Positions 1-64,000 of a stretch of 64,000 nt of DNA are shown here, piece by piece. The stretch spans positions 1 to 64,000 of the forward strand of contig CATLBH010000006.1 in assembly GCA_949878745.1 (NCBI GenBank), in the 5' to 3' direction. Position numbers and translations under genes: made by a program. The stretch comes from an uncultured Ruminiclostridium sp. GTDB taxonomy: Bacteria > Bacillota > Clostridia > Oscillospirales > Ruminococcaceae. The notes under the pieces are model-generated. The model did not search any database, was not told the origin of the DNA, and saw only the letters and a list, made by a program, of their open reading frames with translations. Each line of letters starts with the position of its first letter. Positions within the stretch are counted from its first letter, which is position 1.

Positions 1-127
1 GGCAAATGACCGAACACCTCGTGTGTTAAAATTTCTTGACTTGCGACAGCAAGCCGGCGAAATTTTGCCTTGTCCTCGACAAAATCTGCTCGAAAATCCA
101 CGCACCATTCCTATGTGGACAGGTTCT
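1..127. repeat. Family A repeat, partial copy (A4), cut by window edge
   Basis: GGCAAATGACCGAACACCTCGTGTGTTAAAATTTCTTGAC aligns with the interrupted copy at 40.8-41.1 kb; ends ATTCCTATGTGGACAGGTTCTA like the other family A termini. Confidence 0.7.
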
Positions 128-193
128 AAAGATTACACCCGAAACACTAATCTTTGGTCAACATTTTTTGTCTATAATCTGACCAAAGATTAG
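127..193 (-). repeat. Double-hairpin element, truncated copy
   Basis: TAAAGATTACACCCGAAACACTAATCTTTGGTCAACATTTTTTGTCTATAATCTGACCAAAGATTAG, same as part of the full copy at 34331-34442. Confidence 0.85.
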
Positions 194-355
194 GGAACCG
201 CTGATTAAATCGGTGTGTATATTGCGCGGCAGATTTTTCGTCAGATTGTACAAATTCGACGCAGGCGGGCTAGCGCCCGTCAAGGAGAAGTTGTGCAATC
301 TGACGGAAAATATGCAAGCAAGATGCGCGCATCCGATTTAATCAGTGGTTCCTTA
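193..355. repeat. Family D long-palindrome repeat, copy D1
   Basis: Termini GGAACCGCTGATTAAATCGG / CCGATTTAATCAGTGGTTCC; interior also imperfectly palindromic around GCGGGCTAGCGCCCG. Confidence 0.75.
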
Positions 356-358
356 GTA

Positions 359-2491
359 TTAACCTCCGATACCCGTCCATTCCGCTTTATCCTCAATAAC
401 CGCGCCGTCCGAAAAAGTGCCTTTTACTCTTATCTCGTTAGCTTGATCCTCTTTTATACGGATGTTTTTCCAAAGGAAAACGGTGGAATAATCCGAATCC
501 AATTCCAAACGGCTTATTTTTCCCAGAGAAACGCCGTTAACATACAATTCCGCGTATTCCGCGTTTGAATACGCCTTTACCTCCGGAATCAAACAGGGGC
601 GTCTTTCAAATCCCTTTTCCGTGAGATGAACCATAGGCGAGGAGTTCCATACCGATTTATAAAAATAATATGAATCCTTGGGTACGCGCTCGCGGGTGGC
701 AAGCCCCTTGTCGTTCTGGCCGACCGTGTCTCCTTCATGCCTTCCGTTGGAAGCAAAATCAAACATACACCAGATATATTTTCCCCAAAGATAGCGGCGA
801 CGGGAAAACTGCGCCCATATTTTTTCGTGCATTGCCGACTGGTAATTCTGATAATGTCTTTCTCCCCAGGGATCTATTTCCTCAAGCCAGTTTATGTTGT
901 CCTTAAACTGAGAAAGCGCACCGCCTCCGCCGTATTCCGATACACATACGGGACGGAGCTCCTTCGAATCGTGATATTCGTCCAGCCAGCTTCCGAAGCC
1001 CTCAACGGGACCCGCTTCCTTATACCAGCCAAAATAACGGTTATATCCCACCACCTCGCCGGGAAGCTCCAAAAATTTTCCCCAGAACTGCGCGTCCGCA
1101 AAGGTGGTGTAACGGGTTTCGTCCTCCCGCTTCGCAAGCGCCCTCAAATCGGCGTACAAACCGTATATCTCGTCGGTCATCTGGTGCAGTTCGTTGGAAA
1201 TGCCCCATACGATCACCGACGGGTGGTTGTAATTCTGTCTTATAAGCTCGATAAGCTGGGTTTTGGCGTTTTCGGCGAAGCCTTCCGACAGCTTATGCGC
1301 CTCCGAATCGTCCGCGGACATTTTATTCACTATTCCTATTTCTGTCCAGACCGTAAGCCCAAGCCTGTCACATAAATCATACTCATAGCCGTCATGCTGA
1401 TAATGCGCCATTCTGACGGAGGTGCAGCCCATATCCAGTATCATTTTATAATCCCGCTCCCGCTGGGAATCGGTCATCGACCAACCGTTTTCGTAGCTGT
1501 CCTGGTGGTAATTCACCCCGCGAAGATCCGTATAAGCTCCGTTAAGGAAAAAACCCTCCTTGGGATCCATGCGGTAGGTGCGGATTCCAAATCTCTGACG
1601 GTAACCGTCAAGGGTTTTTCCGTCCTGTTTCACGGTCACCGAAGCGGCATACAGATAAGGCGATCTTACGCCGTCCCAAAGCTTCGGTTTTTTCAGGGAA
1701 AGGGATACGCTTATTCCCGATTTGCTCCCCGTTTTCAATAGAACGTCGGCGGCCGCGGAAGCTTCCGTCTCGCCGGCCGCGTTTAAAATATCCGCCGATA
1801 CAGTAACGGATTCGTCCCGCCCGCCGTCGTTGGCCAGCTTTATAAGTATTTCAATGTCCGCCGAATCGTTCGTTATGTTTTTTGGTGTAACGAAAACGCC
1901 CGACGAGCCAAAATCGGTAAGATCGATATGCAGATGCTCCGTCGCAATAAGGCTTACGTCGCGGTATATGCCGCCCATTTTCGTAAAATCCCCCTGATCG
2001 GTAATTGGGGCTATGTAATCGGTGGGAGCATTGCTTACCTTTACGGCGATAAGGTTTTCTCCGTCAAGAGCAATGTACTCCGTTATATCGAACCTGAAAG
2101 CGGAAAAACCGCCTTCGTGCTTCCCGACGAATCGTCCGTTAACAAAAAGCTCGGTAACGGTGTTGGCTCCCTCGAATTCGATAAACAACCGTTTTCCCGC
2201 GTATTTTTCCGACGGCAAAAAAAGTTTTTTTCTGTACGCTCCGAGACCCCGATAATAACATTCGCCGCCCTCGTCCTTCTCAAAGCTGCCCGCCGCGCCG
2301 TCCTCCGCGTTCCATGTATGTGGCAGGCTGACCGTTTCCCAACCGCCGTCGTCAAGCTCCGACGATTCGGCATTAAGCGAGGAAAAACCGTCCCTTTGAG
2401 TCAGCTTAAGAAAACGCCAATCCTTGTCAATGCTTAACACGCTTCTGCCTAAGCAGTGTGTGAATCCGTCCGAATTTGTTATGCAGTTCAT
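359..2491 (-). CDS. Glycoside hydrolase family 2 (beta-galactosidase/beta-glucuronidase-like)
   Basis: WRFLKL...VSLPHTWN...GVNYHQDS...VIVWGISNE...VSEYGGGG; start placed at MNCITNSD with AAAGGAA RBS, trimming the 159-aa ORF extension. Confidence 0.85.
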   Translation of the reverse strand: MNCITNSDGFTHCLGRSVLSIDKDWRFLKLTQRDGFSSLNAESSELDDGGWETVSLPHTWNAEDGAAGSFEKDEGGECYYRGLGAYRKKLFLPSEKYAGKRLFIEFEGANTVTELFVNGRFVGKHEGGFSAFRFDITEYIALDGENLIAVKVSNAPTDYIAPITDQGDFTKMGGIYRDVSLIATEHLHIDLTDFGSSGVFVTPKNITNDSADIEILIKLANDGGRDESVTVSADILNAAGETEASAAADVLLKTGSKSGISVSLSLKKPKLWDGVRSPYLYAASVTVKQDGKTLDGYRQRFGIRTYRMDPKEGFFLNGAYTDLRGVNYHQDSYENGWSMTDSQRERDYKMILDMGCTSVRMAHYQHDGYEYDLCDRLGLTVWTEIGIVNKMSADDSEAHKLSEGFAENAKTQLIELIRQNYNHPSVIVWGISNELHQMTDEIYGLYADLRALAKREDETRYTTFADAQFWGKFLELPGEVVGYNRYFGWYKEAGPVEGFGSWLDEYHDSKELRPVCVSEYGGGGALSQFKDNINWLEEIDPWGERHYQNYQSAMHEKIWAQFSRRRYLWGKYIWCMFDFASNGRHEGDTVGQNDKGLATRERVPKDSYYFYKSVWNSSPMVHLTEKGFERRPCLIPEVKAYSNAEYAELYVNGVSLGKISRLELDSDYSTVFLWKNIRIKEDQANEIRVKGTFSDGAVIEDKAEWTGIGG

Positions 2492-2545
2492 TTGTTGACC
2501 GTTCCTTTCCGCAGATTGCAGGTAAATATAGGTAAATACAGTAAT

Positions 2546-2574
2546 ATTATACAGCATTGACTTTTGTTTGTCAA
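2546..2574 (-). promoter_or_regulatory. Sigma-A-like promoter for GH2 gene
   Basis: minus strand TTGACA-17-TATAAT (-35 at 2569-2574, -10 at 2546-2551). Confidence 0.75.
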
Positions 2575-2585
2575 TCGAGTATAAT
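2557..2585 (+). promoter_or_regulatory. Sigma-A-like promoter for GH26 gene, overlapping the divergent GH2 promoter
   Basis: TTGACT-17-TATAAT (2557-2562, 2580-2585). Confidence 0.75.
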
Positions 2586-2621
2586 TTATATACCGATAAA
2601 AATAAGAAAGGTTTTACCGAT

Positions 2622-4136
2622 ATGACCGACAAATTCAAAAAATTCACAGCTGTGATCTTATCCGCCGTTATAGCGGTACTTTTCGCCGCCTGTACCCCAA
2701 ACGCCGCTTCCGACGATGTTAAGAAAGATTCCTCGCTGTCTTTTGAGACAGATTCGGGAGCATCTGCCAATACCGAAAAAGAAAACGATACCTCCGACTC
2801 ATACGTTTCGGATACGAAAACAAGCTTTGACGTCTCCGAATCCGAGGAGAAATCCGAAATTCCGACCTCCGCCGCTTCCGTTACCTCGGAAACAACCGCG
2901 GAAAACGCGACAGATATTTCCGAAACCGTTGCCGAACCGGGTACCGAGAGCGAAACCTCCTCTTTCACGGCGGAAAGCGCGGCAACTGCCGAAACACAAG
3001 CACCCGTATCCGCTCAAACCCAGTCAGTGCCCCCAAAAGAAACGGCGGAAACCTCGGCGGACATATCGGAAATCACAGCCGCCGAAACAACCGCCGTTTC
3101 GGCGACCGAAGCAGCGACGGCGACAACCGCAGCGACGGCAACCGCGACATCGGCGGCAACCTCAACATCAGTGACAACAACCGCCGCCGAAACCCCGGAA
3201 AACGACGATACCGCCAATGAAAACAGACCCGCTTCGGTTCTCTCAAACCCCAATGCCTCAGAATCGGCAAAAAAGCTGTATCAATATATCTCCGATACAT
3301 ACGGAAAGGCTATCATTTCGGGACAGCAGGAATCCACGTGGATGGGCAGCGATCAGTACGAATTTGACTACATTTTCGATAAAACGGGAAAATACCCTGC
3401 CATACGCGGGCTGGATTATATGAACGACGATTTCAAGGGCGTAAACGACCGCGCCGAGAACTGGTACGGCCGAGGCGGAATCGTCACCATATGCTGGCAC
3501 TGCGGCTGCGATTTCTCGGGCAGCTGGAGCGAGTGTATGGAAACCGAGCTTAGCGACTGGAACGCCGTTCTCACGGAGGGCACCGAGGAATACAAAGCCT
3601 TTATCGCGGGAATAGACAAAGCCGCAAAGGCGCTGAAGGAGCTTAAGGATAAGAATATACCCGTACTTTGGCGGCCGTTCCACGAGTTTGACGGCGGCTG
3701 GTTCTGGTGGGGAAAGGGCGGCGCCGAAAACTTCAAAAAGCTCTGGATAACCATGTACGAAAGATACACCGATTATTGGGGGCTGGACAATCTTATATGG
3801 GTCTGCGGTTTTTCGGGAAACGGCAAGGATTTTGACAAATGGTACCCCGGCGACAATTATGTGGACATCGCGGGAGCGGATTCCTACACCGACGGCGCCA
3901 ACGCGAGCCTTTACGGTCAGGTTAAAGATACCGTAGGCGAAAATATCCCGATATGCTTTCACGAATGCGGCCGTGTTCCCACGTCGGAGCAGCTTAAAAC
4001 GGGCGGCGCTGGCTGGGTGTGGTTTATGACCTGGCATACCGACTTCATAACCGATAAAAACGATGTTAACGACCTTAAAAATATTTTTAACGATCCGTAT
4101 GTGATAACATTGGACGAACTTCCCGACTTGAAATAG
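2622..4136 (+). CDS. GH26 endo-mannanase-like lipoprotein with long Ser/Thr/Glu/Ala linker
   Basis: Lipobox VLFAACT; GIVTICWHCG, VLWRPFHEFDGGWFWWGKGG, DIAGADSY; low-complexity linker after the lipobox. Confidence 0.85.
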   Translation: MTDKFKKFTAVILSAVIAVLFAACTPNAASDDVKKDSSLSFETDSGASANTEKENDTSDSYVSDTKTSFDVSESEEKSEIPTSAASVTSETTAENATDISETVAEPGTESETSSFTAESAATAETQAPVSAQTQSVPPKETAETSADISEITAAETTAVSATEAATATTAATATATSAATSTSVTTTAAETPENDDTANENRPASVLSNPNASESAKKLYQYISDTYGKAIISGQQESTWMGSDQYEFDYIFDKTGKYPAIRGLDYMNDDFKGVNDRAENWYGRGGIVTICWHCGCDFSGSWSECMETELSDWNAVLTEGTEEYKAFIAGIDKAAKALKELKDKNIPVLWRPFHEFDGGWFWWGKGGAENFKKLWITMYERYTDYWGLDNLIWVCGFSGNGKDFDKWYPGDNYVDIAGADSYTDGANASLYGQVKDTVGENIPICFHECGRVPTSEQLKTGGAGWVWFMTWHTDFITDKNDVNDLKNIFNDPYVITLDELPDLK

Positions 4137-4170
4137 ATTTTGGATCAAACTCTCAAACGTATTTATAAAA

Positions 4171-4219
4171 AACGATAAACCGACCGCCGTCAAACCGTGA
4201 CGGGGGTCGGTTTACCGTT
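4171..4219. terminator. Strong bidirectional hairpin between convergent genes
   Basis: AACGATAAACCGACCGCCGTCA aaccg TGACGGGGGTCGGTTTACCGTT. Confidence 0.7.
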
Positions 4220-5090
4220 ATATGATCCCTTCAAAACAACAGGCGTCCGTTATTCGTACAAACCCAAGCTTTTCGGCGATGGAATGCGTTTCTTCATCAT
4301 TAAAAAAATACATACTCTCCGCGCCCTCCTCTTCGGCTTTGTTAAGAGCGCTTATAAGAAGCGCTTCGGCAACAATCGGATCGTATTTTTCATTTGCGTA
4401 GTCAATACCGAATATTTCAAGGTTCTTTCCCACACAAATATAATAAATTGCGCCGAGACATTCTTTTTCTTTGAAAAAAGCAAATATTCTCCACCTTTTC
4501 AAGGCCTTTTCTATCCTCTCGCTGTTCCAGTACATTTCATTGTCATAACGGCCGTGTATATCCGCGAAAATCCGGAAATTATCTTCATTTATCCGGCGGA
4601 CGCTGCCGCTTTCCGCGCCGGTCCTGTAATTTTTGAACAATAAAACGTCCACAATACTGCGGGAATCCTCCGGGTGTCCGTTTTCCGACATAAAATCAAG
4701 TCCCTCCGAGTTTTCCAAGGGCAGATAAAGGCACCATGTAAAGCCCGCGTATCTTTCCCTCCAATAACCCAACAGCTCCCGCATAGCTTCGCCAAAGCCG
4801 CTTTCAACCAGCATGGAGCTTATTCCGAGATATTTGTCCTTGGCGATAAAGTAATAGTGAATCCAGCCCAAAACCGTTCCTTCACGTTCATACAGAAGTA
4901 TTTCCTCACTGTCGGAGGTAAGGCCTTTAAGACTTTTTTCATAAAAAAGCTCTTCCGTCTTGACTCCGTCGGAATATATGGGGAAGGAGCAAAAAGAAAG
5001 ATCGGAGGAAAGACGGTAAATTTGTTCTTTATATAAATTATATTCGGCTTCGGAGATTTTTTTCAGCATTGCTTCACATCCTTTATGCAA
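4218..5090 (-). CDS. GNAT-family acetyltransferase-like protein
   Basis: GNAT-like layout (EEILLYEREGTVLGWIHYYF; C-terminal ALNKAEEEGAESMYFFNDEETHSIAEKLGF). Confidence 0.55.
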   Translation of the reverse strand: MHKGCEAMLKKISEAEYNLYKEQIYRLSSDLSFCSFPIYSDGVKTEELFYEKSLKGLTSDSEEILLYEREGTVLGWIHYYFIAKDKYLGISSMLVESGFGEAMRELLGYWRERYAGFTWCLYLPLENSEGLDFMSENGHPEDSRSIVDVLLFKNYRTGAESGSVRRINEDNFRIFADIHGRYDNEMYWNSERIEKALKRWRIFAFFKEKECLGAIYYICVGKNLEIFGIDYANEKYDPIVAEALLISALNKAEEEGAESMYFFNDEETHSIAEKLGFVRITDACCFEGII

Positions 5091-5208
5091 TATCCTTGTA
5101 ATATATAAATGATTATATCATATGACAACAAAAATGTCAATTATATTTTGCCGCGCCGAAAAATACACCTGAAATAAGCCGAAACACAACTAAAAATATC
5201 TCAAACTA

Positions 5209-5237
5209 TTGAAATTTTACTCAATTTATGCTATTAT
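5209..5237 (+). promoter_or_regulatory. Promoter of gltX
   Basis: TTGAAA-17-TATTAT. Confidence 0.55.
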
Positions 5238-5299
5238 ATTATATATAGGTAAAAATACCCTTACGGGTCAATAAAAAGACAAAAAAGGAAACAACAAAT

Positions 5300-6931
5300 A
5301 TGGATTACAACGCACTGGCAGAACTTCTTTTTCCCGATGTGACCAAAACCCCCGACTATTACGAAAACCTGTACCCTCAAAGAGAGCTTCCCGAGGGCGC
5401 TAAGGTTACAAGATTCGCGCCGAGTCCCACGGGCTTTGTGCATTTCGGCGGACTTTTCCCCGTGCTGGTAGGCGAACGGCTTGCGCACCAAAGCGGCGGA
5501 GTGTTCTACCTCAGAATCGAGGACACCGATTCCAAGCGCGAGGTGGAAGGAGCCGAATACGACCTTATCAAGGTTTTTGAGAATTTCGGCGTAAACTTTG
5601 ACGAGAGCATTGTAAAAGAAGGAAAGTACGGCCCATACCGACAAAGCGAAAGAAGAGAGATTTACCGAACCTACGCCAAGGAATTGGTAAAAAACGGAAA
5701 AGCCTATCCCTGCTTCTGCACGGAAGAGGATATGCAGGCCTTAAGGGAACGTCAGGAGGCGGAAAAGGTCACCCCCGGCTATTACGGCGAGTACGTCAGG
5801 TGCCGCGAGCTTTCTCTCGATGAAATAAAAGAAAAAATAAACGCGGGTATGCCTTATGTGCTGCGCTTCCGCTCCGAGGGGAGCCCCGACAATAAAATAA
5901 AATTCACCGACCTTGTAAAGGGCGCGATAGAGGTAACGGAAAACCATATAGATCACGTGCTTTTGAAAAGCGACGGAATGCCCACCTACCATATGGCTCA
6001 CGCGGTGGACGACCACCTTATGAGAACGACTCATGTGGTGAGAGGCGAAGAGTGGCTGTCAAGCCTCCCCTATCATATTCAGCTTTTCGCCGCGCTGGGC
6101 TTTAAGCTGCCAAAATACCTCCATATTTCCCAGCTTATGAGAAAAGAGGGCGAAGCGAAGAAAAAGCTTTCAAAACGTGATAAGGGCGCGGGTATGAGCT
6201 ATTATATCAGCGAGGGCTATCCCGCCGAAAGCGTTCTCGAATACGTTATGACCTTGCTTAACAGCAACTTTGAGGACTGGCGCAGAGCTAACCCCGACGC
6301 AAATCTGAACGATTTTCCTTTTTCGATAAAGAAAATGAGCGCCAGCGGCTCCCTGTTTGATCTGGTTAAGCTGGGCGATGTAAGCAAAAACGTTATCTCC
6401 CGTATGACCGCCGACAATGTATACGAAAAACTCTCAGCCTGGGCAAAGGAATTTGACGAAGAGTTTTACGGCGTTATTTCAAAGGATCCGGATTACACGA
6501 AACGGATATTGCAAATCGGAAGAGGCGGGAACAAGCCCCGCAAGGATTTGGAAACCTGGAAGGACGCAAAGGGCTATATGGGCTTTTTCTTCCCCGAATA
6601 CTTCCGATTTGACGAAAAGCCCGAAGGCTTTTCCAAGGAGGACATTGTTCCCATATTGGAGGAATTTTCGGAGCAATACGATACGAACGACGAACAGAAC
6701 GTCTGGTTCGACAAGGTAAAGGCTGTCGGCGAAAAACACGGCTTTTGCTCCAATATAAAAGAATATAAAGCCAATCCCGACGCGTATAAGGGAAGCGTGG
6801 CGGACGTCAGCGCTTTTATCAGAGCGGCGGTGACCGGAAAATTAAACAGCCCCGACCTATGTATCGTAATGAAGATATTGGGAAGGGACGAAAGCTTAAA
6901 CAGAATAAAGAAATTCAAGGAGACATTATAA
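5300..6931 (+). CDS. gltX: Glutamate--tRNA ligase
   Basis: RFAPSPTGFVHFGGL, KLSKRDKGAG motifs. Confidence 0.93.
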   Translation: MDYNALAELLFPDVTKTPDYYENLYPQRELPEGAKVTRFAPSPTGFVHFGGLFPVLVGERLAHQSGGVFYLRIEDTDSKREVEGAEYDLIKVFENFGVNFDESIVKEGKYGPYRQSERREIYRTYAKELVKNGKAYPCFCTEEDMQALRERQEAEKVTPGYYGEYVRCRELSLDEIKEKINAGMPYVLRFRSEGSPDNKIKFTDLVKGAIEVTENHIDHVLLKSDGMPTYHMAHAVDDHLMRTTHVVRGEEWLSSLPYHIQLFAALGFKLPKYLHISQLMRKEGEAKKKLSKRDKGAGMSYYISEGYPAESVLEYVMTLLNSNFEDWRRANPDANLNDFPFSIKKMSASGSLFDLVKLGDVSKNVISRMTADNVYEKLSAWAKEFDEEFYGVISKDPDYTKRILQIGRGGNKPRKDLETWKDAKGYMGFFFPEYFRFDEKPEGFSKEDIVPILEEFSEQYDTNDEQNVWFDKVKAVGEKHGFCSNIKEYKANPDAYKGSVADVSAFIRAAVTGKLNSPDLCIVMKILGRDESLNRIKKFKETL

Positions 6932-6932
6932 A

Positions 6933-8615
6933 ATGACAGAAGAAATAAAAAACGTTGACGGCGCGGCGGAAAACGAGTGCGGCTCCAATTTTCTGACCGA
7001 TATAATAGAAAGCGACCTTAACGCGGGTCGGGTAAAGAAAATACACACCCGCTTCCCTCCCGAACCCAACGGGTACCTTCATATAGGGAGCGCCAAGGCG
7101 ATTTATATAAATTACACCTCCGCCAAAAAATACGGCGGTCTGTTCAATCTCCGCTTCGACGACACAAATCCCACCAAAGAGGACAACGAATATGTTGAAT
7201 CCATTACGGAGGATTTAAAATGGCTGGGGGCAAATCCCGACGAAGTGTTTTACGGAAGCGACTATTTTCAGAAAACCTATGAATTTGCCGTAGAGCTTAT
7301 TAAAAAGGGAAAGGCCTACGTTTGCGACTTAAACGGCGAGGAAATGAGACAGTACAGGGGTACTCTTACCGAGCCCGGCAAAAACAGCCCCTATCGCGAC
7401 AGAAGCGTGGAGGAAAACTTAGAGCTGTTCGAAAAAATGAAAAACGGCGATTTTCCCGACGGCTACTGTACGCTTCGGGCGAAAATCGATATGGCCAGCC
7501 CCAATATGAATATGCGCGACCCCGCCATTTACCGTATTCTTCATATGTCCCACCACCGTCAGGGGGACAAGTGGTGCATTTACCCCCTTTATGACTTCGC
7601 CCACCCCATTCAGGACGCTTTGGAGGGCATAACGCACTCAATGTGCTCCATCGAGTTTGAAAACCACCGTCCTCTTTACGACTGGGTTGTGGAAAATATC
7701 GGCTTTGAACAGCCGCCGCATCAGTACGAGTTCGCAAGGCTCAACGTCACCAACACTGTAATGAGCAAGCGCTATTTAAGACAGCTGGTTGAAACCGGCG
7801 TGGCGGACGGCTGGGACGATCCGAGACTCCCCACTCTCTGCGCTTTAAGAAGGCGCGGCTACACCCCCGAATCCATTTTCCGCTTCGTGGAAATGGCGGG
7901 TATCTGTAAAAGCCTTTCAGTGGTTGATATCGCTCTTTTGGAGCACTGTATAAGAGACGAATTAAACAAAACCGCCTTGAGGAGAATAGCGATACTGGAC
8001 CCCATAAGGGTGGAAATAGAAAATTACCCCGAAGATAAAGAGGAATACTTCGAGATATCCAACAATCCCAACGACGAGTCGGCGGGAAAACGCAAGGTTT
8101 TGTTCAGCAAAAACATTTATATTGACAGAGACGATTTTTCCGCCTGTCCTCCTCCGAAATACTTCCGCCTGAAGCCCGACGGCGAGGTAAGGCTTATGGG
8201 CGCTTATATAATCAAATATAAGAATCTTGTTTACAACGAGGACGGAAGCGTAAACAAGATAATCTGCACCGCCGATATCGAAAGCGGGAACGGCAATCCC
8301 ACCGACGGCAGAAAGGTCAAGGGCACAATCCACTGGCTCAGCGACAAAAACTGTATCGACAGAGACGTTTATATCTACAACAGCCTTTTCACAATTGAAA
8401 ACACCAACGCGATCCCCGAGGACAAAACCTTCGACGATTATCTCAACCCCGATTCGTTGGAAAAGAAACAGGGCTGCAAGCTGGAAAAGTGCCTTGAAAA
8501 CGCAAAGGCGGGAGATAAATTCCAGTTTGTGCGCATAGGCTATTTCTGCAAGGACTCAAAGCACGAGAACGTATTTAACCGAATTGTTGAATTAAAGGAT
8601 TCAAAACCTTTCTGA
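6933..8615 (+). CDS. glnS: Glutamine--tRNA ligase
   Basis: TRFPPEPNGYLHIGSAKAI, VMSKRYLRQLV; GlnRS-type C-terminal region. Confidence 0.93.
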   Translation: MTEEIKNVDGAAENECGSNFLTDIIESDLNAGRVKKIHTRFPPEPNGYLHIGSAKAIYINYTSAKKYGGLFNLRFDDTNPTKEDNEYVESITEDLKWLGANPDEVFYGSDYFQKTYEFAVELIKKGKAYVCDLNGEEMRQYRGTLTEPGKNSPYRDRSVEENLELFEKMKNGDFPDGYCTLRAKIDMASPNMNMRDPAIYRILHMSHHRQGDKWCIYPLYDFAHPIQDALEGITHSMCSIEFENHRPLYDWVVENIGFEQPPHQYEFARLNVTNTVMSKRYLRQLVETGVADGWDDPRLPTLCALRRRGYTPESIFRFVEMAGICKSLSVVDIALLEHCIRDELNKTALRRIAILDPIRVEIENYPEDKEEYFEISNNPNDESAGKRKVLFSKNIYIDRDDFSACPPPKYFRLKPDGEVRLMGAYIIKYKNLVYNEDGSVNKIICTADIESGNGNPTDGRKVKGTIHWLSDKNCIDRDVYIYNSLFTIENTNAIPEDKTFDDYLNPDSLEKKQGCKLEKCLENAKAGDKFQFVRIGYFCKDSKHENVFNRIVELKDSKPF

Positions 8616-8617
8616 TT

Positions 8618-9373
8618 ATGACCACAATTAAAAATTTAAACAACTTGAATTTTGACGAAAAAATAAAAGAGCTTAACGAAATACTGATAAACTCAAAAAA
8701 CACGGTATTTTTCGGCGGCGCGGGGGTTTCCACCGAAAGCGGAATACCCGATTTCAGAAGCGTGGACGGACTTTACAGCCAAAAGTACGCTTTTCCTCCC
8801 GAAACAATACTAAGCGGCGATTTCTTTTACTCTCAGACCGAGGAATTTTACCGCTTTTATCGGGATAAAATGCTGTGTCTTGACGCCAAGCCGAATAATG
8901 CCCATGAAAAGCTGGCGGAACTGGAACAAAAAGGAAAACTGGCGGCGGTTATCACCCAGAACATTGACGGACTGCACCAGAAAGCGGGAAGCAAAAGGGT
9001 TTACGAGCTTCACGGCTCAGTGCTGAGAAATTACTGTCTTAAGTGCGGAAAGAGCTATTCCGCCGAGTATATAAAGGACTGCGGCGGCGTTCCGAAATGT
9101 AAGTGCGGCGGCCTGATAAAGCCCGACGTGGTGCTGTACAGCGAACAGCTTGACCGGAAAACGCTGAATAATTCCGTAAAGGCCATCGCCAACGCCGATA
9201 CCTTAATAATAGGCGGTACCTCACTTGTGGTATATCCCGCCGCGGGTCTTATAAATTATTTTAGCGGGAGCAAGCTTGTGATAATCAATATGTCCCCCAC
9301 AAGCGCCGACAGCCAAGCCGACCTGCTTATTGAGGGAAAAATAGGCGAGGTTTTCGGCGGACTGGAAGTATAG
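8618..9373 (+). CDS. Sir2-family NAD-dependent protein deacylase
   Basis: GAGVSTESGIPDFRS, TQNIDGLHQKAG, CxxC zinc motifs. Confidence 0.92.
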   Translation: MTTIKNLNNLNFDEKIKELNEILINSKNTVFFGGAGVSTESGIPDFRSVDGLYSQKYAFPPETILSGDFFYSQTEEFYRFYRDKMLCLDAKPNNAHEKLAELEQKGKLAAVITQNIDGLHQKAGSKRVYELHGSVLRNYCLKCGKSYSAEYIKDCGGVPKCKCGGLIKPDVVLYSEQLDRKTLNNSVKAIANADTLIIGGTSLVVYPAAGLINYFSGSKLVIINMSPTSADSQADLLIEGKIGEVFGGLEV

Positions 9374-9391
9374 ATAAAATCGGGTGAAATT

Positions 9392-10249
9392 ATGATAATA
9401 AGCGCAAGCCGCCGCACCGATATACCCGCCTTTTATTCCGAATGGTTTTTCGGCCGACTTAAGAAAGGCTTCGCCGAAGTAAAAAATCCCTTTAACTTCT
9501 CTTTGAAAAGGGTAAGCCTGAAGCCGGAGGACGTAGACTGTTTCGTTTTTTGGACAAAAAATCCGAAGCCTATGCTTGAACGCCTTGAAGAGCTTAAGGG
9601 CTATGAGTATTATTTTCAGTTCACTCTTAATTCCTATGGCGCGGATATCGAAAAAAACGTACCTTCTAAGTACGACGAGCTGATCGATACCTTTAAAGCT
9701 CTTTCGGAAAGGATTGGGAGCAAGAGACTTGTTTGGCGCTACGACCCGATTCTTGCTACCAAAAAATATACCTCGGAATATCACACCGAATGGTTCGGAA
9801 AACTGGCGCGGGAGCTTAAGGGAGCCTTTGACGCCTGTGTGATAAGCTTTATCGACAGCTATGCGAAAACGGAAAAGCGTTTCAGGGAGAACGGCGTAAG
9901 GGAGCTTACGGAGGCGGAAATTTTAAAAATTGCCGAGAACTTTTCCGAAATATCGAAGGAATACGGCTTTAAAATAAACACCTGCGCCGAAAGCGCCGAT
10001 CTCAGCCGATTCGGAATAGGTCATTCAAACTGCATCGACAGAGAACGCATTGAAGCGCTTACGGGAAAGCTTCTTGAGGTTAAAAAAGACAAATACCAGC
10101 GAAAAGAGTGCGGCTGCTGCGAAAGTACGGATATCGGTGCTTATAACACCTGTATCCACAAATGTGTGTACTGCTATGCCAACGGGGCGGAAAAAACCGC
10201 CGAAAACAATTTTAACCGCCACAATGTCAATTCAAGCGTACTGATATAA
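9392..10249 (+). CDS. DUF1848 family protein
   Basis: MIISASRRTDIPAFYSEWF; Cys cluster ECGCCESTDIGAYNTCIHKCVYCYAN. Confidence 0.85.
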   Translation: MIISASRRTDIPAFYSEWFFGRLKKGFAEVKNPFNFSLKRVSLKPEDVDCFVFWTKNPKPMLERLEELKGYEYYFQFTLNSYGADIEKNVPSKYDELIDTFKALSERIGSKRLVWRYDPILATKKYTSEYHTEWFGKLARELKGAFDACVISFIDSYAKTEKRFRENGVRELTEAEILKIAENFSEISKEYGFKINTCAESADLSRFGIGHSNCIDRERIEALTGKLLEVKKDKYQRKECGCCESTDIGAYNTCIHKCVYCYANGAEKTAENNFNRHNVNSSVLI

Positions 10250-10288
10250 ACAAGCGCAACAATATAAGATAAGAAGGAGGAAATTATC

Positions 10289-10852
10289 ATGAGCGTCAGC
10301 GGAATAACCACTTCGAGCCAAGTCCCCATAACCTATACGAAAAGAGAAGTGCCGGGAAAAAAGGCCAAAAACGACGGTTCCAGAACCGACACCCTAACAC
10401 TTACCAAGGAGGCTCAGGAGTTTCTTAAAACTCAAAAGGAGCTTGAAAACGCCTCAAAAACAAAAAAAGACGAGCACAAGGATGATCTCCAGCGCTTTCT
10501 GGACAGTCTTAACCGAGAGGACGAAGACGACAAGAGCAGCAGCTTTCTTGATATCGCCAAGTGCATGAAAATCGCCAGACGGATACAAAACGGCGACAAG
10601 GTTCCCCTTAAGGACATAAAGTTCCTCGCCAAAAAGGAACCGAAGCTGTATATGATGGCGATGACCTTCAAAAGGAACGACAATCCAAAGCCAAAAAAAT
10701 ACAAAACCGTTCTGGATAAAAAAGACTCCGAGTCCGATGACAGCCGTATGCTCACCCAAACCGAAAGCGCGGGCGGCGGCATGAGCGTTGAAGCGCTTGC
10801 GGAAGGTCTTGGGGAATGTGGCGGAGAAAGCTGCGGAGAACAATTGGCCTGA
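10289..10852 (+). CDS. Uncharacterised charged protein with Gly/Cys C-terminus
   Basis: ORF with AAGGAGG RBS; no family recognised; tail GECGGESCGEQLA. Confidence 0.65.
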   Translation: MSVSGITTSSQVPITYTKREVPGKKAKNDGSRTDTLTLTKEAQEFLKTQKELENASKTKKDEHKDDLQRFLDSLNREDEDDKSSSFLDIAKCMKIARRIQNGDKVPLKDIKFLAKKEPKLYMMAMTFKRNDNPKPKKYKTVLDKKDSESDDSRMLTQTESAGGGMSVEALAEGLGECGGESCGEQLA

Positions 10853-10899
10853 TTTTTCCCTATTGTCGGTATCCTTATTTTGCCATATATGATAAAATA

Positions 10900-10928
10900 T
10901 TGACTTTTAAACAATTATGTGTTAGAAT
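10900..10928 (+). promoter_or_regulatory. Promoter of transglutaminase-like lipoprotein gene
   Basis: TTGACT-17-TAGAAT. Confidence 0.6.
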
Positions 10929-10965
10929 TCTATTATTACATTTTTCCGTTTACGGAGGTGATAGC

Positions 10966-12333
10966 TTGAAAAACAAAAAGCTTACGGCGGTTCTGATTGC
11001 GCTTTCCGCCGTTTTATGCGGCTGCAATACCGTAAATGACGATCCCGACATATCCGGCGGCACTGTCCCCAGTATCGGAAGCGTATACGATATCGACAGC
11101 GCGTCAATAATCGAAAACGAGCCCGTACCCGAAGTCACTTCCGTATCCCCGGTCAGCTCCGAAACGGAAAAAAGCGAGGAATCAAAAGTAAATTCGGTAT
11201 CGGGATCCGAAAACCCCGAAAAAAGCTCCGAAGAAAAATCGTATCCCCCAGCAGAAACAACCTCTGAAAACAAAACAGAAGTGGATGAAAAGGAAACCGC
11301 GGAAAGTTCTTCGGAAACAAAAAGGATCGAAAAAACCACGATAAGTGAAACCGATAACAACGGTGAAAGCGCCGCTACGGCACCTCCCGCTCCGAGAACC
11401 ACAGCGCCGGTGACTACCGCCGTCACTTCCGTACATACCACCAAGGACACAACCACTACGATTCAGACCACCACCGCCCCGCCGGAAACCACGACTGCGC
11501 CCGTTCCCCCCTCCCCCGCCACCGTACTCGTTTCCTCGGCGGACGGTATCCTGACACAGTCCAACGAACGCGCAACCATAGATTACAGTCATTCCTCCGA
11601 CGGATATGTTATGGCAAAATACACCGGGCCGGTTGAAAAAATAAAAATTCAGATAATCACCCCCTCGGGCACCAAACAAAACTATAACCTGAAATCCGAC
11701 GGAACCTATGAATCCTATCCCCTTACGGGCAGCAACGGCACCTACACCGTCAACGTTCTGGAATATGTAAGCGGGAAAAACTACGCCCTCGCCAACACCG
11801 TAACGATAGACGTGGATATAACCGATCCTTTCTCCCCCTTCTTAAGGCCGAGCCAGTATGTGAACTTCTCTGCGGGGGACAGCGCCGTTACGCTTGCCTC
11901 ACAGCTTTGCGCGGGAACCGCCAACGCCTTGGAAAAGGTGGATAAAGTTTATTCGTGGCTGGTGGACAACGTGGTTTACGACCATGAATTCGCCGCGTCG
12001 GACATAGCCAAGGGGTACGCGGGAGACACGTACAAGGTGGTAAAGCAGAAAAAGGGAATCTGTCTCGACTACGCCGCGACCATGGCGGCAATGCTGAGGA
12101 GCCAGAACGTACCCACACAGGTGATCTCCGGCGACGTTAACGGCGGGGGCTTTCACGCTTGGGTTAAAGTGTACGTTAAGGACGTGGGTTGGGTGTACGC
12201 CGGAGCGATTTACTTTGACGGCACGGGCTGGCAGAGAATGGATCCCACCTACGCGGCGAGTTCCAACTCCGATAAATCGATACTTGATTTTATCGCCAAC
12301 GGAAACAACTATGTAACCGACTTTATAAACTGA
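10966..12333 (+). CDS. Transglutaminase-like lipoprotein
   Basis: TTG start after GGAGGTG RBS; lipobox AVLCGC; KKGICLDYAATMAAMLR, FHAWVKVYV. Confidence 0.82.
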   Translation: MKNKKLTAVLIALSAVLCGCNTVNDDPDISGGTVPSIGSVYDIDSASIIENEPVPEVTSVSPVSSETEKSEESKVNSVSGSENPEKSSEEKSYPPAETTSENKTEVDEKETAESSSETKRIEKTTISETDNNGESAATAPPAPRTTAPVTTAVTSVHTTKDTTTTIQTTTAPPETTTAPVPPSPATVLVSSADGILTQSNERATIDYSHSSDGYVMAKYTGPVEKIKIQIITPSGTKQNYNLKSDGTYESYPLTGSNGTYTVNVLEYVSGKNYALANTVTIDVDITDPFSPFLRPSQYVNFSAGDSAVTLASQLCAGTANALEKVDKVYSWLVDNVVYDHEFAASDIAKGYAGDTYKVVKQKKGICLDYAATMAAMLRSQNVPTQVISGDVNGGGFHAWVKVYVKDVGWVYAGAIYFDGTGWQRMDPTYAASSNSDKSILDFIANGNNYVTDFIN

Positions 12334-12351
12334 ACCCGAAGGAGAAACGAA

Positions 12352-13368
12352 ATGGCAGCTAAAACGCTTAACTCCGCTTACATATCGAGACTTTTCGGCG
12401 AGCTTTACGACACGCTGAGCTCGGGTATGTCCGTAAACGACGGAATATATATGCTATTGAGCGACAATAAAAACGATGCCGTCCTCAAAAGCCTGCTTGA
12501 CGATACCTCCAAGGGGGGGAAGCTTTCCGAGGCGGTAAAAAACACGGGGGTGTTTCCCTCTTACGCGGTGGAAATGCTTCAGATAGGCGAAAAAACGGGG
12601 CGGCTTGACTCGGTTCTTCTGGGTCTTTCCGAATACTACGCGAGACAAAGGGAGATATCCGAAAACATAAAGAATTCTGTCGCTTTCCCTCTTATTCTGC
12701 TTGTTATATTGGTGGTTATCGTGATACTCCTGTTAACAAAGGTTTTGCCCATATTCAACGACGTTTTCGCTCAATTGGGCGTTTCCATGTCGGGAGCCTC
12801 AGTGGCTCTTATGAAATTAGGTTCGATTATACAGTCCTACGCCTTTGTAATAACCGGAGCAGTAATCGTTTTTGCCATGCTCGCTATAATACTTTACAAG
12901 CTTCCCGGCACGCACGATAAGGTGCTTTCATTTTTCAAAGGCAAAAAGCTCAAAAACAAAATGTCCTCCGCCAACTTCGCCTCAGCTATGGCTATGACGA
13001 TTTCCAGCGGTATGGATATCGACGACGCACTGGAAATGACAAAAAAAATATGCGATTCCGACACCGGAAAGAAAATATCCGCCTGTCAGGAATATATGAG
13101 AAGCGGGCAAAGCTTCGACAAGGCCATACGAAAAACCGACATATTGGACGGAATCAGCGTAAGAAGGCTCACCGTAAGCTTTCAGACGGGAAAAACCGAC
13201 GAGACCATGAAAAAAATCTCCGAGGACTATTCAAAGAAAGTCAATGACGCCATAGACGAAAAAATAAGCAGAGTCGAGCCGGTTTTGGTAATAATAATGT
13301 CCGTGGTGGTGGGCTTTGTTCTGTTTTCGGTTATGATACCCATGCTTTCGGTTATCACATCTATTTAA
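12352..13368 (+). CDS. Type II secretion/type IV pilus inner-membrane platform protein (GspF/PilC family)
   Basis: Two GspF-like repeats, FPLILLVILVVIVILLLTKVLPIF and C-terminal VVVGFVLFSVMIPML. Confidence 0.85.
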   Translation: MAAKTLNSAYISRLFGELYDTLSSGMSVNDGIYMLLSDNKNDAVLKSLLDDTSKGGKLSEAVKNTGVFPSYAVEMLQIGEKTGRLDSVLLGLSEYYARQREISENIKNSVAFPLILLVILVVIVILLLTKVLPIFNDVFAQLGVSMSGASVALMKLGSIIQSYAFVITGAVIVFAMLAIILYKLPGTHDKVLSFFKGKKLKNKMSSANFASAMAMTISSGMDIDDALEMTKKICDSDTGKKISACQEYMRSGQSFDKAIRKTDILDGISVRRLTVSFQTGKTDETMKKISEDYSKKVNDAIDEKISRVEPVLVIIMSVVVGFVLFSVMIPMLSVITSI

Positions 13369-13384
13369 AAAGGAAGATATCGGA

Positions 13385-13708
13385 ATGAAATTAAAATACG
13401 GCTTTCATCCATTTGTCAGATATATTCCCCCCGTGATCGTCTTTTTACTTATTCTTTTTATTGTGATTTTCGCATTGGCCGACGTAAACAATACCTCCGA
13501 AAACGAAGGGTTGACAATAACGGAAAACAGCGTAAGACGCGCCGTTATAACCTGTTACGCCCAGGAGGGCAGTTATCCTCCCGATATAGAATATCTGAGG
13601 GAAAATTACGGATTAAGAATAAGCGACGAATATTCGGTACACTATGATATTTTTGCTTCCAATATAATGCCCAATATTATGGTTGTAAGAAAGCAGGTGG
13701 ACGGTTGA
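13385..13708 (+). CDS. Small single-pass membrane protein in pilus-like locus
   Basis: N-terminal TM segment; genes closely packed. Confidence 0.6.
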   Translation: MKLKYGFHPFVRYIPPVIVFLLILFIVIFALADVNNTSENEGLTITENSVRRAVITCYAQEGSYPPDIEYLRENYGLRISDEYSVHYDIFASNIMPNIMVVRKQVDG

Positions 13709-14172
13709 AAAACAAGCTTCACTCCATAGATTCGCTGTTTGTGCTGCTTCTTTTCGCCCTGTTTATTATGACGGCTATGTTTATCACCGTATCGGGAGCC
13801 GCCGCCTATAGAAATGCCTCGGAACAGATGGAAGAGCGGTTCAACAAACAGACCTGTATTAGCTATATTACCGCCAAAATACGTGCCAACAACGAAGCGG
13901 ATAAAATCACCGTGGGCGAGTTGGAGGGAATAAGCGCCCTTTGTATAAACGATAATATTGACGGCCTGAATTACGTTACTTACATATACCAATATGAGGG
14001 AACGGTACGGGAGCTTTTTTGCGGCGCGGACATTTCCCTCCACCCCTCGGCGGGCATCGCCCTCACCAAAGCAAAGGCGCTTTCCTTTGAAAAAAAAGGC
14101 GGCTTGTTTGAAATAAAGCTCACCGACGCCGAGGATAAAACCACGGAGTTTTATGTAAACGTTGTAAAATAA
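13705..14172 (+). CDS. DUF4860-like membrane-anchored protein
   Basis: N-terminal TM LFVLLLFALFIMTAMFITVSGAAAYRN; overlaps upstream stop. Confidence 0.65.
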   Translation: MKNKLHSIDSLFVLLLFALFIMTAMFITVSGAAAYRNASEQMEERFNKQTCISYITAKIRANNEADKITVGELEGISALCINDNIDGLNYVTYIYQYEGTVRELFCGADISLHPSAGIALTKAKALSFEKKGGLFEIKLTDAEDKTTEFYVNVVK

Positions 14173-14196
14173 AAATTACGAAAGGAATAGTCACAT

Positions 14197-14571
14197 ATGA
14201 AAAGAAAAAGCAAATCAGGATTATTCCTTATGGAGCTGATGATATCGCTGTTGATCTTTGCCGTTTGCGCCTGCGTCTGCGCGGCAATTATCGCCAAAGC
14301 CGCCGCCGACCTCAACGAAAGCAGAGACCTCAGCAGCGCTCTTATTTTGTCACAAAACAAAGCAGAGCTTATTAAAAGCGGAAATACGGACTCGGGAACT
14401 GAATATTTCAGCGCCGATCTTGCTCCGACCGATAAGGAAAGCGCAGTATATTCCGCCGTCACCACGTTAACACCGAAAGACAGCGGAGTTACCGAATACA
14501 CAGTGTCGATATACAGAACCTCGGACAACAAGCTGATATACGACATAAATTCGGCTTATTATTCAAAATAA
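14197..14571 (+). CDS. Prepilin-like protein
   Basis: KRKSKSGLFLMELMISLLIFAVCACVCAAI resembles a class III signal (G/xxxxE + hydrophobic helix). Confidence 0.65.
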   Translation: MKRKSKSGLFLMELMISLLIFAVCACVCAAIIAKAAADLNESRDLSSALILSQNKAELIKSGNTDSGTEYFSADLAPTDKESAVYSAVTTLTPKDSGVTEYTVSIYRTSDNKLIYDINSAYYSK

Positions 14572-14642
14572 ACCGTTTCTCCGTCACATTATCATTTTTG
14601 CTGTCAAACATTCCGAAAGCTTTTATGAAAGGGTTTTAATAA

Positions 14643-15092
14643 ATGGCTACCGAACGAGGAAAAGCGTCTTCGGGAATAGGCGGTTCGCTTATTCTTATAA
14701 TATTTATAATACTCACCGTAACGGTATTTTCCGTGCTTACCTTAGTGTCGGCGCAAAACGAAATCGGAACCGTCAGAAAAACGGCGGATATTTCAAAAAA
14801 ATACTACGACGCGGAAAAAATTGCCGCCGAAAAATGCGGAGAGCTGAAAGCTGCGTTTTCCGACATTACGGAAATACCCGAAATAGTTTCCGCGGCTGTG
14901 GAGCAGGGAGCCTCGGCTTCCTCCGACGAAATCGGCGCTACGATAAGCTTTAATACGGATATTGACGAAAACCGTACTCTTGAGACCGTTTTAAGAGCCG
15001 AACAGGGCGAACTCAATATTATATCGAGCAAAATCGTTTCCAAAAGCGACGGTATAACAATTGACGACAATATTGATCTTTGGGAATTCTAG
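14643..15092 (+). CDS. Membrane-anchored pseudopilin/minor-pilin-like hypothetical protein
   Basis: Short N-term then TM GGSLILIIFIILTVTVFSVLTLVSA, helical remainder; stop codon overlaps repeat A1. Confidence 0.55.
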   Translation: MATERGKASSGIGGSLILIIFIILTVTVFSVLTLVSAQNEIGTVRKTADISKKYYDAEKIAAEKCGELKAAFSDITEIPEIVSAAVEQGASASSDEIGATISFNTDIDENRTLETVLRAEQGELNIISSKIVSKSDGITIDDNIDLWEF

Positions 15093-15263
15093 AACTTGTT
15101 CTCATAGGAGGGGGACACGGATTTTCGAGCAAAATTTTTCCGAAAACAAGGAAAAATTTTTCGGGCGGGCAGCTTAAGCGATAATCCCGTCAAGAAATTT
15201 TGACGCGGTTAGCGGGAAAATTTGCCGAAAAGACGTGTGCTAATCTTATGAGAACATGTTCTT
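15091..15263. repeat. Family A repeat, copy A1
   Basis: TAGAACTTGTTCTCATAGGAG...CTTATGAGAACATGTTCTTA terminal inverted repeats; near-identical to 38624-38795. Confidence 0.9.
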
Positions 15264-15292
15264 AATTACAAAAAGGAAAAGAGGATAGGAAA

Positions 15293-16354
15293 ATGGATCT
15301 TTTAACAATACTTAAAAACGCGGTGGAAAAACAGGCCAGCGATATATTCATAGTTTCGGGTCTCCCCGTTTCCTATAAGCTGAACGGACTGATACAGCCG
15401 CAGAATGAGGAAGTTATTTTACCGGAAACGTCGGAAAAGCTTATTTCCGAAGCGTATAAGCTTGCGGACAGAGCCATTGACAAGCTCCGAAACGGGGGCG
15501 ACGACGATTTTTCTATTTCGGTGAAGGGTCTGTCCCGATTCCGTATAAGCTCTTATAAACAGCGCGGCTCTTTGGCGGCGGTTATCCGCCTTGTTTCCTT
15601 TGACGTCCCCGACCCCGGGGAAATGTCAATACCCGACAGCGTAATGAGTATTGCGAAAAAAAGCAAGGGGCTCGTTCTGGTTACCGGTCCCGCGGGCGGC
15701 GGAAAATCCACCACTCTCGCCTGTATCATAGACAGGATAAACAGCACCCGAAACGCTCATATAATAACGCTTGAAGAACCCATCGAATATCTTCACAGAA
15801 ACAAAAAAAGCGTTATTAGCCAACGCGAGATACACGCGGATACCGAAGGCTACGTTACCTCCCTGAGAGCCAGCTTGAGACAGTCTCCCGACGTAATTCT
15901 GGTGGGAGAAATGCGCGATTTTGAAACGATAAAAACCGCTATGACCGCCGCCGAAACCGGACATTTGGTTATATCAACCCTTCACTCCGTGGGCGCGGCG
16001 AACACCATCGACCGCGTAATAGACGTGTTTCCTCCCAATCAGCAGCAGCAAATAAGAGTACAGCTCTCACAGCTTCTTCAAACGGTTATTTCACAACAGC
16101 TTGTCCCTTCAATTGAAGGAAAGCTGGTTCCCGCTTTTGAGATAATGCACTGCAACGGCGCCATAAGAAATATGATAAGAGAAAGCAAGATACATCAGAT
16201 AGACAACGCGATAAACAGCTTTGGGAACGAAGGTATGATAAGTATGGATTCGTATTTGCTGGAGCTGTACGGCAAAAAGATTATTTCCGAGGAAACCGCC
16301 GTTAAATTTTCTTTTAATTCCGAGAGTATGGAAAGAAAAATTACCTCAATGTGA
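15293..16354 (+). CDS. PilT-type secretion/twitching ATPase
   Basis: VTGPAGGGKSTTLACIID, LEEPIEYLH, ILVGEMRDFETI, ISTLHSVGAANTIDRVIDVFPP. Confidence 0.92.
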   Translation: MDLLTILKNAVEKQASDIFIVSGLPVSYKLNGLIQPQNEEVILPETSEKLISEAYKLADRAIDKLRNGGDDDFSISVKGLSRFRISSYKQRGSLAAVIRLVSFDVPDPGEMSIPDSVMSIAKKSKGLVLVTGPAGGGKSTTLACIIDRINSTRNAHIITLEEPIEYLHRNKKSVISQREIHADTEGYVTSLRASLRQSPDVILVGEMRDFETIKTAMTAAETGHLVISTLHSVGAANTIDRVIDVFPPNQQQQIRVQLSQLLQTVISQQLVPSIEGKLVPAFEIMHCNGAIRNMIRESKIHQIDNAINSFGNEGMISMDSYLLELYGKKIISEETAVKFSFNSESMERKITSM

Positions 16355-16372
16355 TTTGTTTTTAAAAAAAAT

Positions 16373-16405
16373 ACCTGCCGTGCGATAAACACGGCGGGTA
16401 TTTTT
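16373..16405 (+). terminator. Intrinsic terminator
   Basis: AATACCTGCCGTG cgataaa CACGGCGGGTATT then Ts. Confidence 0.8.
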
Positions 16406-16454
16406 ATAAATCAAATATTAATTTATCCTTTTAACGATTTATGGGGACAAATTC

Positions 16455-16901
16455 TTACTTGATGATTCTGATCTTTCCTATCAAAGGAAGCTCTTTCGCG
16501 TTTCCGGTAGCGGCGTTTACTATGCCCAATATCATAAGCACAAACATGGCAAGACCGAGCAGGGGGCTTAAAATAAGACCGACAAAAGGAATAAAAGCCA
16601 CTATGGCGCTTACTATACCTACCGCAATATCAAACAGGAAAAGCACCAGTCCCTGATTTGTGTGAAAACGCGCATACTGTGAATTGGGAGCGGCAAGAAG
16701 GGGAACAAGGAAAAGAATTCCTATGTAGGCTAAAACCGCCATTACCTTATTCTGCTGAACATCGTTGGGATCCATGTAATTACCTCCGTTTACATAAGAC
16801 TGCTGCTGATTTGCGCCGTTCACCTGCTGAGGTGCGCCGCATGTGGGGCAAACGCTTGAATTATCGGGAATCTGCGCTCCGCACTTACTACAAACTGCCA
16901 T
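16455..16901 (-). CDS. Zinc-ribbon + DUF4870-like membrane protein
   Basis: MAVCSKCGAQIPDNSSVCPTCGAPQ then multi-TM. Confidence 0.7.
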   Translation of the reverse strand: MAVCSKCGAQIPDNSSVCPTCGAPQQVNGANQQQSYVNGGNYMDPNDVQQNKVMAVLAYIGILFLVPLLAAPNSQYARFHTNQGLVLFLFDIAVGIVSAIVAFIPFVGLILSPLLGLAMFVLMILGIVNAATGNAKELPLIGKIRIIK

Positions 16902-17059
16902 TAACTAAATCCTCCTAAAAACAATCCGAAAGCGTTAGCTTTCAATATATTTTATTATATTATACAACATTTTTCATAAAAAATCAATACAAAAATGAAA
17001 ATTTGACGAAAGATTTTTTAAAAACCCGATAATATGAACATTAAACAGTCACATTCATA

Positions 17060-18328
17060 TTATTCTCCGTCTTTCCAGCGATATTTTCTTAAAATAATTC
17101 CGAATATTACACAAACCGCCACTCCCGCAATTCCGATACAGAAAAACAAAAACGCCGATCCGGAACCCTTACCCGTTCCGAACAGCAAATGCATTCTTTC
17201 ATTGACCGTTTTCGCCATAAACGGTTCAAACACTTTGTCTACCAAAAGACCTCCCAAAAAGAAGCCCACCGGTATCGTAAAGAACTGAAGCGTATTGCGG
17301 CAGGAAAAAATGCGCCCCTGCATTGCCTCAGGTATCGTCTTGCGGAAAATCACGTCCATATTCGCGTTCATAAAGGGGATGGCGATCCACCCCAAAACCG
17401 CTCCCACACACCACAAAAAAATACCGTTTCCGAAAGCGAGAAGGAAATTTTCGGTGCTCATTGATATGAACAATGCCGTACATATGGCGCGAACTCTGTT
17501 TTTCGGCGGAGGCATAACAGCCGCAAGGGCGCTTCCCAGAAGAGAAGCTATGCCTACACAGGTATTCACGATACCCAGCGCCGTTTCCCCGCTCTTTGAA
17601 ATGACCATTGCGGGAAGCGCCGCGTCATATACGGAAGCGACAAGATTTATACACGCCAGAAACAGAATCAGCTTTAAAATCAGCGGATTTTTCCTTAACC
17701 ACATCAAACCCACGCCCGCCGAAACAAAAAGCAATTCCCTTTTCTCTTCGCCCTTCGGAGCCTCCGGTATGCGAATAAAAATAAGCGTAAGAAACGCCAC
17801 GGCGAATGTCGCCAAATCCACCGCGATAACCGTATCTATCCCCGAAAGGGTAAAAAGGGCCGTGGCGATAACCGGCGTTAAAATCGAATTAAGGGATTGA
17901 GAAAAGGAACGTAAACCGCTTGTGAACTGATAATGCTTTTCGGGTATCAGCATTGTCGCGGCAACCTCCGCCGCAGGCTGCTGAACGGTATTCATAAGTC
18001 CGCTCAGCGCGTTTATCAAATATAAATGCCAGATTTCAAGGCTGTCGGTTTTTATGAGCACAAAAACGACTGCCGTACTCAGTGCCGCCGCAAGATCGCA
18101 AAAAAGCATGATCTTTTTCTTGTTCCATCTGTCGCTGAGAGCGCCCGCAAAAATGCTCATAATCACATATGGGGCGTATGAGCAAATTGTGAGCAGGGCG
18201 GTTTTCAGCGCCGAACCGCTCTGAACGTAAAGCCAGAGTACAAGCGAATAACCGGTAAGTCCGCTCCCCAAAGCGGAAAAAGACTGAGTGCCCCAAAGTA
18301 AGATATACGTTTTTAAACTTTTTTTCAT
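17060..18328 (-). CDS. MFS transporter
   Basis: Multi-TM; GAVLGWIAIPFMNANMDVIFRKTIPEAMQGRIFSCRNTLQF typical of MFS_3 exporters. Confidence 0.8.
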   Translation of the reverse strand: MKKSLKTYILLWGTQSFSALGSGLTGYSLVLWLYVQSGSALKTALLTICSYAPYVIMSIFAGALSDRWNKKKIMLFCDLAAALSTAVVFVLIKTDSLEIWHLYLINALSGLMNTVQQPAAEVAATMLIPEKHYQFTSGLRSFSQSLNSILTPVIATALFTLSGIDTVIAVDLATFAVAFLTLIFIRIPEAPKGEEKRELLFVSAGVGLMWLRKNPLILKLILFLACINLVASVYDAALPAMVISKSGETALGIVNTCVGIASLLGSALAAVMPPPKNRVRAICTALFISMSTENFLLAFGNGIFLWCVGAVLGWIAIPFMNANMDVIFRKTIPEAMQGRIFSCRNTLQFFTIPVGFFLGGLLVDKVFEPFMAKTVNERMHLLFGTGKGSGSAFLFFCIGIAGVAVCVIFGIILRKYRWKDGE

Positions 18329-18520
18329 AATAACTTTGCTCCTTCAAATAAAAATAATTTTAATTTTTACCGAAAGCGCAAAGTCCGAGGACATTGACAT
18401 TCAGAATCTGCCCACATACCTTTCCTATGCGGACAAATATTCATTTGTCCTCCGCGCAGCGTCCTCAAACCTTGCGCGGAGCTTTTACAATACAAAGCAT
18501 TTTAACTTTACCTCCGTTTC

Positions 18521-18710
18521 TAAGGAACCACTGATTAATACTAATCCCTCTTTAAACTGTTGGATTAGTGTTTCGGGGGCAATCCCTTTTTAAACTGTGG
18601 GTATTACGTCAGTTTAAAAAGGGATTGGTATAAAACACAATCGCCCCGTTCAAATCAGCGTACTCACACAGCTGATTGTGTTGCGCTACGCTTTAATCAG
18701 AGGTTTCCTA
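18521..18710. repeat. Family D repeat copy D2 carrying a nested double-hairpin element
   Basis: TAAGGAACCACTGATTAA...TTTAATCAGAGGTTTCCTA outer termini; insertion at 18539-18630. Confidence 0.75.
18539..18630 (+). mobile_element. Double-hairpin MITE-like element, 92-bp copy
   Basis: TACTAATCCC...GGATTAGTGTTTCGGGGGCAATCCC...GGGATTGGTA with TAA direct repeats at 18536-18538 and 18631-18633. Confidence 0.85.
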
Positions 18711-19712
18711 AATAAATAAATAAGTGAAATACCCAGCGTAACAGACAAGCATTATAGCTCCGCCCAATCGGGAAATACGCTTATTTTTAAGCACCGACAG
18801 CAGTAAAATCGCGGCGGCGGCTATCGCCACCACGGAATCCGCGATAAAATTATCAGCAAAAGCTATGGGAGAAGGGGAAACAAGTGCGGAAATTCCAACC
18901 ACAAATAAAATATTGAATATATTGCTTCCTATGATATTTCCAATAGCAATATCCGCTTTCTTTTTCCTTGCCGCCTGAATACAGGTTACAAGCTCGGGCA
19001 AAGAGGTGCCGAAGGCTACTACCGTAAGCCCGATAATTCGATCCTCTATACCTATCGCCTCCGCTATCCTTGTGGCTCCGCCGACGGTAAAATCACTGCC
19101 CAAAACTATCATAACAAGACCAAGCAGTACAATAAGCAGCATTTTGGGTACGGAAGCGTTTTCGTCAATTTCGGGAACATCGTCCATAAGAGAATTGTCC
19201 CCTGATTTTGACAGCTTTATCAGATAAATCATAAACACCGCAAAAAGAAGAATGAATATGAACCCGTCCATACGGCCGAGACTGTTTTCCAATACCCCCA
19301 GCAAAAGCAGCACGGCGGTTATCAATATCACAAAAGGGATCTCATAACGGAGAGTCGTTTTTTTAACAGGCAATTTGCATATAACGGAAGAAATTCCCAG
19401 AATGAGCAGTATGTTCATAATATTGCTGCCTATAACGTTACCGACCGCTATCCCAGCATTGTTCTGAAAAGCGGAGGTAATACTTATGGCGGCTTCGGGA
19501 GCGCTTGTTCCGAAGGCGACCACGGTAAGACCGATCACAATCAGCGGCATCTTCAGTCTGGCGGCGATCTGAGACGCGCCGTCCACAAACATATCCGCTC
19601 CCTTTATAAGTCCCCAGAAGCCAAGCACAAGGAACACTACAGAAACGATTACCGACGCCGGAATACTGTTACCGAACCAATTGGAAAAGAGATTTAAAAT
19701 ATAATCGGACAT
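18708..19712 (-). CDS. Calcium/sodium antiporter (YrbG-type)
   Basis: Duplicated GTSAPE / GTSLPELVT motifs and NVIGSNIMNI / NIIGSNIFNI. Confidence 0.9.
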   Translation of the reverse strand: MSDYILNLFSNWFGNSIPASVIVSVVFLVLGFWGLIKGADMFVDGASQIAARLKMPLIVIGLTVVAFGTSAPEAAISITSAFQNNAGIAVGNVIGSNIMNILLILGISSVICKLPVKKTTLRYEIPFVILITAVLLLLGVLENSLGRMDGFIFILLFAVFMIYLIKLSKSGDNSLMDDVPEIDENASVPKMLLIVLLGLVMIVLGSDFTVGGATRIAEAIGIEDRIIGLTVVAFGTSLPELVTCIQAARKKKADIAIGNIIGSNIFNILFVVGISALVSPSPIAFADNFIADSVVAIAAAAILLLSVLKNKRISRLGGAIMLVCYAGYFTYLFI

Positions 19713-19779
19713 ACGCTCTCCTTCTTGGCGTCGCCGCAAATCTTTTCCGCGGTTCCGTCTTATTATTTATTACAGTTTT

Positions 19780-21189
19780 TTATTTGGCGCGATTTCTTTT
19801 TTTGTGCTGCCTGCGTATTTCTTTGGCGGCATTGTACCTCGCCGCGGCCGCTTTTTCCGCCTTGCGTCGGTTTTGCTTTTCTTCCTTGGTTACCCGCTTC
19901 GCCTTAACCGAAACCCTGCGCTTGGGACGCGGCGATCTCTTTCCGAAAACGGGATCGCCGTACTGCGCTCTGTATGCTTTTTTTACGCTTCTGGGCGATT
20001 TTTTGTACATCCGTTTCAGATTGTATTCCTTTATGGCCTCATCGTAAATCGCGAGAAGCTTTTCGGCTATTGTCTGCGCTCCGGAAGATACAATGGCTTT
20101 TCTCGCGTTTTCCTTGAATTTTTCAAGTTCTTCAAAGGAAAGAGACTTAAGGCGCTTCATATGGGCGTACATTTCGTCGGCGTTTCTGAAATAAAATCCG
20201 CTAACCCCTTCCTCTATCTGGTCGGCGTTAAGCTCGTCGCGAATCGTAAGCACGGGCATACCCGTAGCCATACCCTCCATCATCGAAATGGAATGACATT
20301 CGGTAAGCGACGCGGTGATATAACAGTCGCAGGAAGCGTAGAAAGGCGGAATCTCGGAATGCTCCACCCGTCCCGAAAACTTTACCGTATCATCTATGTT
20401 CAAGGCTTTGGACAATGCCTCGTATTCCTCCAGTTGAGGCCCTCCGCCTATGAGGAAAAGCTTCATACCGTCGTCGGGCTTTACGTTTTTTGCCCAATAT
20501 TTAAGAAGGGTGTCTATGTTCTTTTCCTGTCCCATACGCCCGCAAAAGCAGAACACCAGGTCGTTTTCGCAAAATCCGTACTTTTCCCGTATTTCCTTCA
20601 CCTTATCCTTTGAAACGGTATGTCGGTTAAACACCTCAACCTCCACCGAATTCGGAATAACGGTCACGGGCTTGTCCACATGGCATCTCTTAAAATATTC
20701 CTCCACCTTTTTGGAGGGACCCGTCAGCGCGCTCGCCGAATCCGCGAGTATTTTGGCGTACTTATGGCTGGCGGAGGTGAGAAACTTGTGCAGAAGCTCA
20801 TTATTTGCCACATAATATACATAATCGTCATACATAGTGTGCATCGTATATACCAAAGGGATCTTAAGCGCTTTGGCAATAAGAACTCCCGATAAGCCTA
20901 TGCCGAATTCGTTGTGAATATGGATAATATCGGGATTAAAATCCTTTATCATTCTGAGTCTGTCGGCGCTTATCGGTGAAGCTATATCGTAACCGTATAT
21001 TTTTTCAAGCTTTACCGCAGGGCAATACAATATATCCTTTGAAGCCTGAGTCTTTTTTACGTTTGAATCGGCGGTAACCACTATCGCCTTGTGACCCAAT
21101 AGCTCCAATCCTTCCTTTAATGTCTTTACGTGGGTTACTACCCCGTTTACGGCGGGTAAATAAGTTTCCGTAAAAATCGCTACTCTCAT
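19780..21189 (-). CDS. Glycosyltransferase family 4
   Basis: MRVAIFTETYLPAVNGVVTHV; FCGRMGQEKNIDTLL; ASLTECHSISMMEGMATGMPV; basic C-terminal tail. Confidence 0.88.
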   Translation of the reverse strand: MRVAIFTETYLPAVNGVVTHVKTLKEGLELLGHKAIVVTADSNVKKTQASKDILYCPAVKLEKIYGYDIASPISADRLRMIKDFNPDIIHIHNEFGIGLSGVLIAKALKIPLVYTMHTMYDDYVYYVANNELLHKFLTSASHKYAKILADSASALTGPSKKVEEYFKRCHVDKPVTVIPNSVEVEVFNRHTVSKDKVKEIREKYGFCENDLVFCFCGRMGQEKNIDTLLKYWAKNVKPDDGMKLFLIGGGPQLEEYEALSKALNIDDTVKFSGRVEHSEIPPFYASCDCYITASLTECHSISMMEGMATGMPVLTIRDELNADQIEEGVSGFYFRNADEMYAHMKRLKSLSFEELEKFKENARKAIVSSGAQTIAEKLLAIYDEAIKEYNLKRMYKKSPRSVKKAYRAQYGDPVFGKRSPRPKRRVSVKAKRVTKEEKQNRRKAEKAAAARYNAAKEIRRQHKKRNRAK

Positions 21190-21300
21190 ATACTGCTCCT
21201 GTCATTTGTCGTCTGTTGTTTATAAAATTTGTAAAGGGGCTGTAAAAAACAATCAATTCTTTTTTCGCTTCCTTTTTGTGATACAAAATGGGGGAATTGA

Positions 21301-21416
21301 AAAAAAGTCTGGTGAACTGTTTTTCAAGAGGGAAAGCCCTGCAAGAGAAGGCTTCCCCTGCTTCGATAAGCACAGGTTTCCCTTCGGGGTTATCCACGAA
21401 TGGTAAAGACTTTTTT
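21301..21416. ncRNA. Candidate structured RNA / GT leader (orientation not fixed; minus favoured)
   Basis: Perfect 10-bp closing stem AAAAAAGTCT/AGACTTTTTT around four local hairpins; minus strand has TTGATA-17-TAAAAT upstream. Confidence 0.5.
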
Positions 21417-21604
21417 ACTGCTCCTTGTAATTTTCCTTTTTATATAATTTTACACTATTTTTAGAAAAATATCAATAGTTTATCGAACGTTTGATATTTT
21501 ATATTTTATAAAATCGACAAAATATATTACATCCTCAAAAAAACCGCGCAAAGGCAAAGCCCCGCACGGAAATTTTTCAGCTTATAATCAGTTATAATCA
21601 GTAA

Positions 21605-22759
21605 TTAAAACGCCTTTTTATAAATTTCAAGAATTTCTTCGGGCGAAGTGGTTCTCGGGTTTCCTCCCGTGCAGACGTCGTTGTACGCCGCTACGGAAAG
21701 AGCCTGAAGATCCTCTTCCTTAACGCCGATCTCGGACAGCTTCTGAGGAATATTTATGGAAACAGAAAGTTCGCGTATAGCGTCGATCGCCGCCTTTACG
21801 CATTCGTCATCGGACATTTTCTTGGTGTGCTTTATGCCCATCGCCTTCGCGATTCCTCTGAATTTGGGTTTAGCGGGACTTTCGGCGTTATATTCCAGAA
21901 CATAGGGGAGAAGCAGGGCGTTGGCAACGCCGTGGGGGGTATCATAGAAAGCTCCTAAGGGGTGAGCCATGGAGTGAACTATACCAAGACCGACGTTTGA
22001 GAATCCCATTCCCGCTATGTATTGAGCAAGCGCCATTGTATCTCTTGCCTTGGGGTCGCCGTTAACGCTGTCGTAAAGGCTCTCGTGAATAAGCTCTATA
22101 GCCTTGACCTCAACCATATCGGACATTTCCCACGCGCCGAGGGTGATATAACCCTCCACGGCGTGTGTCAAAGCGTCCATACCCGTAGAAGCGCAAAGTC
22201 CCTTGGGCATACCCATCATAAGATCGCTATCCACAATAGCCACAACGGGAATATCGTGAGGATCGACGCAAACCATTTTCTTTTTGTTGACCTCATCGGT
22301 AATGACATAATTTATGGTTACCTCGGCGGCCGTTCCCGACGTGGTGGGAAGAGCGATAAGAGGAACGCTCTTGTTTTTGGTGGGAGCGACTCCTTCAAGA
22401 GATACAACATCGGAATATTCGGGATTAGCAATGATTATTCCTATACCCTTTGCGGTATCCATAACCGAACCGCCGCCTACCGCCACAAGAGCGTCCGCAC
22501 CGCAGTCCTTAAAGAGCTTTACTCCGTCCTGAACATTCTTCACCGTGGGATTGGCCTTGACCTCGCTGTAAGTATCGTAAGCTATCCCGGCCTTATCCAT
22601 AACATCCGTCACCATTTTGGCAACGCCGCACTCCAGAAGCACCTTGTCCGTAACAAAAAGTATCTTCCCGAATCCGCGCGCCTTTATCTCGTCCGCCAGG
22701 CTTTCTCGAGCGCCCGCTCCGAAATATGAGGTTTCGTTTAACACAAATCTGTTTGCCAT
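21605..22759 (-). CDS. Iron-containing alcohol dehydrogenase (lactaldehyde reductase-like)
   Basis: GGGSVMDTAKGIG, PTTSGTAAEVT, GMDALTHAVEGY, HSMAHPLGAFYDTPHGVANA. Confidence 0.9.
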   Translation of the reverse strand: MANRFVLNETSYFGAGARESLADEIKARGFGKILFVTDKVLLECGVAKMVTDVMDKAGIAYDTYSEVKANPTVKNVQDGVKLFKDCGADALVAVGGGSVMDTAKGIGIIIANPEYSDVVSLEGVAPTKNKSVPLIALPTTSGTAAEVTINYVITDEVNKKKMVCVDPHDIPVVAIVDSDLMMGMPKGLCASTGMDALTHAVEGYITLGAWEMSDMVEVKAIELIHESLYDSVNGDPKARDTMALAQYIAGMGFSNVGLGIVHSMAHPLGAFYDTPHGVANALLLPYVLEYNAESPAKPKFRGIAKAMGIKHTKKMSDDECVKAAIDAIRELSVSINIPQKLSEIGVKEEDLQALSVAAYNDVCTGGNPRTTSPEEILEIYKKAF

Positions 22760-22857
22760 AGTATCCCTCCGAAAATAAAATTTTTAACGATAAAATTATA
22801 ACCTATATTTTGGAAATAATCAAGAGGTTATTGTAAAATTTAAATAAATTTACTTTT

Positions 22858-23256
22858 TTACTTTTCCGAAAGCCCGATCATTTTCTCTATGCTCTCCAAC
22901 GGAAAAGGAGGAAGCGCAAGCGGCTTCAGCGCTATGGACAGCAGCTTGACCGGACTATCATCCGACGCAATACGGTTGGAGCTGAGATGTCCGCAGCTTC
23001 GGCAGCGGTGTATTATCGCCCATTCCCCGTCCCTTCTCACCCAAACGCCGATAGCGTCCATTATTCCGCCGCAGTCTGCCGCCCTGTCGCCTGGAACGTT
23101 GTCAAGATGAACGCTGGAAAGACAGTGGGGGCAATGATTGCGGTGACGGCTTCCCGCGCCGGCGTATGTTATATTCCTCCCGCACGCCGCGCATACAAAG
23201 CTTTCTTCCGTATTTTTTATATTTTCATTTTCATAATTAAAACGTTTGTACTTCAT
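22858..23256 (-). CDS. RNHCP-domain zinc-binding protein
   Basis: FVCAACGRNI...SRHRNHCPHCLSSVHLDNVPGDRAADCGG...RCRSCGHLSSNRIASDD. Confidence 0.85.
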   Translation of the reverse strand: MKYKRFNYENENIKNTEESFVCAACGRNITYAGAGSRHRNHCPHCLSSVHLDNVPGDRAADCGGIMDAIGVWVRRDGEWAIIHRCRSCGHLSSNRIASDDSPVKLLSIALKPLALPPFPLESIEKMIGLSEK

Positions 23257-23587
23257 TGGTTTTACCTCCTTAAAATATCAGAACATACCGAAACCTGAAA
23301 AAACCGTCCTGTGGGAGGTCTCACGTGTAAACTTTTGCTAAGCCTCCCGCGTGAGTAAAACCGCCGATTGTTTCATATTCCTCAAAAACACAGCTCCTTT
23401 CATTACTGTTTATTACAATATAATTACAACACCATATAGCAAAAAGCAAAAAAATCGGACACAAAGCACAACGCCCTGTTTCCGATTTGAAGTTATATCA
23501 GAGTTGCAAGCAAAAAGTGTACGCCGAAAAAACGATCCCTAATGCCGAAAACCGAAATTATCAATCCACGGCAGCGTGAAACGCCGA

Positions 23588-23818
23588 TCAGCCTACAATG
23601 TAATCCGCCAAATCGCCCTTAATAACATCGGCGTTATCCGTGTGAGCCTTCATAACCAGCTCCTTGGAAAGGTCGATGCTGAAAATACCCATAATGGATT
23701 TAGCGTCAATTGCGTATCTGCCTGAAATGAGATCCACGTCAAAATCATACTTGGACACTGCGTTAACAAATTTCTTGACATCATTGATGGTGCTGATTTT
23801 TACCTTGTACTCAACCAT
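23588..23818 (-). CDS. HPr-like protein lacking the catalytic His
   Basis: MVEYKVKISTINDVKKFVNAV...YAIDAKSIMGIFSIDL; keeps AKSIMG, no GLHARP. Confidence 0.75.
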   Translation of the reverse strand: MVEYKVKISTINDVKKFVNAVSKYDFDVDLISGRYAIDAKSIMGIFSIDLSKELVMKAHTDNADVIKGDLADYIVG

Positions 23819-23948
23819 AACAAAATCCTCCTTGTTGTACGGCAAACGCCGCCCTTCGCCGCGCCGCCTTGATGATTTAATAGTAACAAATTTTCGGAAA
23901 AAAATCAAGTGATTTAAGTAATTTTTTTCTCAAAACGCTTATTTTTGG

Positions 23949-24179
23949 TTAATCTACCAAAAATTTGCCTATTCTCGTAAGATAATCCTTATAATTATCC
24001 GAATGTATTATAAGATCGATATCCGTATTTGTGTCAAAAGTGAAAAGACCCATGATGCTCTTTGCGTTCACGATATAATTCCCTTTCGCAACGTCTATGG
24101 GATAATCGAAACCGCAGGTTATTCTGTTGAATTCTTTCATATCCTCAAAAGAATGAAGTGAAATTTTTACGCTTTTCAT
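23949..24179 (-). CDS. Second HPr-like protein lacking HARP motif
   Basis: MKSVKISLHSFEDMKEF...YIVNAKSIMGLFTFDT. Confidence 0.75.
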   Translation of the reverse strand: MKSVKISLHSFEDMKEFNRITCGFDYPIDVAKGNYIVNAKSIMGLFTFDTNTDIDLIIHSDNYKDYLTRIGKFLVD

Positions 24180-24285
24180 AATTCATACGCCTCTTTGATT
24201 TTCTTTATCCGGAGTTACTCACATAAAAGATTATAGTATCAGTTTTTGTCAAAGTCAAGCACCTTTTAATTTTTTCATAAAAAAA

Positions 24286-24314
24286 TTGAAATTTTTTTCA
24301 AAATAATGTATAAT
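24286..24314 (+). promoter_or_regulatory. Promoter of mtaB
   Basis: TTGAAA-17-TATAAT. Confidence 0.7.
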
Positions 24315-24369
24315 AGGTAGACAGACAAATACTTTTTTGTAAATTTTAAACAAACACAGGAAAAAAACA

Positions 24370-25653
24370 ATGAAATTTTTGATTTTAACACAAGGCTGTA
24401 AGGTTAACCAGTACGACAGCGACATAATTTCCGCCGCAATGCTTGCCGAAGGATTTGTTAAAGCCGAAGAAAGCGATATTCCCGACATTATCATAGTAAA
24501 TACCTGTACCGTAACGGAAAACGGCGACAAAAAGGCCATAAGGCTTATCTCAAAGCTAAGGCGGGATTACCCGTCGGCTATAATGGCGGTAACCGGCTGT
24601 TATCCCCAGGCCTTTCCGAAAGAAGCCCGGCTTAACGAATACGCCGACATAGTTACGGGAAACTCCGAAAACAAAAATCTCACCCGCCTGATTCGCGTGT
24701 TTTCGGAAAACAGAAAAAAAACGGTAAATATATGCCCCCACGAAAAAAGTTTTTATGAACCGGAAAACTTCCTCCACAGCGACAGAACGCGCGCCTTCAT
24801 TAAAATAGAAGACGGCTGCGACAGATTCTGCTCCTATTGTATTATTCCGAAAGCGAGAGGCCGCATACGGTCGAGAAGCCTTGAAAATATCGCCAAGGAA
24901 GCGGATTTTCACGGGGAAGACGGACACAGGGAAATAGTTCTTGCCGGAATAAATCTATCCTGCTACGGCTCCGACATTGGGCTTACGCTCTTCGACGCAA
25001 TAAAAACCGTTTCGGACAGCCCGTATATAGAAAGAATAAGACTGTCGTCTTTGGAGCCAGAGCTTCTTACCCCCGAGCGTATAGAGAAAATGTCCATGGT
25101 AAAAAAACTGTGCCCTCATTTTCACCTGTCGCTTCAAAGCGGCTGCGACGAAACGCTTAAGCGGATGAACCGACACTATACCTCCTTTGAATACGCGGAA
25201 ATAGTAAGGAATTTAAGAAGCGCCTTTCCCGGCTGTGCCATAACTACCGATATAATGGTGGGCTTCGCGGGTGAAACCGAAGAGGAATTTGAACGTTCCA
25301 TTTCCTTCGCAAAACAAATCGGTTTTTCACGTATCCACGTTTTCACTTACTCGGTGCGCCCCGGAACCAAAGCCGCTTCAATGCCGAATCAGGTTCCCGA
25401 GGAAATAAAGGAACGGCGCTATAAAGTAATGAACAGCCTTTCCGTAACAGCACAGCGGGAATTTTTTACCAAAAACCTGAACACGGTTCAAAAAGTTCTC
25501 GTGGAACACAGACGTTCTCTTGAATATATCAACGGCTATACGGAAAATTACATTCCCGTCAGAATTTACGGAGGAGCCGCCGCAAGGCACGATATAGTAA
25601 GCGTAAAACTTACCGACGCGGAAGAAAATTTCTGTTCGGGCGTTATCCTATAA
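24370..25653 (+). CDS. mtaB: tRNA t6A37 methylthiotransferase (MiaB/MtaB family)
   Basis: LTQGCKVNQYDSD; IEDGCDRFCSYCIIPKARGRIRSR; radical-SAM CxxxCxxC. Confidence 0.88.
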   Translation: MKFLILTQGCKVNQYDSDIISAAMLAEGFVKAEESDIPDIIIVNTCTVTENGDKKAIRLISKLRRDYPSAIMAVTGCYPQAFPKEARLNEYADIVTGNSENKNLTRLIRVFSENRKKTVNICPHEKSFYEPENFLHSDRTRAFIKIEDGCDRFCSYCIIPKARGRIRSRSLENIAKEADFHGEDGHREIVLAGINLSCYGSDIGLTLFDAIKTVSDSPYIERIRLSSLEPELLTPERIEKMSMVKKLCPHFHLSLQSGCDETLKRMNRHYTSFEYAEIVRNLRSAFPGCAITTDIMVGFAGETEEEFERSISFAKQIGFSRIHVFTYSVRPGTKAASMPNQVPEEIKERRYKVMNSLSVTAQREFFTKNLNTVQKVLVEHRRSLEYINGYTENYIPVRIYGGAAARHDIVSVKLTDAEENFCSGVIL

Positions 25654-25681
25654 TCAATTGCTATTTATTTGCTCCAACCCC

Positions 25682-25710
25682 TTGAAATAAACCCCGAAAA
25701 GCTGTATAAT
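25682..25710 (+). promoter_or_regulatory. Promoter of purL
   Basis: TTGAAA-17-TATAAT. Confidence 0.7.
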
Positions 25711-25812
25711 ATCATTAACGGTTAATTCGGAGAAAAGATTTAAACAAGAAATTGCCCCCAAAAAAATTTTTCGAATAAAACACAAGCTTTTTCAGAAGAA
25801 AGGAAAAACAAA

Positions 25813-28800
25813 ATGGCTGTCTATCGCATTTATGTGGAGAAAAAAACCGAATTCAACATCGAGGGAAGATCGGTTCTGGAGGATCTTCGCACCGCCCTCA
25901 GAATCGAAAGCGCAACGGACGTGCGCGTTATCAACAGATATGACGCGGAAGAAATATCCGAAGAAAACTTCTTGCGTTCCGTCCCCACCGTTTTCAGCGA
26001 ACCGCCCGTTGACGATACCTATGACGAGCTTCCCGATTTCGGGAAAAACAAACGTGTTTTCGCTGTGGAATTTCTCCCGGGACAGTTCGACCAACGCGCG
26101 GACAGCGCCGCCCAGTGTATACAAATGCTGTGTCAGGGCGACCGCCCCGTTGTAAAATACGCTAAAATATACGTATTGAGCGGAAATATAAGCGATGAGG
26201 AATTCTCGAGGATTAAGCATTATCTTATCAACGCGGTTGAAGCGAGAGAGTGCGGTCTTGAAAAATACGACACTCTTAAGATAAAATATGATATTCCCAC
26301 GGAAGTCGTTACCCTCGACGGTTTTCTCGAGCTTGACGAAAAGGGACTTGCCGACTTTGTGAAAAAATACGGCCTGGCTATGGACAACGACGATATAAAA
26401 TTCTGTCAGGATTATTTCAAGAGTGAAAACAAGTGCCCCACCATCACCGAAATAAGAATGATAGACACCTACTGGAGCGATCACTGCCGCCACACCACCT
26501 TCGGCACCGTTATTGACAGCGCGAAGATCGACGCTCCCTACATCGCGGATACATATAAGGAATATAAAATACACCGCGAGGAGCTGGGAAGAGGAAACAA
26601 GCCCGTCTGCCTTATGGATATAGCCACTCTCGCGGCGAAAAAGCTTAAAAAAGACGGACTCCTTCCCGACCTTGACGAAAGCGAGGAAATCAACGCCTGC
26701 TCCGTAAAAATCACCGTTGACAACAACGGTAAGGACGAGCAGTGGCTTTTGATGTTCAAAAACGAAACCCATAACCACCCCACCGAAATAGAACCCTTCG
26801 GCGGAGCGGCGACCTGTCTCGGCGGAGCGATCCGCGACCCCCTTTCCGGCCGCTCCTTCGTATATCAAGCCATGCGCGTAACCGGCGCGTCCGACCCCCT
26901 GCTCCCCGTCGATAAGACAATACCCGGCAAGCTGCCCCCGAGAAAAATAACCACCACCGCCGCCGCAGGCTATTCCTCCTACGGAAACCAGATAGGTCTC
27001 GCCACGGGTCACGTGGCGGAAATTTACCACCCCGGCTATATGGCCAAGCGTATGGAAATAGGCGCGGTAATCGGCGCGGCTCCTATCGAAAACGTAAGGC
27101 GGGAAAGACCCGCCCCCGGCGATATAATCATTCTTCTGGGCGGAAAAACGGGGCGCGACGGCTGCGGCGGCGCCACCGGCTCATCAAAATCCCACAGCGT
27201 GGAAAGCCTTGAAAGCTGCGGCGCGGAGGTACAGAAGGGCAACGCCCCCGAAGAACGCAAGCTCCAGAGACTGTTCAGAAATCCGGAAGCCACAAGGCTG
27301 ATAAAGCGCTGCAACGACTTCGGCGCGGGCGGCGTTTCAGTGGCTATCGGCGAGCTGGCGGACGGTCTTGAAATAGACCTGAACGCGGTGCCCAAAAAAT
27401 ATGACGGGCTGGACGGCACCGAGCTGGCCATTTCCGAATCCCAGGAGAGAATGGCGGTAGTGGTTGAAAAAGAAAACGCGGACAAGTTTATCGCCCTCGC
27501 GGGAAAAGAAAACCTTGAAGCCACCCCCGTGGCGGTGGTAAAGGAAGAACCCCGCCTTAAAATGCTTTGGAACGGAAAAACAATCTGTGATATCTCCCGC
27601 GATTTTCTCAATTCCAACGGCGCGGAAAAGCATACCGAGGTTTCGGTGCCCGATCCCAAGGTAAGCTATTTAACGGGCAGAAAAAATACCGTTTCCGATT
27701 GGGAAAACCTTGTGAGCGATCTCAACATTTGCTCCCAAAAAGGACTTATTCAGCGATTTGACAGCACCGTGGGCGCCGCTACCGTTTTAATGCCTTTCAG
27801 CGGCAGAACGCAGCAGACCCCCACTCAGGCCATGGCGGCCAAAATCCCCGTTTCGGGCGGCAATACCAACACCGCCTCAGTAATGGGCTGGGGCTTCAAC
27901 CCCATCATAAGCGAACAGTCGCCCTATCACGGAGCCATGCTGGCGGTTATCGAGAGCATAGCCAAGGTGGTTGCCGCGGGCGGTTCCTCAAAAAAATGCT
28001 GGCTCACTTTCCAGGAATATTTTGAAAGAACACAAAACACCCCCTCCCGCTGGGGCAAGCCCTTCGCGGCGCTTTTAGGCGCGTATAAGGCACAGCTTGA
28101 GCTGTCCTGTGGCGCTATAGGAGGAAAGGATTCCATGTCGGGGACCTTCGAGCGCATTGACGTGCCTCCCACCCTTGTTTCCTTCGCCGTTTCCACCGCC
28201 AAAGCCGATAAGGTAACAAGCGCGGAATTCAAGCTTCCCTTCAGCAAGCTTTACTATATCCGTCCAAAATACGACGAAAATATGCTTCCCGATTTTGAAA
28301 GCGTAAAAACCGTATTTGAGACGGTGGAAAAGGCTATTTCCGACGGAAAGGCTCTTTCCGTATGGTCGATAGCCTGCGGCGGTGTTGCCGAGGGCATATT
28401 CAAGATGTCTTTAGGCAACAGGATAGGCGCAAGGCTTGAAGCATTGGACGACGAAACGCTGTTTACCCCCTGCTACGGCGGATTTATAATAGAAGCCGGC
28501 GGCGAAATCGACAATATGCTTTATATCGGCGAAACCTGCGAGGAATATAAAATATACTGCGGAGATACCGCGCTAGACATTTCCTCCCTTGAAGAAAAGT
28601 GGAACGAAAAGCTGGAGCCCATATTCAAAAATACCACACCGGAAGAGCCCGCTCCCGCTCCCATAGCTTACGACAAGGGCTGCGAAATAACCTGCGCCCC
28701 CGCCAACAGAACGGCGAAGCCCAAGGTGCTTATCCCGGTATTTCCCGGCACCAACGGCGAGTACGATATGGCTGACGCCTTCAACAGAAACGGCGGCGAG

Positions 28801-29517
28801 GCCGAAACCTTCGTTATAAGAAATCTCAGCGCGGCCGCAATGGAAGAATCGGCGGAAGCTTTCGCAAAGCTTATAGGCGGAAGCCAGATTATAGCCGTCC
28901 CCGGCGGCTTCAGCGGCGGCGACGAGCCCGAAGGCTCGGCCAAATTCATCAACGCGTTTTTCAGAAATCCGAGGATAAAAGACGCGATAAACGATATGCT
29001 CTATCACCGCGACGGTCTGATGCTGGGAATCTGCAACGGCTTCCAAGCGCTTATAAAATTAGGCCTTCTTCCCTACGGCGAAATAAAACCCCTGTCTGAG
29101 GACAACCCAACACTTACCTTCAATACGGTGGGCAGACACCAGTCACAGCTTGTTTACACTAAAATATGCACCGATAAGTCCCCGTGGCTTTCTCACTGCA
29201 AGGTAGGCGAGATATACACCATACCCATCTCCCACGGCGAAGGCAGGTTTGTCGCCAAGGAAAACGTAATAAACAAGCTTATAGAAAACGGTCAGGTAGT
29301 AACTCAGTACGTCGACCTTAAGGGTAATCCCACAATGGATCTTGCCTTTAACCCCAACGGCTCAATGCACGCCATAGAAAGCGTAATCTCCCCCGACGGC
29401 AGAGTGTTGGGAAAAATGGGTCACAGCGAGCGCATAAGCGACGAAAGGTGCGCGATGAACGTGGACGGAAACAAGCTTCAGCCTTTGTTCAAGGGCGGAG
29501 TGGATTACTTTAAGTAA
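25813..29517 (+). CDS. purL: Phosphoribosylformylglycinamidine synthase, single-chain large type
   Basis: 1234 aa; TYWSDHCRHTTF, FKNETHNHPTEIEPFGGAATCLGG, C-terminal GATase PVFPGTNGEYD...GICNGFQALIKLGLLP. Confidence 0.93.
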   Translation: MAVYRIYVEKKTEFNIEGRSVLEDLRTALRIESATDVRVINRYDAEEISEENFLRSVPTVFSEPPVDDTYDELPDFGKNKRVFAVEFLPGQFDQRADSAAQCIQMLCQGDRPVVKYAKIYVLSGNISDEEFSRIKHYLINAVEARECGLEKYDTLKIKYDIPTEVVTLDGFLELDEKGLADFVKKYGLAMDNDDIKFCQDYFKSENKCPTITEIRMIDTYWSDHCRHTTFGTVIDSAKIDAPYIADTYKEYKIHREELGRGNKPVCLMDIATLAAKKLKKDGLLPDLDESEEINACSVKITVDNNGKDEQWLLMFKNETHNHPTEIEPFGGAATCLGGAIRDPLSGRSFVYQAMRVTGASDPLLPVDKTIPGKLPPRKITTTAAAGYSSYGNQIGLATGHVAEIYHPGYMAKRMEIGAVIGAAPIENVRRERPAPGDIIILLGGKTGRDGCGGATGSSKSHSVESLESCGAEVQKGNAPEERKLQRLFRNPEATRLIKRCNDFGAGGVSVAIGELADGLEIDLNAVPKKYDGLDGTELAISESQERMAVVVEKENADKFIALAGKENLEATPVAVVKEEPRLKMLWNGKTICDISRDFLNSNGAEKHTEVSVPDPKVSYLTGRKNTVSDWENLVSDLNICSQKGLIQRFDSTVGAATVLMPFSGRTQQTPTQAMAAKIPVSGGNTNTASVMGWGFNPIISEQSPYHGAMLAVIESIAKVVAAGGSSKKCWLTFQEYFERTQNTPSRWGKPFAALLGAYKAQLELSCGAIGGKDSMSGTFERIDVPPTLVSFAVSTAKADKVTSAEFKLPFSKLYYIRPKYDENMLPDFESVKTVFETVEKAISDGKALSVWSIACGGVAEGIFKMSLGNRIGARLEALDDETLFTPCYGGFIIEAGGEIDNMLYIGETCEEYKIYCGDTALDISSLEEKWNEKLEPIFKNTTPEEPAPAPIAYDKGCEITCAPANRTAKPKVLIPVFPGTNGEYDMADAFNRNGGEAETFVIRNLSAAAMEESAEAFAKLIGGSQIIAVPGGFSGGDEPEGSAKFINAFFRNPRIKDAINDMLYHRDGLMLGICNGFQALIKLGLLPYGEIKPLSEDNPTLTFNTVGRHQSQLVYTKICTDKSPWLSHCKVGEIYTIPISHGEGRFVAKENVINKLIENGQVVTQYVDLKGNPTMDLAFNPNGSMHAIESVISPDGRVLGKMGHSERISDERCAMNVDGNKLQPLFKGGVDYFK

Positions 29518-29536
29518 AATAAAAAGAAGGGATATT

Positions 29537-29950
29537 ATGTGGTGGCTGTATGCCCTCTTATCCGCCGTTTTTGCCGCCGCTACCTCAATTTTGGCCAAGG
29601 TGGGGATAGAAAACGTAAATTCACATTTAGCCACTGCGGTAAGGACTGTGGTAGTGGTCGGTATGGCGTGGATAATGGTGTTTATAACCGACTCTCAGGG
29701 CGGCCTTATGAATATAAGCCGAAAAAGCTGGATATTTCTTATACTTTCGGGGCTTGCCACGGGAGCGTCGTGGCTGTGCTATTACCGCGCCTTACAGCTT
29801 GGCGAAGCCTCAAAGGTGGTGCCCATTGATAAGCTGAGCGTAATAATAACCTTAGTGCTTGCCTTTGTGTTCCTTCACGAGGAATTTACGGTAAAATCCC
29901 TTGCGGGCTGTATTCTGATAGGAGCGGGAACGCTTATAATGGTGCTGTGA
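29537..29950 (+). CDS. Small EamA/DMT transporter (single-EamA size)
   Basis: WWLYALLSAVFAAATSILAKVGIENV; VVPIDKLSVIITLVLAFVFLHE. Confidence 0.82.
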   Translation: MWWLYALLSAVFAAATSILAKVGIENVNSHLATAVRTVVVVGMAWIMVFITDSQGGLMNISRKSWIFLILSGLATGASWLCYYRALQLGEASKVVPIDKLSVIITLVLAFVFLHEEFTVKSLAGCILIGAGTLIMVL

Positions 29951-29974
29951 TTTTGTTTTTTTTGGGGGCAGTCT

Positions 29975-30808
29975 ATGTCGAATCGAAAAGACAACTCGAA
30001 GCTTTATCTGAAAATTCTTCTGATCTTTACTCTTATCGTTGCCGCAATTATAACCTCGGTGCTTTTCATCTTGCCCTCGATGTATGAAAACGAGTGTAAG
30101 ACGAGAATAAACGAAGAACTGGAAGAAAAGCTGAAAGGCGATTTACTGGCCTCCAATATCCGTATCATTCAAAAAAAATCAAAGATAATCGGCGATATGG
30201 AAGAGCTTACCTTTTCCGCGGGAGCAAGCGGCGTGATTTTTGAAAAAAACGCCGGCGTATACTATGCGCTCACCGCTTATCATGTGGTTTCCGACGGGGA
30301 CGAAAACACAAAATTTTTAATACAGCCCTATACCGCTCCTTCTTTTTCCGAATATACCGATACCGTTTTGGAGTATTACAAACAGTTCCCCGCCGCAAAG
30401 GTAGAGTATTACAGCGAGGAATACGATCTGGCGGTATTGAGCTTTCGTTCCGCCCAAAAGCTGGGAACGGTAAATATAGCGGAGAAGAACGCCGAAAAAA
30501 ACACGGAGATAGCGGTAATAAGCAACTCGGAAGGCAAAAGCTTCGTTCATACCTTCGGAAGTATCCTATCAAACGATATGACCTGTTTTTCCGGCGGCGA
30601 CGGAGCCGAAAGCGGCTATATAATAAAGCACTCCGCCTATATTGCCCCCGGAAGCAGCGGCAGCGCGGTTTTATCCTTTAACGGTAAAAATGTCGAAGCC
30701 GTTGGCATAAATATCGGCGGCGGCACCGATTTTATGGGAAGATTCAGCTATGGGGCAATGATACCCTGTCAGCAGATAAAACAGTTTTTGTACGAATGGA
30801 AACGGTAA
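29975..30808 (+). CDS. Membrane-anchored trypsin-like serine protease
   Basis: N-term TM; triad context YHVVSDG, YDLAVLSF, APGSSGSAVL. Confidence 0.78.
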   Translation: MSNRKDNSKLYLKILLIFTLIVAAIITSVLFILPSMYENECKTRINEELEEKLKGDLLASNIRIIQKKSKIIGDMEELTFSAGASGVIFEKNAGVYYALTAYHVVSDGDENTKFLIQPYTAPSFSEYTDTVLEYYKQFPAAKVEYYSEEYDLAVLSFRSAQKLGTVNIAEKNAEKNTEIAVISNSEGKSFVHTFGSILSNDMTCFSGGDGAESGYIIKHSAYIAPGSSGSAVLSFNGKNVEAVGINIGGGTDFMGRFSYGAMIPCQQIKQFLYEWKR

Positions 30809-30844
30809 ATGGCTTTACAAAACAAATTAAGTTAGGAGAAGAAA

Positions 30845-31279
30845 ATGACCTACAAAAACATGGAGGAATCGGATATCGCTAAAGTAATACCGCTTTTTAT
30901 TGATTATTACAACAATAAAGAAGAAGGCGAGTGGACCGAGGAAACCGTTTACAAGCGTATTCATCAGGTATTTTCACGGGAGGATTCCTACTGTCTTATC
31001 GCGGAGGAAAACGGAAAGTCCGCGGGCTTTGCCATGGGATATTTTGAGCAGTATGACGACGGCTTCGCCTATGACCTTATTGAAATAGTAATTGCCGTCG
31101 AGCTCCAAAACAAAGGCCTTGGAACGGAATTTATGAAGGAGCTTGAGAAAAGGGTAAAAGACAAAGGCGCCATGCTTATACAGCTTCAATCCGTCAACGA
31201 TGAATTCCACGCGCATTTTTACGAAAAACTGGGATATCATAACGTATCAAACTTCGTTTTAAAAACAAAAATGCTTTAA
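30845..31279 (+). CDS. GNAT-family N-acetyltransferase
   Basis: IEIVIAVELQNKGLGTEFMKELEKRVK...HFYEKLGY. Confidence 0.85.
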   Translation: MTYKNMEESDIAKVIPLFIDYYNNKEEGEWTEETVYKRIHQVFSREDSYCLIAEENGKSAGFAMGYFEQYDDGFAYDLIEIVIAVELQNKGLGTEFMKELEKRVKDKGAMLIQLQSVNDEFHAHFYEKLGYHNVSNFVLKTKML

Positions 31280-31302
31280 GAACATCATAGGAGGACAAAC
31301 AA

Positions 31303-33081
31303 ATGCTATCCAAAATCGGAATCAGACCCGTTATAGACGGCCGTCAGTTCGGAATCCGCGAAAGTCTTGAGGAACAGACCATGAATATGGCCAAAGCCGC
31401 CGCGGAGCTGATCACCGCTAAAGTACGCCACGCAAGCGGAGAACCCGTCGAATGCGTAATCGCCGACAGCACCATCGGCGGCATAGCCGAAAGCGCCGCT
31501 TGCAACGAAAAATTCAGCAAAGAAAACGTGGTTGCCACACTTACGGTTACTCCCTGCTGGTGCTACGTCACCACGGTAATTGACGAAAACCCCAACACGA
31601 TAAAGGCCATATGGGGATTTAACGGCACCGAGCGCCCCGGCGCGGTATTTCTCGCGGCGGCAATGAGCGCTTACGCTCAGATAGGTATGCCCTGCTTCTC
31701 CATTTACGGACACGACGTAAAGGACGCCGACGATAAGACAATACCCGAGGACGTGGAAGAGAAAATTCTTCGTTTCGCCCGCTGCGCCGCCGCGGTGGGG
31801 GACATCAGAAACAAGAGCTATGTAAATATCGGCGCGGTTGCAATGGGAATCGCGGGCTCCTACTGCAACGAGGACTTTTTCCGCAGCTATCTTGGTATGC
31901 ACCCCGAATGGGTGGATATGAGCGAAATAATCCGCCGTGAGAAACTGGGTATTTACGACAAGAATGAATATGAAAAAGCCCTTAAGTGGATAAAGGAAAA
32001 CTGTAAGGAAGGCATTGATATAAATCCCACAGACGGAATGTTCTATCAAAGAACCGTTCTTTCTCCCGAAGAAAAAGAGGAAAACTGGCAGTTTATCGCA
32101 AAGATGACCTGTATTATAATGGATATAATGAAGGGCAATCCCAAGCTGGCGGAAATGGGCTGGATTGAGGAATCCAAGGGCAGAAACGCCATACTGGGCG
32201 GGTTCCAGGGTCAGCGCAACTGGACGGACTTTATGCCAAACGCGGATTTCAGCGAAGCTATTTTGAACACAAGCTTTGACTGGAACGGAAAGCGCGAGCC
32301 TATTCCCTTCGCCACCGAAAACGACGGCTTAAACGGAGTGACCCTGCTTTTACTGCATCAGATCACCTCAAAAGCCGCCATTTTCGCCGACGTAAGAACC
32401 TATTGGTCTTCCGAAGCGGTGGAAAGAGTGACCGGCTGGAAACCCGACGGCATTGCCGAAAACGGATTTATCCATCTTATAAACAGCGGCGCGGCGGCTT
32501 TGGACGGTACGGGCGCTTCCCTTAACGAAAAGGGCGAAAGCTGTATGAAAAACTGGTGGGATATGACCGAAGAGGACATTGACGCCTGTCTTAAAGCCAC
32601 CACATGGCCCTGCGCAAATCTGGGATACTTCAGAGGCGGCGGATTCTCCTCAAGCTATTCCACAAAGGGCGTTATGCCCTGCACCTTTGCGAGAGTTAAT
32701 CTTATAAAAGGACTTGGGCCCGCCATTCAGATAGTTGAGGGATATACCGTGGAGCTGCCCGAAAACGTCAACAAAATACTCCTTGACCGAACCGACAAAA
32801 CATGGCCCTCCACATGGTTTACCCCCGTTCTTACGGGAAAAGACAGCTTTAAGGACGTGTACGGCGTTATGGCCAACTGGGGAGCCAACCACGGAGCGTT
32901 CGTCTACGGGCATATCGGAGCCGATCTGATAACTCTGGCTTCAATGCTTCGTATCCCCGTATCAATGCACAATATTTCCGAGGACAGGATCTACCGTCCC
33001 CACGCGTGGACCGCATTCGGAACCAAGGATTTGGAGGGCGCCGATTACAGAGCCTGCGCCAATTACGGAAGTCTTTATTAA
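31303..33081 (+). CDS. fucI: L-fucose isomerase
   Basis: [57 protein letters not shown]. Confidence 0.92.
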
Positions 33082-33101
33082 GAAGGAGCAAATAAACGTT
33101 T

Positions 33102-34163
33102 ATGAAATTTAAACAAAGCCTGATATCCCTTATTTTGGCGGCATCGATACTGTTTGTCTCCGCCTGCGGACAAAATCAAAAGGCAAACGGCAGCGAAACA
33201 AAAGACTCTGCCACCGTATCCGACGAAAATACGGCGAGTGACGGCAAACAATCCCCCGCCGAAACCGGCGGATTTCAGGTAAACGGCCAACAGCTTTACG
33301 ACGCCAACGGCAACGTATTCGTTATGCGCGGGATAAATCACGCCCACTCATGGTTTCAGGACAAGCTGGACGACGCTGTTCCCGCTATCGCAAAAACCGG
33401 TGCGAATACCGTAAGAGTGGTTTTATCCGACGGACAGCAATGGGACAGGATATCCCTTGAGGACGTGGAAAAAATAATAGATATCTGTAAGGATAATAAT
33501 CTCATCTGTATTCTTGAAGTGCACGATCTGACGGGAAAAGACGATATTGAAGGCCTTCGCAAAACCGCCGAATACTGGCTTGAAATAAAATCGGCGCTTA
33601 TTGGAAACGAAGCTTATGTTATACTGAATATCGCCAACGAATGGGTAGGCACATGGGACGATCCGGAGCTGTGGTACAACGGGTATTCCGAAGCCATTAA
33701 AACATTGCGCAGCGGGGAGATAAAAAATACCATTATGATAGACGCTCCCGGCTGGGGACAGTTTGCTCAGCCAATAGACACATACGGCGAAAAGCTGTTT
33801 AACGAGGATCCCGAAAAAAACACAATGTTTTCCATTCACATGTACGGAGCCGCCGGCAAAAGCGCCCGCGTAATAAAAACAAATCTGGAATACGCCTCAA
33901 AGCACAGCCTTTGCGCCGTGGTGGGTGAATTCGGTTTTAACCACAGCGACGGCGACGTGGACGAGGATTACATTATGAAGTACTGCACCGAAAACGGCAT
34001 AGGCTACTTAGGCTGGTCATGGAAAGGAAACGGCGGCGGAGTGGAGTATCTTGATATCGCGGAGGATTGGGAAGGAAATAAGCTGTCGGAGGAATGGGGG
34101 GAAAAGCTTGTAAACGGAGAAAACGGCATAAAAGAAACGTCGAAAATTTGTTCCGTTTACTGA
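33102..34163 (+). CDS. GH5 mannanase/cellulase-like lipoprotein
   Basis: Lipobox LFVSACG; FVMRGINHAHSWF, YVILNIANEW, VVGEFGFNHSDGDVDE. Confidence 0.88.
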   Translation: MKFKQSLISLILAASILFVSACGQNQKANGSETKDSATVSDENTASDGKQSPAETGGFQVNGQQLYDANGNVFVMRGINHAHSWFQDKLDDAVPAIAKTGANTVRVVLSDGQQWDRISLEDVEKIIDICKDNNLICILEVHDLTGKDDIEGLRKTAEYWLEIKSALIGNEAYVILNIANEWVGTWDDPELWYNGYSEAIKTLRSGEIKNTIMIDAPGWGQFAQPIDTYGEKLFNEDPEKNTMFSIHMYGAAGKSARVIKTNLEYASKHSLCAVVGEFGFNHSDGDVDEDYIMKYCTENGIGYLGWSWKGNGGGVEYLDIAEDWEGNKLSEEWGEKLVNGENGIKETSKICSVY

Positions 34164-34170
34164 TAAAAAA

Positions 34171-34214
34171 GGAACCGTGCCGCAAAACCACGTTGGGTTT
34201 TACGGCACGGTTCC
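34171..34214 (+). terminator. Perfect-stem terminator after GH5
   Basis: GGAACCGTGCCGCAAAACC acgttg GGTTTTACGGCACGGTTCC. Confidence 0.7.
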
Positions 34215-34238
34215 TATTTCTTATACAATATCAGATTC

Positions 34239-34650
34239 TCATCTGTTTACGTACATTTTTTCATAATACTGCTTGTATTCCCCGTTTACAATATGTTACC
34301 ACCAAGCGCGGTTATCCAAATACCATTTTATACTAATCTTTAATCATATTGTAGACGAAGTCGGAAATATAATTAAAGATTACACCCGAAACACTAATCT
34401 TTGGTCAACATTTTTTGTCTATAATCTGACCAAAGATTAGTATTATGGTCTTTTTAATCCCGTCCTCGAATTTGGTCTCGGGCAGCCAGCCAAGATCGTT
34501 ATGAATTTTTGTCGGGTCAATCGCATAACGCATATCGTGACCATTTCTGTCGGTGACATAAGTAATTAAGCTTTCGGGCTTATTCAATTTCCTGCATATG
34601 CTTTTTACGATATCGATATTTTTCATTTCATTGGACAGACTATATCCAAC
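34239..34650 (-). pseudogene. rfbB: Decayed dTDP-glucose 4,6-dehydratase (rfbB) 3' end, split by a double-hairpin element
   Basis: Minus: ...[63 protein letters not shown] [element] KWYLDNRAWW*HIVNGEYKQYYEKMYVNR*. Confidence 0.85.
34331..34442 (-). mobile_element. Double-hairpin MITE-like element, 112-bp copy inserted in rfbB remnant
   Basis: TACTAATC...GATTAGTA with TTA direct repeats at 34328-34330 and 34443-34445 (TAA on the minus strand). Confidence 0.9.
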
Positions 34651-34660
34651 TATAGTTTAA

Positions 34661-34765
34661 AAGCTGATCAGATGGAATACTACCATGAATCTTTACGTCC
34701 ATGTCACCGATGAGGAAAAAGAGAAGGAAATGGAGAAGTTTGAGTTGGCCTTTGGCGGAACATAA
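34661..34765 (+). pseudogene. 3' remnant of a tyrosine recombinase/integrase
   Basis: KLIRWNTTMNLYVHVTDEEKEKEMEKFELAFGGT*: resembles the TTMNxYxHVT C-terminus of phage-type integrases. Confidence 0.6.
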
Positions 34766-34822
34766 TTGTATTGGTGCGGTCGTAAGTAAAAAAGTTCAAA
34801 AAAACCGATAAATAAAGGAGAA

Positions 34823-35221
34823 ATGAAAAATTATGAGATAATTTTCACTAATTTTGCGGCCTCAAATAATTACGGTATGATTTTCACACTAATGATGGCT
34901 TTTGACCAACAGTCTGATTGGGAGTACTTAGAGCACATAAAAAATATTTTTATTCCCTATGATACAGAATTCTATTATGTTGAACTAATAGCTTCTCAGG
35001 ATATTCGTTTGGAAAGTAATACGACCGAAAATCGTCTAAAATGCAAACCGTCTAAAAGAAACATATTTGACTCAAACCAACGACTTATAGACGATGACAA
35101 AAAATACAGATGTGTAAGCTATGAATGTGAAATATCGTTTGAAAATTATCTCAGAATTGATAATTCAGATAAATCTCCCGATGAAGCAGCACTATTGATA
35201 AAAGAAACTTTCAAAGTATAA
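34823..35221 (+). CDS. Uncharacterised AT-rich ORF in accessory scar
   Basis: 132 aa ORF preceded by AAAGGAG; low GC relative to flanks. Confidence 0.5.
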   Translation: MKNYEIIFTNFAASNNYGMIFTLMMAFDQQSDWEYLEHIKNIFIPYDTEFYYVELIASQDIRLESNTTENRLKCKPSKRNIFDSNQRLIDDDKKYRCVSYECEISFENYLRIDNSDKSPDEAALLIKETFKV

Positions 35222-35231
35222 ATTTCAATTT

Positions 35232-35413
35232 ATGGCTATCCCTTTTACTCAGTTAAGTTATAGCGGTGATAAGTGCTATCTATGAAATTTTTTTACTAAA
35301 GTAAATCTATTATTGAAAAAAAGCGTATTTAAGGTAGAAAATAGTTTTTTAAAATTGGAGCAAACCCTTGTACAGTAACGATTTATGCTCACCTTAACCA
35401 AAGGGATAGCCAT
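35232..35413. mobile_element. 182-bp MITE-like element with 14-bp perfect TIR and 10-bp direct repeats
   Basis: ATGGCTATCCCTTT...AAAGGGATAGCCAT flanked by ATTTCAATTT at 35222-35231 and 35414-35423. Confidence 0.8.
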
Positions 35414-35511
35414 ATTTCAATTTTGTTGGGCAGTGATTAACTCATGATAACTGACCGATTTTATATTTTAATTAGCTCAAATCAAAAATTTATTCAAAGG
35501 AAACGACACAT

Positions 35512-35898
35512 ATGAAAAATTACACTCAGGTTTATGTAAAAAACAGTTTAGAAGCGGCAAAAACATATTGTAAAGCCTTCGGTGCGGAAATAACGCTTGA
35601 AATGAAAAACGCCGCCGGAACCGAATTTGAGCATTGTGAATTATCGGTTAACGGCGAAGGTTTTTTGGCAATAGGCGAAGCAAAAAATCCTTGCGACATA
35701 GATTTTGTTCACAAAATGAAGTGGGAAACAATGACCTTTAACGTATTTGAAATGGGGTCGGAGGAGATCGTTAAACGCGCCTTTGACGTTTTGAGCGACG
35801 GCGGAGCTGTTATTGATGAAATTCATGAATTGCCGTGGAGCAAATGCTGCGCCACCGTTATTGATAAATACGGCGTTTGCTGGTGGATTGCCATTTAA
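35512..35898 (+). CDS. VOC-family (PhnB/glyoxalase-like) protein
   Basis: QVYVKNSLEAAKTYCKAFGAEI...DKYGVCWWI. Confidence 0.8.
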   Translation: MKNYTQVYVKNSLEAAKTYCKAFGAEITLEMKNAAGTEFEHCELSVNGEGFLAIGEAKNPCDIDFVHKMKWETMTFNVFEMGSEEIVKRAFDVLSDGGAVIDEIHELPWSKCCATVIDKYGVCWWIAI

Positions 35899-36059
35899 AC
35901 CGGTATGCTTGATTATATATTGATCTAAAGGAGCACCGCCCGATTTTTTCAATTCGAAAACAGTATCGGCATAAACATTATAATTTATAAATGTACCGTG
36001 CAAAACTCGCGGTACATTTTTTTTGCCCCCCAAAAAAAATAAATAATTTTTTAAAACCC

Positions 36060-36109
36060 TTGACATTTTTTCAAAAAAGAGTATAATCTAAAACAGATGT
36101 TTTAAAACA
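36060..36109 (+). promoter_or_regulatory. TetR-gene promoter with palindromic operator candidate
   Basis: TTGACA-16-TATAAT followed by TGTTTTAAAACA (36098-36109). Confidence 0.65.
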
Positions 36110-36134
36110 CTTGATTTATTTAGAAAGGAACAAA

Positions 36135-36734
36135 ATGCCGCCGAAATCAAAATTTACAAGAGAAGAAATAATCGCCGCCGCCCTGGAAATAGCCTCCCAA
36201 CAGGATATATCCTGCGTTACCGCAAGAGCGGTGGGGGAAAAGCTGAACAGCTCCGCGCGCCCCATCTTCACCGTGTTCAAAAATATGGGAGAGGTCGTAT
36301 CGGAGGTAAAAAAAGCCGCGCGGGAAGCCTATGACGGATATATAAAAGAAGGTCTGAAAGAAGAAATTCATTTTAAGGGCGTGGGAAAAGCGTATATAAG
36401 GTTCGCCATGGAACAGCCCAAGCTTTTTCGGCTTCTTTTTATGTCGGAAACCGACTGCGGCGACGCCGTAAGCATACTTCCAATAATAGACGACAACTAT
36501 GACGATATACTGTCGTCCATTACCGACCAATACGGACTTCCCGAGAAGGACGCCCTCTCGCTGTACAGCCATTTATGGGTGTACACACACGGAATAGCCT
36601 CCCTTTGCGCCACAAAAACCGTTAAATTCAGCGAGGAAGAAATCAGCGATATGCTAACCGAGGTTTTTGTAAGCATTCTTATTAAAAAGAAAACCGAAAT
36701 CAACGAAAGGAACAAAGCTGATGATAAAAATTGA
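36135..36734 (+). CDS. TetR/AcrR-family regulator
   Basis: TREEIIAAALEIASQQDISCVTARAVGEKLNSSARPIFTVF. Confidence 0.85.
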   Translation: MPPKSKFTREEIIAAALEIASQQDISCVTARAVGEKLNSSARPIFTVFKNMGEVVSEVKKAAREAYDGYIKEGLKEEIHFKGVGKAYIRFAMEQPKLFRLLFMSETDCGDAVSILPIIDDNYDDILSSITDQYGLPEKDALSLYSHLWVYTHGIASLCATKTVKFSEEEISDMLTEVFVSILIKKKTEINERNKADDKN

Positions 36735-37413
36735 AAACATCGTAAAGTCCTACGGAGAAAAGGAAAATAAACAAACAATCCTCAAAAACATCTCACTTGA
36801 AATCAAGGACGGAGATCTTGTAGTAATATTGGGCGCGTCCGGATCGGGAAAATCCACGCTTCTCAACGTGGTATCGGGTCTCGAACGTCCCGACAGCGGA
36901 AAAATAAGCTACGGCGAAAAAGAGCTCACTTCCCTTTCCGACAGCGAGCTTACCGATTTTCGAAAAAACAATATCGGCTTTATTTTTCATCAATACTACC
37001 TTCTCCCCAATATGACCGCCGAGAAAAACGTCAAAATGGGAGCGGAGCTTGCGAACAACAAGGATTACGGAGAGATAATCGAGGCGGTGGGACTTGAAGA
37101 AAAAAAGCGCAAATACCCCTCCGAGCTAAGCGGCGGCGAACAACAGCGGGTGTCTATTGCCCGGGCGCTGGCTAAAAAGCCCAAGGTGCTTTTTATGGAC
37201 GAGCCCACAGGCGCGCTTGACGAAAAAACGGGACGTTCGGTTCTGGACTACATACTTCGCCTTCACAAAGAAAAAAATTTTACCGCCGTAATGGTAACAC
37301 ATAACGCCAATATCGCCGAAACCGCCAACACGATTATCAAAATGCAGAGCGGGGAAATCTGGGAAATCTTATCCAATGAAAGCCCCAAAACCGCTTATGA
37401 AATCGGCTGGTAA
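36721..37413 (+). CDS. ABC transporter ATP-binding protein (MacB/LolD-type)
   Basis: [45 protein letters not shown]. Confidence 0.93.
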
Positions 37414-37433
37414 CAAAGAGAGGATTTAAAAAA

Positions 37434-38600
37434 ATGGTAATAGGTATAAAAAATTCCCTAAAGCTTGCGGGAATTGCGATAATGTCATTTTGCGCGGTTT
37501 TTGTCTGCAATTTATTTTTAAATTTTAATTTGGATCTTGTACGGATCGAAAGCGAGCTGACCGCCGAGTACCAGACTATATTTTACGACGCCGTAACGGC
37601 TACGGGAAAAGTAGTAGCTTCCCTCAGCGGCGGATGCCTTCTTCTGACCTCGGTTGTTATGCTGATTTTTTACATAAAACAGTATATACATTCACACTCC
37701 AAGGAATTGGGAATTTTAAAGGCGTTGGGATACTCCAATTTGAAAATCGCTAAAGAGTTTTGGATATTTGGAATAAGCGTTTTTATGGGCGCTATAATCG
37801 GGTATTTCTCCTCCTTTCTGCTTATGCCCATGTTTTATGAAAAGCAGAATCAGGAAGGTATTCTGCCCGAAATAAGCATAAATTTTAATCTGATTCTGTT
37901 TTTGCTTCTGGTGATATTGCCTTCTATAACGTTCGCTTTTTTATCGGTGGCTTTTGCGTTTGTAAAATTGAAAAGACCTGTTATAAAGCTGCTTAAAGAA
38001 ATACCCGACATCAAAATAAAAAAATTTACCGATAAAAATACTCGGTCAAAAAAAGAGGCTTCTTTTCTGACCGAGCTTAGAAAAGCTACTTTAAAGAGCA
38101 AAAAAACGCTCGTGTTTCTTATCGCCTTCGCTTCATTCTGCTTCTCTTCAATGATGCAGATGTCTTTCAGTATGGACGAATTGGCGAGCGAAATGTTCGC
38201 GGTGATGATATTTATGATAGGAGTTGTTTTATCCTTCACTACCCTTTTTCTGGGAATTTCCACCGTAATAAGCGCCAACGGAAAAACGATCGCCATGCTT
38301 AAGGTGGAGGGTTACAGTACAGGACAGTGTGAAAAAGCTATTTTCGGAGGATACCGCCCGATAGCTTACATAGGATTCGCAATAGGCACCGCGTATCAAT
38401 ACGTTCTTCTTAAAATAATGGTCGAAGTCGTATTTGCGGACTTTGGGGAAACGGTCGATATTCCGGAGTACGGCTTCGATATTAAAGCCTTTATTATTTG
38501 CCTTATCGCTTTCGCTTTACTGTATGAAATCGTAATGAGATATTGCAGCGGGAAAATAAGAAAATGCCCCATAAAGCAGGTAATGGAAAGCGGAGAATAA
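37434..38600 (+). CDS. FtsX-like ABC transporter permease
   Basis: Multi-TM; HSKELGILKALGYSN; C-term CPIKQVMESGE. Confidence 0.85.
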   Translation: MVIGIKNSLKLAGIAIMSFCAVFVCNLFLNFNLDLVRIESELTAEYQTIFYDAVTATGKVVASLSGGCLLLTSVVMLIFYIKQYIHSHSKELGILKALGYSNLKIAKEFWIFGISVFMGAIIGYFSSFLLMPMFYEKQNQEGILPEISINFNLILFLLLVILPSITFAFLSVAFAFVKLKRPVIKLLKEIPDIKIKKFTDKNTRSKKEASFLTELRKATLKSKKTLVFLIAFASFCFSSMMQMSFSMDELASEMFAVMIFMIGVVLSFTTLFLGISTVISANGKTIAMLKVEGYSTGQCEKAIFGGYRPIAYIGFAIGTAYQYVLLKIMVEVVFADFGETVDIPEYGFDIKAFIICLIAFALLYEIVMRYCSGKIRKCPIKQVMESGE

Positions 38601-38623
38601 TCGTTTTTATAAAACTTTTTCTT

Positions 38624-38795
38624 AGAACTTGTTCTCATAGGAGGGGACACGGATTTTCGCACATAATTTTTCCGAAAACAAGGAAAAATTATGCAGGCGG
38701 GCAGCTTAAGCGATAAGCCCGTCAAGAAATTTTGACGCAGTTAGCGGGAAAATTTGCCGAAAAGACGTGTGCTCATCCTATGAGAACAGTTTCTT
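38624..38795. repeat. Family A repeat, copy A2
   Basis: TAGAACTTGTTCTCATAGG...CCTATGAGAACAGTTTCTTA. Confidence 0.9.
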
Positions 38796-39717
38796 ATTTG
38801 TTATTCTTTTCGCCGGGCTTTATCCGCGCCTTTATTCTCCCGATTTTCTTTATTTCCCTCCTGCGCTTCAGCATTGCGGCAAAGTCATGAACCCGAAGAA
38901 TATCGTTTATTTCCGCCCCCACAAATAAAATTATCATGCAAATATAAAGCCAGAGCAAAAAGAAAACGATCGCCGCAAGACTTCCGTATATGTTGGAGCG
39001 GCTCGCAAACATATCCATATAAAGGGAATACAGCGCCGAAAAGCCTACCCAGCCCACCGCGCTAACCACCGCGCCCGGAAGCTCGTTTCTGAACTTCGTT
39101 TTCCTTTCGGGTATGACGGTATATAAAAACATAAAAAATACCATTAAAAACCCGAAGCTCACCAGCCACCTTATTATCCTGACCGCGTTGGCGAGAGAGC
39201 CTAACGCGGGGACATACGTCATCAGCAGATTAAGTATCATATTGCCGAAAACCATAAGGAGCAAAACCACGACAAGCGCCGCTATGAAACCAACGGTATA
39301 AAACACCGCCGTCGCCCTCAGTTGAATATAACCGCGTTTTTCCGTAGTCTTATATACGGAGTTAAGACCGTAGATTATTCCCAGCACGCCCTTTGAACAG
39401 GACCATAAGGCGGCAATGGTGGTAATTGAAATAAGCGCGCCGGAACCCGTCTCCCCCGCCTCTCTCAATATTCCTTTAAGCAGCTCGCCTATAAGGGGGG
39501 AAAAAACTTCCATGGTCCAGCTTTCGATATTTTCGCCGCTGAAAAAAGGTATATATTTCAGCAGATTAAGAAACAGCATTAAAAAAGGAAAAATCGAAAT
39601 AAAGATGAAGAACGCCGACTGTGCGGCATAGGCGGAAAGATTATCCGAATCAAAGCGCCTTGAGATACGCTCTGTTGCGTAAACAAGCGTACCTATAACC
39701 TTTTTCGGCTTTTGCAT
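38794..39717 (-). CDS. YihY/BrkB-family inner membrane protein
   Basis: DNLSAYAAQSAFFIFISIFPFLMLFLNLL; PGAVVSAVGWVGFSALYSLYM. Confidence 0.9.
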   Translation of the reverse strand: MQKPKKVIGTLVYATERISRRFDSDNLSAYAAQSAFFIFISIFPFLMLFLNLLKYIPFFSGENIESWTMEVFSPLIGELLKGILREAGETGSGALISITTIAALWSCSKGVLGIIYGLNSVYKTTEKRGYIQLRATAVFYTVGFIAALVVVLLLMVFGNMILNLLMTYVPALGSLANAVRIIRWLVSFGFLMVFFMFLYTVIPERKTKFRNELPGAVVSAVGWVGFSALYSLYMDMFASRSNIYGSLAAIVFFLLWLYICMIILFVGAEINDILRVHDFAAMLKRRREIKKIGRIKARIKPGEKNNK

Positions 39718-39735
39718 CGGATACCTCCCTTCTTA

Positions 39736-40755
39736 TTATTTATAACGGTAAAGCGAAATTTTTTCAAAGCCGTCAAGGAGCTCCTCCGAAAGGCTGAACG
39801 CCGCTTCAACGCCCTTTGCCACACATTCGAGAGGATTGTCGGCCAGATAACACGGAGCGCCTATCTTACTTTGTATATATTTATCCAAGCCCTTAAGCAG
39901 TGCGCCGCCGCCCGTCAGAACAATTCCGTTCGCCAAAATGTCTCCCACCAGCTCCGGCGGAGTGCGCTCCAGCACCGAACGTATCCCTGCGGTGATCTCT
40001 TCCACGTGATCGATAAGCGCTTCGTACAAATCCATCTCGTTAATCTCAACGCTTTCGGGAAGTCCCCTGAGCAGGTTGCGCCCCTTTACCGTCATTTTCA
40101 CGCCGGCGTCGGGCTCGAATACGTTGGCAAGGTGGATCTTAGCCTGTTCCGCAGTCTTTTCGCCTATAACAAGCTTGTATTTTGAAGAAATATACTTTAT
40201 TATCGACTCGTCAAATCTTGTTCCCGCGAGCTTTATGGAAGTATCCTTTACTATTCCGTTAAACGAAGTTATGGCGATATCGGTTGTTCCGCCTCCTATA
40301 TCAACTACCATAGCGCCCTTCGCCTGTGAAATATCAACTCCCGCGCCCAGAAGGGCGGCTATGGGCTCCTTTATTATAAAAACTTTTCTTGCCCCCGCCG
40401 AAAGCGCCGCTTCGATTACCGCACGGTTCTCCACATCGGTAATAAGCGAGGGAACGCATAGAATTATACGGGGCTTTAGCATCATACTGCTGCTTACTTT
40501 TTTTATAAAAGCGGAAACCATCGCCTCGGTAGTGATATTATCGGAAATAACGCCGTCCTTAAGAGGCTTCACCGCTATTATATATTCTGGAGTCCTGCCT
40601 ATCATTTTATATGCTTCTGAGCCTACCGCAAGAACCTTTTGCTTTTTTTTATCGTAAGCCACCACGCTCGGCTCATTGACTACTATTCCCTTCCCCCCTA
40701 TGGTTATGATTGTATTGGCCGTTCCAAGATCTATCCCTACGTCCACCGATGACAT
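39736..40755 (-). CDS. MreB/Mbl-family rod-shape protein
   Basis: VDVGIDLGTANTIITIGGKGIVVNEPSVVAYD; VVDIGGGTTDIAI; GIVLTGGGALLKGLD. Confidence 0.92.
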   Translation of the reverse strand: MSSVDVGIDLGTANTIITIGGKGIVVNEPSVVAYDKKKQKVLAVGSEAYKMIGRTPEYIIAVKPLKDGVISDNITTEAMVSAFIKKVSSSMMLKPRIILCVPSLITDVENRAVIEAALSAGARKVFIIKEPIAALLGAGVDISQAKGAMVVDIGGGTTDIAITSFNGIVKDTSIKLAGTRFDESIIKYISSKYKLVIGEKTAEQAKIHLANVFEPDAGVKMTVKGRNLLRGLPESVEINEMDLYEALIDHVEEITAGIRSVLERTPPELVGDILANGIVLTGGGALLKGLDKYIQSKIGAPCYLADNPLECVAKGVEAAFSLSEELLDGFEKISLYRYK

Positions 40756-40793
40756 AACGCCACTTCCTTTCAGTTGTTTCCGCTTTTATTTTT

Positions 40794-41148
40794 TAGAAAC
40801 TGTTCCATCAGGGATTGGCGCACGTCTATTCGGCATATTTTGCCGCTGACTTGCGTTTTGTCATTTGCTTTGTTGTCGGCGCATCCTTGCGCCGACTTTG
40901 GGCAAATTACTAATACTAATCCCTCTTTAAACTGTTGGATTAGTGTTTCGGAGGCAATCCCTTTTTATACCAATCCCTTTTTTTAACTGACGAAATACAC
41001 ACAGTTTAAAAAGGGATTGGTATAACACATCGTGCGTTAAAAATCCTTGACTGGCTTATCGCGTAAGCTGCCCGCCTGCGGATTTTTGCCTTGCCATCAA
41101 CAAAATATGCTCGAAAATCCCGCACACCATTCCTATTGGAACAATTTA
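40794..41148. repeat. Family A repeat copy A3, interrupted by a nested double-hairpin element
   Basis: TAGAAACTGTTCCAT...GCGCACGTCTATTCGGCATATTTTGCCGCTGACT... and ...CCTATTGGAACAATTTA match A1/A2 reverse complement. Confidence 0.8.
40914..41022 (+). mobile_element. Double-hairpin MITE-like element, 109-bp copy
   Basis: TACTAATCCC...GGGATTGGTA with TAA direct repeats at 40911-40913 and 41023-41025. Confidence 0.85.
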
Positions 41149-42539
41149 TTATTATTTTCCTTTAAATATATTATAAGCTCGTCATGTGTATTCAAACACT
41201 TTTCCTCAATCACGGCGTTAAGCAAAAAATCAAGCGCTTTACCTATGTCGGCTCCCTTGTATCCCATCTTTACAATATCGTTTCCGTTTACCTCAAGGTT
41301 CTTTAAAGAAAAACACTCTTTTTCCTTCAATATATTTTCCGCCGTGCTTTTCGCTTGGTTATAAACGGGAATACGGTTCATTGCCACCCTCGCCTTAGCG
41401 TAATCGTCGGCTATATGAACCTTAAGAAGATCAAAATACCCTTCTTCGCCGAATCTCATAAGATGTTTCTTTATCATTATCGGGTCGTCATTCATTACCA
41501 TATCGTGACGCTCTACCAAAAAAAGGGTCTTTTTAATCGTTGCGCCGTCATAGCGCAGCTTCTCCATGGTTTTTCGGCAAATATCTCCGCTAACGGAAGC
41601 GTGACCCTTAAAATGCCCCTCGCCGTTATAGAATTTATAACAAAACGGCTTTCCCAGATCGTGAAAAAGCATAGCGAGCCTTAAATAAGGTATCGGCTCA
41701 ATTCCGCATAAAGCGGCTATGGTATGCTCCCACACATCGCGGTCGTGATAATGTGTATGCTGCTCAAAACCGACGCATTTATTTATTTCCGGAATAATTA
41801 CCGAAAAAACATCGCTGTATTCTCTGAGCACCGAGGCTAAATATTCCGCGTTTCCGCAAAGAATTCTTGTAAGCTCGGAGCTTAACCTTTCGGGGGATAT
41901 TTCCTTCAGAAGGTTCTTTTTTTTATGAATCGCGCTTTTGGTACCGCTTTCGGGAAGAAATCCGTACAACGCCATAAAACGCAATCCGCGCATTATCCTA
42001 AGAGCGTCCTCCTCAAACCGTTTTTCGGCGTCGCCCACACAGCGAAGCTCCATTGTTTCAATGTCGCCGATACCGTTGTAAGGATCGATGATCGCTCCGT
42101 CCCGTGAGCAGGCTATGGCGTTTACGGTAAAATCCCGCCGCTTCAAATCCTCCTCAAGGCTTCGGGTAAAACTTACGTTTTCGGGGTGTCGAAAGTCCTT
42201 ATATTCCCCGTCGGTACGAAAAGCGGTGATTTCTACGGTGCCACGCTCCGAGATAACGGTTACGGTACCGTGTTTTATTCCCGTTTCCAGGATCTTCATA
42301 CCCTCGAATACCCGCTTTATTTCCTCCGGCCCGGCGGAGGTGGTAACGTCGTAATCGGAAACCGAAAGCCCCATAAGAGGATTGCGCACGCAGCCGCCTA
42401 TGCCGTAAGCCTTATAGCCCGCGTCTTCAAGCCTTTTTAATATTTCTTCCACAAATTTCGGAAGCCTGATTTTTTTTATCATTCCTGTTCTCTGAAAAAG
42501 TGCGCCGATGCCTGACCCGTTTTCGGGGGACATTGACAT
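41133..42539 (-). CDS. cca: CCA tRNA nucleotidyltransferase with HD domain
   Basis: AYGIGGCVRNPLMGLSVSDYDVTTSA; RDFTVNAIACS; HDLGKP; start may instead be 42482 (MIKKIRLPKF). Confidence 0.9.
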   Translation of the reverse strand: MSMSPENGSGIGALFQRTGMIKKIRLPKFVEEILKRLEDAGYKAYGIGGCVRNPLMGLSVSDYDVTTSAGPEEIKRVFEGMKILETGIKHGTVTVISERGTVEITAFRTDGEYKDFRHPENVSFTRSLEEDLKRRDFTVNAIACSRDGAIIDPYNGIGDIETMELRCVGDAEKRFEEDALRIMRGLRFMALYGFLPESGTKSAIHKKKNLLKEISPERLSSELTRILCGNAEYLASVLREYSDVFSVIIPEINKCVGFEQHTHYHDRDVWEHTIAALCGIEPIPYLRLAMLFHDLGKPFCYKFYNGEGHFKGHASVSGDICRKTMEKLRYDGATIKKTLFLVERHDMVMNDDPIMIKKHLMRFGEEGYFDLLKVHIADDYAKARVAMNRIPVYNQAKSTAENILKEKECFSLKNLEVNGNDIVKMGYKGADIGKALDFLLNAVIEEKCLNTHDELIIYLKENNNKLFQ

Positions 42540-42540
42540 T

Positions 42541-43812
42541 TTATCTTAATTTTTCTGCAATCTCGTTTGCTTTTCCGTATATTTCTGAAGGCTGTTCGCC
42601 AATATAGTATTCCCCGTTTTCGAAAAGAATCCTACCGCCTACCATTGTCAGCTTGACGTTGCTCTTGCTCCCGCTGTACACAAGATTTTTTCCTATATTG
42701 TTAAGAGGCTGCATATTCGGCTGTTCAAGGTCAATTAAAACAAGGTCGGCTTTTTTTCCTTCTTTAAGGCAGTCACACTCCGTTAATCCCATAGCGAGAG
42801 CTCCTCCCTTAACCGCCATTTGCAATACACTGTCGGCGTCGCAGGCGGAAGCGTCCTTTTCCCGCAGCTTTTGCAGTCCCGTGGTCAGAAACATCTCTCT
42901 GAACATATCAAGACAGTTGTTGCTGGCCGCGCCGTCGGTGCCTATGGCCAGATTTACCCCTTTTTCCGCCATACGGCATATGGGAGCGATACCGCTGGCC
43001 AGCTTGGTGTTGGAAGCGGGGTTTGTAACGGCCCACATACCGTGGCGCTTAAAAATATCCATATCGTTATCGTCAAAATATACACAGTGGAACCCGCCGC
43101 CGCCGTAATTAAGCATTCCCAGCTCTTCAAACAGCGCCGTGGGGCTCATTCCGTGGCGCTCCCTGCACTCGGCGGTTTCCTTTTCGGTTTCGCTGTTATG
43201 AGTATAAATCGGCTCTTTCAGGCTTTGCGACAGTTTAGCCATTTCCTTCATAAGATCAAGCGTAGCCGTGTATTCCGCGTGAAAGCCCAATTGATAGGAT
43301 ATAAGCTCATTGTATTTTCCGTGGGCAAATTTAAGATATTCCTTGTGTACGCGTTCCGCGCTTACGGGGTCGCCGCTTACGGAACCGCAAAGTACGAGCC
43401 TGAAGCCCGTATCCGCCGCCGCGGCGGCAATCGCGTCCGCAAAAAAGTACATATCTAAGCAGGAGGTGATACCGCTGCTCAGATATTCCATTATTCCAAG
43501 CTTGGTAAGCAGATACACGTCGTCGGGGGTCAGCTTGTCCTCGCGGGGGAAAACACGCTCGAAAAGCCACTCCTGCAAAGGAAGGTCGTCCGCGTATGAA
43601 CGCAGGAATGTCATGGCGGAATGCGTATGCGCGTTTTTGAAGCCCGGGATTATCAAATTGCCCCCACAGTTTATTTCCCTGTCAAAAGAGCCTTCTTTTT
43701 TTTCTTCACCCACATAGCTTATTTTATCCCCGTGGGTGTGAAGTTCTCCCTTGATTATCGAACAGTCTTTTTCGGCTGTCATTATTCTCGCGTTATAAAA
43801 TCTTGTTTTCAT
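42541..43812 (-). CDS. mtaD: Amidohydrolase, MTA/SAH deaminase-like
   Basis: IIPGFKNAHTHSAMTFLRSYADDLPLQEWLFERVFPRE; THNSETEKE; GTDGAASNNCLDMF. Confidence 0.85.
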   Translation of the reverse strand: MKTRFYNARIMTAEKDCSIIKGELHTHGDKISYVGEEKKEGSFDREINCGGNLIIPGFKNAHTHSAMTFLRSYADDLPLQEWLFERVFPREDKLTPDDVYLLTKLGIMEYLSSGITSCLDMYFFADAIAAAAADTGFRLVLCGSVSGDPVSAERVHKEYLKFAHGKYNELISYQLGFHAEYTATLDLMKEMAKLSQSLKEPIYTHNSETEKETAECRERHGMSPTALFEELGMLNYGGGGFHCVYFDDNDMDIFKRHGMWAVTNPASNTKLASGIAPICRMAEKGVNLAIGTDGAASNNCLDMFREMFLTTGLQKLREKDASACDADSVLQMAVKGGALAMGLTECDCLKEGKKADLVLIDLEQPNMQPLNNIGKNLVYSGSKSNVKLTMVGGRILFENGEYYIGEQPSEIYGKANEIAEKLR

Positions 43813-43829
43813 GGCCGATTTCCTTTCAC

Positions 43830-44909
43830 TTATTTTCCAAATAATTTACAAAGACTTTCCTTGTAAGGTGCGCGGCAAATACCTTTTTCGGTAACTATGG
43901 CGGTAATCAGCTCACCGTCGGTAACGTCAAAAGCGGGATTGTAACACTTTACGCCTATGGGAACAATAGGCTTTTCAAAATACAAGGCGCTTATTTCCTC
44001 TTCTCCCCGCTCCTCTATAACGATATCCTCGCCGGTGGGGCAATCAAAATCTATCGTGGAGGAAGGGCAAAACACGTAAAATGGTATCCCATAGTGCTTC
44101 GCCAGAACGGCGACTCCGCTCGTCCCCACCTTATTGGCCGTATCCCCGTTGGCGGCAACTCGGTCGCAGCCGACAAAACAAGCGTTGATTTTTCCCTGCT
44201 TCATAACTATGCTCGCCATATTGTCGCAGATAACGGTAACGTCAATTCCCGCGCGGTTAAGCTCGTAAGAGGTAAGCCTTGCCCCCTGCATAAGCGGACG
44301 TGTCTCGTCAGAATAAACGTGAAACTCATAGCCGCGCTCTTTTCCCAAAAACAAAGAGCCAAGCCCCGTACCGTAACGCGATGTTGCCAAAGGACCCGCG
44401 TTGCAGTGGGTAAGTATTCCGTCTCCGCTTTTTACCAAGGATAAACCGTATTCGGCTATTTTAGAGCACATCTCCGAGTCCTCGCTCTGAATAAGGCGGC
44501 TTTCTCTTATACAAATCCCGGCGATTTCCGAAAGACCTTTTCCCGCGTTCATTAAAGCGGTTTTTTCCACTCTGTCCGTCATTCGCGACAAATTTACGGC
44601 GGTAGGACGGGCGGAATCAAGATAACACTTTGCTTTGTGAATCTCTTCAAAAAACTTTTCTTCCGACAGATTAGGAATAAGAGAGAGCCTTTTCGCTTCA
44701 ACGGCCATGGCGAACCCCGCGCATATTCCGATAGCCGGAGCCCCTCTCACCTGTAAAGCGCTTATTGCACGGTAAAAATCGTCAATACCCTTAAGCTCCG
44801 AATACATTTCTTTATTTGGCAGCTCGGTCTGATCTAAAATAACCACGCTGTCTTCCTTTTCCGTCAAACGAACATTTTCGAAAAAATCCTCTTTTTTATC
44901 ATTGATCAC
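43830..44909 (-). CDS. mtnA: S-methyl-5-thioribose-1-phosphate isomerase
   Basis: [68 protein letters not shown]. Confidence 0.92.
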
Positions 44910-45766
44910 TTGTCAAGTCCCTCATGATAAATATTAACGACGGAAGCTCTTATAAGCTTTTTAAACAAAGGCGCCGCTTTATCCGCCGCTTCGATCACTT
45001 CCTTGTGAGTAAGGGGCGTATCTGTCAGACCGCAGCCCAGATTCGCCACGCAGCTTATTCCCACGATCTTCATCCCCGCGTGATTGGCGGCAATCGCTTC
45101 GCAGGCGGTGCTCATTCCTATAGCGTCCGCTCCCAGCATACGGCACATTTTTACCTCGGAGGGTGATTCGAAGTTGGGACCCGTAAGCTGTATATAAACT
45201 CCTTCCCGAAGCTTTATTTTAAGCTCCTCGGCGGTTTTTTTGACAATTCCGCGAAGCTTTTTGCTGTATATCTCGCTCATATCGGGAAAACGGGTTCCCA
45301 AAGAGTCGATGTTCGGACCTATAAGCGGGCTCGGTACAAAATCGGATATCTGATCGGTTATAAGCATAAAATCTCCCGCCGAAAAATCGGGATTTGCCGC
45401 GCCGGAGGCGTTTGTAAGAAACAGCGCTTCCGCTCCCATTTTTCGCATAAGCCTTGTGGGAAGCACCACGTCGCTCATATTATAGCCCTCGTAATAGTGA
45501 ACCCTGCCCTGCATTATCACCATGGGAACATCTTCTATATATCCGAAAACGAAACGCCCCTTGTGTCCCGGAACGGTAGACAAAGGGAACCCCTCTATCT
45601 CATTGTAATTCAAAGAAGCCTTGACTTCGATCTCGTCGGCAAGCGCTCCCAAGCCCGAACCCAGTATCAGGGCGACGGCGGGTTTGAAATCCACTTTGCT
45701 CTTAAAGCTGTCAAAACAAATTTCAAGCTTTTCTTCCGGAGTCATACAAATGTTGTTTTGTGTCAT
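44906..45766 (-). CDS. punA: Purine nucleoside phosphorylase
   Basis: [59 protein letters not shown]. Confidence 0.92.
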
Positions 45767-45797
45767 ATCAAAAAACCATCCTTTCAAAGCTGTTATT

Positions 45798-47531
45798 TTA
45801 CCGTATTTTTTTGCAATCCGATCTTATTACCTCAAGACCTTCTCGTCCGGCAATTTCCTTAAGCTCACTCTTATGCTCGTACATTTTTTTGTCCGCAAGC
45901 TTTTGTATCTCGCGCAGCGTAAGGTACTGATCCGACGAACCGCCCATGTAAAACTCAGTGCCGTAGGCAATTTGCAGTAAAAATCTGTGGGATTCATCGG
46001 AATTGTACTCATCGATGGCCGCCTCAAATTTCAATATTGCCTCGTTGCACCGCTTAAAAGCGTTTTCGCAGCAAATCACCGCCACAAATTCGTCTCCTCC
46101 GGTGCGGTATACGTCGCCTATGCTTCCGAAGCACTTGTTTATCATTGCCGATCCGTCCGTTATCAGCTTGTCCCCCATTTCATGGCCAAGAGTGTCGTTT
46201 ACGGTTTTCAGGTTGTTTATATCGAATTGCACTATTCCTATTGAATCGTAATTTACCTTTACCACCTCAAGGTGATTAAGCTTCTTTTTGAACGCGGCGA
46301 TATTTCCCACGCCCGTCAGTCCGTCGGTAAAGGCAATCTTGCCCATTGTTTCCGCCTCTCCGCTAAGCTCAAGTGCCTTTGAAAAAACGCGTATTCCGAT
46401 AACAAGCACCGATATAACAAAAAACAGGCAGGTTAAAACAAACGGTATGGGTACGGAGCCGCCCGAACCGATAACAATCTGCGCCGCAATCCCCCCGAGA
46501 AAAATTAAATATATCGCCGTAAAGGCAAAATCCGAGCTTCTTTTTTCGTTCTTTTTATGAAAATCAAATATAAGCGCGCCTAAAATCAGCAGAAGCTGAA
46601 TCGGCATTAATATATCAGATATAATTTTAGTACGGTAAATATCCGCCGCTCCCGATATTCCGAGAGCATAAAACGCCGCCGTAACAACGGCCTGAATTAC
46701 CGCCGCCGCCTGTAATATCCTGTCCGAAACGCGGTGCTTTGTATTGTACGCGAAAAAGAGAATGAGCGGCATTATCATAGTGACGTAAGCGAGATTTTTT
46801 ATAATATACAAGGCGTCAGCGCCGACTATTTCCAGCGCGGAAAGCGAAGTGCTCCCCGAAAGGGAATAAACCGAAGCCAGCACGGCGAAAGCCCCGGCGT
46901 AATGCACTCCGTTAAGCGACGCCACCCTTCCGAACGCGAAATAAAACATAATCAGTATTATTCCCGCGCAAAACATCGCGATACACAAAACTATACCCAA
47001 AAGATCGTTTCTGAATACGGTATTGATAATTTCGTCCGAATTTCCTAACAGAACGTTTCTTATTCCGCACTGTTCGTTTTCGTAAATAAGGGTTACGTCA
47101 ATTCTGACAACATCGCTTTCGGAAATATCACCGAGACTTGTAAAATGAAACTGCGGCGACGGCGCGTCAATTGAAAAAAGCGATTTTTCCATCAGATAAA
47201 AGTGCTCGTCGGTGGAATATACGAGTTTATCGTTAACAAACACCCGAGTATCCGCAAAGGAATTTTTAAAAGCAATATAAACGTTTTTGTAATCCTCTTT
47301 CGCCGTATGAAATAAGGAATATTTGTTATTAAAAACAATAGCGGAAATCTGAGAACGGTTTTCCGTGTCGATTTCAACGCCTTTTTCGCTTGTCCATTTG
47401 ACGTTTAAACCCGACGCGTTTTCAAAAATCATATGCGGTGAAAAGAATATATTGTAACCGCAGGCGAAAACAAACGCCGCGGCAACAATTACAAATATTA
47501 CGGCCAATACGGGCGATCTGTATTTTCTCAT
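45798..47531 (-). CDS. Membrane diguanylate cyclase (GGDEF) with extracytoplasmic sensor and 7TM-like region
   Basis: DGLTGVGNIAAFKKKL...YRTGGDEFVAVI; multi-TM. Confidence 0.88.
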   Translation of the reverse strand: MRKYRSPVLAVIFVIVAAAFVFACGYNIFFSPHMIFENASGLNVKWTSEKGVEIDTENRSQISAIVFNNKYSLFHTAKEDYKNVYIAFKNSFADTRVFVNDKLVYSTDEHFYLMEKSLFSIDAPSPQFHFTSLGDISESDVVRIDVTLIYENEQCGIRNVLLGNSDEIINTVFRNDLLGIVLCIAMFCAGIILIMFYFAFGRVASLNGVHYAGAFAVLASVYSLSGSTSLSALEIVGADALYIIKNLAYVTMIMPLILFFAYNTKHRVSDRILQAAAVIQAVVTAAFYALGISGAADIYRTKIISDILMPIQLLLILGALIFDFHKKNEKRSSDFAFTAIYLIFLGGIAAQIVIGSGGSVPIPFVLTCLFFVISVLVIGIRVFSKALELSGEAETMGKIAFTDGLTGVGNIAAFKKKLNHLEVVKVNYDSIGIVQFDINNLKTVNDTLGHEMGDKLITDGSAMINKCFGSIGDVYRTGGDEFVAVICCENAFKRCNEAILKFEAAIDEYNSDESHRFLLQIAYGTEFYMGGSSDQYLTLREIQKLADKKMYEHKSELKEIAGREGLEVIRSDCKKIR

Positions 47532-47534
47532 GAT

Positions 47535-48200
47535 TTACAGCGTATCCTTTTTGTTTTGTAAAATAATTCCGAGAAGCTCTTCGGAGGAAGAGGCTATATA
47601 TATAGCGCCGCTGTCCAAAAGCTCCTTTTTTGTGCGAAACCCCCACAGTACACCGCAGGAATCCACCCCCGCGTTTATTGCCGTTTCCATATCCACGTTG
47701 CTGTCACCGACGTAAAGTACGTCTTTTTTGTTTGCCTTAAACCTGTCCATAACATAATTGACGGAATAGGGGTCGGGCTTTTTCGGAATACCGTCCTCTC
47801 TTCCTCGCACAACGCTTATATTGTCGCCGAAAAAATCCTTTACCAGCTTTGCCGAATAGGAATGATCCTTATTGGTCACCACGCCAGTTCCTATGCCGTT
47901 TCTTTTAAGCTCGGCCAGCATTTCCGATATCCCCTCGTACGGCTTGGTATTGTCAAGGCAATGAGCGCCGTAATATTCGGAAAAAAGCTCACGGACTCTG
48001 CTTTCCTCTTGCTCACCTATATTTTGGGGGCAAATTCTTTTTATCAAAACAGGTATTCCGTTTCCCACAAAATATTTATATCTTTCGGCAGCATAAGTAG
48101 GATAGCCAGAAGCGCTCAGAGCGTAATTTCCGGCGGCCGCCAGATCCTCCAAAGTATTAAGCAAAGTGCCGTCCAGGTCAAATATTACATATTTATACAT
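47535..48200 (-). CDS. HAD phosphatase (phosphoglycolate phosphatase-like)
   Basis: VIFDLDGTLLNTLEDLAAAGNYAL; VTNKDHS; KPDPYSV; YVGDSNVDMETAINAG. Confidence 0.88.
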   Translation of the reverse strand: MYKYVIFDLDGTLLNTLEDLAAAGNYALSASGYPTYAAERYKYFVGNGIPVLIKRICPQNIGEQEESRVRELFSEYYGAHCLDNTKPYEGISEMLAELKRNGIGTGVVTNKDHSYSAKLVKDFFGDNISVVRGREDGIPKKPDPYSVNYVMDRFKANKKDVLYVGDSNVDMETAINAGVDSCGVLWGFRTKKELLDSGAIYIASSSEELLGIILQNKKDTL

Positions 48201-48311
48201 AAAAACACCATTCTGATAAATTCATATAAATAACATAATACCACTAAAGGTAAAATTTGTCAACTTTTATGCCAAAAAAACACTTGTGTAATATAGATTT
48301 TTAAAAAAGGA

Positions 48312-49517
48312 TCATTCCCCGCCCGCTTTAAAATTGTATATGGGCTTTATTATTCTTTCCACAGACGCGGTGTCTCCGATATTGCCGATTATATCGTCAA
48401 TATTCTTGTACGCCATTGGACATTCGTCAAGAGTGTCTTTATTTACCGAAGTAGTGTATACTCCTGTCATCTGTTTTTTGTATTCGGAAACGGTAAAGGA
48501 TTCTCTGGCCGCCGACCTGCTCATAAGCCTTCCCGCGCCGTGGGGAGCCGACCGATTCCAATCGTCGTTGCCTTTTCCGATACAAATCAAAGAACCGTCT
48601 CTCATATTTATGGGAATAAGAAGCTTTTCGCCTTTTTCAGCGGAAACGGCGCCTTTTCTTAAAATCATCGAATCGGTATCGATGTAGTTGTGAACCGTCG
48701 TAAAGCTTTCTTCCTCATGAAGCTTCATACCTTTGAGTATTTCATCCGTCATAGCCTGTCTGTTAAGCGCCGCGTATCTCTGTACTATCTTCATATCGTG
48801 AATATAACGTTCAAATAAATCGCCCGATACAAAAGCCAATGATTTCGGAATGCTTGTTCTTTGTAGGGCGTTTAACCTTTTCAGCATTTTTTGTATCTCT
48901 TTTTCCCTGCCCTGTGCCTTAAGCTCGGATATCAAAGATTCCGTTTCGCTTTTCGAAGCGCCGTTCAGTTCCCTGTAACCCTCCTCCTGATAATAGTTAG
49001 CCACCTCAAGACCCAAATGACGGCTTCCCGAATGCACCACAAGATAAATACTTCCTTCCTCGTCCTTATCGGCCTCTATGAAATGATTTCCGCCGCCCAA
49101 TGTTCCAAGACTTTTTTCGGCTCTTTCTGGGTTTATTTTTTTATAACAGCATAATTCCTTCAAATCAATTTCGTCAAAGTATCTGTGAGTCTTTTCCCTC
49201 ACATTAAAACCGGAGGGAATTTTTTCATAAATCAGCTTATCCAGCTTTTGCGGCTCTATATGATCCTCTTTTATTTTAACTGTTTCCATTCCGCAGCCTA
49301 TGTCAACCCCCACAAGATTAGGGACTATCTTATCGGTTATCGTCATGGTTGTTCCTATTGTACAGCCCGCGCCGGCGTGTATATCGGGCATCAATCTTAT
49401 TCTGCTTCCCGCCGCAAATTCTTGATCAAGCAAAAGAAGCACCTGTGAAACAGATGCCTCGTCTACCGCATCGGTAAAAATCTTCGCTTCGTTATATTTA
49501 CCTTTAAGCTCTGTCAT
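48312..49517 (-). CDS. rtcB: RtcB-family RNA ligase
   Basis: MPDIHAGAGCTIGTTM; VGVDIGCGMETV; LGGGNHFIE; VHSGSRHLG; APHGAGRLMSRSAA. Confidence 0.92.
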   Translation of the reverse strand: MTELKGKYNEAKIFTDAVDEASVSQVLLLLDQEFAAGSRIRLMPDIHAGAGCTIGTTMTITDKIVPNLVGVDIGCGMETVKIKEDHIEPQKLDKLIYEKIPSGFNVREKTHRYFDEIDLKELCCYKKINPERAEKSLGTLGGGNHFIEADKDEEGSIYLVVHSGSRHLGLEVANYYQEEGYRELNGASKSETESLISELKAQGREKEIQKMLKRLNALQRTSIPKSLAFVSGDLFERYIHDMKIVQRYAALNRQAMTDEILKGMKLHEEESFTTVHNYIDTDSMILRKGAVSAEKGEKLLIPINMRDGSLICIGKGNDDWNRSAPHGAGRLMSRSAARESFTVSEYKKQMTGVYTTSVNKDTLDECPMAYKNIDDIIGNIGDTASVERIIKPIYNFKAGGE

Positions 49518-49629
49518 AAAGCCTCCTGTTTGTACATATGAACCCGTAATTCCTTACCGTCAATTATAACATTTTATGAAAAAACTGTCAAGGTAGGAAA
49601 AAAAGCATTTTTCACGGGCATTTGTCAAT

Positions 49630-49658
49630 TTGACAAAAAAACAAAAAAATAGTATAAT
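49630..49658 (+). promoter_or_regulatory. Promoter of rRNA methyltransferase gene
   Basis: TTGACA-17-TATAAT. Confidence 0.75.
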
Positions 49659-49692
49659 TTTAATTAATTTTATTTATATGAGGAATATAATT

Positions 49693-50508
49693 ATGTATGA
49701 AAAATTCATTTGCCCCGTTTGCGGTTATCCCCTACTTATGGAAAACAGCTCTCTGAAATGCGGAAAAGGCCATTGCTTCGACATTTCCTCAAGCGGCTAT
49801 GTCAATCTTCTTAACAAAGGCGGTAAAAAAGGACACGGCGACGATAAAAAAATGGTAAGAGCAAGACGCGATTTTTTATCCAGAGGATATTACGAACACC
49901 TGAAAGAAGCGCTTAAAAAGGCGGTCGGCGGCGTAATATGCAAAAACGCCGCGATATTGGACTCCGGCTGCGGCGAAGGCTATTACACAAGCGGATTTGA
50001 AGCCTTGCTCAAAGAAAACGGCGGAGGGGAAATATACGGAATAGACGTTTCCAAGGAAGCGCTTAAGCCGGCGGCGAAGCTTTGCGGAAATGTGAGCTTT
50101 GCCGTCGCCAGCGCCTATTGTCTGCCCTTTGAAAAGGAAACCTTTGATATAATTATCTCGGTGTTCGCCCCCTTGGCTGCCGACGAATTTCACAGAACCC
50201 TTAAATGCGGCGGCTTCTTTATTACAGCCATTCCTTTGGAAAAACATCTTTACGGCCTTAAAAAAGCGGTATACGAAAATCCTTACCTCAACAAACCCGA
50301 AAATACTGACCTGAAAGGCTTTAAACTTATAAACGGTATTGAGATAAAAAAAGAATTGACATTAAAAAACGCGGAGGATATAAAAAATCTTTTTATGATG
50401 ACCCCCTACTACTATAAAACCTCAGCGGAGGATCAGAAGAAGCTGGAAAAATTAAACGAGCTTATAACCGAAAGCGAATTTTTAATTATAGTTTATAAAA
50501 AAATATAA
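49693..50508 (+). CDS. 23S rRNA (guanine) methyltransferase, RlmA-like
   Basis: FICPVCGYPLLMENSSLKCGKGHCFDISSSGYVNLL; LDSGCGEGYYTSG. Confidence 0.88.
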   Translation: MYEKFICPVCGYPLLMENSSLKCGKGHCFDISSSGYVNLLNKGGKKGHGDDKKMVRARRDFLSRGYYEHLKEALKKAVGGVICKNAAILDSGCGEGYYTSGFEALLKENGGGEIYGIDVSKEALKPAAKLCGNVSFAVASAYCLPFEKETFDIIISVFAPLAADEFHRTLKCGGFFITAIPLEKHLYGLKKAVYENPYLNKPENTDLKGFKLINGIEIKKELTLKNAEDIKNLFMMTPYYYKTSAEDQKKLEKLNELITESEFLIIVYKKI

Positions 50509-50597
50509 CCGCCAAAAAAAGCCGCGCGGGGCACAAAAGCCGCGCGCGGAAAATGAAATAAAATGATGAAGAAAAACAGTCATGTATATCGGTTCAA

Positions 50598-51980
50598 TTA
50601 TTGGAAATCAGCTAAATAAGAATCAATAACACCCTCGTTCTCGGTGCGGAGCTGTGTCCAGCCCTTCTGGTTCTCATCCTGCACAAACGCCAGGTTGATA
50701 AGCATATCGTCAACAATCTTGGTAAGTTCGTCGCTGAAGCCGTAGTAACAGTCAACAAGTACGTCGTACTGAGTAACATCTTCAAAGCTCAGGATGAAAT
50801 CAAGCTCTTCTTGGGTGTAATGCTTGCTCGCCATCATGCTTTCGTTAACAACCGCCTTAAGCTCGGGGTCAACAAGGCTCTTGCGAACAATATTGATGAA
50901 CGCCGCGCAGCCTTCGGGATTAGGCGAACCACTGGGAACCATATAGCCGAACGCGGTCAGACCGTGGTAATACTTATCCGCAAGGGGATCCTTGGGGAAA
51001 GGAACAAATTCGAATTCGTCGGTATAAACTTCTTCGTTGCAGAATTCGGAGAACTTCCAGTCGCCTACGCCAAGGAAAGCCACGTTGCCGCTGGCCAGAG
51101 GCTCTGTCTCGTTGCTCCACATTCCGTCGCCTCTTACCGCGTAATTTTCCTTACGGAGTTCCATAAGGAAGTTGGCCGCTCTTTCAATGTTAGGGTCGTT
51201 AAAGTTCTTGGTTATGGAACCGTCAGCCTCAACGCCGATAAGAGGAACACCGGTGCTTATAAAGATTTCGGTACCCAATATACCATATACACCGCCGATA
51301 GCGTCGGGATTAACTCTCGTAAATTCAGCCATAATGTCCTTAAAGGCGTTCCAATCCCACTGGTTGCTCTTATAAAGCTCCATGGGGTTCTTAAGACCGT
51401 AAGAAGCGAACAGGTCGGCGTTGTAAATCAAGCCGTTAGGGAAAGCGTTGGTGGCGAAGGGATAGAAATAATGTTTGCCCTTCCAAGCGAAGCGCTCAAC
51501 AAGATCCTTGATACCTTCGGTCCACTGGGGCTCGGACATATAAGGCTCAAAATATTCGGTCATATCTGTGTAAAGGTTCTTCTGCATAAGAGAGGGGAAG
51601 GTAAGGTTTTCCTTATCTACCAGGTCGGGAGACTGACCGGTTGTAATAAGGGTCTGAAGCTTGTCAAGCCTGTCTCCCCAAGGAACGGTCATGTAGTCGA
51701 TCTTTCCTCCGTAGGTCTCTTCAAACAGCTTAACCGCGGGCTTAATGTCACCTGCCGTACGGATATCGTAGATTCCGAAATAAACAAGATTCGGGTTATC
51801 GAGAGTTTTCTCCGGTTCGGTTACGAACTCGTTGATATCAACGGGGTTGTTAATATCATCGTCCAATGTGTTGGAGGTCGTGGTCACTTCGCCGAGACCG
51901 CTGCTCTGATCACAGGCAGTAAGACCCAAAATCATTGAAGCGCAAAGAGCAAGTGAAATGATTTTTTTACTGGTTTTCAT
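50598..51980 (-). CDS. ABC transporter extracellular solute-binding protein (lipoprotein)
   Basis: Lipobox LGLTACD; family-1 SBP features (FEETYGGKIDYMTVPWGDRLDKLQTLITTGQSPDLV). Confidence 0.85.
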   Translation of the reverse strand: MKTSKKIISLALCASMILGLTACDQSSGLGEVTTTSNTLDDDINNPVDINEFVTEPEKTLDNPNLVYFGIYDIRTAGDIKPAVKLFEETYGGKIDYMTVPWGDRLDKLQTLITTGQSPDLVDKENLTFPSLMQKNLYTDMTEYFEPYMSEPQWTEGIKDLVERFAWKGKHYFYPFATNAFPNGLIYNADLFASYGLKNPMELYKSNQWDWNAFKDIMAEFTRVNPDAIGGVYGILGTEIFISTGVPLIGVEADGSITKNFNDPNIERAANFLMELRKENYAVRGDGMWSNETEPLASGNVAFLGVGDWKFSEFCNEEVYTDEFEFVPFPKDPLADKYYHGLTAFGYMVPSGSPNPEGCAAFINIVRKSLVDPELKAVVNESMMASKHYTQEELDFILSFEDVTQYDVLVDCYYGFSDELTKIVDDMLINLAFVQDENQKGWTQLRTENEGVIDSYLADFQ

Positions 51981-52021
51981 TGTAATTGTCCTTTCATAAA
52001 TTTTTTGACCGGCGTTCTTAA

Positions 52022-52098
52022 GATAAAGAGCCGACGGTCTTTATCAGTACCCGTTACGCTGCCTTCACGGACAGAACGCCCGCGTTCGGGAAACGGGT
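52022..52098 (-). promoter_or_regulatory. Structured 5' leader of SBP gene (three-way junction plus hairpin)
   Basis: ACCCGTT/AACGGGT outer stem, GAACG/CGTTC and CTGTC/GGCAG inner hairpins, then GATAAAGA/TCTTTATC. Confidence 0.5.
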
Positions 52099-52135
52099 AT
52101 GAGACATTTTTTGTTGCCGATATGTATAGACCCTT

Positions 52136-52918
52136 TTAAAAGGTCTTTCGATATTCCGTTGGCGTCATTCCGTAAATTTGTTTAAATTTTCTCATAAAGC
52201 TGTATTCGCTGATGTAACCGCACTTCTGGGCTATCTGATTTACGTTGAGACTGGTTGTGGTCAAAAGCCGTTCGGCACGTATGAACCTGCTTTTGGTTAT
52301 ATCCTCGAGAACGCTTACCCCGAAAAATCTCTTATACGAATGCTGAAATCCCGAATAACTCATTCCCGAATACTTTGCTATTTCGGCAACGCTTGACATT
52401 TCGTCCGGATAAGAATATATGCAATTTCTGAGATGCATAAAAAAATAGTGTTTATTGGACGAGTTCAGTGAATTGGGAGGTATTGCGCTCCTGATACTGC
52501 GGCTGAGCTTAAGGAAAAACAATTCCATATAGCGGGATTCGATCATCTCCCGCTCTTTGTCAAAAATATGGTGTTCATAGGACACCTGCTGAAGAATCTG
52601 CGACAGCTCTTCGGCGTTCTTTACGAGAACCACTTCATTCATCGGTATTTTAAGACCGCTGATAAACTTTTCGTCTTCCTCTTCAAAATCAAAAAATATC
52701 CAATCATATACAAAAGCGTCGTCGCTTCCGTATCTAAAAGGCATATCCGGAGTAAACATGATAAAAGAGCTTTCGGGAACAAGAATTTTTTTATCGTTGA
52801 GAACAAACTCGGCGGGCGATTTTGTAAGCGCCATAAACCCGCATCCCACGCCGTTCGGATTTTCGAAATAACATCCTGCGTCGCGGCGATAGTGGCATCC
52901 GATGGTGCCTATTTTCAT
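52136..52918 (-). CDS. AraC-family transcriptional regulator
   Basis: C-terminal double HTH: VAEIAKYSGMSYSGFQHSYKRFFG...NQIAQKCGYISEYSFMRKFKQIYGMTPTEYRK. Confidence 0.92.
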   Translation of the reverse strand: MKIGTIGCHYRRDAGCYFENPNGVGCGFMALTKSPAEFVLNDKKILVPESSFIMFTPDMPFRYGSDDAFVYDWIFFDFEEEDEKFISGLKIPMNEVVLVKNAEELSQILQQVSYEHHIFDKEREMIESRYMELFFLKLSRSIRSAIPPNSLNSSNKHYFFMHLRNCIYSYPDEMSSVAEIAKYSGMSYSGFQHSYKRFFGVSVLEDITKSRFIRAERLLTTTSLNVNQIAQKCGYISEYSFMRKFKQIYGMTPTEYRKTF

Positions 52919-53123
52919 TTTTTTGTCACCTCATATAAAATCTTTTCGATTTCCCCTTAAGTTCTATAATAATTATAACATTATTGCGCCGCAATCTCAA
53001 TGCTCTATTATGTTGTCAACACTATCCGTTTATGCTTTTCCCGTTTTTCTGCCTGGCAAAATATACATTATTTTTTCTCTAATGAAAACAAATAGAGTTT
53101 TTTTGCACAAAAAGACCGACATT

Positions 53124-55490
53124 TTACATTATTTTTTCTTTTTCATACTTGCCGTCGTCTCTCCTCACAAGCTGTTCGTTTTCTTCCATATCCGCCACAG
53201 CCGCCTTGGAAATAATTTTGCCGTCCGAATCCGACAAATAAATCGTTTCACCCGTTTTAAGATTAAAATTCGTAACCAATTTCTGAAGCGCCGAGGTATC
53301 GCTGTTGTTTTTGCACACTATGGTAAGCTCGCTTTCCGCTTTGATAAAAACGGAAGGTATTTCCCAGCGGTCAAGCTTTTTCGCCGTATCTGAAAGGCAA
53401 AAGCCATCCAGCTTAACGTCCTCGGAATTGGGATTGTACAGCGTTATGCTGTCCGAATCTCCCGCAGTGTAAAGTCTGCTTATATAAATCGGTTCGCCCG
53501 AAACGGGTATCTTCTCGTAAACGGCTTTTACCGTAATATTCCCGTCCTTCGCCATATCGGGCGTTATCACCGTTTCAGGCTCTTCGATACGCTCTCCGTT
53601 AATGTCCCAGTGGGAAAAGGTATATCCAGTATACGAAGCCGCTTTGACGGGAACATAGCATTGAGAAAAATAATTTCTCACCGCCTTTTCCCCTCCCGAT
53701 ATTTCCACCGAATTCAAAAACGCCGTGCCGCCCTCTCCGTTTAAAAGAGCAATATTTATCATATCCTTTTCAAAACCCAGCACCTTAGTAATATCCCTTA
53801 TAACCACCTCGGAGCGGTTCTTGAAAAAGTCCCGTATCTGCTGTCTGCTGTCCGCAAAGGTCTCCCTTCTCGCCCATGTGGAAGTATAACCGTTTTCGAG
53901 AGCGTACATACATTCGGTGTCGCACAAGGAAATCTTTTCCTCAATTACCTTAAGCGCGTTTTCGTAGGACATCTCGCCGTACATCAGGTCGCATACTGTA
54001 TCGGCCAGCTTTACCTTCATATCGTCCCGTTCGAGAAGCGCGGTAAGGAAGAGTGACTCCCCTCCCATATGCCTTCCGTTAAGGAGATATGAAAGAGTCG
54101 GTTCCTTATAACCGTTTCCGTAAAGCCCCATACCGAATTCCACGTCAAAAAGGAGAAAACGCCATTTTCCGTCAAGATAAGGACTTGACACCTCCTCCCC
54201 TTCGGAAGGGTAGTAGCGCCAGGCCTTAAAATTATTGCCTGGCCAATCCTCATTGTTTATATAAATCTGTATGGCGTAATAGAGCATAAGATTGTCTATA
54301 TCCACGAGAGAACAAAACTCCTCAAATTTTCCGTCGTCGGTCAGATCGCTTCTTGCCAGATCGCAGACATAGTTATAATCCTCGGCGCTTTTCAGATCGT
54401 AATAGTCGCTGTCCTCATCGTTTTCGTCAAGCTCCGCTTCCCTGTGTCCCACTATGCGGAAGCCGTCCCTGTCGCCGCCGTAGGTGGATTCCAGATATCC
54501 CGCGCAATACGCCTCGTGAAGCCAGGCAAAGCCGTAGTATTTTCCGTTGAGAAAAACCGCCGCCGGTATGGTATCCTGTGTATCGGGAAAACCCGCGTTT
54601 TTTGCCAGCTGATTTCCAACCTCGTCGCGTATGCTGGCGAATTCGCGGTCGTTTGCGTTATTTCTCAGGGTAATGCGGTCATATCTGTCTATAAGCTGTC
54701 CGTAAGCGTCGTTGGTAACGCCGAAAAACGGATACTTAAACATTCCGTTGCCCTCGCTGTACTCGTTTCGGGCGATAAGCCGCCAGGATTTCTGATCCAC
54801 CGCTCTCGAAACGCCTCCAACCACTCGGGCGCCCGCGGCCTGATCCAAAAGCTGCTTACCCTTGCTGTCATAAACCTCCACATACATATCGCGTTCGCTT
54901 TCGCGGCCGCTTATAAACCAGTTGGCGGGAGCCTCATAAGGTATCTCTCCGCCCTCGTATTCGTTTTCCAGCCACTGATCCCTTACATAACCCTCCACGC
55001 ACACGCCGTAGTTGTAATCGTATAAATTGTAAGGATCCGTGGAAAGCACAAAGACATAGGTGGATTCGTCAAAGCGCTCAAAAACGTTTTTCCCGGTCAC
55101 GTAACTTTTGGTCTGAAGCTCGGAGGTTGTGCCGCCGTTTATTGCCACGGCTTTTATGGTGGTAGCGTTTACCGTGTTACCCGCCTTTATGACTATCGGC
55201 TTGGTGTATCTTTTGGAGCCGCTGTCGGGAGTGGAGCCGTCAAGGGAATAGAAAATCTCCGCTTCGCCGTTCTTACAGCTTATCTCCACCCCTATCGTTT
55301 CATCGTAAAAAGTTTCGGTATGGGAAAACTTAAGATGCAGCGGATCGTCTCCGTTTACTTCGGGAAGCTGATTTTCATCGTCTTTGAGCACGCTCTGCTG
55401 CTCCTCCTGAAGCTGGGGAAACATAACAAGTCCCGCCCCGGCGACGATACCGACGAGTATTATTATTACAAGTACCGTAAATTTTTTCAT
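53124..55490 (-). CDS. CotH-kinase-like secreted protein with chitobiase-type and lamin-tail domains
   Basis: GAEIFYSLDGSTPDSGSKRYTKPI; RITLRNNANDREFASIRDEVGNQLA...AVFLNGKYYGFAWLHEAY; C-term PIYISRLYTAGDSDSITLYNPNSEDVKLDGFCLSD. Confidence 0.85.
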   Translation of the reverse strand: MKKFTVLVIIILVGIVAGAGLVMFPQLQEEQQSVLKDDENQLPEVNGDDPLHLKFSHTETFYDETIGVEISCKNGEAEIFYSLDGSTPDSGSKRYTKPIVIKAGNTVNATTIKAVAINGGTTSELQTKSYVTGKNVFERFDESTYVFVLSTDPYNLYDYNYGVCVEGYVRDQWLENEYEGGEIPYEAPANWFISGRESERDMYVEVYDSKGKQLLDQAAGARVVGGVSRAVDQKSWRLIARNEYSEGNGMFKYPFFGVTNDAYGQLIDRYDRITLRNNANDREFASIRDEVGNQLAKNAGFPDTQDTIPAAVFLNGKYYGFAWLHEAYCAGYLESTYGGDRDGFRIVGHREAELDENDEDSDYYDLKSAEDYNYVCDLARSDLTDDGKFEEFCSLVDIDNLMLYYAIQIYINNEDWPGNNFKAWRYYPSEGEEVSSPYLDGKWRFLLFDVEFGMGLYGNGYKEPTLSYLLNGRHMGGESLFLTALLERDDMKVKLADTVCDLMYGEMSYENALKVIEEKISLCDTECMYALENGYTSTWARRETFADSRQQIRDFFKNRSEVVIRDITKVLGFEKDMINIALLNGEGGTAFLNSVEISGGEKAVRNYFSQCYVPVKAASYTGYTFSHWDINGERIEEPETVITPDMAKDGNITVKAVYEKIPVSGEPIYISRLYTAGDSDSITLYNPNSEDVKLDGFCLSDTAKKLDRWEIPSVFIKAESELTIVCKNNSDTSALQKLVTNFNLKTGETIYLSDSDGKIISKAAVADMEENEQLVRRDDGKYEKEKIM

Positions 55491-55511
55491 TGTAGAATTC
55501 CTTTCGCCGTG

Positions 55512-56948
55512 TCAGACGTCACCAGCGTCTATCCTTTTTAAAAGAAGCTCTCTGCAAAGAACCGGATCGGCCCTCCCCCCGGACAGCTTCATACACTGTC
55601 CCACCAAAAAGGCCAAAGCGTTGGTTTTCCCTTTTACGTAATCTTCCGCGCTTTTCCCGTTATCCGTCAGCACGCGCCGTACCAGTTCTTCCGTATAATC
55701 CGAATCCGAAACCTGTTCAAGCTTAAGCTCCTTTAAAAGCGTATCTATATCGCTGCCGCTCAAGATATGGTTTTCGAAGAGCAGCTTGGCCGATGTGGAA
55801 GAAACAACGCCTTTTTCCCTTAATCTTCCTATTTTAGAAAGGGCAAGACAAAATCCATTAATATTTTTTTCGTTAAGATAATTCGGTTTTTCATTAAGAA
55901 ATTCCGAAGCAGCGCCGTTTATAAGCCCCGAAAGAACGTTGGCGCCGCACAGATTCACATCGACGCACAAGCGAAAAATCCGATCCTTTATGGGGTCGAG
56001 GATAATATCCTCCGCCGCCTGTCCCGAAATTCCCAACGCCGTATAATATAAACGTTTTTTATTTGGGAGCATTGGCAGTTCCGTTAAAACGCCGTTTACG
56101 AATTCCTCGGTCAAGATTATTTCGGGAAGATCGGGATCGTCAAAATAACGGTAGTCGGCAGTATCTTCCTTGCTTCTCAAAAGCGCGCTCTCTTTTTTTA
56201 CGGGATCCCAGCGCCTTGTTTCACGAAAAACGCGGTTTCCCTCGGAAATAATCTTTTTTTGCCGTTCTTCCTCATACATTATCCCGCCGAAAACATTGCT
56301 AAAGCCGCTGACGTTTTTCAGCTCGCACCGTTCCCCCAAAGGCTCCCCTCGGCGGTGAACCGAAACGTTTATGTCGCAGCGCATGCTTCCCTGCTCTATC
56401 CTGCAATCCGAAATCCCCAGATATATCATATTCAGTCTGAGTTCCTTCAGAAAATCCACCGCTTCCGAAGCCGAATGAAAGCATGGCTCCGTTACCAGCT
56501 CAATAAGCGGTATGCCGCAGCGATTGAAATCAACACCGTTCCCGCAAAGCTTTCCGGCGTCCTCCTCCAAATGTATGTCCGATATGGGATATTTTTTCCC
56601 TTTTATTTCAAGAAAACCGTTTTTACAAATCGGCGCGTAAAGCTGAGAAATCTGATACCCCTTGGGCAGGTCGGGATAAAAATAATTCTTTCTCGACATT
56701 TTGAAACGCCTGTTTATATTGCAATTAAAAGCAAGTCCCGCCCGCACCGCCAGCTCCGCCGCCCTTTTATTTACTGCGGGAAGCGTTCCGGGATATCCCG
56801 CGCATACGGGGCAAACCACGGTGTTTTCCGTCTCTCCGAAGGTGTTTTTACAGGAACAGTACATTTTCGTTTGGGTGAGAAGCTCAATATGTACCTCAAG
56901 GCCTATTACCGTTTCAAACACATTGCTCATCAAATATAATCCGACCAT
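55512..56948 (-). CDS. gatB: Asp/Glu-tRNA amidotransferase subunit B
   Basis: ETVIGLEVHIELLTQTKMYCSC; CPVCAGYPGTLPAVN; KNYFYPDLPKGYQISQ; C-term Yqey-like region. Confidence 0.92.
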   Translation of the reverse strand: MVGLYLMSNVFETVIGLEVHIELLTQTKMYCSCKNTFGETENTVVCPVCAGYPGTLPAVNKRAAELAVRAGLAFNCNINRRFKMSRKNYFYPDLPKGYQISQLYAPICKNGFLEIKGKKYPISDIHLEEDAGKLCGNGVDFNRCGIPLIELVTEPCFHSASEAVDFLKELRLNMIYLGISDCRIEQGSMRCDINVSVHRRGEPLGERCELKNVSGFSNVFGGIMYEEERQKKIISEGNRVFRETRRWDPVKKESALLRSKEDTADYRYFDDPDLPEIILTEEFVNGVLTELPMLPNKKRLYYTALGISGQAAEDIILDPIKDRIFRLCVDVNLCGANVLSGLINGAASEFLNEKPNYLNEKNINGFCLALSKIGRLREKGVVSSTSAKLLFENHILSGSDIDTLLKELKLEQVSDSDYTEELVRRVLTDNGKSAEDYVKGKTNALAFLVGQCMKLSGGRADPVLCRELLLKRIDAGDV

Positions 56949-57069
56949 CCTCTCCGGGAGCGCCGACGCGGCGGTCTGAAAATTTTTTTTAACACAACTT
57001 AATTTATATTATTTTAACATAAAAAAAGCGATATGGCAATACGAAATTATAAATTTTTCAAAAATTTTA

Positions 57070-57098
57070 TTGCCAAAATCCGCATTTTATAGTATAAT
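57070..57098 (+). promoter_or_regulatory. Promoter of phosphotransferase gene
   Basis: TTGCCA-17-TATAAT. Confidence 0.65.
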
Positions 57099-57131
57099 AT
57101 TCATAATAATTTTTGTGTATAAAGGATAAAT

Positions 57132-57992
57132 ATGAAACCGGAATCTGTTAAAAATATCGATGATATTTCGAAATTTGCAATGCTAAATCAGGGAAACACG
57201 GCCGAAATATATTCCTATGGCGACGGCAAAATACTTAAACTATTCAGAGACAGTATGCCCTTTTCATTGATAAACAAAGAATACGAGTGCGGTAAAGCGA
57301 TAAACGCCAAATTAAAAAACACACCCAAGGTGTTTGATATGGTGTCATACAAATCAAGGTACGGTATTGTCTGCGAACGAATAACGGGCGGCGATATGAT
57401 CGGGGCAATGCTCGGAAAAATTTACAAAATACGGAAATATTCAAGGGAACTGGCTTTCCTTCATTCCGAAATACATAATGCACAGGTCGATTTACCGCAA
57501 AACGTAAAAGAAACGCTTCGGGAAAACATTGACTTCGCCGACTTGCTCACCGATTCGGAAAAGGAAAACATCAAATCATACATAAGTACTCTTCCCGACA
57601 AAAACAGTCTGTGCCATTTCGACTTTCACCCGGGAAACGTAATGATACGAGACGGCGCTTTATGCGTTATAGACTGGATGACAGCCTGTAAGGGCGACGC
57701 GAGCGCCGACGCGGCGAGAACTGTTTTGCTTTTGCGCTACGGTGAAATGAAATACGGAAACCCGTTTTTGAAAGCCGCAGTACGGATTTTCAAAAGATAC
57801 ATCGGAAATATTTATTTCCGTGAGTACAAAAAATTAACCGGAATAACGGAATACGATACGGAACGTTGGATATTGCCTATCGCCGCGGCAAGGCTGAGCG
57901 AATGGATAACCGACGGCGAAAAAGAAAAATTATTGAAGCTTATAAAAGAAAAGTTAAGATATACCGAAAATCCGAAAAATATCTCAAAATAA
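57132..57992 (+). CDS. APH-type phosphotransferase/kinase-like protein
   Basis: SLCHFDFHPGNVMIRDGALCVIDWMTACKGDASADAART. Confidence 0.85.
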   Translation: MKPESVKNIDDISKFAMLNQGNTAEIYSYGDGKILKLFRDSMPFSLINKEYECGKAINAKLKNTPKVFDMVSYKSRYGIVCERITGGDMIGAMLGKIYKIRKYSRELAFLHSEIHNAQVDLPQNVKETLRENIDFADLLTDSEKENIKSYISTLPDKNSLCHFDFHPGNVMIRDGALCVIDWMTACKGDASADAARTVLLLRYGEMKYGNPFLKAAVRIFKRYIGNIYFREYKKLTGITEYDTERWILPIAAARLSEWITDGEKEKLLKLIKEKLRYTENPKNISK

Positions 57993-57998
57993 CGCGCA

Positions 57999-58035
57999 GA
58001 GCCGACAAATCCGCAAAATCGCGGCCTGTCGGCTC
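57999..58035. terminator. Bidirectional hairpin between convergent genes
   Basis: GAGCCGACA ... TGTCGGCTC with inner CCGC/GCGG. Confidence 0.6.
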
Positions 58036-58043
58036 ATTCTATT

Positions 58044-58616
58044 TCAGCATACACACCCTATTTTTTTCATCAAATTTTTCATTTCACATATTCCCTTTTT
58101 CTGTTCGGCTATAATATCCTTCAATATAGGCGCCAGCGGCTGACAAACGTTATATTTCAGCGCGTTTTCCGCCATTCTAACCGCCCCTATATGATGAGGG
58201 ATCATTTCCCGCATAAAATTGCAGTTTATATTGTTGTCTCCGTATGCCGAACGCATTTTTTCAAACATATTATGTATAATCATATCCGTGTCGCGCTGAT
58301 AAAGACATACGTCGCATTTCGGGCTGCACATCTCACCGCACTTCGCCTGTATACGGCTCATTTCCTCTATTCCCAGCTTCTGGGAGGAAACTATATTCTC
58401 GGCGATACATTGAAGAGGTACCAAAGTGGTGTACTTGAGTATGTTTTCCGCCATTTCCACGGCAGCCATGTGATGAGGTATCATTTGGGCGATAAAATTT
58501 CCCGATATACTGTCGGACAGCTTCGCACCCGTCATTTTTTCGATCATATTGTCCAGAATACAATAATAGTCGCTGATATAATTTTTAGCGACATTGCTTA
58601 ACATACACGGTCTCAT
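58044..58616 (-). CDS. Duplicated DUF305-like protein
   Basis: Two FIAQMIPHHMAAVEMAENILKY / FMREMIPHHIGAVRMAENALKY modules with a Cys-rich linker CGEMCSPKCDVC. Confidence 0.8.
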   Translation of the reverse strand: MRPCMLSNVAKNYISDYYCILDNMIEKMTGAKLSDSISGNFIAQMIPHHMAAVEMAENILKYTTLVPLQCIAENIVSSQKLGIEEMSRIQAKCGEMCSPKCDVCLYQRDTDMIIHNMFEKMRSAYGDNNINCNFMREMIPHHIGAVRMAENALKYNVCQPLAPILKDIIAEQKKGICEMKNLMKKIGCVC

Positions 58617-58680
58617 AACAACATCTCCCTTCGTATAAAGCAATATATTCGGAATACGCAAAATGTGTTACATCAAAATG

Positions 58681-58709
58681 TTGACTTAACGATCATTTTA
58701 TGGTAAAAT
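58681..58709 (+). promoter_or_regulatory. Promoter of PHP gene
   Basis: TTGACT-17-TAAAAT. Confidence 0.65.
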
Positions 58710-58753
58710 ATTAAAACACTGTATTTTAGATAAAATGTCGAAAGGAAAAACCA

Positions 58754-59563
58754 ATGTATCTCCCCGTTGACAGCCACAATCATTCCACCCAATCGCCAGA
58801 CGGTGAAAACACTCTCCGAGAAATGGCGGAGAAAGCGGCGGCGCTTGGAATAGAACACCTTACGGTTACCGACCACCTGGAAATAAACAAATTCTACGAC
58901 GAGGAATTTCCCTATGAAGAGCCGGTGAAACAGTCCGCGCAGCTGCTGCCTGCCCTAAAAGAAGAATTCAAAAACAAGGTAGATATTCATTACGGCGTTG
59001 AACTGGGACAGCCCCTTCACGATATGGAACTGACAAATCGTATGCTTGACAGCTGCGATTACGAATTTATCATAGGTTCCTGCCATATGGTAAAGGGTTG
59101 GGACGATTTTTATTATCTGGATTATAAAAAAAACGACCCCCATTATTTAATGAAGCTTTATTTTGAAGAGGTTCTGGAAATGGCGGAATGGGGAAAATTT
59201 GACGTTCTGGGACATCTTACCTATCCTTTGAGATATATCGAGGGGGATTTCGGAATAAAAATAGATATGGACAGATATGCTTCAATTATAGAAAAAATTT
59301 TTATCACCCTTATAAAAAACGGTATGGGCATAGAAATAAACACTTCGGGACTAAGGGAAAAAATTAACGTTACCCTTCCCTCCGAAAAATACGTCAAGAT
59401 TTACAGAGATTTGGGGGGAGAAATAATTACGGTGGGATCCGATGCCCATTGCGCTGAAAATCTCGGAAAAGGAATTTCTCAAGGGATACAAATCGCAAAA
59501 AAATGCGGATTCGATAAAATATATTATTACGACCGCAGAAAACCCGTTTCAATAAATATATGA
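58754..59563 (+). CDS. PHP-domain histidinol-phosphatase-like
   Basis: PVDSHNHSTQSPDGENTL; LTVTDHLE; VGSDAHCAENLG. Confidence 0.85.
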   Translation: MYLPVDSHNHSTQSPDGENTLREMAEKAAALGIEHLTVTDHLEINKFYDEEFPYEEPVKQSAQLLPALKEEFKNKVDIHYGVELGQPLHDMELTNRMLDSCDYEFIIGSCHMVKGWDDFYYLDYKKNDPHYLMKLYFEEVLEMAEWGKFDVLGHLTYPLRYIEGDFGIKIDMDRYASIIEKIFITLIKNGMGIEINTSGLREKINVTLPSEKYVKIYRDLGGEIITVGSDAHCAENLGKGISQGIQIAKKCGFDKIYYYDRRKPVSINI

Positions 59564-59577
59564 AAGGTAATGACATT

Positions 59578-60057
59578 ATGAAAAAAATAGTCGATTTGCT
59601 TCGTGAAAACGCGCGGCTCACAAACGAACAGCTTGCGGTTATCTTAGAGACCACGGAAGAGGAAGTCGCCAAGGAGATAAAACAGCTTGAGGAAAACGGA
59701 ACGATAATAGGATACTCCGCCATTATAAATGAAGAGCAGCTGGATAAAAACGCCGTTACCGCATTTATAGAGGTGAAGGTCTCGCCGCAGGTGGAATGCG
59801 GATACGACGATATAGCCAAAGCCATCGCCCAATACGACGAGGTGGACACAGTTCAGCTTATGAGCGGAAGTTTCGACCTTTCGGTAACATTAAGAGGGAA
59901 CAATCTCCGCGAGGTAGCGCTTTTTGTAAACGAAAGGCTGGCTACCCTTGACGGCGTATTGTCCACCACCACCCATTTCATACTTCAAAGGTATAAGGAA
60001 AAGGGCGTTAATTTTGCGGCGGACGAAGCCGACGAAAGGAGCCTTGTATCACCGTGA
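59578..60057 (+). CDS. Lrp/AsnC-family regulator
   Basis: LLRENARLTNEQLAVILETTEEEVAKEIKQLEENGTIIGYSAIIN. Confidence 0.9.
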   Translation: MKKIVDLLRENARLTNEQLAVILETTEEEVAKEIKQLEENGTIIGYSAIINEEQLDKNAVTAFIEVKVSPQVECGYDDIAKAIAQYDEVDTVQLMSGSFDLSVTLRGNNLREVALFVNERLATLDGVLSTTTHFILQRYKEKGVNFAADEADERSLVSP

Positions 60058-61229
60058 TGGATTACGAAAAGCTGTTGTCCGATACGGTACAGGATGTGAA
60101 ATTTTCCGGTATAAGGAAATTTTTTGACATTGCCTCTACCGTTGAAAACGTTATTTCCCTGTCCGTGGGAGAGCCCGATTTCAAAACCCCCTGGGTTATA
60201 AGAAAAGAAGCGATAAGAACCCTTGAAAAGGGTAAAACCGCTTACACCGCCAATTCGGGACTCCTTCAGCTCAGGCGCTCCCTTTCGGAGTATATTGAAA
60301 GAAAAATCGGCTTAAAATACGACCCCGATCATGAAATAATAGTAACTGTGGGCGGCTCGGAAGCCATAGACTGCGCTTTTAGGGCATTGTGCGACCCGGG
60401 CGACGAGGTTCTTATTCCCGAGCCTTCCTTTGTATGCTACGCTCCTCTTGTTAAAATGGCGGGAGGGGTTCCCGTAATTATAGAAACCAAGCTTGAAAAC
60501 AACTTTAAGCTTACCCCCGACGAAATAAGGGAAAAACTTACCCCCAAAACTAAAGCGCTGGTATTCCCCTACCCTAACAATCCCACCGGCGCGGTAATGA
60601 GAAGGGACGACCTTGAAAAGGTAGCGGCGGTAATACGGGAAACCGATATGGCGGTTATATCCGACGAAATTTACGGCGAGCTTACCTACGGCGCCGAACG
60701 TCATGTTTCCATCGCCGAAATTGAGGGAATGAAGGAGCGCACCATTTTGATAAACGGATTTTCCAAGGCGTTTTCCATGACGGGCTGGCGGCTCGGATAT
60801 TTCGCCGCCCCCGCTCCCATTACAGGTCAGATGCTCAAAATACATCAATACGCAATTATGTGCAGCCCCACGGTAAGCCAGTTCGCGGCCGTCGCGGCGC
60901 TTACGGACTGCGACGGAGAAGTGCTGCGTATGAAAGAGGAATACAACGCCAGAAGGCGGTTTGTGGTAAAAGGCTTCAACGATATGGGGCTTGAATGCTT
61001 TGAGCCGGAGGGCGCGTTTTACGCTTTCCCCTGTATCAAATCAACGGGACTTACCTCGGAGGAATTCTGTAAACGCCTTCTGAATTCCAAAAAAGTTGCC
61101 ATCGTTCCCGGCGACGCCTTCGGCGCGTCGGGAGAAGGCTTTGTGAGAGTAAGCTACGCTTATTCCCTCGCCCACCTAAATACCGCCCTTCAAAGAATCG
61201 AGGAATTTTTAAAGGAACTGAAAAATTGA
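60054..61229 (+). CDS. Class I/II PLP-dependent aminotransferase
   Basis: YPNNPTGAVM; SDEIYGELTY; NGFSKAFSMTGWRLGY. Confidence 0.92.
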   Translation: MMDYEKLLSDTVQDVKFSGIRKFFDIASTVENVISLSVGEPDFKTPWVIRKEAIRTLEKGKTAYTANSGLLQLRRSLSEYIERKIGLKYDPDHEIIVTVGGSEAIDCAFRALCDPGDEVLIPEPSFVCYAPLVKMAGGVPVIIETKLENNFKLTPDEIREKLTPKTKALVFPYPNNPTGAVMRRDDLEKVAAVIRETDMAVISDEIYGELTYGAERHVSIAEIEGMKERTILINGFSKAFSMTGWRLGYFAAPAPITGQMLKIHQYAIMCSPTVSQFAAVAALTDCDGEVLRMKEEYNARRRFVVKGFNDMGLECFEPEGAFYAFPCIKSTGLTSEEFCKRLLNSKKVAIVPGDAFGASGEGFVRVSYAYSLAHLNTALQRIEEFLKELKN

Positions 61230-61249
61230 ACAGAAAGAAAGAAAATAAT

Positions 61250-61777
61250 ATGGAGTATTTTTCGCTGTACGATCAGGATCGTATACCTTTGGGCAAAAAA
61301 ATAATCAGAGGAGAGAAGATGTCCGAAAACGAATATCGTTTATGTATTCACGTATGCGTTTTCAACTCCGAAAACAAAATGCTGATCCAACAAAGACAGC
61401 CCTTTAAAGAAGGCTGGTCGAATATGTGGGACGTTTCAACCGGCGGAAGCGCGATCGCGGGAGAAAACAGCCGCGAAGCTGCCCAAAGGGAGCTTGAGGA
61501 GGAAATAGGGCTGAAAATATCCTTTGAAAAAATGCGCCCCATACTGACCGTTCATTTTGACCACGGCTTCGACGATATCTATACCGTATCCTCCGACGCG
61601 GACATTAACGACTTTAAGCTTCAATACGAAGAGGTGAAGGCGGTAAAATGGGCTTCGGAGGAAGAAATACTCGATATGATCGCCGACGGCACATTTATTC
61701 CTTATCACGAACATCTTATATCTCTGCTGTTCTTTATGAGGAATCACCGCGGAACCTTCAAGCACGACGAGGAATAA
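61250..61777 (+). CDS. NUDIX hydrolase (isopentenyl-diphosphate isomerase-like layout)
   Basis: GGSAIAGENSREAAQRELEEEIGL. Confidence 0.88.
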   Translation: MEYFSLYDQDRIPLGKKIIRGEKMSENEYRLCIHVCVFNSENKMLIQQRQPFKEGWSNMWDVSTGGSAIAGENSREAAQRELEEEIGLKISFEKMRPILTVHFDHGFDDIYTVSSDADINDFKLQYEEVKAVKWASEEEILDMIADGTFIPYHEHLISLLFFMRNHRGTFKHDEE

Positions 61778-61781
61778 TACA

Positions 61782-62642
61782 ATGGCCGGGATAACAGTAA
61801 ACGCGTACGCAAAAATAAACCTTTTCTTGGACATAACCGGCGTTTTACCAAACGGATACCATTCCCTGAACAATGTTATGCAGCAGATTGAGCTTCACGA
61901 CGAGGTTAAGGTGTCCCTTTCCGAAGGAAGCGGGGTGAAAATCACCTGCGATAACCCCGCCGTACCCGCCGACAACAGAAATATCGCCTATAAGGCCGCC
62001 GCACTTTTTTCCGAAAAAACTGGGCTTTCCGCCGAAATAACCATCGACGTCAAAAAAAACATACCCGTTATGGCGGGATTAGGAGGGAGCAGCACCGACG
62101 GAGCGGCAGTGCTCAAGGCGCTTAATCGTCTTTGCGGCGAACCGCTGACAAAGCGGGAGCTGGAAGAGCTCGGGGCGGAGCTTGGCGCCGACGTTCCCTT
62201 TTGTGTCAGAGGCGGCGCGGCCTTTTGCCGTGGAATAGGCGAAAAAATGGTTGATATAAAAGGCCTTAAAGACTGCCATATCCTGATTGTAAAGCCGGAT
62301 TTTTCATGCGGCACCTCAGAAGCCTATATGCTGTACGATAAAGCGCCGATAAAAAGCTTGGGAGAGCCCGACGGGCTGATCTCCGCGCTTATGGAAAACG
62401 ATCTCCGTAAAACGGGCAAGTGCGTTTACAATATCTTTGAATCGCTATATAAGGACTGCCGAATAGAAAAAATTAAAAAGGATTTGACGGCATTAAACGC
62501 TTTGGGCACACTCCTGAGCGGAAGCGGAAGCGCGGTCTGCGGGCTGTTTGAAACCGAATCGGAAGCCGCGGCGGCTATGTCCCGTTTAAAATATCCATTC
62601 AGGATTTTGACAAAACCCGTTTTTTCTCTTGAAAAAAATTGA
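61782..62642 (+). CDS. ispE: 4-diphosphocytidyl-2-C-methyl-D-erythritol kinase
   Basis: YAKINLFLDITGVLPNGYHSL; IPVMAGLGGSSTDGAAVLKALN. Confidence 0.93.
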   Translation: MAGITVNAYAKINLFLDITGVLPNGYHSLNNVMQQIELHDEVKVSLSEGSGVKITCDNPAVPADNRNIAYKAAALFSEKTGLSAEITIDVKKNIPVMAGLGGSSTDGAAVLKALNRLCGEPLTKRELEELGAELGADVPFCVRGGAAFCRGIGEKMVDIKGLKDCHILIVKPDFSCGTSEAYMLYDKAPIKSLGEPDGLISALMENDLRKTGKCVYNIFESLYKDCRIEKIKKDLTALNALGTLLSGSGSAVCGLFETESEAAAAMSRLKYPFRILTKPVFSLEKN

Positions 62643-62704
62643 TGTTTGTGTTAAAATGTAATAATAGCTCTGTTTACTATACCGTGTAAAAGGAGGAATC
62701 TGCA

Positions 62705-63064
62705 ATGGTGCTTATTCACAATCACTTGGGAGAAATAAACATTTCACGTCAGTTTTTCGCCCAGCTTATCGGAGGAACGCTGATCAACTGCTTCGGAGTG
62801 GCGGATACAAACGCCTGTACCCCGAGACAAAGTCTCAGAGAATCGCTGCCCTTTATCAGAAAAAAGAAATTCATTGACAAGGGCGTAGCCGTAAAAACCG
62901 TAAGGGGAAAGCTTCATGTGGACCTTCATATCACCGTCTTATACGGAGTAAACATTTCCTCGGCCGTAAGAAGCATACAGCATAAAATCGCTTATGTCAT
63001 AGAGGACGAAACGGATATCGAGGTTGAAAACGTAAACGTGTTTATTGACGGAATAAAATCCTAA
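62705..63064 (+). CDS. Asp23/Gls24 family envelope protein
   Basis: 120-aa Asp23-like, immediately upstream of the DAK2-domain gene. Confidence 0.8.
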   Translation: MVLIHNHLGEINISRQFFAQLIGGTLINCFGVADTNACTPRQSLRESLPFIRKKKFIDKGVAVKTVRGKLHVDLHITVLYGVNISSAVRSIQHKIAYVIEDETDIEVENVNVFIDGIKS

Positions 63065-63103
63065 CCCTTAAAAATTTATTATATTAACAAAAGGAGTACG
63101 GCT

Positions 63104-64000
63104 TTGAGTATCAGCGGTAAAATGCTCCGTGACGCCATTATATCCGGAGCGAATAATATAGTAAACAACAAAAACACGGTGGACGAGCTGAACGTGTTCC
63201 CCGTTCCCGACGGAGATACGGGAACCAATATGTCCATGACCATTAAAAACGCTATCCCCGAATTGAAAATGATGAGCGACGACGTTACCGTCAGCGCGGT
63301 GGCGAGCGCCACGGCTTCCGCCATGCTCAGAGGCGCCAGAGGAAATTCGGGCGTTATCCTCTCCCTTTTGTTTAGGGGATTTTCCAAAGGCTTAAGCGGA
63401 AAAACCACCGCCGAAGCACCGGATATATCAAGGTCTCTCAGCTTGGGTGTTGAATCGGCATATAAATCGGTAATGAAGCCGACAGAGGGCACCATTCTAA
63501 CGGTGGCGAGAGAGAGCGCGGAGGCCGCTTCAAAAAAGGCAGCCGAAGGAGCGGATATTGTAGAGCTTTTTGAGACTATAACCGCAGCCGCGAAAACGTC
63601 TCTTGAAAAAACTCCCGAATTGCTTCCCGTATTGAAAAAGGCGGGAGTTGTGGACGCCGGCGGAATGGGATTTTTAGTCATAATGCAGGGGATACAGAGC
63701 GTTGTCAACGGAAACGGCGTTATCGATAACAATGAATCCGACGGCGAAGCCAAAACTCCTGTCATTACCAACGCCGCGGGAAGCGTACAGGCGGATATAG
63801 AATTCACCTACTGTACCGAATTTCTGGTAAAGAAAAAGCCCGACTGTAAGGATGCGAAGCTTCTCAGAGCCTATCTGGAAACAATAGGCGACTGCGTTGT
63901 CGTGGTCGACGACGACGATATAATAAAGGTGCACGTACACACCGAGCACCCCGGAAAGGCCCTCGAACAGGGCCTGCTGTTCGGTATGCTGATCAACCTG
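63104..64000 (+). CDS. DAK2-domain fatty acid kinase FakA/YloV-like (partial, runs off window)
   Basis: TTG start after AAGGAG; LNVFPVPDGDTGTNMSMT, GARGNSGVILSLLFRGF, VVDAGGMGF; missing from the ORF track because it has no stop in the window. Confidence 0.88.
   Translation, partial: MSISGKMLRDAIISGANNIVNNKNTVDELNVFPVPDGDTGTNMSMTIKNAIPELKMMSDDVTVSAVASATASAMLRGARGNSGVILSLLFRGFSKGLSGKTTAEAPDISRSLSLGVESAYKSVMKPTEGTILTVARESAEAASKKAAEGADIVELFETITAAAKTSLEKTPELLPVLKKAGVVDAGGMGFLVIMQGIQSVVNGNGVIDNNESDGEAKTPVITNAAGSVQADIEFTYCTEFLVKKKPDCKDAKLLRAYLETIGDCVVVVDDDDIIKVHVHTEHPGKALEQGLLFGMLINL

Follow-up and report, generated by a model that had tools for sequence, protein, structure and literature searches.

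A MITE-like family of two-hairpin elements with interchangeable palindromic stems in an uncultured Ruminiclostridium and its relatives

Introduction

Prokaryotic MITEs are short, AT-rich, non-coding and foldable elements, present in high copy number, located mostly between genes and flanked by target duplications (PMC10969869). The element described here was found in a 64,000-nt stretch of DNA (the window, positions 1 to 64,000 of contig CATLBH010000006.1, assembly GCA_949878745.1, from an uncultured Ruminiclostridium sp.) and resembles these MITEs in being short, AT-rich, non-coding, high-copy, mostly intergenic, foldable and associated with a duplicated target. It differs from them in that the shared terminal inverted repeat is only ∼4 bp (TACT/TACY), two separate palindromes surround a fixed junction, the stems are replaced wholesale between subfamilies and no parent IS was found. 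The closest precedent in spirit is bcr1 which, together with other repeats of Bacillus cereus (PMC6542083), is 100-400 bp long, limited to one bacterial group, present in up to 130 copies in the case of bcr1, and associated with a TTTAT motif and proposed site-specific recombination. As with bcr1, a clade-restricted repeat with features of a mobile element is observed here, whereas the TTTAT motif is absent from the ends, the flanks instead being TNA, and the TNA duplication and the two-hairpin frame with interchangeable stems set the element apart.

Two further groups share individual features with the element. A 3-bp duplication of the TNA/TWA type is common to the IS1031 group of IS5 and to PIF/Harbinger (PHIS superfamily, PMC4482050); the duplication found here is of this type, whereas the IS5-type transposase encoded by the genome has other ends, and none of this kind was found between TACT...AGTA termini. 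REP/BIME elements with their RAYT (PMC3733652) likewise consist of paired palindromic units sharing a conserved foot, but here the foot lacks a GTAG/CGTC tag, a real target duplication is present where REP/RAYT and IS200/IS605 systems have none, and several carriers have no match to a Y1 enzyme.

Results

Four copies of a non-coding element of 78-126 bp lie in the window, three of them complete and one truncated (Table 1). The frame of the family is fixed, T-ACT-[stem 1]-AGTG-YTTYGG-GTG-YAA-[stem 2]-TTR-GTA, with the ACT foot, the junction AGTG-YTTYGG-GTG-YAA and the TTR-GTA end constant across subfamilies. The copies at 18.5 and 41 kb are of type A (92 bp) and the copy at 34 kb is of type B (112-113 bp); the two types have ends and junction in common but differ in their stem interiors. 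An earlier reading of the DNA, made from its sequence only and referred to here as the sequence-only reading, had delimited the three complete copies, and its coordinates were confirmed, as was the TAA on both sides of each copy when read in the element's own orientation. Its description of the stems as rearranged holds for type A compared with type B but not for the 41-kb copy, in which hairpin 2 contains a nested inverted family copy (TACCAATCCC at 40968); stem 2 of this copy is therefore not an ordinary stem but one rebuilt from two elements. The conserved junction, GATTAGTGTTTCGG, occurs four times in the window compared with 0.63 expected (≤2 mismatches), the fourth match corresponding to truncated copy 4. 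Single-strand folding z-scores of copies 1-3 are -8.7, -7.9 and -6.2, respectively.

Table 1. Features of the four family copies in the window
Feature	Position	Strand	Basis
Left target duplication of copy 1, TAA	18536..18538	+	Sequence; TNA at 103/129 independent sites
Copy 1, type A, 92 bp, complete	18539..18630	+	Sequence, fold, 114.2 bits
Hairpin 1 of copy 1 (ACTAATCC/GGATTAGT)	18540..18569	+	Fold; counted pairs
Junction of copy 1, GTTTCGGGGG, unpaired between hairpins; family consensus GYTTYGGGTG	18570..18579	+	Sequence, fold
Hairpin 2 of copy 1 (CAATCCCTTTTTAAACTG/CAGTTTAAAAAGGGATTG)	18580..18627	+	Fold; both-side changes in 9/18 pairs family-wide
Right target duplication of copy 1, TAA	18631..18633	+	Sequence
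Target duplication of copy 2 outside its 3' end (TAA on minus strand)	34328..34330	-	Sequence
Copy 2, type B, 112 bp, complete	34331..34442	-	Sequence, fold, 142.9 bits
Hairpin 2 of copy 2 (TAATCTTTAATTATATT/AATATGATTAAAGATTA)	34334..34382	-	Fold
Junction of copy 2, GTTTCGGGTG	34383..34392	-	Sequence, fold
Hairpin 1 of copy 2 (ACTAATCTTTGGTCA/TGACCAAAGATTAGT)	34393..34441	-	Fold
Target duplication of copy 2 outside its 5' end (TAA on minus strand)	34443..34445	-	Sequence
Left target duplication of copy 3, TAA	40911..40913	+	Sequence
Copy 3, type A, 109 bp; hairpin 1 and junction intact	40914..41022	+	Sequence, fold, 78.6 bits
Right target duplication of copy 3, TAA	41023..41025	+	Sequence; unoccupied counterpart with one TAA is L138
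Copy 4, type B remnant, both ends truncated by other repeats	about 124..195	-	Junction match and model match

Other repeats are present around these copies. Copy 3 is nested in a second dispersed repeat, having ends like GAAACTGTTCCAATAGGAA / AGAACCTGTCCACATAGGAAT, which is located at 40796-41148 and 1-130 of the window and also in locus L138. The ends of this repeat resemble TAAGAACCTGTACCAATAG, the terminal repeat that bounds the IS5-type transposase gene of the same genome (L112), and, as judged from this likeness, it is likely a MITE of that IS5-type element. A third inverted-repeat element, with ends GGAACCACTGATTAA...TTAATCAGTGGTTCC, occurs at 18524-18707, where copy 1 is nested within it, and at 194-352, where it truncates copy 4. 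A 73-codon remnant of a sugar-nucleotide dehydratase gene (GDP_Man_Dehyd; 34405-34626, minus strand) derives its last codons and stop from the outer end of copy 2.

In the 2.67 Mb genome, GATTAGTGTTTCGG is detected 113 times at ≤1 mismatch, compared with 0 for the reversed control, and at least 16 further copies have junction spellings beyond 1 mismatch. The genome contains at least 129 copies of this short, dispersed, non-coding repeat, which are located mostly between genes, often near coding starts or ends. Using a covariance model of type A, as had been proposed in the sequence-only reading, the family was detected in 10 of 71 genomes from the genus; genomes G000, G001, G016 and G092 each have tens of copies, and these per-genome counts are lower bounds, as no more than 60 candidates were scored in any genome. 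A gapped frame pattern, constructed to leave out types A and B and having no pairing requirement, was searched against one genome per species for 85,462 species and returned 67 stretches, every one of them from six MAGs. These carry the labels Oscillospiraceae, Clostridia or, probably in error, Bacteroides, and five can be matched to genomes of this genus. Viral contigs matching the pattern were rejected as chance matches in unpaired sequence, neither stem being present in the two distinct sequences involved. Stems like those of type A or B were not found in 24 genomes of the same order lying outside the genus. The family looks clade-restricted and patchy in its distribution.

Several observations concern the relatives themselves. 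The MAG titled 'Bacteroides sp.' (JAMPHV; L255, L262-L265, L269) groups with the genus of the window, its title probably being wrong, and other members of this genus are labelled Oscillospiraceae. In G001, a family hairpin lies just upstream of an apparent tmRNA gene and promoter (L342, about position 930), and a large serine recombinase gene (L330:6877-8487, minus strand) lies beside an asparagine synthase gene, apparently interrupted.

Insertion is associated with duplication of the target. An exact 3-bp direct repeat flanks 104 of 129 independent sites (segmental duplicates removed), in an element set partly selected for pairing as detailed below, and the flanks are equal over 4 bp at one site. 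The duplicated triplets are TAA (70), TTA (24), TGA (8), TCA (1) and TTT (1), so that 103 are TNA; the TAA duplication originally proposed is therefore real as a 3-bp duplication but is not restricted to TAA. Triplets matching on both sides are TAA, TTA, TGA or TTT among burst copies in G001 that have the same sequence, indicating that the triplet is copied from the target rather than belonging to the element. Indeed, an empty site is observed in L138, where GGGCAAATGAC-TAA-CACAYCGTGTG carries a single TAA, compared with the occupied GAC-TAA-[element]-TAA-CAC at 41 kb. The duplication thus has a fixed length and derives from the target, for which the weak consensus is TT-TNA-RA. The central base of the duplicated TNA, in element orientation, is a purine at 78 sites and a pyrimidine at 25 (p=1.6e-7). 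Since a 1:1 ratio is expected if the two ends are equivalent, left and right ends must be distinguished at insertion, and the bias is not explained by gene orientation, as copies show no orientation bias relative to genes.

Bursts have occurred recently in two relatives. G001 contains at least 17 identically scoring 91-bp copies, those sampled being identical in sequence, and G016 contains at least 32 identical 112-bp copies, many at contig ends. In the G016 draft (L247-L310), about 30 contigs start or finish in one identical 112-bp element, so that the element itself limits the assembly. The proposal of a mobile MITE-like family is thus borne out by copy number, the empty site and the bursts; the outcomes that would have refuted it were not observed, since many more copies exist, stems are compensated and TAA repeats recur elsewhere.

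Each hairpin is a near-perfect palindrome having an outer foot, TAC, at the cut end and an inner foot abutting the fixed junction. The RNAalifold consensus fold of type A missed hairpin 2, probably as a result of gaps, and a named structure, drawn from the sequence of one member, was therefore used to count pairs. Across 56 type-A copies, 10 pairs of the two-hairpin model are changed on both sides compared with 4.3 after shuffling (sd 1.3; 0/500), nine of the 10 residing in hairpin 2. A long-TIR model, in which the outer ends pair together, was rejected as it lacks an excess of compensated pairs, 4 being observed compared with 2.9 in shuffled alignments, with 137/500 shuffles as high. At least eight subfamilies, originating from several species, have unrelated stem sequences, for example TACTCTTTCCAAATAC..GTATTTGGAAAGAGTG, TACTATTAACCAATT..AATTGGTTAATAGTG and TACTGATCTTCGTC..GACGAAGATAAGTG, and yet each stem pairs with itself. 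Across eight subfamilies, pairing with the own arm is 96% (stem 1) and 95% (stem 2), and exchanging arms among subfamilies lowers these values to 58% and 55%. The own-arm percentages are biased upwards by the drawn structure and come from an element set, also used for target sites, in which at least 7/10 pairs were demanded per stem. Because of this demand, pattern matches lacking a pairing requirement were examined which, like the swapped-arm comparison, depend less on the drawn structure. Both stems are at least 80% paired in 32 of 39 distinct sequences from bacterial genomes; one stem is paired in the remaining seven, several of which are matches that overrun the element end, the rest being mostly type-A-like with a short stem 1.

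The outer left and right arms are 66% alike within a subfamily and 47% between subfamilies, a modest resemblance which fails in two of the eight, and an inverted repeat common to all subfamilies is limited to the four or so terminal base pairs. Stem replacement affects both hairpins while junction and feet are unchanged. Combined, the pairing results agree with the view of the sequence-only reading that folded structure is selected or required, and suggest that the folded shape is needed for jumping.

Resident copies do not maintain their stems. Among 27 type-B copies, 22 stem changes were counted; each affects one side only, 12 break a pair, and none is two-sided. Decay without compensation indicates that structure is kept in the lineages that jump and not at each insertion and, as individual insertions decay, that the paired replacements arose in jumping lineages. 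This pattern favours a requirement acting during mobilisation over host function or continual palindrome repair as the origin of the paired stems; palindrome repair within an active lineage may also be their source. Lone hairpins 51-55 bp long, each foot being TAC, are flanked by a matching TNA duplication at about nine loci, and the two-hairpin frame may therefore not be strictly required. Lone hairpins can equally arise by internal deletion between similar 3' arms after insertion, and since the same product is expected, they do not prove movement of a single hairpin.

A full-length transposase or autonomous element bounded by TACT...AGTA, which the sequence-only reading had suggested as a target of search, was not found using DDE_Tnp_1, DDE_Tnp_4, rve and Y1 models. 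None of the DDE_Tnp_1, rve and Y1 transposases is present intact in all copy-rich genomes: in Pfam searches, DDE_Tnp_1 had no match in G034 and only a 102-codon fragment in G001, rve had no match in G008, G034 and G093, and Y1_Tnp had none in G001, G016, G034 and G093. TACT ends were absent at every DDE_Tnp_1 and rve locus inspected, and the IS5-type transposase of the genome (L112; DUF4096 and DDE_Tnp_1) has ends, TAAGAACCTGTACCAATAG, unlike those of the element. Scanning 1.24 Mb of loci for matching ends 0.5-4.5 kb apart yielded only two unrelated MITEs, forming a pair 3.5 kb apart in L245. Right-type ends 1 kb apart in C25, which at first appeared IS-like, also proved to be two MITEs, and a diverged left end in L036 is without a transposase. 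The driver may be missing from the assemblies, as several carrier genomes are draft MAGs that are 76-90% complete. Not every MITE has a known parent element. The constant 3-bp stagger, in light of how such enzymes are known to work, makes a DDE-type enzyme acting in trans the most likely driver.

Discussion

The family is probably a non-autonomous, MITE-like DNA transposon composed of two hairpin modules and moved in trans by a transposase. By copy number and target duplication the element works like a MITE, albeit with almost no family-wide terminal inverted repeat, and its observed behaviour comprises TNA insertion with a 3-bp duplication, a preferred orientation, bursts of identical copies and retention of the frame while the stems are rewritten. 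In the proposed mechanism, an enzyme acting in trans, and most likely belonging to the DDE-type transposases, would make 3-bp staggered cuts at a weak TT-TNA-RA target and would recognise each end via the palindromic stem, either as a subfamily-specific sequence or as a shape, together with the TAC foot. As each end is a palindrome, a lineage changing its recognition sequence would have to alter both arms of both hairpins together, the outcome being subfamilies with new yet self-complementary stems. Inserted copies would then be dead weight and decay. A variant which we regard as rather doubtful is that the ends are read mainly as folded hairpins, cruciform or single-stranded, and not as TIR sequence, so that stems drift while shape, 3-nt foot and junction stay fixed, with a transposase outside the common families and a target polarity.

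The paired stems could alternatively result from mutation, palindromes being made perfect through template switching or hairpin-directed repair, and not from a requirement for mobilisation. Long palindromes can self-correct, and stems in young subfamilies are almost perfect. Against this, the uncompensated changes in resident type-B copies indicate that correction does not act on inserted copies at a visible rate, and stem replacement covers both hairpins while sparing junction and feet, leaving this explanation improbable, though not negligible. That the family is an ordinary MITE of an IS5/PIF-type transposon, its hairpins being by-products of long terminal inverted repeats, would extend the IS5/PIF link that the sequence-only reading had raised as an inference. 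TNA is the kind of duplication listed for the IS1031 group of IS5, and IS5-type transposases are present in this genome. This link is not supported: the ends of the L112 element differ from those of the family and resemble those of another repeat family, G034 is devoid of a DDE_Tnp_1 match and the recently bursting G001 retains only the fragment, and long-TIR pairing has no more compensated changes than many shuffled alignments. We consider it unlikely.

Mobilisation of a REP/BIME-like hairpin pair by a Y1 tyrosine transposase (RAYT, IS200/IS605) acting on single-stranded hairpins would suit the strong single-strand folding, as Y1 enzymes recognise hairpins having a conserved foot and free stems. 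It is nevertheless very unlikely, since Y1 chemistry leaves no target duplication whereas the triplet here follows the target, and Y1_Tnp is unmatched in four carriers. Functional RNA or regulatory elements kept by the host, such as terminators or leaders, would explain why copies lie mostly between genes, often near coding starts or ends, and covary like structured RNA. Copies lack an orientation bias to neighbouring genes, however, no Rfam family matched in the window at the gathering score (0 matches), presence is patchy at 10/71 species and resident type-B copies are uncompensated, which makes host retention highly improbable. In L330, hairpin 1 and a junction-like stretch lie directly 5' of the large serine recombinase gene of G001 (Resolvase and Recombinase domains), with a family hairpin on the 3' side, an arrangement that would fit this enzyme as the driver. 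Conservative serine recombination is not known to leave a variable 3-bp duplication of the target. On the 3' side, the hairpin is a reversed type-A solo copy bearing a TTA duplication of its own, the one on the 5' side comes from a different subfamily, and chance adjacency is plausible at the copy density of the family; the arrangement was judged a coincidence and a role of the recombinase is exceedingly improbable.

The family offers a natural experiment on which features of a transposon end are read by its transposase, comprising at least eight subfamilies with unrelated stems, one frame and two fresh bursts. If the folded shape is what counts, this would be unusual for an element that makes target duplications; if instead each subfamily has its own transposase, the paired hairpins would record protein-DNA coevolution. 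The family also shows that compensation within stems need not imply a host RNA function.
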